Source: Candidatus Peregrinibacteria bacterium GW2011_GWF2_38_29
Lineage (GTDB): Bacteria; Patescibacteriota; Gracilibacteria; UBA1369; UBA12463
Length of the DNA: 43,032 nucleotides
Assembly: GCA_000992695.1 (NCBI GenBank)
Contig: LBUS01000017.1
Coordinates: 1-43,032 of the forward strand
Direction of reading: 5' to 3'
The notes under the pieces were generated by a model that ran no database searches, was not told where the DNA came from, and saw nothing but the letters and a program-made list of their open reading frames with translations. Every line of letters begins with the position of its first letter. Position 1 is the first letter of the stretch. The position numbers and the translations under genes were made by a program. Below are positions 1 through 43,032 of the stretch, piece after piece.

Positions 1-203
1 ACTTTTTAATGAACTTTGTTTTTCTTTTTGTTTTTGATTTTTTCAAATCATATAAATTTATCAAACCTAAAGACTTTCGTCAAATTATTACGGTGGACGT
101 AAATAGAAAGTATGTTTTACTTTAAAATGGAGTTTTTGGCAAATAACGAAAAGTTTATTTACAGAAATATTGATTTGTTATTTTTGTGGTGATAAAATTG
201 TCT

Positions 204-268
204 TGAACTTGCGGGCGACAGCCCCAGACCGACCACATACGTAGAGTTGGTCAGCAGGTTCTTTTTTT
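204..268 (+). terminator. GC-rich double hairpin plus T-run, possible terminator or end of a structured RNA
   Basis: In very AT-rich surroundings this stretch is GC-rich. GGGC (213-216) pairs with GCCC (221-224). GACCA (231-235) pairs with TGGTC (248-252), with an outer GACC/GGTT pairing (227-230 with 257-260), followed by C and seven Ts (262-268). Read on the + strand this looks like an intrinsic terminator. It abuts the stop codon of the convergent gene at 267-749. No + strand gene is visible in 1-203, so what it would terminate is unknown. The rest of 1-203 is plain AT-rich sequence in which I see nothing. Confidence 0.35.
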
Positions 269-749
269 AGTCTTCGTTTAAATCCCCTTTGTGCAAAGAT
301 ATGAACCTTATGTCTTTGTAATGTTTGGTTTTCCAGTATGGAATAATCGACCAGAAAAATATTTCTCCATTTCCGATTTTTTTAAGTATGATTTTAATTC
401 TTATTCTATCGTTGATTACCGCAATAAAAGCCCAATATTTAACTATTTTGTGCCTAAAATCGATTAAGCCGTGGTTTTTTACTCTGATGTTTTCTATTTT
501 TTCCAGATATTCTTGATAATATTTCATATTTTTTAGTACAGGCTTGATGTATTGCAACAGTTGAAATCTTTTTATTTGATTTTTAAGATCGCGTTTGCAG
601 TTTTTGTTTTTGAATATTAGGTGGAACAATCCGTGATTATTTAAGCGTATATTTCCAAAGCATAATGATTTTATTTCTTTATTATTCTCAAAAAAATTTA
701 TCGCTAATTGCTTTGTTTGTTCGTATTCTTGCTGGTCGTGATTGATCAT
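267..749 (-). CDS. Conserved CPR-type hypothetical protein, possibly a PBECR/RelE-like nuclease
   Basis: The product is 160 residues from the ATG at 749; a GTG at 767 is in frame but overlaps the probable -10. The middle holds a HGLFHLIF segment, then a Lys/Arg-rich helical stretch, then a KYWAFIAVI beta strand and a RIKIILKKIGNGEIFFWSI strand near the C-terminus. As I recall, CPR genomes carry many short proteins with this HI-type strand followed by RIKVIxRKxGxGxxxFWSVIP, and their fold resembles phage barnase/EndoU/colicin/RelE-like nucleases. The family assignment is an inference and no catalytic residue is proven. The gene is monocistronic, divergent from carA, with no antitoxin-like partner next to it. 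Confidence 0.6.
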   Translation of the reverse strand: MINHDQQEYEQTKQLAINFFENNKEIKSLCFGNIRLNNHGLFHLIFKNKNCKRDLKNQIKRFQLLQYIKPVLKNMKYYQEYLEKIENIRVKNHGLIDFRHKIVKYWAFIAVINDRIRIKIILKKIGNGEIFFWSIIPYWKTKHYKDIRFISLHKGDLNED

Positions 750-758
750 GGGTATTAT

Positions 759-764
759 TTTATA
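759..764 (-). promoter_or_regulatory. Possible -10 for the hypothetical gene at 267-749
   Basis: On the minus strand TATAAA ends 9 nt before the ATG at 749. No good -35 is visible. The short distance resembles the leaderless arrangement of other genes here, which is the main reason for listing it. Confidence 0.3.
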
Positions 765-817
765 CACATCTCGTTAAATCCAATTAAACTTTTCTTAAAT
801 TTTTCATAAATTATTGC

Positions 818-846
818 TTGCGTATAAACTTGCAACTCAATACAAT
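818..846 (+). promoter_or_regulatory. Predicted leaderless carA promoter
   Basis: A TTGCGT -35 (818-823) and a TACAAT -10 (841-846) are separated by 17 nt. The -10 ends 7 nt before the ATG at 854, so transcription would begin at or next to the start codon. This supports 854 rather than upstream in-frame starts. Confidence 0.45.
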
Positions 847-853
847 GCTTTTG

Positions 854-2008
854 ATGAAGAAAGCGACACTTCTTCTTGAAGACGGAACGAAATGGAACGG
901 AACTTTATTTGGAGCTGATAAAACGGTTTCAGGAGAAACAGTTTTTAATACAGGGATGATGGGTTATCCGGAAACAATGACAGATCCTTCTTACGAAGGG
1001 CAGATTTTGGTTTTTACATATCCGATGATTGGAAATTATGGCGTGCCGGATGATAAAAAAATAAAAGTTGGAAAAAAAGTTTTTAATGTAAGTTCGGTTT
1101 TTGAAAGTTCGCGAATACATGTGAGTGCGATTATCGTGAGTGAATATTCTGAAAATTTTAGTCATTTTGAGGCGAAGAAGTCGCTTGATAAATGGATGAA
1201 GGAGCAGGGGATTCCGGGGATTACTGGAATTGATACGAGGGCTTTGACGAAGCATTTGAGAGAAAAAGGAGCGATGTTAGGGAAAGTCAAAACTCAAAGT
1301 TCAAATCTCAAAGCCACAAGTCAAAAGTCAAAACTAAATGCGGCGCGGACAGACGATGAGGATCCGCGCGTGTTCTGGGACCCAAATAAGGAAAATTTAG
1401 TTGCGAAAGTTAGTTTGAAAAAGCCGATTGAATATAAGGGTGAGGGTAAGATGGCGAAAAAACGAGTTGTTTGCATGGATTGTGGTGTGAAAAATAATAG
1501 CATTCGAGCGTTTTTGGAAAAGGGTGTGACTTTGATTCGCGTGCCTTATGATTATGATTTTGTTGCAAAGGGTGTGAAATTTGATGGACTTTTTTTGTCG
1601 AATGGGCCGGGCGATCCTTCTATGATGGATTTGACGGTTGCGATAATAAAAAAAGTTATGGCAATGAAAAAGCCGATATTTGGAATTTGCCTTGGGAATC
1701 AGCTTTTAAGCCGTGCGTCTGGTGCAAAAACATATAAATTAAAATATGGTCATAGGTCGCAAAATCAGCCGTGCATGGATTTGGAAACAAAAAAATGTTA
1801 TGTGACTTCGCAAAATCATGGATATACCGTTGACGGAAAAACTCTTGGTAAAGGCTTTAAAGTTTGGTTTGAAAATGTGAATGATAAAACGGTTGAGGGC
1901 GTGAAGCACAAGAGTTTGCCGTTTTTTGCGGTGCAGTTTCATCCGGAAGCTTGTCCGGGACCAAAAGACAGTGAAGAGTTATTTGGTAAGTTTATTGATC
2001 TTTTGTGA
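854..2008 (+). CDS. carA: Carbamoyl-phosphate synthase small subunit (glutaminase)
   Basis: The subunit hydrolyses glutamine and passes ammonia to CarB for carbamoyl phosphate, the first intermediate of pyrimidine and arginine synthesis. The product is 384 residues from the ATG at 854. MKKATLLLEDG aligns with the normal CarA N-terminus, whereas the in-frame TTG at 818 and ATG at 845 lie in or beside the probable promoter. The class I glutamine amidotransferase triad is present: nucleophile C279 in GICLGNQ, and H363 and E365 in HPEA. SNGPGDP is also intact. Between the two domains, around residues 145-162, sits an inserted Ser/Lys/Gln-rich segment encoded by CAAAAGT-like repeat DNA. carB is not in the window. 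The livK promoter follows directly. Confidence 0.96.
   Translation: MKKATLLLEDGTKWNGTLFGADKTVSGETVFNTGMMGYPETMTDPSYEGQILVFTYPMIGNYGVPDDKKIKVGKKVFNVSSVFESSRIHVSAIIVSEYSENFSHFEAKKSLDKWMKEQGIPGITGIDTRALTKHLREKGAMLGKVKTQSSNLKATSQKSKLNAARTDDEDPRVFWDPNKENLVAKVSLKKPIEYKGEGKMAKKRVVCMDCGVKNNSIRAFLEKGVTLIRVPYDYDFVAKGVKFDGLFLSNGPGDPSMMDLTVAIIKKVMAMKKPIFGICLGNQLLSRASGAKTYKLKYGHRSQNQPCMDLETKKCYVTSQNHGYTVDGKTLGKGFKVWFENVNDKTVEGVKHKSLPFFAVQFHPEACPGPKDSEELFGKFIDLL
1286..1337 (+). repeat. Degenerate CAAA(A)GT repeat inside carA
   Basis: Heptamer-like units (TCAAAAC, TCAAAGT, TCAAATC, TCAAAAG) run in tandem within the carA reading frame. They resemble the AT-rich repeats seen in intergenic gaps of this window and encode a low-complexity linker between the CarA domains. 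Confidence 0.6.
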
Positions 2009-2019
2009 AATCGCAAAAC

Positions 2020-2048
2020 TTGATTTTGAGCTTGTGTGACAATATAAT
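2020..2048 (+). promoter_or_regulatory. Predicted liv operon promoter
   Basis: TTGATT (2020-2025) and TATAAT (2043-2048) are separated by 17 nt, just after the carA stop and 31 nt before the livK ATG. Confidence 0.6.
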
Positions 2049-2079
2049 TTTCCCAGTATATTAATTTAACCTCTTTAAT

Positions 2080-3168
2080 ATGACGAAAAAAATCGTAGCC
2101 GGAGTGCTTATGCTCGCGGTCGTTTTTGTCGCGGGTTGTTCCGTTTTTGGAACGTCCGACGATGCCGTATCCAAGCCAAAAATTGCAGTAATTTTGCCTT
2201 TTACAGGTGATGCGGGAAGTTATGGAGAAATGACAAAACAAGGAATTGAAATTGCCGCTAAGGAATTTGGTTATGCCGGTGAAGTAATTTACGAAGATTC
2301 AAAATGTGATCCAAAAGATTCTGTTAATGCTATGACGAAACTTGTTAGTGTTGATAAGGTTCAAGCAGTTATTGGAGATCTTTGCTCAAGCGCAACACGC
2401 GCTTCTTATCCTATTGCAGAGCAATATAAAGTTGTTTTAGTCAGCCCTGCTTCAACAAATCCAGACATTTCAAAGGATGGAGGCTATATGTTTAGAACGA
2501 TTCCAAGCGATTCTTTGCAAGGTGCTTTTGGAGCCAAATTGGTTTATGACAAGGGATATAGAAATCTTGCGGTTTTATACAGCAATGAAGATTATGGAAT
2601 TGGATTTAATACTGTATTGAAAGAGAATTTTGAGAAATTGGGTGGAAAAGTTGTTGCATCTGAAGGTGTTGAAAGAACTGCAACAGACGCAAGAACTCAA
2701 ATTACAAAAATTAAGGCTGCAAATCCGGATGCCGTTTATTTTATTCACAACGGGCCAAGTGTTGCAGCAGGTATTTTAAGACAAATGAGTGAACTTGGAC
2801 TTAAAGCTTTCATTGTCGGATCTGAAGGTCTTCGAGGTGAAGCGATTTTGAAAGGAGCCGGAGTTTCTGCTGAAGGAATGTATGTTACATCTGTTGCTTC
2901 CGGAACAAGCGCTTTCTTAGAACAATTTAAGACGATTTATACTAACGTTGAGGTAGGTCCTTTTGCCGCTCAAGGATATGATGCTTTTAAAGCCATTGCA
3001 TTGACTATTAAAGATGGTGCAAAGACAGGCGAAGAAATCAAAGAAGCTCTCTATAAAGTTGAATTTGATGGTGGCACAGGTCATGTCAAATTTGATGCAA
3101 ATGGAGATGTTCCTGGAACGTACGATGTCTTTGTTGTTAAAAATGGCAAATTTGAATTGGTAAAATAA
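2080..3168 (+). CDS. livK: Liv/HAAT-family ABC transporter substrate-binding lipoprotein
   Basis: This is a type I periplasmic-binding-protein-like receptor (Peripla_BP_6 family) for an ABC importer of branched-chain amino acids or related compounds. It has 362 residues. The N-terminus is a lipoprotein signal peptide with lipobox V17-A18-G19-C20, so the mature protein would be lipid-anchored outside the cytoplasmic membrane. The mature part opens with IAVILPFTGDAGSYG, typical of LivK, and contains the expected VSPAST, LYSNEDYG and AQGYDA segments. It begins a five-gene operon and overlaps livH by one base (TAATG). The substrate cannot be read from sequence; urea and amide receptors belong to the same family. 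Confidence 0.9.
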   Translation: MTKKIVAGVLMLAVVFVAGCSVFGTSDDAVSKPKIAVILPFTGDAGSYGEMTKQGIEIAAKEFGYAGEVIYEDSKCDPKDSVNAMTKLVSVDKVQAVIGDLCSSATRASYPIAEQYKVVLVSPASTNPDISKDGGYMFRTIPSDSLQGAFGAKLVYDKGYRNLAVLYSNEDYGIGFNTVLKENFEKLGGKVVASEGVERTATDARTQITKIKAANPDAVYFIHNGPSVAAGILRQMSELGLKAFIVGSEGLRGEAILKGAGVSAEGMYVTSVASGTSAFLEQFKTIYTNVEVGPFAAQGYDAFKAIALTIKDGAKTGEEIKEALYKVEFDGGTGHVKFDANGDVPGTYDVFVVKNGKFELVK

Positions 3169-4034
3169 TGAATATAGTTCCGCAACTCATCTTAAATAGC
3201 ATTATCGCAGGTTCGATAATAGCCTTCCTGGCTGTAAGTTTTAATTTAATTTATGGTGCCACGAGATTCTTTAATATGGCTCATGGCACCATTGCTATTT
3301 TTGGCGGATATATAGCGTTTTTCTTTTTCAAGACGCTTGGTTGGAATATGTATTTATCCGCTATTCTTGGAATTCTTGCCGCTGGGCTTCTTGGTTATAT
3401 CTTTGATCGAATTATTTATTTGCCACTTCGAAAAAGAAAAGCTTCCGGAATGATTATGCTTGTTGCTTCTATTGGCGTTTTTACGGCTTTACAGTCGCTT
3501 ATACAGATTTTCTTTACGAGTGAATTTCAAACGCTATCCGATATTTCAGTCCACGATAGGCTTTATACAATATTTGGCGCAACAATTACTCAGACTCAAA
3601 TTTATATTTTGATAATGGCTTTTATTGTCGCGATTTGCCTTATTATATTTTTGAAATATACGATTTTTGGTAAGGCTGTTAAGGCTATTAGTGATGATGA
3701 AGAGGTCGCGAAAATTGTCGGTATAAATACTAATAAAATTATAGGACTTTCGTTTTTTATTGGATCAGGAATTGCCGCAATAGGCGGGATTGCAGTTGGT
3801 TTTGATACCGGTCTTAATCCTACAATGGGTATGAAATTACTTTTGCACGGTATTTCAGCTGCGATAATCGGAGGAGTCGGCAGTGTCTATGGAGCTTTTA
3901 TTGGCGCTTTTGTTTTGACATTTGTTGCTAATTTTTCGATATTTTGGATATCCGGAGAATGGCAAGAGGCTGTAGCTTTTGTGCTACTTATAATATTTCT
4001 TATTTTTAGGCCTCGCGGAATAATTAAAAGATAA
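3168..4034 (+). CDS. livH: Branched-chain amino acid ABC transporter permease, LivH type
   Basis: One of two inner-membrane permeases of the HAAT importer (BPD_transp_2 family). The 288 residues are hydrophobic throughout, with about eight predicted membrane segments. The N-terminal NLIYGATRFFNMAHG and the later GGVGSVYGAFIGA are hallmarks of LivH. FGKAVKAISDDEEVAKIVGI is the cytoplasmic EAA-like coupling loop that contacts the ATPases. The start overlaps the livK stop and livM begins 2 nt downstream, so translation is probably coupled. Confidence 0.93.
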   Translation: MNIVPQLILNSIIAGSIIAFLAVSFNLIYGATRFFNMAHGTIAIFGGYIAFFFFKTLGWNMYLSAILGILAAGLLGYIFDRIIYLPLRKRKASGMIMLVASIGVFTALQSLIQIFFTSEFQTLSDISVHDRLYTIFGATITQTQIYILIMAFIVAICLIIFLKYTIFGKAVKAISDDEEVAKIVGINTNKIIGLSFFIGSGIAAIGGIAVGFDTGLNPTMGMKLLLHGISAAIIGGVGSVYGAFIGAFVLTFVANFSIFWISGEWQEAVAFVLLIIFLIFRPRGIIKR

Positions 4035-4036
4035 TT

Positions 4037-4927
4037 ATGAATTATACAGTTTATTATATTGTGCACTTGCTAACCATGTTTTCCATTTATGCTATTCTTG
4101 GGGTTAGTTTGAATTTGGTTGTTGGATATACGGGACTCGTTTCTGTTACGCAGGCGGCTTTTTATGGAATTGGCGCTTATGCTACCGCTTTAATTGCAAA
4201 GACTGCGGGATTTGGATTTTTTTCGTCGATGTTGATTGGTGTTATCGTTGCCGGTTTAATAGGTCTTTTAATTGGACTTGTTTTGTCGAAATTTAGAGAC
4301 GATTATTATGTGATAGTTACTGTTGGATTTAATATTATTGCTTATGGGATTTTCATGAATTGGCATAGCTTAACGCGTGGTCCGCTTGGAATTGTGGCCG
4401 TTCCTCGTCCAAAGATTGATTTTCTTGGATTGCATTTGGATTTTAATAATAATTTATTATTTTTAGCGCTGGTTTTAGTTTTTCTTGCTTTGATTTATTT
4501 TCTTGCGCGATTTATTGCCAAATCTTCTTTTGGAAGAGTTTTGAAGGCTATTCGCGAAGATGAAAAAGCGATTCAGGTTTTTGGATATAATGCTTTTTAT
4601 TTTAAGCTCGCCATCTTTGTTATAAGTGCAGGGATGGCTGCGGTTGCAGGATCTTTTTTCGCCTCATATTTGAGGTTTACAAGCCCAAATACGTTTGTTT
4701 TGATGGAATCGGTTTTGATTCTTTCTATGATAATTCTTGGAGGACTTGCGAATTTGAAAGGGTCACTTTTAGGCGCTTTTATATTGGTTCTTTTGCCTGA
4801 ATTAATGCGTTTTGTTGGATTTCCGAATGAGATTGCGGCTGAGATGAGGCAAATTGTTTATGGGGTCATTTTGGTGCTTTTGATGATATATAAGCCGAGT
4901 GGAATCATGGGAGAATACAAATTGTAA
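4037..4927 (+). CDS. livM: Branched-chain amino acid ABC transporter permease, LivM type
   Basis: The second permease of the importer, 296 residues, polytopic and without a long N-terminal extension. LNLVVGYTGLVSVTQAAFYGIGAYA near the N-terminus and SFGRVLKAIREDEKAIQVFGYN in the coupling loop are typical of LivM, as are GGLANLKGSLLGA and the C-terminal YKPSGIMG. It would pair with LivH as a heterodimer driven by LivG and LivF. Confidence 0.93.
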   Translation: MNYTVYYIVHLLTMFSIYAILGVSLNLVVGYTGLVSVTQAAFYGIGAYATALIAKTAGFGFFSSMLIGVIVAGLIGLLIGLVLSKFRDDYYVIVTVGFNIIAYGIFMNWHSLTRGPLGIVAVPRPKIDFLGLHLDFNNNLLFLALVLVFLALIYFLARFIAKSSFGRVLKAIREDEKAIQVFGYNAFYFKLAIFVISAGMAAVAGSFFASYLRFTSPNTFVLMESVLILSMIILGGLANLKGSLLGAFILVLLPELMRFVGFPNEIAAEMRQIVYGVILVLLMIYKPSGIMGEYKL

Positions 4928-4956
4928 ATGACAAAATTTAAATGAAAAATGACAAA
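4928..4956 (+). repeat. ATGACAAAA-type short repeat in the livM-livG gap
   Basis: Two ATGACAAAA units around a TTTAAATGAAAA spacer overlap the start of livG. They belong to the same A-rich degenerate repeat class found in other gaps. Confidence 0.4.
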
Positions 4957-5688
4957 AATATAATTGAAGTGAAAAATTTGGTGAAGCACTTTGGTGGTGT
5001 TTATGCGGTTAACGATTTGTCGCTGAAGATTCCAAGAGGAGAAGTTGTGAGCATTATTGGGCCGAATGGATCCGGGAAATCGACTTTGGTAAACTTGTTA
5101 TCCGGTATGGTTGAAATAAATAGTGGCGTTGTGATTTTGAATGATGCGGAAAAATTGAAGAAAATAAAATCTTATGAGATTCAAGATTTGTCTATTACAA
5201 GGACTTTTCAGGAGGTTCGGCTTTTTGAGCAAATGACGGTTATTGATAATTTGCTTGTTGTTTTGACGAATAGAAGTGTTTTTGGCTCGTTTTTTGAAGT
5301 TCATAAAAAATATCACTTGGAAGAGGTGGAAAGAATGCTTCAGCGCGTTGGGCTTGAAGCTAAGAAAAATCAACTCGCGAAAAATTTATCTTATGGGCAA
5401 AGAAAGTTACTTGAAATTGCGCGTGCGCTTCTTATGAAAACTGAAATTTATTTGTTTGATGAGCCATTTGCTGGTCTTTTTCATGCGATGATTAAAACCG
5501 TTTCTGGAATTATTAAGGACCTACGAAAAGAAGGAAAAACCGTGATTTTGATTGAGCATAATATGGATTTGATTAGAGAACTTTCTGATTATGTTTTTGT
5601 TATGGATGAGGGGAGTTTGCTTGCGGAAGGGGAGCCTGATAGCGTTTTAAAAAAGAAATCCGTTATCGAAGCTTATCTTGGAAAATAA
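4942..5688 (+). CDS. livG: Branched-chain amino acid ABC transporter ATPase, LivG type
   Basis: A cytoplasmic ATPase of the importer, 248 residues. Walker A is GPNGSGKST, the Q-loop lies in ITRTFQE, the signature is LSYGQ rather than LSGGQ, Walker B is IYLFDEP and the switch histidine is in LIEHNM. A Tyr in the signature and the RTFQ Q-loop are usual in LivG, which separates it from LivF downstream. The usual GLNP segment after the D-loop reads GLFHAMI here. It starts 14 nt after livM with no Shine-Dalgarno sequence. Confidence 0.93.
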   Translation: MKNDKNIIEVKNLVKHFGGVYAVNDLSLKIPRGEVVSIIGPNGSGKSTLVNLLSGMVEINSGVVILNDAEKLKKIKSYEIQDLSITRTFQEVRLFEQMTVIDNLLVVLTNRSVFGSFFEVHKKYHLEEVERMLQRVGLEAKKNQLAKNLSYGQRKLLEIARALLMKTEIYLFDEPFAGLFHAMIKTVSGIIKDLRKEGKTVILIEHNMDLIRELSDYVFVMDEGSLLAEGEPDSVLKKKSVIEAYLGK

Positions 5689-5695
5689 AAAAATT

Positions 5696-6418
5696 ATGAA
5701 AGAGATTTTACTACAATTAAAGGACGTGCACGTGCATTTTGGCGGAGTTAAGGCCTTGGACGGCGTGAACGTTGATATAAACGCCGGTGAAGTCACAGCT
5801 TTGATGGGGCCAAATGGCGCTGGGAAATCAACGATTTTGAAAGCGGTTTTTGGATTGGCGCCTGTTACTTCGGGATCGATTTTGTGGCATAATGATGCGT
5901 TTAAACCGATTCCATATGAAGTTGTTTATAAGGGAATTTCTTTTGTTCCGCAGGGCAGAAGGGTTTTTGCACGATTAACGGTTGAAGAAAATCTTGAGAT
6001 TGGTGGATTCACCGTTGCTAATAAAAATGAATTGAAAGAGAGAATTGCCCGGATGATGGAGCTTTTTCCTGTTTTGAAACATAAAAGGCGTGAACCTTCG
6101 GGAAGTCTTTCCGGTGGGCAACAGCAGATGCTTGCGATTGCGCGCGGACTTATGACCGATCCAAAGGTTTTGCTTTTGGATGAGCCGTCTTTGGGACTTG
6201 CGCCGAAAATCGTGAAAGAAGTTTTTGAAAAAATTAAAGAAATTAATTTAAAACAAAAAACCGCGATTGTTGTCGTGGAACATAATATTAAATCGCTTTT
6301 AGGCGTTGCGGATCGCGTTTACGTTTTGGATAAGGGAAAAGTTGCGCTTCATGGGAATTCGGATGATATAGAAAATAGTGATATTATGAAGAGGGTGTTT
6401 TTAGGAGAGATGGAGTAG
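5696..6418 (+). CDS. livF: Branched-chain amino acid ABC transporter ATPase, LivF type
   Basis: The second ATPase of the importer, 240 residues from the ATG at 5696; a TTG at 5678 would overlap livG by 11 nt and adds nothing conserved. Motifs are Walker A GPNGAGKST, Q-loop in ISFVPQGRRVFARLTV (a LivF hallmark), signature LSGGQQQ, Walker B VLLLDEPSLGLAP and switch histidine in VVEHN. It closes the operon and is followed by a 126-nt gap carrying the promoter of the next gene. Confidence 0.94.
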   Translation: MKEILLQLKDVHVHFGGVKALDGVNVDINAGEVTALMGPNGAGKSTILKAVFGLAPVTSGSILWHNDAFKPIPYEVVYKGISFVPQGRRVFARLTVEENLEIGGFTVANKNELKERIARMMELFPVLKHKRREPSGSLSGGQQQMLAIARGLMTDPKVLLLDEPSLGLAPKIVKEVFEKIKEINLKQKTAIVVVEHNIKSLLGVADRVYVLDKGKVALHGNSDDIENSDIMKRVFLGEME

Positions 6419-6422
6419 GAAG

Positions 6423-6455
6423 GAATTACAAAATCTAAAATCCAAAGGACAAACG
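6423..6455 (+). repeat. A-rich degenerate repeat after livF
   Basis: TTACAAAATCTAAAATCC followed by an AAAGGACAAAC segment is a weak CAAAAT/TAAAAT repeat. It is of the same type as the repeat inside carA. Confidence 0.3.
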
Positions 6456-6498
6456 GTATTTTTTTGGTAACTTATTTCTTGCTAAATAATTAATTTTA

Positions 6499-6507
6499 TG
6501 TTATAAT
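6499..6507 (+). promoter_or_regulatory. Extended -10 promoter for the duplicated-module protein
   Basis: TGtTATAAT is a perfect extended -10, ending 37 nt before the ATG at 6545. No convincing -35 is visible, as is common for extended -10 promoters. Confidence 0.6.
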
Positions 6508-6544
6508 TGTAGTGTAAGTTCAAAAATAAATAACAAAAATAAAA

Positions 6545-7387
6545 ATGAAAAATCTATTTACGCCTAATCGTTTAGTGTTTTTTGAAGGAGCTCCCGGTGA
6601 ATCCTTTGTACCTGATTCTGAAAAGGTTACTGAGCATAAAAGCGATGAAGCTCTTAAGTTTCAGGCTAAAAAAGCTCCTGAATCTTTTGAGGGTACGGTT
6701 GAAGCGTATTTAACTCAAATAGATGCGGATGCTAAAAGATTTGAAGATAAAGCTAAAGAGGGTAAGTTTTTTGCATTTGGTAATCTTGGGGATTCTTGGA
6801 TTCCAAGCATTGACGGTTTGAGTAAATTACTTAAAGGTAAAGTTGATTCTGCGGATGGTATGTATGATAAGCACGTAGCTTTACGAGAAGCTCGTTGTGC
6901 ATTACATCCTGTGGTTACAAGGCTTGAAAGATATTTAAAACAAGCGGAAGGAGTAACAAAGCAAGTTGATGCATTTTCTTGGGATAGAGTTAAGGATTTT
7001 AGAGCGTCACTTGGTATGAAGCCGGTCGATATGTCTGATGTTCTTATTCGTGGTGATAAATTTGATATTGATAGCGCTGCTTCTGAAAAAGAATCCTTAT
7101 TTGATAAAGAAGGTCGTTATTTTCAATATGGTAATTTAGGAGATAATTGGATTCCCCTTATTGATAATCTTGTTGGTAGATATGAAAGAAAATATTCAGA
7201 AGCTACCGATGCGTCTAAAAAGGAAGGTGTTATTAAGGAGGCAAAAACTGAAGTTGGGCTCGCTGTCCATAGGTTGGCTGAATATTTGAGGAGAGTTGAG
7301 GCTAAAACCGGTGAACGTGATGAGCAAAGCTGGGTGGCTTTACGTGGAATTATGGATAAGCTTAAATTTGATAAAGTAAAATCATAA
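6545..7387 (+). CDS. Orphan protein with two copies of an unrecognised GNLGDxWIPxID module
   Basis: I do not recognise this 280-residue protein. It has an internal duplication. Residues 73-158 and 190-275 align: FGNLGDSWIPSID (78-90) matches YGNLGDNWIPLID (195-207), then a helical Lys/Ala/Glu-rich stretch, an HPVVTRLERYL or VHRLAEYLRR helix, and a closing SW..(V/A)..(R/F)..M helix. The N-terminus MKNLFTPNRLVFFEGAPG lacks a signal peptide or membrane segment. It looks soluble and cytoplasmic, mostly helical, with a conserved Trp/Asp loop per repeat. It has its own promoter and lies between livF and pyrB. Confidence 0.75.
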   Translation: MKNLFTPNRLVFFEGAPGESFVPDSEKVTEHKSDEALKFQAKKAPESFEGTVEAYLTQIDADAKRFEDKAKEGKFFAFGNLGDSWIPSIDGLSKLLKGKVDSADGMYDKHVALREARCALHPVVTRLERYLKQAEGVTKQVDAFSWDRVKDFRASLGMKPVDMSDVLIRGDKFDIDSAASEKESLFDKEGRYFQYGNLGDNWIPLIDNLVGRYERKYSEATDASKKEGVIKEAKTEVGLAVHRLAEYLRRVEAKTGERDEQSWVALRGIMDKLKFDKVKS

Positions 7388-7390
7388 TTG

Positions 7391-7399
7391 TGATATACT
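7391..7399 (+). promoter_or_regulatory. Extended -10 promoter for pyrB
   Basis: TGaTATACT ends 23 nt before the pyrB ATG, predicting a leader of about 16 nt without a Shine-Dalgarno sequence. The same nonamer precedes pyrC. Confidence 0.55.
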
Positions 7400-7422
7400 T
7401 TTTCTAGTTTAAAAGTATTTAT

Positions 7423-8349
7423 ATGGATTTTTTAGGTGTGGATATTTTATCCACAGAGCAGTTTGATCGGGCGAGTTTGGAGCATTTGTTTGAGGTTGCT
7501 TTGAAAATGGAGCCTTTTGCAAAAAAGGAAAAGAAAGGGGATTTGATGAATGGGAAGATTTTGGCATCGCTATTTTATGAACCTTCAACAAGGACGAGAT
7601 TTTCTTTTGAAACAGCCATGAAAAGACTTGGCGGAGAGACGATTTCCGCGACTGAAATTGCGAGTTCATCGATTTTTAAAGGGGAAACTTTGGCGGATAC
7701 GGCAAAAGTTGTGGAAAAATTTGCGGATGTTATTGCGATTCGTCATCCGGAAAGTGGTTCTGCGCAAGTTTTTGCGGATAATGCGAGCATTCCGGTTTTG
7801 AATGCTGGAGATGGGCCAAATCAGCATCCAAGTCAGTCGCTTTTGGATATGTATACGATTAAAAAAGAGTGCTCTCAAATTGATGGATTAACGATTGCGA
7901 TGGTTGGGGATTTGAAATATGGGCGAACGGTTCATTCGCTGAGTTTATTACTGCGGCATTATGATGTGAAAATTGTTTTGGTTTCGCCTGATGAACTGAA
8001 AATGCCAAAAGAATATTTGGAAAAGTTTGACGAAAAAGGGCTTGTTTATGAGGAAATTTCGGGTCTAGGAGCGGCCGTGAAAAAGTCAGATGTTATTTAT
8101 ATGACGCGTGTGCAAAAAGAGAGATTTACGGATTTGAATGAATATGAAAAGTTGAAAAATGCGTTTGTGATGAGTCGCGGTTTGATTGAAGAAGCGAATA
8201 AGAAAGCGATTATTATGCATCCGTTGCCAAGAATTGGCGAGATTTCGCTTGATATGGATGATTTTGCAGGATCTGCATATTTTAGGCAGGTTGAAAATGG
8301 GGTTGCGGTTAGGATGGCGATGATTGCTTTGGTGCTTGGGAAAATGTAA
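7423..8349 (+). CDS. pyrB: Aspartate carbamoyltransferase catalytic subunit
   Basis: It condenses carbamoyl phosphate with aspartate to N-carbamoyl aspartate. The product has 308 residues, the usual length. The carbamoyl-phosphate site S55-T56-R57-T58-R59 lies in FYEPSTRTRFSFE. K86 in SSSIFKGET, the RHPE segment (108-111), the QHPSQSLLDMYT motif and HPLPR are all present, so it should be active. No regulatory subunit (pyrI) is next to it. It follows the extended -10 at 7391-7399. Confidence 0.97.
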   Translation: MDFLGVDILSTEQFDRASLEHLFEVALKMEPFAKKEKKGDLMNGKILASLFYEPSTRTRFSFETAMKRLGGETISATEIASSSIFKGETLADTAKVVEKFADVIAIRHPESGSAQVFADNASIPVLNAGDGPNQHPSQSLLDMYTIKKECSQIDGLTIAMVGDLKYGRTVHSLSLLLRHYDVKIVLVSPDELKMPKEYLEKFDEKGLVYEEISGLGAAVKKSDVIYMTRVQKERFTDLNEYEKLKNAFVMSRGLIEEANKKAIIMHPLPRIGEISLDMDDFAGSAYFRQVENGVAVRMAMIALVLGKM

Positions 8350-8398
8350 GTTTATGAAAAATTTAAGATTTGTTTAGAGGGATTTAATCTTGGTTAGG

Positions 8399-8404
8399 TA
8401 TAAT
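8399..8404 (+). promoter_or_regulatory. -10 of a near-leaderless promoter for the BRO-N gene
   Basis: TATAAT ends 9 nt before the ATG at 8414, so the transcript would start within about 3 nt of the start codon. Confidence 0.5.
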
Positions 8405-8413
8405 TTGAGTTGT

Positions 8414-9262
8414 ATGAATGATTTACAAAATAACAAGCTGGTATTGTTTCAGTCAAAAAAGATCCGTCGTACTTGGCATAACGATGAGTGGTTTTATTCG
8501 GTAGTGGATGTTATTGAAGCACTAACCGATAGCCCTACGCCGAGGCAATATTGGGGGAAGGTTAAACAAAGGGAATTCGTCGACCTTCAGTTGTCCCCAA
8601 TTTGGGTACAGCTGAAGTTAGAGAGCGCTGATGGCAAGAAATATGACACGGACTGTGTGAATACCAAGGATGCATTTCGTTTGATACAGTCAATTCCAAG
8701 TAAGAAGGCGGAACCGTTTAAGAGATGGCTTGCTGAGGTTGGGAAGGAAAGGCTTGATGAAATAGAAAACCCTGAATTGGCCCAAGAACGCATGAAGGCG
8801 CTTTATGAAAAGAAAGGTTATTCCAAGGATTGGATTGATAAGCGTTTGCGAGGAATTGCGATTCGTCAGAATTTGACTGATGAATGGAGGGATCGCGGGC
8901 TTATTTACGAAAAGGATTATGCAATTTTGACGGCGGAAATATCCAAGGCTACTTTTGGCATGACGCCAAACGAGTATAGGAAATACAAAAATATTTCCAA
9001 TAAATCGAAGGTAAATTTAAGGGATAACATGACAGACTTGGAGTTGATTTTTACGATGCTTGGAGAAAAGATGACAATTGAAATTTCCAATAAAGAAAAA
9101 CCGAAGGTGATGATAGAACATAAAAAAGTGGCAAGGCGTGGAGGTGATGTTGCTGGAAATGCGAGAAAACAAGCGGAAAAAGAGCTGGGACGAAGTGTGT
9201 GTTCAAAAGAAAATTATTTGGAAAATCCGCAGGATAGGAAATTTATTGATAATGGTATGTGA
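8414..9262 (+). CDS. BRO-N domain protein (antirepressor-like)
   Basis: The product has 282 residues from the ATG at 8414; an in-frame TTG at 8390 lies upstream of the -10 and is rejected. The N-terminal third carries a BRO-N-type domain: IRRTWHNDEWFYSVVDVIEALT, then PRQYWGKVK and the FKRWLAEVG helix. The C-terminal part contains EKKGYSKDWIDKRLRG, TFGMTPNEYKxYK-like and NLRDNMTDLELIFTMLGE segments, typical of the chromosomal BRO-N proteins often annotated as phage antirepressors. BRO-N and KilA-N domains bind DNA in phages and large viruses; the role of this chromosomal form is unknown. It separates pyrB from pyrC on the same strand, and no phage genes surround it. Confidence 0.85.
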   Translation: MNDLQNNKLVLFQSKKIRRTWHNDEWFYSVVDVIEALTDSPTPRQYWGKVKQREFVDLQLSPIWVQLKLESADGKKYDTDCVNTKDAFRLIQSIPSKKAEPFKRWLAEVGKERLDEIENPELAQERMKALYEKKGYSKDWIDKRLRGIAIRQNLTDEWRDRGLIYEKDYAILTAEISKATFGMTPNEYRKYKNISNKSKVNLRDNMTDLELIFTMLGEKMTIEISNKEKPKVMIEHKKVARRGGDVAGNARKQAEKELGRSVCSKENYLENPQDRKFIDNGM

Positions 9263-9268
9263 TATACT
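9260..9268 (+). promoter_or_regulatory. Leaderless extended -10 promoter for pyrC
   Basis: TGaTATACT overlaps the stop of the preceding gene (9260-9262 is its TGA). The hexamer ends 7 nt before the pyrC ATG at 9276, so the predicted +1 is the A of the start codon. Confidence 0.6.
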
Positions 9269-9275
9269 TTAGCCG

Positions 9276-10511
9276 ATGTATGATTTGATCTTAAAAAACG
9301 GCAAAGTTGTTTTTCCGGACGGCGTGAAGGTCGTTGATGTTTGCATTAAGGATGGGAAAATTGAAAAGATTATGCCGAGCGTTAAAGATTTGACGAAGGA
9401 CGTGATTGATTGCTCGGGATTTTATGTTTTGCCGGGGATTATTGATGCGCATGTTCATATGCGAACGCCGGGATTAACTATGAAGGAAGATTTTGGGACA
9501 GGTTCGCGCGCTTGTGCGGCAGGAGGAATTACGACTTTTATTGATATGCCAAATACGCGTCCGCCGACTTTAAATAATGATGATTTGGATGAAAAGAGGG
9601 GATTTGCAAATGATGATTCTGTTGTGAATTTTGGTTTTTATATCGGTGCAAATGGGAAAAATTTTAATGATATAAAACATGTTAAAAATGTTGCTGGTGT
9701 GAAGGTTTATTTTGGCGCGCATTATAAAGATATTTCTATTGAAGATGCGGGTTTACTGGAAGAACTTTTTAAATGGGGAAAAATGCCGATTGTTATTCAT
9801 GCGGAAAGCGAAAAAGGTTCATACGAAGCCGTTAAACAAGTTTTGCATATTGCGAAAAAATACGATGCTCGTGTTCATATTGCGCATGTTTCAACAGATT
9901 CTGAAATTGAAGAAATTAGAAAATTTAAAAGTGAAAAAGTCACGTGTGAAACCGCACCACATTATTTATTTTTAAATAAAAATGCTTTTCAAGATCTTGG
10001 AAATTTTGCAAAAGTTAACCCTCCTTTGCAAACCCATGAGGACCAAGAAGCGCTTTTTAAAGCCATTGACGATGGCGTTATTGAAATGATTGCGACTGAT
10101 CATGCACCACATTTGAAAGAAGAAAAAGAAAAATCTTTCGAGGAGGCTCCGGTTGGAGTTCCGGGAGTTGAAACTTTACTTCCGCTTATGTTGGATATTG
10201 TAAATAAAGGAAGAATTGATATTGTGAAGCTTGTGAAATTGATGTGCGAAAATCCTGCGCGAATTTTTGATATAAAAAATAAAGGAAAAATTGCGGAAGG
10301 TTTTGATGCGGATCTGGTTATTGTTGATATGGATGAAAAGAGGATTGTGCGCAACGAAAATTTGTTTACCAAATGCGGTTGGTCGCCGTTTAATGAATGG
10401 GAATTACAAGGTGTTCCAAAGATAACAATTGTTAACGGGATTAAGGTTTTTGAAAACGGAAAAATAATTGCTGGAGATTTCCGAGGTGGTGAGGTAAAGT
10501 TTTTGCAGTAA
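9276..10511 (+). CDS. pyrC: Dihydroorotase, class I (amidohydrolase superfamily)
   Basis: It cyclises N-carbamoyl aspartate to dihydroorotate in the cytoplasm. It has 411 residues, the class I length. Metal-site residues are H59 and H61 in DAHVHMR, H175 in VIHAE, H204 in IAHVST and D275 in ATDHAPH. K143 in GVKVYFG is at the position where related amidohydrolases carry a carboxylated lysine (inference). MPNTRPP is the substrate-loop motif. A second ATG at 9280 is out of frame. It begins 14 nt after the BRO-N gene and is followed by pyrD after 19 nt. Confidence 0.95.
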   Translation: MYDLILKNGKVVFPDGVKVVDVCIKDGKIEKIMPSVKDLTKDVIDCSGFYVLPGIIDAHVHMRTPGLTMKEDFGTGSRACAAGGITTFIDMPNTRPPTLNNDDLDEKRGFANDDSVVNFGFYIGANGKNFNDIKHVKNVAGVKVYFGAHYKDISIEDAGLLEELFKWGKMPIVIHAESEKGSYEAVKQVLHIAKKYDARVHIAHVSTDSEIEEIRKFKSEKVTCETAPHYLFLNKNAFQDLGNFAKVNPPLQTHEDQEALFKAIDDGVIEMIATDHAPHLKEEKEKSFEEAPVGVPGVETLLPLMLDIVNKGRIDIVKLVKLMCENPARIFDIKNKGKIAEGFDADLVIVDMDEKRIVRNENLFTKCGWSPFNEWELQGVPKITIVNGIKVFENGKIIAGDFRGGEVKFLQ

Positions 10512-10530
10512 ATTTCAATAATTAATACAT

Positions 10531-11457
10531 ATGTTAAAAATAAAATTTCTTGGCGTGGAGTTTGAAAACCCAACAGTTTTGGCTTCCGGAATTTATCCGA
10601 CAGCCGCAAATGCTTTATTACAAGCCGTTAATAATGGTGCGGGTGGAGTTACGACAAAATCGATTTGGTTGACTGAACACAAGGGGCATCCTGCTCCAAC
10701 TTTAATTACAAATGCGAATTTTACGATTAATGCGGTTGGGCTTTCTGATCATGGAGTTGACGTGAGTGGAAAAGAGATTTTGGCGTATAAAGAAAAGATT
10801 GCGGCTGACTCAAAGAAAGCGCCGATTATTGTCAGTGTTGTGGCCGGAACAAAGGCTGATTTTGGCCTTATTGCTGAGAAAATTAGCGTTTATAATCCGG
10901 ATATTATTGAAGTGAACATTTCTTGTCCAAATGTTGAATCTGAATTTGGAAAACCTTTTTCGTGCGATAAAATGGATGCTGCGGAAGTTACGAAAAATGT
11001 TAAAGCGAGAACGAAATTGCCGGTTATAATTAAGCTTTCGCCAAATGTTTTGAATATTTCGGAAATTGCAAAAGCTGTCGCAGATGCGGGAACTGACGGG
11101 TTTTGCGCCATAAATACGCTTGGACCCGGTATGATTATTGATCTTGAAAAAAGAACACCGTTTTTATCGAATAAAGTTGGTGGAGTTTCCGGACCCGGAA
11201 TAAAGCCGATTGCCGTGCGATGTGTTTATGATATTTATAAGGCTACAAAGCTTCCGATTTTGGGCATGGGTGGGGTCGTTTCTGGCAAAGATGCAATTGA
11301 AATTATGATGGCTGGAGCAGGCCTGATTGGGCTTGGTGCTGCGATTTACATGCGTGGGCCAACGGCTTTCAAATTAGTCGCTGATGAAATGGCCGAATGG
11401 ATGGCTTCCCATGGTGTAAAAGATTTGACTGAGATTATCGGAGTTGTGCAAGTTTAA
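10531..11457 (+). CDS. pyrD: Dihydroorotate dehydrogenase, class 1
   Basis: It oxidises dihydroorotate to orotate using FMN. The 308 residues lack the N-terminal membrane helix of class 2 enzymes. The catalytic base is Cys132 in NISCPNV, as in class 1, and the FMN-binding segments GVTTKS, NTLGPG, VGGVSGPGIKP and GMGGVVSGKDA are present. It is most like the 1B (NAD-linked) type, which normally needs the PyrK iron-sulfur/FAD subunit; no pyrK occurs in the window. It follows pyrC by 19 nt, probably in one transcript. Confidence 0.95.
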   Translation: MLKIKFLGVEFENPTVLASGIYPTAANALLQAVNNGAGGVTTKSIWLTEHKGHPAPTLITNANFTINAVGLSDHGVDVSGKEILAYKEKIAADSKKAPIIVSVVAGTKADFGLIAEKISVYNPDIIEVNISCPNVESEFGKPFSCDKMDAAEVTKNVKARTKLPVIIKLSPNVLNISEIAKAVADAGTDGFCAINTLGPGMIIDLEKRTPFLSNKVGGVSGPGIKPIAVRCVYDIYKATKLPILGMGGVVSGKDAIEIMMAGAGLIGLGAAIYMRGPTAFKLVADEMAEWMASHGVKDLTEIIGVVQV

Positions 11458-11471
11458 AATCGTTTTTTAGA

Positions 11472-11501
11472 TTGAATTTAAGGTTGGAAGGTGGCTATAA
11501 T
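11472..11501 (+). promoter_or_regulatory. Predicted promoter of the large AAA-type ATPase gene
   Basis: TTGAAT (11472-11477) and a perfect TATAAT (11496-11501) are separated by 18 nt. The ATG at 11527 is 25 nt further on. A run of five Cs lies between the -10 and the start. Confidence 0.6.
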
Positions 11502-11526
11502 TACCCCCTATATTTAATTTTGCAAT

Positions 11527-14500
11527 ATGGCGGATGTAAATAAGCCAAAAGGTCCTGTAGAGGGTGGCGATGGTGGGAGCGATAAACCTAATGTGCCTTT
11601 AGAGCTGGATGATGATTTTGGGCGACTTTCCGGTGAGGTTGCTGAACGCGTTAGCGTAGCTTCAACTCCAACTGTTTTAAGAGATGCTTTGCCTTCTTTG
11701 CCTGAAGATCAAGAAATCGGTAAAACAGGAACCGTTAGATGTTCTGTTTTGATTATGAAATTAGCTGATCAATCTGTGGATGAAAAGATTAGAGTGTGCG
11801 CAGAAAATGAAGGTGGGTTTTTTGAAAGATCCGGCGATTCTGTGAGAGTTGTTTTTCGAGGAGAAAGAGTTGAGTCAAGTGCTGTTTTGGTTGCGACGGC
11901 AATTCGAAAACTTGGTGTTCCGGAAATTGAAAGTGCCGCTGTTATTTTGGCTAATGGTAATTTTAAAACGAAAAAGGGTCAGATTTTTTGGGACACCGAA
12001 GGCAAAAATATTAAGTCTGCAATAGACGCTGTTTCGAATATGCCTTCGACTGGGTTACACATGTATCCGATTAATAAAGATTTTATTGATATGCTTGAAA
12101 ATCCAAGAAATGCAGATAAGGTTGGGATTGAGGCATTTCCTATGGGCGAAACCGGAGTTTTTGGTATAAAAAGTATAGAAAAACGCTATGGAAGGCTTCT
12201 TGTTGGTGGTCCAAAAGGTATCTATGGAAGAGAAAACGAAATGGGGCAAATGGAAGATTTGTTATCCGGTGATAAGATTGCTCTTGGTACTGCAAAATTG
12301 ACTCTTACAGCTAGAGCCGGTGTTGGTAAAACGAAATTTATAAAACATGCTCTTGAAAAACTTTCTTTGCGTCATGAAAAAGCTTCAACTCTTTATGTTG
12401 CAGCTTCTGAGCCGAAAAAAGCTAAAGCATTTTCGTTTTTGACAGGATTTGGTGGATTTATTCCGCGATTGTTGGAAGTTGCAAAAATCAAAGTTCTCGA
12501 TGCTGATAAAATGCCTGTATATCAAGAGTTGGCTGGTCTTGCATCTGGCACAAGTGAGTTATTGCAAGACGTCTCTGTCCTTCAGCATAAGATCAAAATT
12601 TTAATGGGGAAAATTGCTGAAGTATTTCCTCTTTTCATTGCTTTTGATGATCAGCAATGGGTTGATGACGCGTCTGCCGCTGTGCTTAGAGGTATTTTTA
12701 AAGATCCTATTGCTAACGTTGCTGTTATTGGTGCAACGAGAATCCAAGAAGGCGAGAATCCTCCAAAAGCTTTGCAGGAAGTTTTTGCCGGATCTAAGAA
12801 TATTGAACTTAATAATTTAAATTTGATTGATGCTTCTCATAGGCCTACAGGTACATTGCGAGGATTTGTTAGGGATATGCTTGAAATTAAAGACGAAGGA
12901 GAGGATTTCCCGATTTCTTTTTATACATTCCTTGCTGAAAAATCAAAAGGTCATGCTTTGAAATTAGTTGAAGGTATTAATTTATTAATTAAAGGAGGAT
13001 TTTTGCAAAAAGGTTCTGTTCTGTGTAAAAGAGGCTATAAAAATGTTGAAATCCCTGAAACCGAAGAAGCTCTTCTTGAATCACGTATTTCCAAATTACC
13101 AAGAGATCAAATTTTTATGTTGTTAAATTTGTGTATGCTCGGGCCTTCTTCCACAAAATTATTATCTGCAATATTTACTAATTCCGTTCAAAGAAAAGCT
13201 ATTTTGGGGCTTGAGAGCAATGGGATCATACAAAGAGAAAAGGGTTATGGGTTTGATCTTATGTATCCAACTATAAGAGAAGTGATGTTTAAAGTTTATG
13301 GCGAAGATGTTGAGCCTTGTGCTAGAAGTTTGATTGAACCTTTTAAAAGAATAATGGCCGAAGGTTCATTTCCTGCCGAGTGCACTTCTTATAAGTTGTA
13401 TGAATTAGCGCAATTGGCAAACGATTTGCCTACACAGATGGAGTGTTCGATGTCTGCGGGGAAAGAGGCTTTAAGTAGATATGATAATGAAAAAGCCATT
13501 GAGATTTTTGAATTTGCACGTGGTCAAAGACACGGGCTTCTTGATGATGGCTCAAGTTTTGGTATTTATACCGGACTTGCAAAAGGGAATTCTCAAATGG
13601 GTGACTATTCTGCAGCAACTGCTCATCTAGAGAGCGCTTTGGGGTATCTTAATCCTGATGATGTAGATATGGTTTTTGAATTTCATACTGCTTCAAGAGA
13701 TGCTTTTTATTCTGCGCAAGATATTAAAGGACTTGAAGAGGCCTGTGAAAGATCCTCTAGAATAGTGGATTCGAAAGAGAAAAAAGTTAGTGCACAAATA
13801 TATGATACGGAACGTTTTAAAGTGGATTTTGATATTGCCAGATGCTTTTATTTGAAAGCTGCATCAAAAGACTCTGAATTTGTTCCTTTTAGTATGGTGA
13901 GAATAAAACTTGAAGATTTGCAAAAAAGAATAGGGCTCTATTCTTATATAGATCCTGATGGGCGTTTTAGTAGAGAGATTAAGAGATTTATTGGTTTGAC
14001 TCATTATCTTGAGCACGGGCGTGTTGATTCGGATGCGGCAGTTGTTGGTAATGTTAAAGTGATAAATGATAGTTATTGTAATGCGATTGTTTATTTGGAG
14101 CAGTTTTTAGCGGAATGGAGAGAGAGCCCATCCGGTACAAATCCAAAAGCTGTTATATCTGCTTTGAGATGCTGTGGTTATGCAAAGGCTATGCTTGGAG
14201 ATGTCGGTTATAGTGTTTTATTTGATGAAGCCGCTACTCTTGCTATAAAATACGGTGATTATTCAGCGGCCGCTGATGCATTGAATATATTTGGTGGCGC
14301 CGAGGTAGATCTTTATAGAAGAGAGGGAGGGGAGGATGTTAATTTATTGCATTCTGCCTTGCAGCATTTTAAAGAAGCTGAAAGAGAAATGAATTTGCTC
14401 AATTCGAAGCCTTCATGGACGGTTAGATCCGTATCTCATAATAAGGCTCAGGCGTATTATTCTTTGGGTCTATTGTCAAGCGGTGATGAGAGTGGTGAAA

Positions 14501-14787
14501 TGTTTGCGCAGGCATTTAAAACTTTAGAAAAAGATTCCATAGCTCATAGAAGAGGAGGGTCTGACCACCTTTCTCGGTATATTGTTCCGCTTATTGCTCT
14601 TTTAAGGAAAGCTGATGATAGCGGAAGGGTTGATCGTACAATGCGTATGTCTTCTTTTGTTATTAGTGGTGAAGATATCGCTGAATCTATTGGTTATATA
14701 CATGGGCAAATTGATACGCAATCTAATACGTCTGATGGCTTGAGGCTTTGTTTTATATGTTGCAATCGCGCGATACTGCCAATTTGA
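11527..14787 (+). CDS. Large STAND/AAA_16-type ATPase with degenerate cyclase-like N-terminus and helical repeats (3' end frameshifted)
   Basis: The product has 1086 residues in this frame. Residues about 65-225 follow the layout of a class III cyclase homology domain: an EGGFFERSGDSVRVVF strand pair and a late PSTGLHMYPIN segment, but the catalytic metal aspartates are not seen. GIYGRENEM then leads into a P-loop ATPase with Walker A ARAGVGKTK (K268) and Walker B LFIAFDDQQW (D374, D375), as in MalT/LuxR and cyclase-coupled AAA_16 proteins. The remaining ~600 residues are helical and TPR-like (for example YDNEKAIEIFEFARGQ and GNSQMGDYSAATAHLESAL). No DNA-binding domain is visible. The frame ends early at 14787, while coding-like sequence continues in the -1 frame to 15152. 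It lies between pyrD and pyrE with its own promoter; a regulatory role is only a guess. Confidence 0.82.
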   Translation: MADVNKPKGPVEGGDGGSDKPNVPLELDDDFGRLSGEVAERVSVASTPTVLRDALPSLPEDQEIGKTGTVRCSVLIMKLADQSVDEKIRVCAENEGGFFERSGDSVRVVFRGERVESSAVLVATAIRKLGVPEIESAAVILANGNFKTKKGQIFWDTEGKNIKSAIDAVSNMPSTGLHMYPINKDFIDMLENPRNADKVGIEAFPMGETGVFGIKSIEKRYGRLLVGGPKGIYGRENEMGQMEDLLSGDKIALGTAKLTLTARAGVGKTKFIKHALEKLSLRHEKASTLYVAASEPKKAKAFSFLTGFGGFIPRLLEVAKIKVLDADKMPVYQELAGLASGTSELLQDVSVLQHKIKILMGKIAEVFPLFIAFDDQQWVDDASAAVLRGIFKDPIANVAVIGATRIQEGENPPKALQEVFAGSKNIELNNLNLIDASHRPTGTLRGFVRDMLEIKDEGEDFPISFYTFLAEKSKGHALKLVEGINLLIKGGFLQKGSVLCKRGYKNVEIPETEEALLESRISKLPRDQIFMLLNLCMLGPSSTKLLSAIFTNSVQRKAILGLESNGIIQREKGYGFDLMYPTIREVMFKVYGEDVEPCARSLIEPFKRIMAEGSFPAECTSYKLYELAQLANDLPTQMECSMSAGKEALSRYDNEKAIEIFEFARGQRHGLLDDGSSFGIYTGLAKGNSQMGDYSAATAHLESALGYLNPDDVDMVFEFHTASRDAFYSAQDIKGLEEACERSSRIVDSKEKKVSAQIYDTERFKVDFDIARCFYLKAASKDSEFVPFSMVRIKLEDLQKRIGLYSYIDPDGRFSREIKRFIGLTHYLEHGRVDSDAAVVGNVKVINDSYCNAIVYLEQFLAEWRESPSGTNPKAVISALRCCGYAKAMLGDVGYSVLFDEAATLAIKYGDYSAAADALNIFGGAEVDLYRREGGEDVNLLHSALQHFKEAEREMNLLNSKPSWTVRSVSHNKAQAYYSLGLLSSGDESGEMFAQAFKTLEKDSIAHRRGGSDHLSRYIVPLIALLRKADDSGRVDRTMRMSSFVISGEDIAESIGYIHGQIDTQSNTSDGLRLCFICCNRAILPI

Positions 14788-15152
14788 TAAGGACTTACAA
14801 GGTTATCGCGAAAGAGATCAACAGTATTCATCCCGTGAAGGTTCCAGGCCATGGTATTCGGTATTTTGCGCAAAAACCCGGTGCGACCGAAGAAACGCCT
14901 TATGACATGAGAAGACTGTATGGACATCTTATTCCTTTAGCGACTTTTATCTTGAATGTTGTAAAAGAGAGAGGCGTTCCTATTGATAAGGCTGTAGGCG
15001 GTATGAATCCTAAATATGTCGATGCTTCAAAGGGACATTTAAATATGAATATTGGGATTAGTTCTGATAGTTCACGCTTAAAGCGCGTCCTTAAAATAGA
15101 ACGCGCTAGTGTTTCAACTTTATTCCCGGACCCTGCTTCAGAAACTGATTAA
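14748..15152 (+). pseudogene. Frameshifted C-terminal continuation of the large ATPase
   Basis: The -1 frame relative to the upstream ORF is open from just after a TGA at 14733-14735 to 15152. Its only early starts are a TTG at 14748 and an ATG at 14757, both inside the upstream gene, with no promoter or ribosome site. The text (EALFYMLQSRDTANLIR, then KVPGHGIRYFAQKP) reads as a natural extension of the helical domain. One missing base between 14736 and 14787, for example in the T run at 14750-14753, would join the two into about 1,200 residues. An independent overlapping gene is less likely. Confidence 0.55.
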
Positions 15153-15160
15153 GAATTAAT

Positions 15161-15409
15161 TTATCTAGGCATCCACGGGGTTGGATCTAAAATTTTGATC
15201 CAAGAAGAGCTGTTTAAAGAAGAAGTTGCTGATTGAGTTGTTGTTCTTTTTAGTTGAGTTGTGTTTGTCGTTGGAGTTAAAACCGCGGCTTTGCCGTCTT
15301 GACTTTTCCACATGTTATTAAGTAGAAGAAGTGAAACAATCATTGCACCTGTGAGGAGTCCCAACCAGAAAATTATCAATGGTTGATAGTTCATGAGCTT
15401 TGTTTTCAT
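15161..15409 (-). CDS. Small single-pass membrane protein
   Basis: An 82-residue protein of unknown function. A short basic N-terminus (MKTKLMNYQP) precedes one hydrophobic segment at residues 11-30. A Thr/Ser/Asn-rich low-complexity tail (44-70) follows and probably lies outside the membrane. There is no Cys, lipobox or recognised domain. It is convergent with the large ATPase gene (8-nt gap) and has a good promoter of its own, which supports it as a real gene. Confidence 0.6.
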   Translation of the reverse strand: MKTKLMNYQPLIIFWLGLLTGAMIVSLLLLNNMWKSQDGKAAVLTPTTNTTQLKRTTTQSATSSLNSSSWIKILDPTPWMPR

Positions 15410-15437
15410 GTTTGTTTTTGTTATTTATATTGATTAT

Positions 15438-15466
15438 ATTATAACATAAATAATGTAGCATGTAAA
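15438..15466 (-). promoter_or_regulatory. Promoter of the small membrane protein
   Basis: On the minus strand TTTACA (15466-15461) and the extended TGtTATAAT (TATAAT at 15443-15438) are 17 nt apart. The start codon at 15409 is 28 nt downstream of the -10. Confidence 0.6.
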
Positions 15467-15474
15467 TACCTATA

Positions 15475-15623
15475 AAAAGCTTGTGGATAGCTATTTTTCA
15501 GACACGCTTGATTTGCCCAGCGTGCAAATCTTCGCTAGCGTTCGGTTTGCACTCTTTTGCTTTGCAAAAACCGTGCCCGTGCAAACCTCACGACTGTCTT
15601 CAAAATATCTTCCACAAGCTTTT
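15475..15623. repeat. 149-bp element with 13-bp perfect terminal inverted repeats and nested alternative hairpins
   Basis: AAAAGCTTGTGGA (15475-15487) is repeated inverted as TCCACAAGCTTTT (15611-15623). Inside, GGTTTGCAC (15544-15552) can pair with GTGCAAACC (15579-15587) around a TTTTGC-TTT-GCAAAA hairpin (15555-15569), or its TTTGCAC part can pair with GTGCAAA (15522-15528) around the palindrome CGCTAGCG (15533-15540). Base composition is richer in GC than its flanks. It is long enough to be a MITE-like element but encodes nothing. It lies between the divergent promoters of the small membrane protein and pyrE. Confidence 0.55.
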
Positions 15624-15671
15624 GTTCTATGTTATTTCGTTTTAATCTTCAATAGAATTAAGGCGACGTTA

Positions 15672-15680
15672 TGCTATAAT
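15672..15680 (+). promoter_or_regulatory. Extended -10 promoter for pyrE
   Basis: TGcTATAAT ends 24 nt before the ATG at 15705. Its position rules out the upstream in-frame GTG at 15483 as the translation start. Confidence 0.6.
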
Positions 15681-15704
15681 AGCGTTACTTTAACTATTAA
15701 AATT

Positions 15705-16346
15705 ATGGCTTCAACTGAAATTGCGAAAATTTTACTTGAAAATAAGGCTGTGAAATTGTCTTTTAATCCGCCTTTTACTTATACGTCGGGGATGAAAGGG
15801 CCGATCTATACGGATAATCGTGTGCTTGTCTCGTTTGTAGGTGCGCGCGATACTATTGTCGATGGATTTTTGGCGGCGATAAAAGAAAATAATCTTGAAT
15901 TTGATTATGTGGCCGGAACTGCGACTGCGGGAATTCCTTGGGCGGCTTTTGTTGCGCAAAAACTCGGTGTGCCAATGATTTATATTCGACCTGAACCAAA
16001 AGGACATGGAACAGGAAAACAGATTGAAGGCTTTCTTGAAGCCGGAAAGCGTGTTCTTGTTGTTGAAGATTTGGTTACGACGGGTGGAAGCAGTTTGAAA
16101 TCTGTGAACGTTGTGAAGAATGAAGGGAAATGTATTTGCGATTCGGTTTTGGCGATATTTACATATGGACTTGGAAAATCTGTTAAGGCTTTTTCTGAAG
16201 CTGGCATTAAACTGTTTGCGCTTACGGATTTGGATGAACTGCTTAAGGCTGCGGTTGCAAGCTCTTTTATTTCTGCGGATGATGAGGCAAAAATATTGGA
16301 ATATAAAGCGGATCCGGAGAATTGGGCGAGCAAGATGGGACTTTAG
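15705..16346 (+). CDS. pyrE: Orotate phosphoribosyltransferase
   Basis: It transfers the phosphoribosyl group of PRPP to orotate, giving OMP. It has 213 residues from the ATG at 15705 (MASTEIAKILLE), the usual length; an upstream in-frame extension to 15483 crosses the promoter and a repeat element and is not conserved. The PRPP-binding motif VLVVEDLVTTGGSS is intact, as are the orotate-loop segment SGMKGPIYTDNR and GTATAGIPWA. pyrF follows after 82 nt of repeat-filled sequence. Confidence 0.96.
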   Translation: MASTEIAKILLENKAVKLSFNPPFTYTSGMKGPIYTDNRVLVSFVGARDTIVDGFLAAIKENNLEFDYVAGTATAGIPWAAFVAQKLGVPMIYIRPEPKGHGTGKQIEGFLEAGKRVLVVEDLVTTGGSSLKSVNVVKNEGKCICDSVLAIFTYGLGKSVKAFSEAGIKLFALTDLDELLKAAVASSFISADDEAKILEYKADPENWASKMGL

Positions 16347-16350
16347 TCGA

Positions 16351-16400
16351 AATTATCAATAATCAATTGTCAATTTACATTCAATTTTCAATCTTCAATC
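16351..16400. repeat. Intergenic ATTATCA/ATTTTCA heptamer repeat (pyrE-pyrF)
   Basis: About seven degenerate units (AATTATC, AATAATC, AATTGTC, AATTTAC, AATTTTC, AATCTTC) spaced every seven bases fill the gap. The same unit recurs at 35081-35129 and 38476-38497. Confidence 0.65.
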
Positions 16401-16428
16401 TATTAATTATAAATTTACAAACTAATAT

Positions 16429-17379
16429 ATGTCTAAATTTCATTTTGCAGATAGGCTGATTGAGGCGATTAAGCTTAAGAAAAGCGTTGTTTGTGTGGGG
16501 CTTGATCCAAGACTTGATAAAATTCCGGAATTTATTCGTGATAAGCATTTTAAAAAACATGCGAAATTTCCATTTTTGGCGGCGAGTGAGGCGATTTTGG
16601 AATTCAATAAAGGTCTTATCGATGCGGTAAAAGACGTTGCCGTTATTGTGAAACCGCAAATCGCTTTTTATGAAATGTTTGGGGCGGAAGGAATTAGTTG
16701 TTTTATTGAAACTATGAAATATGCTCGCGAAAAAGGTTTGCTTACAATTGCTGACGCAAAAAGAGGGGACATTGGAACGACTGCCGAGGCTTATGCAAAG
16801 GCGTTTTTGGGAAAAGTGAAAGTTGGTGATAATGAGCAAGAAATTTTTGGTGCGGATTCGATTACAGTTGCGCCTTATCTTGGATATGATGGAATTAAAC
16901 CGTTTATTCAAGAGTGTAAAGTGAACGGAAAAGGAATGTTTGTTCTTGTGAAAACTTCAAATAAATCTTCAGGCGATTTACAGGATTTATTTGTTGAAAA
17001 GAGCGAAAAAAACGCACCTCAACCTGCGTTTCATATTATGGCGCAATACGTTGATTCTTGGGGTGCTGATGATATTGGAGAAAGCGGTTATAGCTGTGTT
17101 GGAGCTGTTGTTGGAGCGACTTATCCAAACCAGGCCGTTGAACTTCGTAAATTGATGCCAAATGCAATATTTTTGGTTCCGGGTTATGGCGCACAAGGCG
17201 GAACTGCAAAAGATGTTGCGGGGTGTTTTAATAAAGACGGACTTGGTGCAATCGTGAATTCATCACGCGAGATTTGCTTTGCTTATGAGAAATCGGAGAA
17301 ATACACTGCGGAGAATTATGCTGAGGCTGCAAAAGAGGCCGCAGAGAAAATGCGAGATGATATTGCCAGCGTTCTTTAA
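16429..17379 (+). CDS. pyrF: Orotidine 5'-phosphate decarboxylase, type 2
   Basis: It decarboxylates OMP to UMP, ending the pathway. At 316 residues it is the longer type 2 form (the actinobacterial-like PyrF subfamily). VCVGLDPRLDKIPEF near the N-terminus, VKPQIAFYE and the catalytic DAKRGDIGTTAEAYA motif (Asp-Lys-Asp array) are present. The phosphate-binding segment is VPGYGAQGG. A mid-protein loop (FLGKVKVGDNEQEIFG) matches the usual insertion of this subfamily. Confidence 0.95.
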   Translation: MSKFHFADRLIEAIKLKKSVVCVGLDPRLDKIPEFIRDKHFKKHAKFPFLAASEAILEFNKGLIDAVKDVAVIVKPQIAFYEMFGAEGISCFIETMKYAREKGLLTIADAKRGDIGTTAEAYAKAFLGKVKVGDNEQEIFGADSITVAPYLGYDGIKPFIQECKVNGKGMFVLVKTSNKSSGDLQDLFVEKSEKNAPQPAFHIMAQYVDSWGADDIGESGYSCVGAVVGATYPNQAVELRKLMPNAIFLVPGYGAQGGTAKDVAGCFNKDGLGAIVNSSREICFAYEKSEKYTAENYAEAAKEAAEKMRDDIASVL

Positions 17380-17381
17380 AG

Positions 17382-17390
17382 TGGTATAAT
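17382..17390 (+). promoter_or_regulatory. Extended -10 promoter for the 727-residue orphan
   Basis: TGgTATAAT is a perfect extended -10, starting 3 nt after the pyrF stop and ending 25 nt before the ATG at 17416. Confidence 0.6.
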
Positions 17391-17415
17391 TCATCTCCAT
17401 TATTAATAAATTATT

Positions 17416-19599
17416 ATGCAAGCGGAGGCAATTCATGGCTATTTGGACGAGGAAGGAGCCGATATGTTGTATTTTATGGAGTGGGCAAGGGATGCTGAGC
17501 AAAAACGAGCTGAACGCTTGGAGTCTTTAGTGAAGCCTGAGCGATTTTCTGATTTGTGGGTTAAAAGAGAATTGTTGAGAAGTGGTGCGGTGCGACATTT
17601 TATGAAAAAAGATCCTACAACTGGCGAGATGGTTGAAGATGATGGTACGAAAGGTGCGCATAATGATGTTTATGAATTCGATAGAGGGAAGTTAGTGGTC
17701 TTGTTGAAAGGATGGGCTAAGTTTAAAAACCCTAAAGCCGTTGAATCTTTTGATTTCGCCGTAGAAAAATTTGCAGATTATATTTCCGGTCGTTTTGTCA
17801 TGAAAGTCGGTCGTACGAGGCATTTTATTGTTAAGTTTGGTGTTGAAAGAAGATATGTGCCAAGAGATATGATGGCTGCGGCTTTTGATCCGGTTGGATA
17901 TCCGCAAATAAACGGTCCGAAACGTATTGAAAAACTTGAGAGAGAAGTTCTTCGAGCCAATGCTTATATTGGTAATGAGGAAAAGCATTCGATTGTTGCG
18001 CCTTGTGTACTTTCTGAAATTGAAAGATTTTTAGGGAATCCTTTGGGCTTTAAGCCTGCTGTTTCCGGTGAATTTATGTTGAGAGATGATTCAGCTAAAA
18101 CCGGTAAAACTATTTCTGATGTTGCTGAGATTGATAGTAATATACCGAAATTTTCTGATCGTTCTGCGTATATTGCGTTTAATAAAGAAGCTAGAAGATG
18201 TGGAATTGATAAGCTTGAGGATGCTTTGCGTCCATTTTTTGATAGTCTTGTTAGGCTTGGTCTTCACGATGTTGTGCAGAGATTTGCAAGTACAAAACTT
18301 GGCAAGAAATTACTTGGAGAAAAGAGAGCTAACGCCGGTTATAAGCGCCATACAACTCTTATTTATGAAGAAGCGGAGAAAATAATAAAAAGACTTACCG
18401 CAAAATATAAAGACCATAGTTTTTTAGCGGCTGAGCAAACAACTTATGGTTATGATCCGCGAGTTTCGGCTGAAGAATGGGGAAAAATCGCCGAAGGAAA
18501 TGAGGAAGCCGTTTCATGTTTTGAGCATGATTTTACAAGAGTTATGCGGGATATGCCGGATTATATTCGCGCTATTTTTGATGATCCAAAGATCGCGCAC
18601 GAATTTTGTTATATGGCCATGGAGCATTGGCATCAATCTCCTGATTATCCAGTTGATCAAACTGATACGGTTATGAGTTTGACGATGGTTAAATTGCTTT
18701 TGAAAGCCGCTTATTATTTTTATATTTTAGATTCAAAAACACCTTATACTCCTCAAAGAAGCACTAAGTTTTCTGATGAAGAAGGGCTTAAAAGATTTTT
18801 TGAAAAATTTAAGGAAGAGGATTTACTGGAGATGTCAAAAAGAATGAACTTGATGCTTCGTTTGCATGATCAGTGTGCGAAACAAGGGAAGAGACCGAAA
18901 TTTCAAAGATTTGAAAAAACGTCTACGAAGATGCAGGAAAGGCTTGATTATAACGGTGGTGATAAGAAGATTCTTGGGCCAATGCCGATTTCAGAGCTTA
19001 TGACAAAAAATAAAAAATTGCTTAAGGATTATCGTGGGATTAGCGAACAACTGCTCGTGTATTTTTATCAGTTGTATAAGATGTTTAAACAGACCGGTTA
19101 TATTTTGGATCAAAGACCGGATAATGTTGCTGAGGGCGTTTTTATTTTTGGAGATTGGGCTCTTCAAGCTGAAAATATTCAAATAGTTATTTTTGAAGAT
19201 AAAGACGGTAATGCATATCCAAAAGTTGTAAATATTGATCCCGAAGATCATTTTAGAAAGTTGCCAAAAGAAACTGATAAAAAAGATCCAAGAGAAGGGC
19301 TTGGTACTTCCGGTTTAAGCGTTGCTGATCTTATTGCTGAGGCTTCCGCTCATAGGTCTATTGGTTTTGCGATTGATAATGTTGCTGATAACATGGGAAT
19401 TCCAGGAGATAAAACGGATTGGCCGCCGGAAAGATTGCTTGTTCAAGCGGCTTTGGATGTAACACGCACAGGCGTTTCTAATATTAGAACAAGCGTTGAC
19501 GATGCTTCGCATGCGGCTCGCGGGGAATTTAGAAGTAGAATTGGAGAAGTTCTTGGTTTTCTTGGGGCTGTTTTACAATCTCCAAGGCAAAAGATTTAA
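17416..19599 (+). CDS. Large orphan protein with kinase-like sequence features
   Basis: I do not recognise a family for this 727-residue soluble protein. Near the N-terminus NDVYEFDRGKLVVLLKGW (83-100) resembles the kinase-fold nucleotide-binding strands, where the second Lys would be the ATP-binding residue. Near the C-terminus YILDQRPDN (D565, N570) resembles a kinase catalytic loop, and VVNIDPED (D608) could be the metal-binding Asp. The distance between the two is long, about 43 residues instead of near 20, with an inserted strand pair. The middle 300 residues are helical and charged. There is no signal peptide or membrane helix. A diverged kinase or pseudokinase is an inference. The gene ends 3 nt from convergent rsmA. 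Confidence 0.7.
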   Translation: MQAEAIHGYLDEEGADMLYFMEWARDAEQKRAERLESLVKPERFSDLWVKRELLRSGAVRHFMKKDPTTGEMVEDDGTKGAHNDVYEFDRGKLVVLLKGWAKFKNPKAVESFDFAVEKFADYISGRFVMKVGRTRHFIVKFGVERRYVPRDMMAAAFDPVGYPQINGPKRIEKLEREVLRANAYIGNEEKHSIVAPCVLSEIERFLGNPLGFKPAVSGEFMLRDDSAKTGKTISDVAEIDSNIPKFSDRSAYIAFNKEARRCGIDKLEDALRPFFDSLVRLGLHDVVQRFASTKLGKKLLGEKRANAGYKRHTTLIYEEAEKIIKRLTAKYKDHSFLAAEQTTYGYDPRVSAEEWGKIAEGNEEAVSCFEHDFTRVMRDMPDYIRAIFDDPKIAHEFCYMAMEHWHQSPDYPVDQTDTVMSLTMVKLLLKAAYYFYILDSKTPYTPQRSTKFSDEEGLKRFFEKFKEEDLLEMSKRMNLMLRLHDQCAKQGKRPKFQRFEKTSTKMQERLDYNGGDKKILGPMPISELMTKNKKLLKDYRGISEQLLVYFYQLYKMFKQTGYILDQRPDNVAEGVFIFGDWALQAENIQIVIFEDKDGNAYPKVVNIDPEDHFRKLPKETDKKDPREGLGTSGLSVADLIAEASAHRSIGFAIDNVADNMGIPGDKTDWPPERLLVQAALDVTRTGVSNIRTSVDDASHAARGEFRSRIGEVLGFLGAVLQSPRQKI

Positions 19600-19602
19600 A
19601 TT

Positions 19603-20445
19603 TTATTTAGTGGCGTTCAATGGCTGGCTTTTCACGATTTCAAGCCAACTTTCGATGGAGAGGTTTTCCGGACGAGCGTTTGGATTTATGCCTAAAGTTT
19701 TGAGTATTTTTTCCATTTCGGATTTTTCTATTTTGAAGATTTGTGCGAGAGTTTGGGAAATGATTTTGCGTTTTTTGCCAAATGCCGCGCGTACAATTTC
19801 AAAGAATTTAGAGGATAATTCGTGAGGGATTAAAGGGACGACATTTATATCTATTTTTAAGATTGCGGAATCAACTTTTGGAGCCGGAAAGAATGAATTT
19901 TTGGAAACTGTTTGTATTATTTTTGGCTTTCCAAAGACTTGAACGAGGATTGAGAGTAGATTCATGTGCGGCGGGGTTGCGCAGATTTTTTCCGCGACTT
20001 CTTTTTGAATTAAAAATACTATTTTTCGTGGTTTATTTTTTTCTTCGATCAGGAATTTTTTGAGAATGTCGGTTGTGATTGCGTATGGAATATTTGCGAC
20101 GAGTTTATATATGAAAGAGGGGATTTTGGCCTGTAAAATATCCGTATTCAAGAATTCTATGTTTGTGAAATTTGAGAGATTTTTTTTGGCAATTTCCATC
20201 ATGTTGACGTCTTTTTCATATACGATTACAGAAAAAGCGTTTGACGCTAATTCTTGTGTCAAAACTCCAAGTCCGCATCCGATTTCAACAACAGCGTCTT
20301 CTTCCGGTTTCAGATTTGCAGAATCGATTATTTTATCAAGTACTCCTTTGTTTGTGAGGAAATTTTGGCTAAAGTGCTTTTGCGCTTTTATGCCGTGTTC
20401 TTCAAGGATTTTTTTGACTATTGAGATATTTGTGAGTTCAATCAT
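19603..20445 (-). CDS. rsmA: 16S rRNA (adenine1518/1519-N6)-dimethyltransferase
   Basis: Dimethylates two adjacent adenines in the 3' terminal helix of 16S rRNA (KsgA family). It has 280 residues. The N-terminal KAQKHFSQNFLTN is the family signature, SAM motif I is VVEIGCGLGVLT and the catalytic motif IV is NIPYAITT. The substrate-binding C-terminal domain is present (FFPAPKVDSAI, FGKKRKIISQTL). It is the last gene of the operon begun by the P-type ATPase and overlaps the DUF167 gene by 4 nt. Confidence 0.96.
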   Translation of the reverse strand: MIELTNISIVKKILEEHGIKAQKHFSQNFLTNKGVLDKIIDSANLKPEEDAVVEIGCGLGVLTQELASNAFSVIVYEKDVNMMEIAKKNLSNFTNIEFLNTDILQAKIPSFIYKLVANIPYAITTDILKKFLIEEKNKPRKIVFLIQKEVAEKICATPPHMNLLSILVQVFGKPKIIQTVSKNSFFPAPKVDSAILKIDINVVPLIPHELSSKFFEIVRAAFGKKRKIISQTLAQIFKIEKSEMEKILKTLGINPNARPENLSIESWLEIVKSQPLNATK

Positions 20446-20690
20446 GTAACTATTCTTACAATTTTGCGGGAGCTTGTAAAGCCCTGTTCGATTGATATAT
20501 TTTGCGTTGGTATTTTAAACTCTTTGCTTAGGAAGTTAATTAGTTCTTTGTTTGCCCTTCCTTGCTGTGGGATTGCCGCTATATCGATTTTTATTGTGCC
20601 GTCCGCCATTTCACCTTTTATTTCACTTTTTTGCGCTATGGGGTGAATTTTGACGTTTAAATAATTAACGCCTTTAATAAGATTTTGCAT
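20442..20690 (-). CDS. DUF167/YggU family protein
   Basis: A small basic protein of 82 residues from the ATG at 20690; upstream in-frame codons to 20744 exist but would run deeper into the ATPase gene. The family pattern is clear: YLNVKIHPIAQKSEI, then IKIDIAAIPQQGRANKELINFLSKEF and a closing GFTSSRKIVRI. The family is widely conserved, of unknown function. It overlaps the ATPase 3' end by 17 nt and rsmA by 4 nt, so the three genes are translationally coupled. Confidence 0.85.
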   Translation of the reverse strand: MQNLIKGVNYLNVKIHPIAQKSEIKGEMADGTIKIDIAAIPQQGRANKELINFLSKEFKIPTQNISIEQGFTSSRKIVRIVT

Positions 20691-23427
20691 GAATATTTTG
20701 TCTGTAGTATTTGTTTGATATGAATTTACGAATTTCTTCAACAACTATTATTCCCAGTGAAAGAGTTATTGCAATTACCCATTCAATTATCGTGAGATGC
20801 GTGGTTTTGATCAGGTTTTGCATAAGCGGAATTTCTATAAGCGCCAGAGTCAAAATTATTGAAATTATTCCCGCCCACACTAAATATTTATTTGAGAAAA
20901 ATTTTAATTTAAATAGTGAAAGTTTTTCGCTTCGTGCATTGAATGCGTTTGCGACTTGAACGAGAATCATTATTGCAAATGCCATTGTTGTGGCTTTTAA
21001 AGCGCCGTCCTGAATGCCGTATTTATAAAGCATTAAGAAGTATCCCGTAAGAGATAAGAGGCCGACGAAAAATCCACTGAAAAATACTCTTAAAATATAA
21101 TTTTTTTCTAAAATTCTTTTTGTCGGATGTCTTGGAGGGGCTTTCATTATGTGCGGCTCTGAAGGCTCAACTCCAAGTGCGAGCGCGGGCAAAATGTCTG
21201 TTCCAAGATTGATTATAAGAATTAGAACTGCGGTTAACGGCTGTGGAATAGTGAAAGCGATTGCTGTGAAAATAGTTACAAGCTCTCCCACGTTTGATGA
21301 AAAAACATAAAATAAGAATTTCTTTATATTTTCATAAATAGTACGTCCTTCTTCAATTGCACGAATTATTGTTGCGACGCTGTCATCTGTTAAGACCATG
21401 TTTGCGGCTTCTTTGGAAACATCTGTGCCTGAACCCATTGCTATGCCAATATCGGCTTTTTTAAGCGCCGGAGCATCATTTACTCCATCGCCGGTGACTG
21501 CTATAACTTCACCAATTGTTTTGAATGCGGTTGCAATTCTGAGCTTGTCTTCCGGGCTGACGCGTGCAAAAATTATTTCGCGTTTTTCTTTTAACATTGA
21601 TTCGAGTTCTTTATCCGTAAGGTCTTTTAAATTTTCGCCTGTTATTATTTTGTATTTGTTTTTTTCGACAAGGCCTATTGTTTCTGCGATTGATCCTGCG
21701 GTTAATCCGTGATCCCCGGTTACGATATAAAGCCTTACTCCTGCGGATTTTGCGAGTTCAATTGATTTTGCAACTTCTTTTCGTGGAGGGTCAATTATTC
21801 CAACAATTCCGATAAAAATAAGATCGCTTTCTATTTTTTCGTGAATATATTTATCCGGAACGACCCGAATTTCTTTATATGCAAGTGCGATTACTCTGAG
21901 AGCTTTTTTTGCCATATCTTCTGATTTTGCGAGAATTTTTTCGCGAGTTTCTTTGTCCATCATTATTTCTCGTTCATTCATTAAAATATGACTACATGTT
22001 TTTAAAATGCCATCCGGAGAGCCTTTAACATAGGCATAAACGCGATTATTTGATTTATTTTTTGCAATTACAGTCATGCGTTTTCGGAAACCGTCAAAGG
22101 TGAGTTCGTGCAAGCGTTCGTGCAGTGCTTCAACTTCTTCGGTGTGAATTCCCATTTTTTCAACCATTGTGATGAGCGCGCCTTCTGTTGGGTCGCCAAC
22201 CATTGTCCATATTCCATCTTTTTTATTGCACCTTAATTTGGCGTTGTTGCACATTGCCGCTATTGCCGCGATTTGTTTTAAGCCATGCGAAACCGCTTTT
22301 TCTTTTATTTCCAGAGCGGAGGAGAACGATGCGCGTTCACTCCCAACGGAAATTACGGTTTTATCCGGCATTGCAACGTTTATATTCCCGGCCGGTGCAT
22401 AGCCTGAACCATCCACAAAAGCATCATATTTATCAAAAAACATCTCCTTTACAGTCATTTCGTTTTTTGTGAGAGTGCCTGTTTTATCGCTTAAAATAAC
22501 CGTTGTTGAGCCGAGCGTTTCAACCGAAGAAAGCTGTTTCATGATTGCATGTTTTTTTGCGAGTCTTTGTGTCCCGATTGCGAGAGAAATTGTGATAATT
22601 GCAGGAAGCCCTTCCGGAACTGCTGCGACTGCGACTGAAACTGCAAAAATCAATGTCTGAATTATTGGTTCACCTTTTAATAAAGTGTTTGTAGAGAATA
22701 GGATTATAACTATTCCGAGCGTAATTTTTCCAACAAAGCTTCCAATGTTTGAAATTTCTTTTTCAAGAGGTGATTCGTCTTTTTTTGTTTCTGATGTAAG
22801 GCGTGCAATGTTTCCGAATTTTGTTTTCATGCCCGTTTCTGTGACAATGGCTTTTGCGCTTCCGTGAGCCACAATTGTGCCCATCAAAACTTTATTTGCT
22901 TGCAGGCTTTTTTCTGATTTTTCAACGGGAATTGATTCTCCCGTGATTACAGCTTCTTGGGTTTGAAACTCGTTTGTTTCAATTAAAATTCCATCTGCAC
23001 TTATTGAATCTCCTTCGTTTAAAATCATAATATCTCCCGGAACAAGATATTTATTTTCAATGGATTCGTGTTTATCTTCACGTATTACATGCACCATCGG
23101 TGAAAGCATTTTTTGAAGAGCTTCAATTGCTTTATTGGCTTTATATTTTTGAACAAGGCCAATTGTTGCGTTTAAAATAAGGATGAATGTAATTATTGCG
23201 CCATCGGTTTTTTCTCCTACTATTATTGAAATTATTGCGGCGATAACAAGAATTGCCACCATTAAATCTTTGAATTCTTCAAAGAATTGGACGATGAGAT
23301 GTTTCTTTTTTGGCGGAGTGAGCTCATTTTTGCCGAATTTTTTTAAACGTTCATCAACTTCATATTGAGCAAGTCCTTGTTTGCGGGTTTCAAACTGTGT
23401 GAAAAGATGTTCGAGGATGTTTTCCAT
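20674..23427 (-). CDS. SERCA-like P-type Ca2+-transporting ATPase (P2A)
   Basis: A 917-residue cation pump of the cytoplasmic membrane. The actuator motif is TGES (162-165), the phosphorylation motif is DKTGTLT (D314), the nucleotide domain has KGSPD, and the hinge is TGDGVNDAPA. Ca2+ ligands of SERCA site II are matched: PEGLP in M4 (E272) and NLGTD in M6. SSNVGE in M5 keeps both the Asn and the Glu. In M8 the site I glutamate is replaced by Gln (VQVANAFN), which suggests one Ca2+ per cycle, as in Listeria LMCA1. It is preceded by a leaderless promoter and heads an operon with the DUF167 gene and rsmA. Confidence 0.93.
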   Translation of the reverse strand: MENILEHLFTQFETRKQGLAQYEVDERLKKFGKNELTPPKKKHLIVQFFEEFKDLMVAILVIAAIISIIVGEKTDGAIITFILILNATIGLVQKYKANKAIEALQKMLSPMVHVIREDKHESIENKYLVPGDIMILNEGDSISADGILIETNEFQTQEAVITGESIPVEKSEKSLQANKVLMGTIVAHGSAKAIVTETGMKTKFGNIARLTSETKKDESPLEKEISNIGSFVGKITLGIVIILFSTNTLLKGEPIIQTLIFAVSVAVAAVPEGLPAIITISLAIGTQRLAKKHAIMKQLSSVETLGSTTVILSDKTGTLTKNEMTVKEMFFDKYDAFVDGSGYAPAGNINVAMPDKTVISVGSERASFSSALEIKEKAVSHGLKQIAAIAAMCNNAKLRCNKKDGIWTMVGDPTEGALITMVEKMGIHTEEVEALHERLHELTFDGFRKRMTVIAKNKSNNRVYAYVKGSPDGILKTCSHILMNEREIMMDKETREKILAKSEDMAKKALRVIALAYKEIRVVPDKYIHEKIESDLIFIGIVGIIDPPRKEVAKSIELAKSAGVRLYIVTGDHGLTAGSIAETIGLVEKNKYKIITGENLKDLTDKELESMLKEKREIIFARVSPEDKLRIATAFKTIGEVIAVTGDGVNDAPALKKADIGIAMGSGTDVSKEAANMVLTDDSVATIIRAIEEGRTIYENIKKFLFYVFSSNVGELVTIFTAIAFTIPQPLTAVLILIINLGTDILPALALGVEPSEPHIMKAPPRHPTKRILEKNYILRVFFSGFFVGLLSLTGYFLMLYKYGIQDGALKATTMAFAIMILVQVANAFNARSEKLSLFKLKFFSNKYLVWAGIISIILTLALIEIPLMQNLIKTTHLTIIEWVIAITLSLGIIVVEEIRKFISNKYYRQNIHAKSY

Positions 23428-23433
23428 AACTGG

Positions 23434-23442
23434 ATTATATCA
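23434..23442 (-). promoter_or_regulatory. Leaderless extended -10 promoter of the Ca2+ ATPase operon
   Basis: On the minus strand TGaTATAAT occupies 23442-23434. Only 6 nt separate it from the ATG at 23427, so transcription should start on the start codon. Confidence 0.65.
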
Positions 23443-23558
23443 TTTCTATAGGGCTTATCATTAAAAAATTTAGTTTAAAGTTATTTCATGAATTTTTAAA
23501 AGAAATTTAATCTTTTTATGTAAAAATCATTTTGTTTATAACTAATAATTTTAAAAAT

Positions 23559-24392
23559 ATGCAAAATGATGCAAAAAGAACGCTTAGTGTTAAGGGTGTG
23601 GAAATCGCTTTAATAAAGCAAAAACATGAGGATTATATTTCCTTGACGGATATGGCGCGACCGTTTGGTGGCGATAAGGTGGTTGAAAATTGGTTAAGAA
23701 ATAAAAATACTATCGAATTCCTTGGAATTTGGGAATCTCTTAATAATCAGAGTTTTAAACCCCTCGAATTCGAGGGGTTTAAAAAAGAAGCGGGTTTGAA
23801 TAGGTTTACGCTTTCCTCTAAGAAGTGGATTAAGGCGACAGGTGCTATTGGTTTAACCTCTAAATCCGGGAGGTACCATGGTGGCACTTTTGCTCATAAG
23901 GACATAGCTTTTGAGTTTGGGTCGTGGTTGAGTCCTGAATTTAAACTGTATTTGATCAAAGAATTTCAGCGTCTTAAAGAGGAGGAAAGTCGTTCAAAAT
24001 CGTTTGAATGGGATGTTGCCAGAATTTTGACTAAAATAAATTATAAAATTCATACTGATGCGATAAAGCAAAATTTGATACCGCTGAAAATAGCCGAGAT
24101 AAACCAAAATATTGTATATGCGGATGAAGCGGACGTTTTGAATAAAGCGTTATTTGGGATGACGGCACGAGAATGGCGCGACAAAAGCCCTGACAAAAAA
24201 GGAAATGTGCGTGATTATGCGATAATGGAGCAGTTGGTTGTTTTGGTAAATATGGAAAGTTTTAATGCGGAATTGATAAAAGTCGGTTTATCACAATTCG
24301 ATAGATTAAAAAGGCTGAATGAGATAGCGATAAGCCAGATGAAATCGCTTTTGGGGAATTCGGGAGTAGATCGGCTGAAAGGCGGTGTTTAA
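23559..24392 (+). CDS. KilA-N domain protein
   Basis: The product has 277 residues from the ATG at 23559; an in-frame TTG at 23532 lies upstream. The KilA-N DNA-binding domain fills the N-terminal half: ISLTDMARPFGGDKVVENWLRNKNTIEFLG, then a KKWIKATGAIGL stretch, GRYHGGTFAHKDIAFEFGSW and LSPEFKLYLIKEFQRLK. The C-terminal half is helical. Chromosomal homologues are common in bacteria and often lie alone, as here; their function is unknown. A perfect 32-bp palindrome sits inside the gene. It is convergent with trmD, 31 nt away. Confidence 0.88.
   Translation: MQNDAKRTLSVKGVEIALIKQKHEDYISLTDMARPFGGDKVVENWLRNKNTIEFLGIWESLNNQSFKPLEFEGFKKEAGLNRFTLSSKKWIKATGAIGLTSKSGRYHGGTFAHKDIAFEFGSWLSPEFKLYLIKEFQRLKEEESRSKSFEWDVARILTKINYKIHTDAIKQNLIPLKIAEINQNIVYADEADVLNKALFGMTAREWRDKSPDKKGNVRDYAIMEQLVVLVNMESFNAELIKVGLSQFDRLKRLNEIAISQMKSLLGNSGVDRLKGGV
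23753..23784. repeat. Perfect 32-bp palindrome within the KilA-N gene
   Basis: Each arm is TTTTAAACCCCTCGAA, reading into its exact reverse complement with no spacer; the centre is an EcoRI-type GAATTC. It encodes SFKPLEFEGFK of the KilA-N domain. In mRNA it would form a hairpin of about 14 bp with a 4-nt loop. Confidence 0.9.
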
Positions 24393-24408
24393 AGGTAACG
24401 AATTCGTG

Positions 24409-24442
24409 ATCTTTAAAAAAGTTTCATTTAAGATTCTTTTTT
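24409..24442 (+). terminator. Weak A/T hairpin with T-run between convergent KilA-N and trmD genes
   Basis: ATCTTTAAA (24409-24417) can pair with TTTAAGAT (24427-24434) with one bulged base, followed by six Ts at 24437-24442. The stem is almost all A/T and overlaps the 3' end of trmD, so the call is weak. Confidence 0.3.
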
Positions 24443-25068
24443 CGCCACTCTTTGATTTTTCCGTGATGGCCGCTTTGGAGGACTTTTGGTACGGCTAAGC
24501 CTTTAAATGAGGGTGGGCGAGTGTATTGCGGATATTCTTTTTTGCCTTCAAGTGACTCTGAAAATGATTCTTCTTCAAGTGATTTTTCTTTTCCCAAAAA
24601 TTCCGGAATAAAGCGTGAAACTGCATCCAGAATAACCATTGCAGGCATTTCGCCGCCGGTTAAAACATATTCGCCGATTGAAATTTCTTCATTAACGCAA
24701 AGTTTTTTAACTCGTTCGTCAATTCCTTCATATCTTCCGCAAATAAATATCAATCCTTTGTTTTTGGCTAGTTTTTGAGCTTTTTTGTGCGTGAAAGTTG
24801 TGCCGGATGGGCTCATTAACAACACCGGTCCTTTGTTGAATTTTTTGACGTATTTGATTGCATCATAAATTGGTTGTGGAGTCATAACCATTCCCGGACC
24901 GCCGCCGTATGGAATGTGATCTACTTTTTTATGCTTGTCTTTGCTGAATGTTCTTATGTCGTGAACGTAAATGTCGATGATTTTTTTGGCTTTTGCGCGC
25001 TTAATCATGCTTTCGTTGAAGTATGATTCAAAAGCTTTTGGAAAAATCGTTAAAATGTCGAATCGCAT
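24424..25068 (-). CDS. trmD: tRNA (guanine37-N1)-methyltransferase
   Basis: Methylates G37 next to the anticodon, preventing frameshifting. It has 214 residues from the ATG at 25068 (MRFDILTIFP), which matches the family start; an upstream in-frame ATG at 25185 would lie inside the preceding gene. The SPOUT trefoil-knot motifs are present: VDHIPYGGGPGMVM, FICGRYEGIDERV, EISIGEYVLTGGE and YPQYTRPPSF. It starts 10 nt after the Cys-rich gene, in one operon. The usual neighbours rimM, rpsP and rplS are not here. Confidence 0.96.
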   Translation of the reverse strand: MRFDILTIFPKAFESYFNESMIKRAKAKKIIDIYVHDIRTFSKDKHKKVDHIPYGGGPGMVMTPQPIYDAIKYVKKFNKGPVLLMSPSGTTFTHKKAQKLAKNKGLIFICGRYEGIDERVKKLCVNEEISIGEYVLTGGEMPAMVILDAVSRFIPEFLGKEKSLEEESFSESLEGKKEYPQYTRPPSFKGLAVPKVLQSGHHGKIKEWRKKNLK

Positions 25069-25078
25069 GTCGTTTTGA

Positions 25079-26017
25079 TTATGAGTGTATGCCATCTCCA
25101 ATGAGGTCGTATAAATCTCTAAATCCGGCTTCTTCGATCTCTTTTTTGGCTTCCGTAACTTTCTTTTGCCATTCTTTCGGTTCATATTCCTTATTTAAAA
25201 ATCTATATTTCCAGTTTTTGCCATATATACAGCCGAAACAATGCTCGCTGTCCCACAAATTCATGCAATATTCACAGTGTTTTAAATAATCGGTCCAATA
25301 AATGTGTTTGCAATCAAACAAATATCCGCAGAATGCACAATCGTAGCATTGTTCGAGTGTATTACTGACCGGGCCGCAATCAACGCTGTCTTTTAAGCCT
25401 TTTTCAAGGACGGTATCGGTTATATACATGCAATCTTCGCATCCATTTGAGTCAAAAACCCAGTAACAGTTTTTACTGCTTATAACGTAGTCACCAAAGC
25501 AATTCTCCGTCATATTTTGGTGCATATAAACGCGCGGATGTTTGTATTTTAAGGCTTGAAATTCTTCGTCTATTTTGGCTTGTGGCCATGTTTTTATGAC
25601 TTCCACTTTTCTTTTATATTCTTCACGGGTGTATTTTTCGTTAAAAATGTAGTATTGCGCGTGCGAGAGATTTACGCAGCCAAAACAGTCGCTTAAGGAT
25701 TTTCCGTTATAGCAATAAGCGCAGTCTGTGCATCCTTCAGACCATTCGAGATTGTTTGAATTGTAACAGCGGAGGCAGTCTGTGCAGTCAAAACAAAGGC
25801 TACAGTGATCGCAAAACATAAGATCTGAGCAGTCCGTGTTATGGCGCGAAAAATAGCAATAAAAGCAATTTTCCATGTTTGAGCAGTTGAAGCAGAGATA
25901 TGAATTTTTGGAAACAACAATAATATCGCCATATTCACAATTGGTGCTTTGTCGCGTCCAGTTGTGGATTTGCGGAGTAGAGAGATATAAATTTTGAAAA
26001 TCTTTGATAAAGCCCAT
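25079..26017 (-). CDS. Cysteine-rich two-fold repeat protein, putative metal-binding
   Basis: A 312-residue protein with 30 cysteines, mostly in CxxC pairs with aromatic or polar spacers (CFNC, CFYC, CDHC, CTDC, CAYC, CEYC). It contains an internal repeat: both halves run through Cys pairs and end in CFGC followed by an aromatic-rich YxxFNxxYxxxEWxxKV-like segment. There is no signal peptide, so a reduced, cytoplasmic, metal-binding (Zn or Fe-S) protein is likely. I know of similar Cys-rich orphan proteins in CPR genomes, but no function. It is cotranscribed with trmD. Confidence 0.75.
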   Translation of the reverse strand: MGFIKDFQNLYLSTPQIHNWTRQSTNCEYGDIIVVSKNSYLCFNCSNMENCFYCYFSRHNTDCSDLMFCDHCSLCFDCTDCLRCYNSNNLEWSEGCTDCAYCYNGKSLSDCFGCVNLSHAQYYIFNEKYTREEYKRKVEVIKTWPQAKIDEEFQALKYKHPRVYMHQNMTENCFGDYVISSKNCYWVFDSNGCEDCMYITDTVLEKGLKDSVDCGPVSNTLEQCYDCAFCGYLFDCKHIYWTDYLKHCEYCMNLWDSEHCFGCIYGKNWKYRFLNKEYEPKEWQKKVTEAKKEIEEAGFRDLYDLIGDGIHS

Positions 26018-26098
26018 ATTGAAGAAATTTCTAAGTACTAAGTTTGCTAATTTCTATTAAATTAACCAAATTATTAATGACTAAGCGGATTTGGGTTA

Positions 26099-26104
26099 AT
26101 TATA
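26099..26104 (-). promoter_or_regulatory. Possible -10 of the Cys-rich protein-trmD operon
   Basis: On the minus strand a TATAAT lies about 80 nt before the ATG at 26017, without a good -35. The leader would be unusually long for this window. Confidence 0.4.
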
Positions 26105-26134
26105 GCTGGTTTTGATAGGGCGGGGAAGGCGGAA

Positions 26135-26815
26135 TTAGGCGGCTTTTGCGTTTAAGAAACGGCAAGAGTAAACGCCACGGCTGTCATAGTCTCTTCGTTG
26201 TCGCGGTGGTACGTTTTTCATTCTGATATATGTTTCTACAGCCATTGGTCCAGTTACTAATAATGGAACCGTTTCACTAAGAGTTGACCCTAATACTTCA
26301 TTCCCGGTTACTGCGTTGTTTTTCATCATTAGTGTATACATTCGTTCTTGTGGGGATAAGCATAACAATTCTTCAGCTTCGCCGGGATTTACTCTGAATT
26401 CAACTTTTGACGTGTGGTTAGGATCTTCTTCTTCGACCAAGCCAGCTGTGATGACTCCAATCGTTGGTGATTTCCATTCATCAGCTAAAAGAAGTTCTGT
26501 TCTGTCTGCGGGGTCGTGTGCTGTAAAATTTCTTACAAGTGAGACTGATACGCTTTGAAGGCCAAGCCCCTCTATGCCCTTGGCTTCGTCGGCTTCATTC
26601 CATGGATTAAGTTGCATGACTAACCAGTCATTTTTGCCTGGCTCAAGGGCTTGCAAACGAGTTCTTGTTGATTCGAATATTCTTTCGAGAGTTTCTCTAT
26701 GAGTTAATATTTCTTTCCATGCATTTGGGTGAAGGAGATCTTGTAAGCCAGTTCTTACGTCGTTTTCGTAATGCTGGTTTGCGTTATATCTTGTTATGCG
26801 CGGTGCATTTTCCAT
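26135..26815 (-). CDS. Hypothetical soluble protein
   Basis: Unrecognised, 226 residues from the ATG at 26815 (MENAPRITRYNANQHYEN); an in-frame ATG at 26875 lies on the -35 box and is rejected. There is no signal peptide or transmembrane segment. The N-terminal 60 residues look helical and the rest alternates short strands and loops (GLQSVSVSLVRNF, then WKSPTIGVITAG and KVEFRVNPGEAEELL). The base composition is less AT-rich than most genes here. A consensus promoter suggests a well expressed gene. Confidence 0.7.
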   Translation of the reverse strand: MENAPRITRYNANQHYENDVRTGLQDLLHPNAWKEILTHRETLERIFESTRTRLQALEPGKNDWLVMQLNPWNEADEAKGIEGLGLQSVSVSLVRNFTAHDPADRTELLLADEWKSPTIGVITAGLVEEEDPNHTSKVEFRVNPGEAEELLCLSPQERMYTLMMKNNAVTGNEVLGSTLSETVPLLVTGPMAVETYIRMKNVPPRQRRDYDSRGVYSCRFLNAKAA

Positions 26816-26846
26816 ATTTAAAATAATTTTATTAAAATAGGGGATA

Positions 26847-26875
26847 AATATACCCAAAAAAACGGTGAATGTCAA
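26847..26875 (-). promoter_or_regulatory. Near-consensus promoter of the hypothetical at 26135-26815
   Basis: On the minus strand the perfect -35 TTGACA (26875-26870) and TATATT -10 (26852-26847) are exactly 17 nt apart. The ATG follows after 31 nt. This is the only full consensus -35 seen in the window. Confidence 0.75.
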
Positions 26876-26931
26876 ATTTAAACGCTCTTTGTCAAGGCTG
26901 GCTTTTGGAGGCCATTTTTATAACTCTCTCG

Positions 26932-26947
26932 CTTGCGCTGGCGCAAG
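26932..26947. repeat. Short perfect hairpin between divergent promoters
   Basis: CTTGCGC and GCGCAAG flank a TG dinucleotide. It lies between the two divergent genes at 26815 and 27089, with no T-run after it on either strand. Confidence 0.4.
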
Positions 26948-27025
26948 GGTAAATTGGGTTTTTGACGGGATTGATGTGTTGTAATATATGGTGTTATGGG
27001 CCGGAGTATTGTAAAAGTGCATCGC

Positions 27026-27054
27026 TTGCCTAATCTTTTGATTTATGTTATAAT
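27026..27054 (+). promoter_or_regulatory. Promoter of the beta-gamma-crystallin-like surface protein
   Basis: TTGCCT (27026-27031) and an extended TGtTATAAT (TATAAT at 27049-27054) are 17 nt apart. The ATG at 27089 follows 34 nt downstream. Confidence 0.65.
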
Positions 27055-27088
27055 TAAGATAGTAAAAACAAAAATAACCTAAATAAAA

Positions 27089-29140
27089 ATGAAAAATAAA
27101 AAACGTGTATATCTTAAAATTGGGCTTGCGGTTGCCGCTATCGTCCTTCTCATTACCGCTGTTGCGATTACGTTTTTTTCCGGTGGTGGAGGCATGTTTA
27201 AGGGGTTTGTCGTTTTGCCGCAAGCAACTTTTAAGAGCGGGGATCACGTTGCGCTTTCTTATAATGGTAAATTTTGTTCTGTTAATAAGGATAATAAAAT
27301 TCAATGTAATGATTCGGCTCAACATGATTTTGTTCTTTTTAGGTATGGCGATGTTGAAAACTATAAACCGCTTACAGTCGGTACGAAAATTTTATTGACG
27401 TATAAAGCGGATAAGAATGATAGGGGATCTTATTGTGGGAAGGGAGTGACTGTTGATTTTGGTGTTTGTGATAAGAAATTAGGTAAAGATTCTATTTATG
27501 AAAATTATTCCTATATATATACGTTTGCCGGTTCAACGCTTTCCCTTAATGGTAAGTCGGTAAATTTTATCCCTTATGGATCTAAGGTGGCGACTGGCTC
27601 TACTACTAGCGGACAAGCAACTAGCAATTCTAATTCAGGCACTACGGCTGTTACAGGTAGTACTTCTGGCAATAGTAACTCTGGTTCAACAACGGCTGTT
27701 GCTGCAGATGAGAAGGCGAGAGAAATGGCAAAGAACATGTTAAAGGCATCCGAAAAGGCAATAGATGCGGCATTAAATAAGGTAAAAGCGGCGGAGTTAA
27801 AATTGAATGGTGTAAAAATAAATGGTGCGGAATCGACAAATGCTATAAATAAAGAAAAAAAGGAAGCGGCTAAAGTTGAAGCAGCTGCGGATATTGTTGA
27901 TAAAGCTGCCGGAGTAATCAATAATAATAAATCAAAAATCAGTGACGTGACAGCTGCATCAAAAAAAGCAAGTTTGGCTGCGGATGACGCTACAACTGCT
28001 GCAAAAAATGCTGAGAAAAATGTAAATTATGCGCTTGATCATAATGTTGTGCCGGTAGTTGTTCCGGCAAATTTTGATGTTGTACAAGATAACGATACGA
28101 TTGCTATCAGATCTTCGTGGAATATGTATTGTTCGTCCGGAGATGATTCAACTCACGAAATTGCATGTTCCAGCAAAATTGTTGGGGATGAACAGCAATT
28201 TATTATTGAAAGGCGAAAGGGTAGTGGGGATCTTATGGGGGGTTCGGATTATTTCGCAATTAAGTCTAAGAAATATGGTACATATTGTAAGCCTGCTCCA
28301 AGGACTCAAGATGATATAAATACTAAAAATAATATTACGTGTGACGAGGTGTCTCCTTGGGATAAATGGCTTTTTATAAAGAAAGATCCAAACAATAAGC
28401 CAATTAAAAATACAAGCATTGTTTATTTAGTACCTGAAGATACTTATAAATGTTATATAAAAAAGGATGCAGACGGTACGGTTCAATGCGATAACCAAAG
28501 TGTTTTTTCCAGAGCGGTATTTACAATAGTTAAAACTTTTGATAAAAAGAATAATCAAAAAACGGACTATGTTAGCAAGCAAGCTCCAATAATTGGTTCT
28601 GTATTTCAAGATTCTGATTATAAAGGATGGGAATATGCTCTTATTAAGGATGGTGCGATGGACTCTGATATAGCCGGAAGCGTTTCTTCTATGAAATTAG
28701 CAAAAGGTTATAAGGCAAGGATTTATAGTATTGCGAATCCTAATGTAGGATATACAAAGCCTGCGATGACCGTTTTAAGCAATGTACCAAGATTTGATTT
28801 TGGTGATCGGATTTCTTCTTTAATTATAATTAAAGGTACCGTCGACAAAAATGATTGCAAAGTTGTTCTTTATAGAAACGCAAAATATAGTAAAGACCCT
28901 ATTATTCTTGATGGTAAAAATAAACAAGTATATGAAAGACTGAGCGATATAGATTGTAACGATTCCATATCTTCTATGTTAATCAAAGGCGCAGGTTGTT
29001 ACGTTAATGCTTGGATAGACAGTCTTAATTATGGATCTAGCGATATTGCTTTAACTGGTAATAACCATGATTTACATATGAATGACTCTGTTAAATACAT
29101 CAAATTTGATAAATCTGAATTTGGGAAAGGTAGCTTATAA
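27089..29140 (+). CDS. Membrane-anchored surface protein with trefoil-like Cys-pair domains and C-terminal beta-gamma-crystallin-like domains
   Basis: The product has 683 residues. A basic N-terminus precedes one hydrophobic anchor (residues 9-30). Residues 45-165 form a beta-rich domain with paired Cys (YNGKFCSV..IQC and GSYCGK..FGVC), like ricin/fascin-type trefoil units. A Gly/Ser/Thr linker (168-203) follows, then an Ala/Lys-rich helical or coiled-coil stretch (205-316). A second Cys-pair region (325-485) repeats the pattern (WNMYCSS, YGTYCKP, YKCYIKK). Residues 500-672 show FGDRISSL, CNDSISSM and MNDSVKYI, which match the N/D-N/D-x-x-S/T-S Ca2+-binding motif of microbial beta-gamma-crystallins. 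Surface exposure and Ca2+ binding are inferred. It is convergent with rpsI. Confidence 0.78.
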   Translation: MKNKKRVYLKIGLAVAAIVLLITAVAITFFSGGGGMFKGFVVLPQATFKSGDHVALSYNGKFCSVNKDNKIQCNDSAQHDFVLFRYGDVENYKPLTVGTKILLTYKADKNDRGSYCGKGVTVDFGVCDKKLGKDSIYENYSYIYTFAGSTLSLNGKSVNFIPYGSKVATGSTTSGQATSNSNSGTTAVTGSTSGNSNSGSTTAVAADEKAREMAKNMLKASEKAIDAALNKVKAAELKLNGVKINGAESTNAINKEKKEAAKVEAAADIVDKAAGVINNNKSKISDVTAASKKASLAADDATTAAKNAEKNVNYALDHNVVPVVVPANFDVVQDNDTIAIRSSWNMYCSSGDDSTHEIACSSKIVGDEQQFIIERRKGSGDLMGGSDYFAIKSKKYGTYCKPAPRTQDDINTKNNITCDEVSPWDKWLFIKKDPNNKPIKNTSIVYLVPEDTYKCYIKKDADGTVQCDNQSVFSRAVFTIVKTFDKKNNQKTDYVSKQAPIIGSVFQDSDYKGWEYALIKDGAMDSDIAGSVSSMKLAKGYKARIYSIANPNVGYTKPAMTVLSNVPRFDFGDRISSLIIIKGTVDKNDCKVVLYRNAKYSKDPIILDGKNKQVYERLSDIDCNDSISSMLIKGAGCYVNAWIDSLNYGSSDIALTGNNHDLHMNDSVKYIKFDKSEFGKGSL

Positions 29141-29147
29141 ACATGTC

Positions 29148-29654
29148 TTAACGCTTGTTCCATTGTGGTGCGCGTCTCGCTCTCTTGAGGCCTGGTTTCT
29201 TGCGTTCCTTGATGCGGCAATCGCGAGTTAGGAAGCCGGCTTTTTTGAGCGTTAAACGGAGGTTTTCATCATATTCTTCAAGAGCTTTTGCAACTCCATG
29301 GCGAATAGCTTCTGCCTGTGAATTTATGCCACCGCCTGTTACAACGGTAACGATATCAAATGTTTTTCCGTGACCTGTTAATCTTAAAGGTGATTTGATG
29401 ATTTCATGATGAAACGCGATCGTGAAGTAGTCTTCTATCTTTCTATCGTTAACTGTGACGTTTCCAGAGCCGCTTAAAAACAATTTTACGCGTGCGACGG
29501 ATGTTTTTCTTTTGCCGTTTGCATAATAGTAAAGAGGGCCCTTATCTGACTTAATTTTTAACTTTGGCTTTTCTTCAGCGGCAGTGACTTCTGTTTGAAG
29601 AGATTCTAAAGTTTTTTTAACTGGTTTTGCTGATGGTTTCTTTGTTGTAGGCAT
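29148..29654 (-). CDS. rpsI: 30S ribosomal protein S9
   Basis: S9 of the small-subunit head; its C-terminal tail reaches tRNA in the P site. It has 168 residues. The core from YYANGKRKTSVARV to the end is standard (GGGINSQAEAIRHGVAKAL), and the C-terminal RRAPQWNKR keeps the conserved terminal Lys-Arg. An additional N-terminal extension of about 40 Lys/Pro/Thr-rich residues is unlike most bacteria. It follows the broken rplM by 3 nt and is the last gene of the long minus-strand cluster. Confidence 0.96.
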   Translation of the reverse strand: MPTTKKPSAKPVKKTLESLQTEVTAAEEKPKLKIKSDKGPLYYYANGKRKTSVARVKLFLSGSGNVTVNDRKIEDYFTIAFHHEIIKSPLRLTGHGKTFDIVTVVTGGGINSQAEAIRHGVAKALEEYDENLRLTLKKAGFLTRDCRIKERKKPGLKRARRAPQWNKR

Positions 29655-29657
29655 AGT

Positions 29658-30085
29658 TTATAGTTTGATTATTTCAGGTTTTTGAGCTTCATGAGGATGT
29701 TTGTCGTCCGCATAAAGATGCAATTTTTTTAACACTCCTGTTCTGAGATTATTTCTTGGGATCATTCCTTTTACCGCATGTAAAAGAGCGTATGAAGGCT
29801 TTCTTTCCATCATTTTCGTGGCGGTTGTTTCTTTTAAACCTCCTTTGTATCCGGAGTGATGTCTATAAAGTTTTTGATTCATTTTATCGCCTGTGAATTT
29901 AACGTCTTTGACGTTAATGACGATTACGAAATCTCCACAGTCAACGGATGGGCTGAAAAAGTTTTTGCCGCGATCGTGACCGCCAGTCTTCCGACGACTT
30001 GGTCTTTTGCATCAATCAGATACCATTTTCTGATAACTTCCTCTTTTTTTGGTGCGAATGTTTTCTTTTGTAGTTTTTGTGCCAT
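29658..30085 (-). pseudogene. rplM: 50S ribosomal protein L13, frameshifted with a small internal deletion
   Basis: The ATG at 30085 opens a frame reading KWYLIDAKDQVVGRLAV, clearly the L13 N-terminus, but it stops at 29926-29924. The rest of L13 is in another frame: RGKNFFSPSVDCGDFVIVIN leading into KMNQKLYRHHSGYKGGLKE, to the stop at 29658. The junction lies near 29955-29975. Between GRLA and RGK about four to seven residues of the usual helix are missing. Both halves are otherwise well conserved, so a recent event or a sequence/assembly error is likely; L13 is normally essential. Confidence 0.85.
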
Positions 30086-30087
30086 TT

Positions 30088-30441
30088 TTAAACAAGTTCA
30101 ATTAATACTAAGTGTGCGTTGTCTCCCTTTCTATATTTTAAGAAAGTTTTTCTTACATAACCTGAATTTTTTCCTTCATATCTTTTAGCTAAAACTTCGA
30201 TGAGCTTTTTTGAAGCATTTTCATGATTTAAAGCTTTTGAAATATGTTTGATCGCGAGTGTCTTATTTGGCCTTTTTGCGACTCCAATGAGCTTTTCAAC
30301 GAGTGGCATAACAGCTTGCGCACGTCCTGCAATCGTTTTTACTTTTTCGTGAATAATAAGGTCTATCGAAATATTTTTGACCATTGATCTTCCGTGATCT
30401 CTATCGCTTCCTAATTTTACTTTTTTTACTCCGTGCCTCAT
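30088..30441 (-). CDS. rplQ: 50S ribosomal protein L17
   Basis: L17, near the peptide exit tunnel; 117 residues, usual length. It opens with MRHGVKKVKLGSDRDHGRSM, a variant of the normal MRHrxxxxkLgR.xxHR.aml start. IKHISKALNHENASKKL and a GYVRKTFLKYRKGDNAHLV C-terminus are typical. It keeps its usual place directly after rpoA, followed by rplM 2 nt later. Confidence 0.95.
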   Translation of the reverse strand: MRHGVKKVKLGSDRDHGRSMVKNISIDLIIHEKVKTIAGRAQAVMPLVEKLIGVAKRPNKTLAIKHISKALNHENASKKLIEVLAKRYEGKNSGYVRKTFLKYRKGDNAHLVLIELV

Positions 30442-30470
30442 ATATTGTTATTTGTAATTGGTAATTATTT

Positions 30471-30500
30471 GGTGTGACTTGGTGTGAATTGGAGTGACTT
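30471..30500. repeat. Three tandem decamers at the rpoA stop
   Basis: GGTGTGACTT, GGTGTGAATT and GGAGTGACTT follow each other head to tail in the rplQ-rpoA gap; the last reaches into the rpoA stop codon. Confidence 0.7.
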
Positions 30501-31473
30501 ATTCTTCCGTTAGTTGAATGTTTCTTTCTGCAAGCGCATTCATGACTTCATTAAGCGCCTTTTTACCAAAGCCTCTTAAGTTGGCCAATTTGGCTTGTGT
30601 ACATTTTGACAATTGTTCAATTGAGCCGATTCCTCCGTTTATAAGTGCGTTTAATGTTCTTGGAGAAAAACCAAGAATTTCAATTGGAGTATAGCTTTCT
30701 TTAACAGGTTTTGTTTGTTCCGTTTGTTGCTGGTGTTCAAGAACTTTTTGAGGATTGCTGATAAAATCAGGTTCAACAAGAAGTCCTTCTTTATTGAATA
30801 ATCCGAAATATGATTGCAACAAGTTTGATGAAAAGCGAAGTGCCTCATCCGGCGTGATTGAGCCATTTGTTTCGATTTCAAGAGTAAGTTTATCAAGGTT
30901 TGTCATCTGACCGACGCGCATAGGTTCAACGTCGTATCTGACTTTTTTGATAGGAGTATAAACAGCATCCATGATAATTAAATTTGGAGTTGTTTCTTCT
31001 TTTTCTCTTTGTGCTGTTGTAAGGTAACCGACGCCTTTTTCAATTTTGATTTCCATGTGAATTTTTCCACCTTTGTCTATTGTTGTGATGTATGCGTCTG
31101 GAGTTAAAATTTCAACATCTGATGTTGTTTTAATGTCTTTTGCGTATACTTTTCCTTCTTTGTTGGCTTGAAGCGTAATCCATGAAGGTTCTTTTGTGCT
31201 CTTTTTGAATGAAATTGCTCTTAAGTTAAGCGTTATATCAAGGACGCTTTCTTTTACGCCTTTGATAGTTGAATATTCATGGCTGATTCCGTCTAATTTA
31301 ACCGCCGTGATGCTTGCACCTGGAGTAGAGGAGAGAAGTGAACGTCTAAGCGCGTTGCCGAGAGTCACACCATATCCTGTAGGAAGAGGTCCAAGAGTAA
31401 AAATCGTGTGGAATTCTCCAAGCTTGTTGGTTTTTAGCTTTGGAAGCCCGATTTCTTCTTGAATTTGATGCAT
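30499..31473 (-). CDS. rpoA: DNA-directed RNA polymerase alpha subunit
   Basis: Alpha assembles RNA polymerase and contacts UP elements and activators. It has 324 residues with both domains: the N-terminal dimerisation domain (LGNALRRSLLSSTPGASITAV, VYTPIKKVRYDVEP) and, after a Gln/Lys/Thr-rich linker (about 239-253), the C-terminal domain (LGFSPRTLNALINGGIGSIEQL, LRGFGKKALNEV). rpsD lies 46 nt upstream and rplQ 57 nt downstream, the standard alpha operon order. Confidence 0.97.
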   Translation of the reverse strand: MHQIQEEIGLPKLKTNKLGEFHTIFTLGPLPTGYGVTLGNALRRSLLSSTPGASITAVKLDGISHEYSTIKGVKESVLDITLNLRAISFKKSTKEPSWITLQANKEGKVYAKDIKTTSDVEILTPDAYITTIDKGGKIHMEIKIEKGVGYLTTAQREKEETTPNLIIMDAVYTPIKKVRYDVEPMRVGQMTNLDKLTLEIETNGSITPDEALRFSSNLLQSYFGLFNKEGLLVEPDFISNPQKVLEHQQQTEQTKPVKESYTPIEILGFSPRTLNALINGGIGSIEQLSKCTQAKLANLRGFGKKALNEVMNALAERNIQLTEE

Positions 31474-31503
31474 AATGCGTATTGTTATTAATTATTTTTT
31501 TGT

Positions 31504-31516
31504 GTCGCTTCGCGAC
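31504..31516 (-). repeat. GCGAAGC mini-hairpin in the rpsD-rpoA gap
   Basis: On the transcribed strand GTCGC-GAA-GCGAC is a perfect 5-bp stem with a GAA loop around a GCGAAGC core. It lies 31 nt before the rpoA start. Confidence 0.6.
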
Positions 31517-31519
31517 GTG

Positions 31520-32152
31520 CTATTTTGAATAGTATTCAATGATGATGTTTGTTTGAATGCTTTTTTCGAAATCATCTTTATCCGGTTCTGCTACGATTTC
31601 ACCCGTAAGGCTTTTTAAATCTACTTTAATCCATTTTGGTGGATTGAATTTGCTTGCCTTCGCGGTGTCGAATAATTTTGAGCCACGTAATTTTTCTTTT
31701 ATTTCAAATTTTTCACCAATTTTTACGCCATAGCTTGCTGTTGCAACTTTTTTGCCATTTACGTGGCAAAGTCCATGATTTACGATTTGGCGAGCTTGTG
31801 CTCTTGAAGTTGCAAATCCTGCTCTATAAATGACGTTGTCTAAGCGCTTTTCAAGAAGATTTAAGAATGCAATGCCTGTGACGCCTTCTGTTTTAACTGC
31901 AACTTTATAATAATTATGGAATTGTCTTTCATTAAGGCCAAATATGCGCTTTGCCTTCTGTTTTTCACGCATTTGTCTTCCGTATTCTGATTTTCCTCTG
32001 CCTTTTTTAGCTAAAGGACCATGTTGTCCAGGTGCATAATTCTTTTTAACTAAAGCGCATTTTTGGGATTCGCATCTTGCGCCTTTGAGGAATAGTTTTT
32101 CACCTTCTCTTCGGCATAATCTGCAAACTGGTCGTGTTGTAAGTTTTGACAT
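31520..32152 (-). CDS. rpsD: 30S ribosomal protein S4
   Basis: S4, a primary 16S rRNA binder that nucleates the small-subunit body. It has 210 residues. An N-terminal zinc knuckle is present (C10, C13, C27, C32), so this is the zinc-containing form. PGQHGPLAKKGRGKSEYG, the S4 RNA-binding domain (RLDNVIYRAGFATSRAQARQIVNHG) and HVNGKKV are typical. The 99-nt gap before it holds two mini-hairpins; autoregulation by S4 is known in other bacteria but cannot be shown here. Confidence 0.97.
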   Translation of the reverse strand: MSKLTTRPVCRLCRREGEKLFLKGARCESQKCALVKKNYAPGQHGPLAKKGRGKSEYGRQMREKQKAKRIFGLNERQFHNYYKVAVKTEGVTGIAFLNLLEKRLDNVIYRAGFATSRAQARQIVNHGLCHVNGKKVATASYGVKIGEKFEIKEKLRGSKLFDTAKASKFNPPKWIKVDLKSLTGEIVAEPDKDDFEKSIQTNIIIEYYSK

Positions 32153-32184
32153 AATTTAATCGTTTTTACTGAGTTTTATATGGT

Positions 32185-32199
32185 GTTTGCTTTGCAAAC
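32185..32199 (-). repeat. GCAAAGC mini-hairpin in the rpsK-rpsD gap
   Basis: GTTTGC-AAA-GCAAAC on the transcribed strand is a perfect 6-bp stem with an AAA loop. Thirteen of its bases also occur in the hairpin at 15555-15569. Confidence 0.6.
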
Positions 32200-32220
32200 G
32201 GTTTTATTTATATGGAGCTT

Positions 32221-32233
32221 GCTGCTTCGCAGC
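32221..32233 (-). repeat. GCGAAGC mini-hairpin in the rpsK-rpsD gap
   Basis: GCTGC-GAA-GCAGC on the transcribed strand is a perfect 5-bp stem with a GAA loop, 19 nt after the rpsK stop. Confidence 0.6.
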
Positions 32234-32251
32234 GCTTTGAACGGCGTGTGG

Positions 32252-32710
32252 TTAAACTCTACGTGATTTCTTTTGTCTACACCCGTTGTGTGGAATTGGA
32301 GTTAAGTCTGTGATTGTTTCAAGGCTTAATCCTGCGATGTGCAAGCCTCTGATGGCTTGTTCACGTCCCGGGCCAATTCCTCTTACATATACGTTGACTT
32401 TTTCAAGTCCGAATATTTTTGCTTTTCCCGTTGCTGTTTCTGCTGCAACTTGTGCCGCGTATGGAGTCGATTTTCTTGCGCCTTTGAATCCACAAGATCC
32501 TGCGCTTGACCATGCAATCGTTTCTCCTGTTGTATCTGTAAGCGTGATGATTGTGTTGTTAAATCCGGCATGAACATATGCATTTCCGGCAACTACACTT
32601 CGTCTTTTGCTTTTTGCTTTTTTAGGAGCGGCTTTTTTTGCTTTTACTTTTTCCGCTTTGGCTTGTTTTTCTTGTTTTTCGCCTGTTTTCTGTGTTTTTT
32701 CTTCTGTCAT
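32252..32710 (-). CDS. rpsK: 30S ribosomal protein S11
   Basis: S11 of the small-subunit platform, close to the mRNA exit. It has 152 residues, longer than the usual ~128, because of a Lys/Ala/Glu-rich N-terminal extension of about 35 residues. The core is intact: [51 protein letters not shown] and the C-terminal [15 protein letters not shown]. rpsM lies 12 nt upstream. Confidence 0.97.
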
Positions 32711-32722
32711 ATGTTATTTATA

Positions 32723-33094
32723 TTACTTTGTTACCATTTTTTTATTTGCAACTGTCTTCCTCTTTCCTTTTCTTGTGCGGGCATTTTTGCGTGTTCTTTG
32801 GCCTCTTACCGGTAAACCTCTTCTGTGACGGAAGCCTCTATATGAACCTGCATCAACCAATCTTTTAATATTTCCTTGAATGTGTCTTTTTAACTCACCT
32901 TCAGTTAAGACTTTTGAAATGCTGTCTCTGAGTCTGTTTAAATCGATTTCTGTTAATTCGTCGGCTTTTGTATCGATGTTGATGTTTAGATCATTTAACA
33001 TCTTTCTGCTTAATGATCTTCCGATGCCGTAAACATACGTTAGTGCGATTTCGATTCTTTTGTTGGGTAAATTGACACCCGCTATTCTTGCCAT
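32723..33094 (-). CDS. rpsM: 30S ribosomal protein S13
   Basis: S13 of the small-subunit head, which bridges to L5 in the large subunit and contacts tRNA. It has 123 residues. It opens [25 protein letters not shown] and ends with [18 protein letters not shown], both invariant features. It follows rpmJ by 18 nt and precedes rpsK by 12 nt in the standard order. Confidence 0.97.
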
Positions 33095-33112
33095 GTGTTA
33101 ATAAGTTAAATG

Positions 33113-33205
33113 TTAACCTTGTCTTTGCTTATGTTTTTTAGTTGAGCAGATTACTCTTACAACGCCTTTGCGTTTGATTGGTTTTACAGATGCTCGTACT
33201 TTCAT
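33113..33205 (-). CDS. rpmJ: 50S ribosomal protein L36, unusually short
   Basis: It encodes 30 residues, where bacterial L36 usually has 37-38. It starts [10 protein letters not shown] and ends [19 protein letters not shown], both clearly L36, and sits in the normal place between infA and rpsM. Compared with normal L36 the seven residues after KPI, which hold the first zinc pair (CxxC), are missing. Cys20 and His25, the partner ligands, remain. The loss is in frame (21 nt), so a protein could be made but could not form the usual zinc site. Confidence 0.88.
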
Positions 33206-33221
33206 AGTTATTTTTTGTTGT

Positions 33222-33236
33222 GTCGCCTTTGGCAAC
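33222..33236 (-). repeat. Small hairpin in the infA-rpmJ gap
   Basis: On the transcribed strand GTTGCC-AAA-GGCGAC forms a 6-bp stem with one G-U pair and an AAA loop. It is of the same build as the mini-hairpins further along the operon. Confidence 0.5.
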
Positions 33237-33238
33237 TT

Positions 33239-33478
33239 TTATTTATGTCTGAATACAATTCTTCCTTTTGTTAGCTCGTAAATGCTAAGCTCTATAGTCA
33301 CTCTGTCTCCCGGCAAGATGCGAATAAAATTCATTCTCATCTTTCCAGATAGGTGAGCCTCTACTATGTTATTTATGATGTGTGGATATTTTTCGTCCGT
33401 AAGCTTTACTTTGAATTTTGTTCCCGGAAGAGCTTCCGTAACTTCGCCTAGAACTTCTATAACGTCATCTTTAGCCAT
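33239..33478 (-). CDS. infA: Translation initiation factor IF-1
   Basis: A small OB-fold factor that occupies the ribosomal A site during initiation. It has 79 residues, against the usual 72, because of a short insertion (EKYPHIINN) in the first half. [34 protein letters not shown] and the closing KGRIVFRHK are typical. A promoter lies in the 141-nt gap upstream, so infA probably also begins its own transcript into the alpha genes. Confidence 0.96.
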
Positions 33479-33536
33479 AGTTTAAGCTGTGTTCTTCAAT
33501 TGTAATGACCATTGCTTTGGTCTGAAGAGCGATAAG

Positions 33537-33565
33537 ATTTTATACTACACAATTTAATGTCGCAA
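33537..33565 (-). promoter_or_regulatory. Possible internal promoter ahead of infA
   Basis: On the minus strand TTGCGA (33565-33560) and TAAAAT (33542-33537) are 17 nt apart, inside the widest gap of the ribosomal cluster. The infA start is about 58 nt downstream. Confidence 0.45.
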
Positions 33566-33619
33566 TATCTTTTTGTCAATTTATGTAAATTCACTTGCGT
33601 AGTATTCAGTTTTATTGTC

Positions 33620-34405
33620 TTATATCTTATAATATATTGGGTCCATTTCCGGGCGTTTTGTGATTATTTCGCATCCGTTAGCCACAACTGCGAGAGTGTG
33701 TTCAACTTGAGACGACATACTCCCGTCGCGCGTTACGATTGTCCACTTATCCGACTTCACTTTTATTTTATTGCTTCCGTTTGTATATATCGGTTCTATT
33801 GCGAGCGTCATGCCTTCTTTTAGCGTTACATCTTCCATGTGTGGATCTACATAATTTAAAACCATTGGATCTTCATGTAAGAATCTTCCAACTCCATGTC
33901 CCGTTAAATCATGAACAGGGGAGTAGTTGTATTGTTTTAAAGTTGATTCTATCACTTCGCTTAATTCTGATAATTTTATTCCTGGCCTTATAATTGAAAT
34001 TACTTTATATAAAGCTTCTTCGCCGGCTGTTAAAAAGTTTTTCATTTCTGATGAAATTTTTCCAACACCAACTGCGATTGCAGAATCTGTATGTAAATTT
34101 TTATGAAAAACTCCCGCATCAACACTTACAATATCTCCTTCTTTTAAAAATTTATTTGCACTTGGAATTCCGTGTACCACTTCATCGTTTACGGATACGC
34201 AAATTGAAGAAGGATAGCCTTTATATCCTAAAAAAGATGGTTTTACATGAAACCTTTGGAATAATTTATCCGCTCTTTCTTCTATGTCTTTAGTTGTCAT
34301 TCCCGGAACAATGTGCGCTCTTAATTCGTCGAGTATAAGGCCTAAGATTTGGCCTCCTTCTTTCATGTCTTCGATTTCTTGTTTTGTTTTAATTAGGATT
34401 CTCAT
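33620..34405 (-). CDS. map: Methionine aminopeptidase, type I
   Basis: Removes the initiator methionine from nascent proteins. It has 261 residues. The five metal ligands are all visible: D96 (VSVDAG), D107 (TDSA), H170 (GHGVG), E204 (AIEP) and E235 (VEHT), with H78 and H177 in the active site. It lies between adk and infA, the order known from many Gram-positive bacteria. Confidence 0.97.
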   Translation of the reverse strand: MRILIKTKQEIEDMKEGGQILGLILDELRAHIVPGMTTKDIEERADKLFQRFHVKPSFLGYKGYPSSICVSVNDEVVHGIPSANKFLKEGDIVSVDAGVFHKNLHTDSAIAVGVGKISSEMKNFLTAGEEALYKVISIIRPGIKLSELSEVIESTLKQYNYSPVHDLTGHGVGRFLHEDPMVLNYVDPHMEDVTLKEGMTLAIEPIYTNGSNKIKVKSDKWTIVTRDGSMSSQVEHTLAVVANGCEIITKRPEMDPIYYKI

Positions 34406-34425
34406 TGTTTTTAAATGCGTAGCGT

Positions 34426-35070
34426 TTAAGATGATTTGACTAAAAACATTTCCACTTTTTCCATCATTGATTCTGTAACTTTATCGATTGGCGGAAGTGC
34501 ATCAACTTTTATTATTATATTTTTGCTTTCATAAGCTGAAATGATTGGCATTGTTTCCGTGAAGAATGTGTTTATGCGATTTTCAATGCTTGCAATATTG
34601 TCATCTGCGCGAGTTATTAGTTCTCCTCCACATGTGCATGTTGCGTTTGTATACGCGGCTGGGTAAATTGTTTTGCAGACTTTGCACATGCGTCTTGTTG
34701 TAAGACGTCTTACGGCTTCTTCTTTGGATAATTCAAAGTATACGCCGGCAAATTGTCTGTTTGATTTTTCCATTAAAGCATTAAATTGCTCAGCTTGTTC
34801 GAGTGATCTTGGAATTCCATCAAAAAGAACGTCTGTATTTTCAGGAATATTTTTTATGAAATTTTCTATAATTTCCATTATTACGTTTGTTGGAACGAGA
34901 TGTCCGGCTTCAATTATGCTTTTTATTTTTTTACCAAGTTCAGAGTCTTCTTGAGCTAAAATTCTTAATTGTCCTCCCATTTCAAAGATTTTGAGATTAA
35001 ATTTCTCGGCTAAAAATTTGCTCTGCGTTCCTTTGCCAGAGCCTTGAATTCCAAAGAGTACGAAGTCCAT
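34426..35070 (-). CDS. adk: Adenylate kinase
   Basis: Interconverts ATP, AMP and ADP. It has 214 residues. The P-loop is GIQGSGKGTQ (K13), the AMP-binding DGIPRSLEQA is present, and the LID carries four Cys (C129, C132, C145, C147), so it is a zinc-type LID. The LID motif has RADD. It starts 60 nt after secY in a gap full of ATTATCA repeats and is followed by map after 20 nt. Confidence 0.97.
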   Translation of the reverse strand: MDFVLFGIQGSGKGTQSKFLAEKFNLKIFEMGGQLRILAQEDSELGKKIKSIIEAGHLVPTNVIMEIIENFIKNIPENTDVLFDGIPRSLEQAEQFNALMEKSNRQFAGVYFELSKEEAVRRLTTRRMCKVCKTIYPAAYTNATCTCGGELITRADDNIASIENRINTFFTETMPIISAYESKNIIIKVDALPPIDKVTESMMEKVEMFLVKSS

Positions 35071-35080
35071 ATTGTTTTAA

Positions 35081-35129
35081 ATTATCAATTATCAATAATC
35101 AATTATCAAACGATTTTCAATTATCAATT
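35081..35129. repeat. Intergenic ATTATCA heptamer repeat (secY-adk)
   Basis: Seven-base units (AATTATC, AATAATC, AATTATC, ATTTTCA) fill nearly the whole 60-nt gap. They are of the same type as the repeat between pyrE and pyrF. Confidence 0.65.
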
Positions 35130-35130
35130 T

Positions 35131-36429
35131 CTAGTAGAACTTTTTGTAATCGTGCATCACGAGTTGAGTGTTGATTTGTCTTACGAGTTCAAGGACAACA
35201 CCTGCGACGATGATGATACCGGCACCACTCAAAAGCATTTGTACTGCGCCGAATTGCATATTCGTGAATATTTTTTGCATGATGAGAGGGAATACTGCTA
35301 CAAATCCTATGAATAAACCTCCGTATAGATTTAAGTAGCTTGAAACTTTTGCAATATATTCCGCTGTTTGTTTGCCAGGCCTGATTCCCGGAATATATCC
35401 TCCACGTTTTTGAATATTTTCTGCGACTTGATCAGGTTTGAAAGTTATTCCAACGTAGAAATATGTGAATCCGATGATGAGCATGAAATACAAAATTAAA
35501 TAAGGAATTCCTTGCATAGTGAACGCTGAGCCGAGGAATGCAGCAAAGCTTCTAAGCCATCCTGACGTTGCATTTTGCATTAATTGTGAAAGAAGTGTTG
35601 GCAATGAAACTATCGATACCGCAAAGATGATTGGGATCATGCCAGCCTGATTTACTCTTATTGGAAGAACTGATTGTTCTGCTCTTGCATGTGTGTGTTG
35701 ACCTGTATACGTGATTGGAATTCTTCGTACGGCATCTGTGAAGATGATAACAAGAATTGTCATGATTATTGTTATGAGTAACGTGATTACAAATGGTACG
35801 AGCTTATCCGGGTTTGCTTGTGCTTGAAATAAGTTTTGCGCAACCATTGGTGGAATTGCCGTGATGATGTTGATGAAGATCAAGATTGATATACCGTTTC
35901 CGATTCCATATTCTGAAATAAGTTCACCGAGCCACATTGCAAGAACTGTTCCCGCTGTGATCGTGAGCATTATAGGTAAGATGATTGATGGATTTGATAA
36001 ATTTTCTACAATTGGAACCTGGGATTGTGAATTTAAAAGAGCAATCATTCCATATGATTGTAAAAATCCTAAAGGTAATGCCAACCAGCGTGTATATTGG
36101 TTGATTTTTCTATGTCCTTGTTCGCCTTCTTTTGAAAGATTTTCAAGTTTTGGGATAACAACCGTCATCAATTGTACGATGATGGATGCATTGATATAAG
36201 GAGAAAGACCCATCAACATAATTGAGAAGTTTTCTGCGCTTCCACCTGTTAACATGCTGAATGCGCCAAATATTTGGCTTTTGCTGAATATGGCTTTTAT
36301 GGCTTCCAGATTTGCTCCCGGAATGCTGATTTGAGCAGCCATTCTATATAGCGCTAAAATTAATAGGGTTAAAAGAATCTTATTTCGGAGATCCTTCGAA
36401 TTCCAAATTTGAACCAGGTATTGCAACAT
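35131..36429 (-). CDS. secY: Protein translocase subunit SecY
   Basis: Channel subunit of the Sec translocon in the cytoplasmic membrane, 432 residues with ten expected membrane segments. MLQYLVQIWNSKDLRNKILLT at the N-terminus, the plug/TM2 region (GLSPYINASIIVQL), GIGNGISILIFINI and the cytoplasmic loops (KQTAEYIAKVSSYL) are typical. It follows rplO by 3 nt. Confidence 0.97.
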   Translation of the reverse strand: MLQYLVQIWNSKDLRNKILLTLLILALYRMAAQISIPGANLEAIKAIFSKSQIFGAFSMLTGGSAENFSIMLMGLSPYINASIIVQLMTVVIPKLENLSKEGEQGHRKINQYTRWLALPLGFLQSYGMIALLNSQSQVPIVENLSNPSIILPIMLTITAGTVLAMWLGELISEYGIGNGISILIFINIITAIPPMVAQNLFQAQANPDKLVPFVITLLITIIMTILVIIFTDAVRRIPITYTGQHTHARAEQSVLPIRVNQAGMIPIIFAVSIVSLPTLLSQLMQNATSGWLRSFAAFLGSAFTMQGIPYLILYFMLIIGFTYFYVGITFKPDQVAENIQKRGGYIPGIRPGKQTAEYIAKVSSYLNLYGGLFIGFVAVFPLIMQKIFTNMQFGAVQMLLSGAGIIIVAGVVLELVRQINTQLVMHDYKKFY

Positions 36430-36432
36430 TTT

Positions 36433-36882
36433 TTATTTTTTTACAAAAATTTCAACTGTTCCGCCTGCTTTTTTAATTTTCTCTTCTGCTGATTTTGATA
36501 TTTTATCTACTTTAACCGTGAGTTTTTTCTTAAGTTCTCCTTTTCCAAGAAGTTTTACAGGCATTGATTTTCTTCTTGTGATGTTTTTTTCAGAGAGAGA
36601 AATGATATCTACAGTATCTCCGTCCGAGAAACGTTTTTCAAGTGTATCTACATTTACAATTTGATATTCGGTTTGTGAGGTGCTTTTAAAGCCGCTCAAT
36701 TTTGGCATTCTTCTTAGAAGGGGAGTTTGTCCACCTTCAAAACCTCGGCGAACACCACCGCCCGTTCTTTGATTTTGACCATTCATTCCGCGTCCGGAGT
36801 AGTTACCGTGACCTGAGCTGTTACCACGTCCTACGCGCTTTCTTTTTTTCTTAAAATTTCCTGATAGATTGAGTAAACTCAT
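36433..36882 (-). CDS. rplO: 50S ribosomal protein L15
   Basis: L15, a late-assembly large-subunit protein, 149 residues. The Gly/Arg-rich N-terminus (KRVGRGNSSGHGNYSGRGMNGQ) and GFEGGQTPLLRRMPK are intact; KLLGKGELKKKLTVKV ends the core. It follows rpsE directly with a 12-nt gap; the rpmD gene normally found between them is absent. Confidence 0.96.
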   Translation of the reverse strand: MSLLNLSGNFKKKRKRVGRGNSSGHGNYSGRGMNGQNQRTGGGVRRGFEGGQTPLLRRMPKLSGFKSTSQTEYQIVNVDTLEKRFSDGDTVDIISLSEKNITRRKSMPVKLLGKGELKKKLTVKVDKISKSAEEKIKKAGGTVEIFVKK

Positions 36883-36894
36883 GTTTCTGAATTG

Positions 36895-37464
36895 TTATTT
36901 TTTAGGTTTGCTTTCTTTTTTAACTTCTACCTTTGGTTCAGTTTCGGCCTTTGCCGGCTGAGCTATTGGTTTTTCTTTTGCAGGCGCAGCTTGTCTTGCT
37001 CTTAATGACTGGAGTGCTTCGATTGTTGCGTATGCATTATTTAATTTATTTGTTGAGCCAAAACATTTTGAGAGCATGTTCTTGATTCCTGCGAGTTCGG
37101 CAATCTTTTTTACCGAGCCTCCGGCAATAACTCCCGTACCGGGTCCTGCAGGCATGAGATAGATTCTTGCGCTGTTGAATTTTACTTTTACGTCGTGTGG
37201 GATTGTATCTTTGAATATTGCGACGTTGAATAAATTCTTTTTCGCTTGTAAGATTGCTTTTTGAATTGAGATTGAGACTTCTGTGGCTTTTCCTGTTCCA
37301 AGTCCGATTCTGCCTTTTCTATTGCCGATAACTACCGTTGCTCGGAATCTCATTCTTCTACCACCTGCAACAACACGTGTAACACGGCTTAATTCAAGAA
37401 CTTCTTCTTCAAATTCTTTTACTTCTTGACCGCGTGGTCCCCCTCTATGTGCGTTTCGAGCCAT
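36895..37464 (-). CDS. rpsE: 30S ribosomal protein S5
   Basis: S5, involved in decoding accuracy and mRNA unwinding at the entry channel. It has 189 residues. FEEEVLELSRVTRVVAGGRRMRF, VVIGNRKGRIGLGTGKA and PAGPGTGVIAGGSVKKIAELAGI are typical. The last ~35 residues are a Pro/Ala/Lys-rich tail not found in most bacteria. The 56-nt gap upstream to rplR shows nothing clear. Confidence 0.97.
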   Translation of the reverse strand: MARNAHRGGPRGQEVKEFEEEVLELSRVTRVVAGGRRMRFRATVVIGNRKGRIGLGTGKATEVSISIQKAILQAKKNLFNVAIFKDTIPHDVKVKFNSARIYLMPAGPGTGVIAGGSVKKIAELAGIKNMLSKCFGSTNKLNNAYATIEALQSLRARQAAPAKEKPIAQPAKAETEPKVEVKKESKPKK

Positions 37465-37520
37465 TTTGTTTAATTAGTTATTGTTATTATTTGTCCTTTG
37501 GAACAATTTGGATTTTGTTA

Positions 37521-37865
37521 TTAAAACTTTAGTCCGCCTTCTCTGGCGCCTTCTGCCATTGATTTTACTCTACCGTGGTATTTGTATCCAGCTCTATCGA
37601 AAACACATTCGTTTATTCCTTTTTCAATTGCTTTTTTTGCGAGTTCCATGCCGACTTTTTTCGCTCCATCAGCTTTTTTTACTGATTTTTCTTTCATATT
37701 TCCGGCGCTTACGATTGTTTTCTTGCCTTCATCGTCAACGAGTTGAGCGTATGTATATTTATTGCTTCTGAATATAACTAGTCTTGGGCATTTTTCCGTA
37801 CCTCTTATTTTTTTTGAGATTCTTAAGTGTCTTACTTTTCTTGCTTCAATTTTAGTAGTTGTCAT
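37521..37865 (-). CDS. rplR: 50S ribosomal protein L18
   Basis: L18 binds 5S rRNA with L5. It has 114 residues. RKVRHLRISKKIRGTEKCPRL, VFRSNKYTYAQLVDD and the C-terminal FDRAGYKYHGRVKSMAEGAREGGLKF are standard. It lies between rplF and rpsE as expected. Confidence 0.96.
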   Translation of the reverse strand: MTTTKIEARKVRHLRISKKIRGTEKCPRLVIFRSNKYTYAQLVDDEGKKTIVSAGNMKEKSVKKADGAKKVGMELAKKAIEKGINECVFDRAGYKYHGRVKSMAEGAREGGLKF

Positions 37866-37898
37866 TGTGATTTATTGATTTATTATTTGATTTGCGCC

Positions 37899-38456
37899 CT
37901 ACTTTGCTCCACCGCTTGCGCCTGCGACTGTTTTACCGGCTTTTTTCTTGATGATTTCACCTTCATAACGGATACCTTTTCCTTTATATGGTTCAGGTTT
38001 TTTGAGGCTTCTTAATTTTGCGGCAAATTCACCAACTAATTGCTTATCAAAACCTTTTATTGAGATAATGTTTTTCTTTTCTTTATCAATGTCGATGACT
38101 AATCCTTCCGGTGTTTTTACGTTTACCGGATGAGAGAAGCCAAGGCTTAATTCAAGGTCTTTTCCTTTCAATATGGCTTTAAAACCAACTCCTTGAACGT
38201 CCATTTTTTTCTCAAATCCCTTTGTAACACCTTCTATCATGTTTGATAAAAGAGTTCTGATTGTTCCATGAAGATTTTTGAATGTATCACTTTTTCTCGT
38301 TACCGTAATTACTCCGTCTTTTACTTCGAGCTCTATTCCAAATGGAATATTAAGTGAAAGTTCGTTTTTTGCTCCTTTAATTTTTACGAGCGATCCCGTA
38401 ACTTGTACTGTTACTCCTTGTGGTATCTGGACTGGTTTTTTTCCTATTCGTGACAT
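37899..38456 (-). CDS. rplF: 50S ribosomal protein L6
   Basis: L6, near the sarcin-ricin loop and factor-binding site. It has 185 residues. MSRIGKKPVQIPQGVTVQV opens it. The second domain contains LGFSHPVNVKTPEGL, and the 23S-binding signature reads PEPYKGKGIRYEGEIIKKKAGK. It follows rpsH after 61 nt, with an ATTATCA repeat in the gap. Confidence 0.97.
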   Translation of the reverse strand: MSRIGKKPVQIPQGVTVQVTGSLVKIKGAKNELSLNIPFGIELEVKDGVITVTRKSDTFKNLHGTIRTLLSNMIEGVTKGFEKKMDVQGVGFKAILKGKDLELSLGFSHPVNVKTPEGLVIDIDKEKKNIISIKGFDKQLVGEFAAKLRSLKKPEPYKGKGIRYEGEIIKKKAGKTVAGASGGAK

Positions 38457-38475
38457 AATGGTTTTAATTTACATT

Positions 38476-38497
38476 TTACAATTATCAATTATCAAAC
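38476..38497. repeat. Short ATTATCA repeat (rpsH-rplF gap)
   Basis: Three units (TTACAAT, TATCAAT, TATCAAA) of the same heptamer class as at 16351-16400 and 35081-35129. Confidence 0.5.
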
Positions 38498-38517
38498 TTT
38501 ATTGTTTTTCGCTAGTG

Positions 38518-38901
38518 TTAGCGGATTTCACATAATAATTCTCCACCAATGTTAAGTTTTCTAGCTTCTTCACCAGTCATAACGCCTTTTGATGTTGATA
38601 TGATGGCGATTCCAAAGCCGCTTTTGACTTTTTTAATTTCGTCTTTTCCGACATATATTCTTTGTCCAAGCTTGCTTATTCTTTTTACTGATAATTCGTG
38701 AGCTCCTTCTTTTAATGTTATTTTGAGCTCAGGAAACTGTTTGTCTGATATTTTTTCCACTTTTTCGACAAAGCCATGTTTTGCAATGATGTTTGCCATG
38801 TTCTCTTTGATTTTTGAATATGGAACATTTACAGTGCTGTGTCGCGCTTTCATTGCGTTTTTTATTCTGATCAATAAGTCTGCTATTGGGTCTGTGTGCA
38901 T
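38518..38901 (-). CDS. rpsH: 30S ribosomal protein S8
   Basis: S8 binds the central domain of 16S rRNA. It has 127 residues. MHTDPIADLLIRIKNA and the C-terminal GFGIAIISTSKGVMTGEEARKLNIGGELLCEI are hallmark sequences. It follows rpsN by 14 nt. Confidence 0.97.
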   Translation of the reverse strand: MHTDPIADLLIRIKNAMKARHSTVNVPYSKIKENMANIIAKHGFVEKVEKISDKQFPELKITLKEGAHELSVKRISKLGQRIYVGKDEIKKVKSGFGIAIISTSKGVMTGEEARKLNIGGELLCEIR

Positions 38902-38915
38902 ATTATTTATTTATG

Positions 38916-39140
38916 TTACCAAGATGATTTTTTAATACCCGGGAGTGCTCCTTTGCTTGCATGTTCTCTAAAGCAAATTCTGCACATTTCGAATTTTCCC
39001 ATATATGAACCTACTCTTCCGCATAACTTGCATCGATTGTATACGCGTGTTGGGAACTTTGGCTTTTTGCCGGCTTCCAAGGCTTTCATTAATGCCTTTT
39101 GTCCTCTTATCGTTTTTACTTTTAGTGCTGTTCTTGCCAT
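38916..39140 (-). CDS. rpsN: 30S ribosomal protein S14, zinc-binding type
   Basis: S14 of the small-subunit head, 74 residues. It is the zinc (type Z) form: C37-x2-C40 and C53-x2-C56, with the closing [22 protein letters not shown]. Type Z S14 is normally about 61 residues; the extra ones form a longer basic N-terminus. It follows rplE by 39 nt. Confidence 0.97.
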
Positions 39141-39179
39141 TTTATTATGTTATTTTTACTTTATTACTTTATCATTTGT

Positions 39180-39830
39180 TTATTTGGATTTTGCCATTTC
39201 GCTTCTTTCTCTTCCTGTTAATGCGAGCTCTGACATATCTTCTTGGCTTCCTGTTCCCTTTTTCTTTTTTAATTCAGAGTCTTTCTTGAAAGGGAAGTGG
39301 AATGCATCTAATAATGCTCGCGTGTGTTCCTTATTTTTAGCTGTTGTTGTTATTGTTATTTGAAGGCCGTGAACTTTTGTAAGGTCTTCAACTCCTATTT
39401 CCGGGAATACCGTGTGTTCTTTAAGGCCAAGGTTATATGCTCCGCGTTCATCGAAAGCCGTTGTTGAGATGCCCCTGAAGTCACGTACACGTGGGAGGGT
39501 GATGTTGATTAATTTTGTTAAGAAATCATACATTCTTTTTCCTCTTAATGTTACTTTTATTCCAACGACTTGTCCTTGTTTTGTCTTAAAGTTTGAGATT
39601 GACTTGTTCGTTTTGACGGCAATTGGTTTTTGGCCTGTAATAGCCGCAATATTATTCATTACATCTGTGTGGTCTTTGCCGCCTTTTGACATATATGAAC
39701 CTATTCCAACGTTAATCGTTACTTTCGTTATTTTTGGTACAGCCATAACGTTTTTGATTCCAAGTTTTTCTTTTAAGGCTGGAATAACTTCTTTCAAATA
39801 TCTTGTTTTTAGGTCTTCTGTTGTGCTCAT
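39180..39830 (-). CDS. rplE: 50S ribosomal protein L5
   Basis: L5 binds 5S rRNA and forms the bridge to S13. It has 216 residues. Family features include KVTINVGIGSYMSKGG, ITGQKPIAVKTNKSISNFK, KVTLRGKRMYDFL and RDFRGI. It has a charged C-terminal tail of about 35 residues beyond the usual end. Its start overlaps the rplX stop by 4 nt. Confidence 0.97.
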   Translation of the reverse strand: MSTTEDLKTRYLKEVIPALKEKLGIKNVMAVPKITKVTINVGIGSYMSKGGKDHTDVMNNIAAITGQKPIAVKTNKSISNFKTKQGQVVGIKVTLRGKRMYDFLTKLINITLPRVRDFRGISTTAFDERGAYNLGLKEHTVFPEIGVEDLTKVHGLQITITTTAKNKEHTRALLDAFHFPFKKDSELKKKKGTGSQEDMSELALTGRERSEMAKSK

Positions 39831-40183
39831 GATTGTTTCTTAGTTTTTTTAGATTTAATTGCTGAGCTATCGAATTTTTGGTCGACAGACTCTTTGCATA
39901 ATTTGCATATTCTTGACTTTGTTTTTCCTTCTGTTTTGTATTCAATGCGAGCTGGTTTTGAGCAGTGTGGGCAGAGGATCATTGCGTTTGATACATCGAA
40001 GAATGTTTCGTATCTTACTTTGTCGCCTTTGCTGGTTTTCGTTTTCTTGATGTGCTTTGTTATAAGATTCAATTTTTCAACTGCGATTTTTTTGCGTTTT
40101 TGATCAACACGAATTACTTTTCCGCTTTTACCGCGATCTTTTCCTGCAATAAGGAGCACGTTGTCTGATATTTTGATTTTCAT
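39827..40183 (-). CDS. rplX: 50S ribosomal protein L24 with a zinc-finger-like pair
   Basis: L24, an assembly initiator near the exit tunnel, 118 residues. The KOW motif is [18 protein letters not shown]. The C-terminal half has two CxxC pairs (C71, C74, C93, C96), which could bind zinc; many but not all bacterial L24 proteins have them. It overlaps rplN and rplE by 4 nt each, so the three are translationally coupled. Confidence 0.97.
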
Positions 40184-40551
40184 AGTACTTCTGGCGCTAA
40201 AGAAATAATTTTTTGAAACAATGGATTGTCGCGTAGTTCTCTTGCAACCGGTCCAAATACGCGAGTTCCTTTTGGCATAAGATCTTTTCCTATGATAACG
40301 ATTGCATTATCATCGAATTTTATATATGTGCCGTCCGGTCTTTTTGTGTTGTTTCTTACTCTGATGACGACGGCTCTTTCAACTGATTTCTTTTTTACTA
40401 TTCCTCTTGGTGATGCTTGTTTTACTGTAACAACCACTATGTCTCCAAGTTTTGCCCATCTTTTTCCTGTTCCGCCCATTGGCTGGATACAAGTTGCCAT
40501 TTTGGCTCCGGTGTTATCTGCGACGACTAAATGTGATCTAAGTTGTATCAT
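40180..40551 (-). CDS. rplN: 50S ribosomal protein L14
   Basis: L14, at the inter-subunit face, 123 residues, usual length. [22 protein letters not shown] and [17 protein letters not shown] are diagnostic, as is the closing [25 protein letters not shown]. It follows rpsQ by 1 nt. Confidence 0.97.
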
Positions 40552-40552
40552 G

Positions 40553-40786
40553 TTATTTTGATTGTGGTTTAACGACTGTCCATTTCTTTAATTTGCTTAG
40601 CGGACGAGTCTCATAAATTGTTACGCTATCTCCCATTTTATATTTTCCTTCAGGGCTGTCGGCATAGAATTTCTTTGATGTCTTATATCTTTTCTTATAT
40701 TTTGAATGAGCTTTATATGTATCAACTTTTACAACAATTGTTTTTTCCATCTTATCGCTTACGACTGTTCCTTCTTTTGTTCTCAT
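40553..40786 (-). CDS. rpsQ: 30S ribosomal protein S17
   Basis: S17, an OB-fold binder of the 16S 5' domain, 77 residues. [22 protein letters not shown], the [14 protein letters not shown] segment and [18 protein letters not shown] are typical. It follows rpmC by 6 nt. Confidence 0.96.
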
Positions 40787-40792
40787 ATATAA

Positions 40793-40981
40793 TTATTTAA
40801 CGTTTTTTAGTATTGTGATAACTCTTGCGACATATTTCTTTGTATCTTCTACTCTCTGGTGATTCTTTGATTGTCCTGTACGTGATTCAAATCTAAACTT
40901 CATCAAGCTTGTTTTGCCTTCTTTTAAGGCTTTTTCCAGCTGTTCTTTCTTCATCTTTTTTAATTCTTCTGTCGTGTACAT
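40793..40981 (-). CDS. rpmC: 50S ribosomal protein L29
   Basis: L29, a small helical-hairpin protein at the exit tunnel, 62 residues. EELKKMKKEQLEKALKEGKTSLMKFRFESRTGQ and a C-terminal DTKKYVARVITILK fit the family. It sits between rplP (2 nt) and rpsQ (6 nt) in the usual order. Confidence 0.93.
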   Translation of the reverse strand: MYTTEELKKMKKEQLEKALKEGKTSLMKFRFESRTGQSKNHQRVEDTKKYVARVITILKNVK

Positions 40982-40983
40982 GT

Positions 40984-41406
40984 TTAAATTAGTTTGTTCT
41001 TATTAATGAATTTGCATTTTACAGGTAGCTTTTGAGTTGCGAGATATATTGCTTCTTTTGCTTCCGCTTCTGTGATTCCTTCAAGTTCGAATATGATTTT
41101 TCCGGCTTGTACTTCAGCGCAGAAGAATTCTGGTGTACCTTTTCCGGCGCCCATTGGGACTTCGGCCGCTTTCTTTGTTATGATCTTATCCGGGAATATT
41201 CTAATCCATATTTTTCCACCTTTTTTTGTGAATCTTGCCATAGCCTTTCTTGCGGCTTCGATTTGTCTTGCGGAGATTTCACCTGCTGAGATAGCCTTCA
41301 ATCCAAATGTTCCAAATGCCATCTTTGTTCCTCTTTGCGCTGGACCTCTAAGGCTTCCGCGATTTCTAAACTGCTTTCTATGTTTTGTCTTTTTTGGCTG
41401 TAACAT
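40984..41406 (-). CDS. rplP: 50S ribosomal protein L16
   Basis: L16 helps place the A-site tRNA. It has 140 residues. MLQPKKTKHRKQFRNRG, FGTFGLKAISAGEISARQIEAARKAM, IRIFPDK and MGAGKGTPEFFCAEVQAG are conserved; the usual KG before the last motif is AG here. It follows rpsC by 4 nt. Confidence 0.97.
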   Translation of the reverse strand: MLQPKKTKHRKQFRNRGSLRGPAQRGTKMAFGTFGLKAISAGEISARQIEAARKAMARFTKKGGKIWIRIFPDKIITKKAAEVPMGAGKGTPEFFCAEVQAGKIIFELEGITEAEAKEAIYLATQKLPVKCKFINKNKLI

Positions 41407-41410
41407 GTTT

Positions 41411-42067
41411 TTATTGTTGGCTAAGTTTTTCTAAATCTTTCTTGAATATGTCTCCTTTGTATACCCAAACTTTTAATCCGATGATTCCGTATGTTGTTAG
41501 GGCAGGGACGTATGCATATTCAATGTTTGCTCTGAATGTTTGAAGTGGGAGTTTTCCTTTGATGAAAAGCTCATTTCTTGCGATTTCAACTCCATTTAAG
41601 CGTCCTGAAGCATAAACTTTGACTCCAAGTGCTCCTGCGTCCATTGCTTTTTCCAAAGCCATTTTTGCAGCTCTTCTATATGAAATTCTTTTTTCAACTT
41701 GCTGAGCAATTGATTCTGCGATTAAGCGTGCGTCTGTTGCAGGTTGTCTGATTTCTTTTATTTCGATTCCAAATTTTTCATTAAATTTCTTTTCAAGTTC
41801 TGCGCGGAGTTCTTCGATCATCTCACCTTGGTGTCCGATGATTGTTCCAGGTTTTGCCGTATAGACAACAAGTGTAACTTTTGTTGGGCTTCTCAAGATC
41901 TCTATTCTTGAAATAGCGTTTTCCTTAAGTCTTTTTTCGAGGTATTTTTTTACCTCAATGTCTTTGTGGAGCAGGGTAGAATATGATTTCTTTGTAGCAA
42001 ACCACTTAGAGTCCCAGCTCTTTGTTATTCCTATTCTGATGATGTTTGGATTTACTTTTTGACCCAT
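41411..42067 (-). CDS. rpsC: 30S ribosomal protein S3
   Basis: S3 lines the mRNA entry channel and binds RNA by a type II KH domain. It has 218 residues. GQKVNPNIIRIGITKSWDSKW is the start, the KH loop is GTIIGHQGEMIEEL, and the C-domain holds MALEKAMDAGALGVKVYASGRLNG. It follows rplV by 1 nt. Confidence 0.97.
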   Translation of the reverse strand: MGQKVNPNIIRIGITKSWDSKWFATKKSYSTLLHKDIEVKKYLEKRLKENAISRIEILRSPTKVTLVVYTAKPGTIIGHQGEMIEELRAELEKKFNEKFGIEIKEIRQPATDARLIAESIAQQVEKRISYRRAAKMALEKAMDAGALGVKVYASGRLNGVEIARNELFIKGKLPLQTFRANIEYAYVPALTTYGIIGLKVWVYKGDIFKKDLEKLSQQ

Positions 42068-42068
42068 T

Positions 42069-42482
42069 TTATGTTGTTACAGTTTTTTTAGTAGTTTTTT
42101 TGACAGCTTTTTCTGTTTTCTCTGTTTTTTCCACTTTCTTTTCCGGCGCAGCTGTTTCTCTGACTTTCAATTCGATTCTTAAGTGTGACATTTTCTTGAT
42201 GATTGGATTTGCTCTTCCTCTTGAGGCTGGAATAAATCTTTTGAATTTAGGTCCATCGCTTGCAAAGATTGAGCTTATATATAGATTTTCTTTTTTTTGC
42301 TTTAAATTGTTTTCTGCATTTGCCGTTGCTGAGACCAATGCTTTTCTGACTAAATCTGCCGCTTTTTTTGGCATGTATTTTAGCATCGCGAGCGCTTCAA
42401 CTACGTTTTTTTCTCTTACTATTCCCGCAACGAGTTCAAGTTTCTTTGGTGCTATTCTGATAAATTTTGTTACTGACCTCAT
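42069..42482 (-). CDS. rplV: 50S ribosomal protein L22
   Basis: L22 lines the exit tunnel. It has 137 residues. RIAPKKLELVAGIVREKNVVEALAMLKYMPKKAADLV and the hairpin around PASRGRANPIIKKMSHLRIEL are typical. The last ~25 residues are a Lys/Thr/Glu-rich tail that most bacteria lack. It follows rpsS by 3 nt. Confidence 0.96.
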   Translation of the reverse strand: MRSVTKFIRIAPKKLELVAGIVREKNVVEALAMLKYMPKKAADLVRKALVSATANAENNLKQKKENLYISSIFASDGPKFKRFIPASRGRANPIIKKMSHLRIELKVRETAAPEKKVEKTEKTEKAVKKTTKKTVTT

Positions 42483-42485
42483 TTT

Positions 42486-42806
42486 TTATTCTTTTAATTG
42501 ATTGTTTGCTCCGGAATCTTTATTATCTGTTCCTGTTAACCTTGCGAGCTTACCACCATGTCCTTTGAATTTTCTTGTAGGGGAGAATTCTCCGAGTTTG
42601 TGGCCTACCATTTGTTCTGTGATATATACAGGAATGTGCTGTTTTCCGTTATGTACTGCGATTGTGTGACCTACGAATTCAGGAGAGATATCGCAGTTTC
42701 TTGCCCATGTTTTGATTGGTTTTTTATCTCCAGATGCGTTTATCTTTTCAATCTTTTTTACAAGTTTCTGGTCGATAAATGGTCCTTTTTTTAAGCTTCT
42801 GCTCAT
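42486..42806 (-). CDS. rpsS: 30S ribosomal protein S19
   Basis: S19 of the small-subunit head, partner of S13, 106 residues. [19 protein letters not shown], the [30 protein letters not shown] stretch and [18 protein letters not shown] are diagnostic. It lies 9 nt after rplB. Confidence 0.97.
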
Positions 42807-42815
42807 AGTATTATG

Positions 42816-43032
42816 TTATTTGTTCCTTGTAGGTCTTCTTTTAATAATCCATTTTGTGCTGTATTTCTTGCGATCTCTTGTTTTGTAACCGTTTGCAGGT
42901 TTGCCCCATGGTGTGCGTGGGCCAGTTAAACCAATTGGTTGTGCGCCTTCACCACCACCATGTGGATGTTCAACCGGGTTCATGGCTTTTCCTCTGACGG
43001 TTGGTCTCCATCCCATGTGACGCTTTCTTCCG
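42816..43032 (-). CDS. rplB: 50S ribosomal protein L2, C-terminal part (cut by the window end)
   Basis: L2 is needed for subunit joining and peptidyl transfer. Only the last 71 residues lie in the window; the frame is open to the window edge. [19 protein letters not shown] followed by [15 protein letters not shown] contains the conserved peptidyl-transferase-linked histidine in HPHGGGEG. The 3' end [19 protein letters not shown] is normal. An internal Met at 43016 is not the start. Confidence 0.97.

Follow-up and report, generated by a model that had tools for sequence, protein, structure and literature searches.

The plus-strand open reading frame at positions 11527–14787 of the window, the 43,032-nucleotide stretch of DNA analyzed here, probably encodes a MalT-like STAND switch whose cyclase-fold output is non-catalytic, in a copy that is itself likely impaired and in a position beside pyrimidine genes that was inherited. 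The identification combines an AAA_16 match, a structural model of the N terminus with the class III cyclase fold, and a model of the C terminus resembling tetratricopeptide (TPR) proteins, from which we infer a MalT-like STAND switch carrying a degenerate cyclase-fold domain. This domain order, cyclase fold followed by STAND-type ATPase and helical repeats, had been proposed in an earlier sequence-only reading and is borne out by Pfam and by the models.

The frame begins with ATG and encodes 1086 residues, and it lies between pyrD (10531–11457, plus strand) and pyrE (15705–16346, plus strand, ATG at 15705), with pyrF following at 16429–17379 on the same strand. Pfam and NCBIfam name pyrC, pyrD, pyrE, and pyrF of this locus, confirming the placement given by the sequence-only reading. 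That reading also assigned the gene a separate promoter. A promoter-like site, TTGAAT-18-TATAAT, with 10 of 12 matches, is indeed present 5′ of the gene (11472–11501, plus strand) with both hexamers identical in the sister genome, but the region shows no excess of such sites over shuffles (13 found, 15.8 expected). The gap before pyrE contains a convergent 82-aa ORF on the minus strand (15161–15409) with a hydrophobic stretch at its N terminus and no Pfam match.

The ATPase is supported by sequence. PF13191 (AAA_16) matches residues 233–398 (12223–12720, plus strand) with 34.8 bits against a curated gathering cut-off of 32.6, and AAA_16 is matched in all 14 aligned members of the family at E ≤ 10. 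In the structural model, VIA-align superposes region 181–379 on MalT (8bob) and region 186–379 on ORC2 (1w5t), each with a Z score of 10.4. By sequence reading, the Walker A motif is ARAGVGKT at residues 262–269 (12310–12333, plus strand), and Walker B, read as DDQQWVD, is LFIAFDDQQWVD at residues 369–380 (12631–12666, plus strand). Walker B is followed by an arginine within VAVIGATRI, in the window protein as well as in the sister species G001, that we take to be the STAND sensor-1 arginine; R405 is invariant in all five rows of A1. The GxP position reads KGHALKL in these same two proteins, that is, GHA in place of the STAND GxP, and G003, G004, G006, G007, and G011 have GNP there; for the majority of the other members, a pattern search for GxP came back empty. 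The region after the ATPase, where the STAND winged helix would be expected, has pLDDT values mostly under 50 in the window model.

N-terminal to the ATPase, residues 63–210 (11713–12156, plus strand) are predicted to adopt the class III cyclase fold and appear to have lost its catalytic residues. A template-free AF2 model, built from four alignment rows of which none is a recognized cyclase, aligns over these residues (model residues 14–161) with many class III cyclases at Z scores of 9–10.4, and cyclases fill the N-terminal-domain part of the VIA-align match list, in which the absence of any other fold carries no information. Because confidence is low for both the N-terminal/ATPase model (mean pLDDT 52.6) and the C-terminal model of the sister protein (44.6), we treat all fold matches as indicative only. 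Sequence comparison does not recover the relationship. In hmmscan, PF00211 matches neither the window nor the sister domain even at E 10, and hhalign of the domain against 25 CHASE2-type cyclases from the same order (30 loci tried, five left out because the motif filter missed them) reaches only 0.2%. A PDB sequence search with the window protein and the A1 profile as queries returned no useful relative. In an hmmsearch with a local cyclase profile, which could not distinguish even the member G030 from shuffles, the window protein did not rise above shuffled sequences. The degenerate cyclase-homology domain of the sequence-only reading is thus supported by predicted fold but not by any sequence profile; of the searches and modeling which that reading proposed, the profiles recovered AAA_16, although over residues 233–398 and not 235–600, and no cyclase, and the low-confidence structure prediction did show an N terminus resembling class III cyclases.

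The residues expected of a working cyclase are mostly unrecognizable. Motif anchoring places Lys78 at the first metal-binding Asp position, with Asp81 invariant in A1, and Asp104 at the second, which is Ser in the sister species. In EGKNIKSAIDAV, corresponding to the fourth helix, no N...R pair for the transition-state Asn and Arg can be read, the alignment here being uncertain. Residues 66–225 show a dN/dS of 0.21, indicative of purifying selection on the N-terminal domain. Following the third strand, the ERV at residues 113–115 (11863–11871, plus strand) belongs to a family motif, [EQDK]R[ASVG]. Of the 28 members checked, 25 have this motif together with a common hairpin and with much the same spacing to the P-loop, against a mean of 1.95 in shuffles. 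That the protein is an active cyclase under STAND control, like the Chloroflexi cyclase-AAA_16-TPR proteins or human soluble adenylyl cyclase, would fit the N-terminal fold match and the shared domain order, which Chloroflexi relatives retrieved by the same query display as PF00211, AAA_16, and TPR. However, the missing PF00211 match, Lys78, the unconserved second Asp, and the unreadable N...R pair make this reading scarcely credible.

Toward the C terminus, the model of the intact sister protein predicts TPR-like helical repeats at residues about 805–1056 (13939–14694, plus strand). The model matches TPR proteins with Z scores up to 15.4 and MalT domain III with a Z score of 12.3 (VIA-align; pLDDT 44.6), in agreement with the helical repeats anticipated earlier; by sequence, TPR_12 gives a hint at E 0.052. 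Neither a DNA-binding domain nor a catalytic output domain was found in the intact sister protein, whose low-confidence C-terminal model is all helical, so the lack of a visible output domain noted in the sequence-only reading holds there too at the sensitivity reached.

Several known systems share parts of this architecture. MalT of Escherichia coli and other TPR-sensor STAND proteins place a TPR-like sensor after a STAND-type ATPase, as the window protein does, and MalT matches both the window ATPase (Z 10.4) and the sister TPR part (Z 12.3). MalT carries a LuxR-type DNA-binding domain at its C terminus, whereas the window protein has its extra domain, with the predicted cyclase fold, at the N terminus, and an altered GxP motif. 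Proteins of the Candidatus Lucifugimonas marina L107 type, found by the same query, have the same order of cyclase, AAA_16 ATPase, and TPR; the two tested differ in starting with zinc ribbons and scoring 83–92 bits with PF00211, for which the window domain scores nothing. The second catalytic domain of human soluble adenylyl cyclase (ADCY10) aligns with the window N-terminal model (4clt, chain residues 282–469, Z 9.3), but the window protein has room for only one cyclase-like domain, and that one looks inactive. Passages of PMC4452763 describe mycobacterial CHD-AAA/NB-ARC-LuxR proteins (mclx genes), in which a cyclase homology domain precedes a STAND-type ATPase and several copies are likely pseudogenes. 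Their C-terminal part is a DNA-binding domain of the LuxR type, and none is seen in the window protein. Among the open-licence literature matches listed, no paper dealt with such a protein in CPR bacteria.

The frame at 11527–14787 exists as first read, but it is not the whole gene. In the sister genome, ‘Candidatus Peregrinibacteria bacterium GW2011_GWC2_39_14’, which also bears out the supposed CPR origin of the window, the copy from the same genus is intact at 1223 aa. Relative to it, the window gene has a 25-nt deletion near 14737 (14737–14741, plus strand) that shifts the frame and cuts off about 145 C-terminal residues, leaving a final 14 aa outside the original frame, and the detached C-terminal part persists as a 134-aa open frame at 14748–15152 (plus strand) that continues the sister C terminus. 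This recent deletion took away the end of the protein, and the copy in the window genome is for that reason probably impaired or dying. A stronger version, in which the gene is on its way to becoming a pseudogene with an inactive truncated product, draws on the same frameshift and on the same-genus genome G002, which has pyrD and pyrE without a copy. We consider it unlikely, since both sides of the break are still open and conserved (dN/dS 0.21 in the N-terminal domain and 0.29 after the break), the sister copy is intact, and the deletion is known from a single assembly, in which an assembly error is possible. Judged from its substitution pattern, the core of the gene is a recombined tract: positions 12400–14735 (plus strand) are nearly identical to the sister species, synonymous sites included, with a dS of 0.07 compared with 0.37–0.49 in pyrC, pyrD, and pyrF.

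To place the window protein among its relatives, we consider the family as a whole, which is fast-evolving and largely limited to one bacterial order. Relatives occur in 25 of 353 genomes of the class, all from that order (25 of its 89 genomes), with one or two family proteins per carrier genome; the earlier remark on the scarcity of large regulators of this sort in CPR cells therefore needs this qualifier. Values of hhalign between family groups reach 99.8%, in part owing to the linker adjoining the ATPase. With the linker removed, the f14–f14b and f14–mixed comparisons remain at 99% and 97%, and the comparison of the window’s own family with the N-terminal domain of other families drops to about 0.1–1%. 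In G030, sequence reading suggests two cyclase-like domains before the ATPase, a resemblance to human soluble adenylyl cyclase, the second matched at E 0.0019. Because a search for a second upstream domain in the other members was negative, only for G030 do we tentatively propose a tandem arrangement. Patchy spread, fast evolution, and recombination are common in conflict systems, and an anti-phage STAND sensor, with repeats that recognize a phage protein and an N-terminal domain that triggers the response, would accord with the architecture, the distribution (25 of 353), the fast-evolving N terminus, and the recombined core. Yet no PADLOC family matches the window protein (E 0.01), the 14 members yield only four PADLOC families, all weakly matched, and no toxic effector was recognized, which leaves this explanation very doubtful.

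We also looked at genes that might accompany the family. A class III cyclase gene is present in 13 of 25 family carriers and 38 of 64 non-carriers (p 0.63), and with no association we dropped the pairing of the STAND protein with a genome’s own cyclase. Four own-family carriers (G003, G004, G006, and G007) lack a class III cyclase match, which speaks against a cyclase-linked product or partner; cNMP-binding proteins occur in four of eight genomes of the own family in no pattern with the STAND gene. Many copies in family f14 adjoin a FecR-like gene of ~800 aa, only one of seven such proteins tested reaching Pfam FecR, below the cut-off. A link to this gene was rejected, as it is present in 73 of the 89 order genomes regardless.

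The sequence-only reading raised a nucleotide-sensing role, a possibility whose whole basis is the position of the gene, and proposed checking the synteny. The STAND gene lies directly 5′ of pyrE–pyrF in the same orientation in G000, G001, G003, and G007, that is, in four of six own-family carriers and in two genera whose proteins (g1 versus g2) share only about 20% identity. Other genomes do not show the linkage: G004 and G006 carry the gene away from pyr genes, G002 and G005 have pyr clusters without it, and no pyr genes were found around copies outside the own family in the stretches fetched, several from short contigs. The family overall therefore does not appear to be a pyrimidine-locus protein, and the place beside the pyr genes was probably inherited inside one family and is not a key to function. 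A pyrimidine regulator, in which UMP, UTP, CTP, or orotate is the ligand of the cyclase-fold or TPR part and the switch controls the pyr genes next to it, could account for a position kept despite such divergence, but the unlinked and missing copies, the lack of a detectable DNA-binding domain, and the convergent ORF standing before pyrE in the window make it quite unlikely. Broader still, and highly improbable, is a history in which a tandem-cyclase STAND enzyme, with G030 maybe a survivor, became a non-catalytic receptor in one Peregrinibacteria order, its cyclase fold reading nucleotide pools, and in the window’s family pyrimidine nucleotides next to pyrE, via a conserved Arg, residue 114 in the window protein, that opens the third helix.

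For the MalT-like switch that we favor, a mechanism can be sketched by analogy. As PMC6468293 describes for MalT, inducer binding to the TPR part is accompanied by exchange of ADP for ATP and assembly. The TPR part of the family proteins may likewise bind an inducer, either a protein or a small molecule, after which ADP would be exchanged for ATP and the proteins would assemble, bringing the N-terminal cyclase-fold domains together. The output would not be cAMP or cGMP, because these domains have lost most recognizable catalytic residues; instead, the paired domains may have a partner protein or a nucleotide as their ligand. Class III cyclase pseudoenzymes in STAND switches would show a second-messenger enzyme recycled as a binding module, and would also show genomes of ~1.2 Mb retaining a family of signaling switches of 1,200–1,500 residues. 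Should the domain prove to bind nucleotides, nucleotide pools and signaling in uncultured bacteria would be connected directly, in a way that can be tested.

The open reading frame at 11527–14787 (+) encodes 1086 residues, with pyrC and pyrD upstream and pyrE and pyrF downstream as identified by Pfam and NCBIfam. A Pfam search of the protein returned AAA_16 at residues 233–398, scoring above the cut-off, as the sole significant match; TPR_12 appeared as a hint only (E 0.052), and searches of NCBIfam and of PDB sequences gave no match. No cyclase model matched the N terminus in Pfam and profile searches, and when this region was compared with 25 true cyclases from the order, hhalign gave 0.2 %. 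Of the cyclase and AAA_16 domains proposed in the sequence-only reading, profile searches thus recover the second and not the first. The assignment of the genome (23 contigs, 1.23 Mb) to the CPR holds, because its nearest relative is Candidatus Peregrinibacteria bacterium GW2011_GWC2_39_14 (G001).

We modeled the protein using AlphaFold2 without templates from a four-row alignment (the window protein and loci L094, L095, and L096). In the low-confidence model (mean pLDDT 52.6; best N-terminal blocks 69–81), the N-terminal elements run strand, helix, hairpin, helix, two strands, helix, strand, helix, the order known from class III cyclases. In VIA-align, where chance alone often gives Z values under 8, residues 63–210 align on class III cyclases at Z 9–10.4, including 2bw7 (Z 10.4, 105 residues, 3.4 Å), 9f1w (Z 10.2, 136 residues, 4.2 Å), and human sAC 4clt (Z 9.3, 138 residues, 5.0 Å), and the ATPase part aligns on MalT 8bob and ORC2 1w5t (Z 10.4 each). 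Foldseek alone was weaker: neither of its two matches at E ≤ 0.001 is a cyclase, and cyclases appear from rank 19 (E 0.006, probability 1.00). The predicted fold therefore agrees with a cyclase-like N terminus, within a low-confidence model.

To place catalytic residues, we anchored on the CS-x-L that opens the first strand both in the window protein and in members from f14, another family of the order (e.g., G034 and G086). Read from the sequence in this way, the first metal-binding Asp position is Lys78, and the second is Asp104, which is Ser in G001. Because these assignments are readings and the invariant Asp81 lies close to the Lys78 position, catalytic inactivity of the cyclase-fold domain is likely but not proven. 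In 25 of 28 members (a set excluding G056, a fragment and the 15th of the new proteins), an [EQDK]R[ASVG] motif precedes the P-loop by 133–150 residues, compared with a shuffle mean of 1.95 and maximum of 9 of 28; with six near-duplicates removed, the count is 19 of 22. It follows a strand–glycine–strand hairpin in most members, the window protein included (SGDSVRVVFRGER); the match in G011 is chance-like by context. Because class III cyclases, as visible in those of the order, carry xRA where the third helix begins, this motif may be the sole retained cyclase trace, the loop being shortened in most members.

One of 14 members searched, a 1453-residue protein in G030 (L091:4672–9033), matches PF00211 (E 0.0016) and appears by reading to hold two cyclase-like domains; a local cyclase profile (hmmsearch) did not separate it from shuffles. 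Its first domain reads as retaining D and GD and its second N...R, the split known from sAC. The G030 protein could be an active relative; where GKT is expected in the P-loop, it reads GIGVT.

A first, five-row profile matched 12 of the 89 genomes of the order, and a 14-row profile matched 25 of 353 in the class, all labeled as the same order or closer. In a phylum sample, 9 of 379 genomes matched, but the four among these that lie outside the class did so only over the ATPase; tblastn relatives outside the CPR read as cyclase-AAA, kinase-AAA, or BTAD-AAA proteins. Tandem pairs occur in G020, G031, and G070 (L150, L151, and L054). A class III cyclase match is present in 51 of the 89 genomes, and the STAND gene is not associated with them (13 of 25 carriers versus 38 of 64 noncarriers; Fisher p 0.63).

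In G001, the same gene is a single frame of 1223 residues. Alignment reveals a 25-nt deletion near 14737 in the window, flanked at its ends by a short GCTT repeat, past which the frame shifts, adding 14 foreign residues before a stop. The true continuation is the ORF at 14748–15152, which still resembles constrained coding sequence (dN/dS 0.29); the deletion is therefore a recent event or an assembly error. The model of residues 560–1223 of the intact sister protein has low confidence (mean pLDDT 44.6), contains helices only, and aligns on TPR proteins, namely Gpsm2/LGN 7ep7 (Z 15.4, rmsd 12.1 Å, 247 residues), Rap 4gyo (Z 14.0, 3.7 Å, 134 residues), and MalT domain III 1hz4 (Z 12.3, 3.7 Å, 127 residues). 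Because helical models can reach Z of about 13 by chance, we call the predicted C terminus TPR-like and no more. As the sequence-only reading had held, no output domain is seen in this low-confidence model of the sister protein.

The gene is also a mosaic. Between the window and G001, dS is 0.37–0.49 for pyrC, pyrD, and pyrF and 0.67 for the N-terminal 225 residues of the STAND gene but only 0.07 for residues 290–1070. Because purifying selection alone would leave synonymous change undiminished, the two lineages have probably swapped a tract of roughly 2.3 kb recently. Within the tract at 12400–14735, dS is about one-sixth that of the adjacent pyr genes. At the protein level, both ends of the STAND gene diverge faster than the pyr genes.

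Using the window's pyr proteins as queries against stretches around the copies, we found pyrE adjoining the STAND gene in four genomes of its own family (G000, G001, G003, and G007). In G004 and G006, the surrounding stretch lacks a pyr gene; G002 and G005 have pyr clusters and no STAND copy. The other fetched stretches, several of them short contigs (3.9–8 kb), contain no pyr gene; pyr synteny was found in part of the relatives only. The recurrent neighbors in f14 are gyrB and a FecR-like gene; those in G011 and G066 read, from their first residues, as pyruvate formate-lyase and its activase. Because position is constant within a clade and different between clades, vertical inheritance fits better than a common pyrimidine role. 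The possible nucleotide-sensing role raised on the basis of the pyr locus gains no support past gene position. In two genomes of a further family, f2, proteins of about 1080 residues matching class III cyclases (L089:5718–8960, 35 bits; L090:2605–5859, 18 bits) adjoin gyrB and a FecR-like gene, the place of the STAND protein in f14.

Elsewhere in the window, a Bro-N gene (PF02498, E 1.2e-9) lies between pyrB and pyrC at 8390–9262, a stretch without a counterpart in the sister-genome alignment. The same holds for 23429–24436, which includes a 286-residue ORF (23532–24392) whose start reads as KilA-N type, and for 6406–7420, which holds an unassigned 280-residue ORF. The 727-residue protein after pyrF (17416–19599) has no significant Pfam or NCBIfam match, and its relatives occupy the corresponding position in each of the three genomes covered from the genus.

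The combination of a cyclase-fold domain with a STAND ATPase is known in mycobacteria (PMC4452763); the window family differs in its degenerate cyclase-fold domain, its lack of a recognizable output, and its near confinement to one order. By analogy, the window protein most likely works like MalT (PMC6468293): a TPR-like sensor would free the ADP-locked ATPase, which would then assemble.
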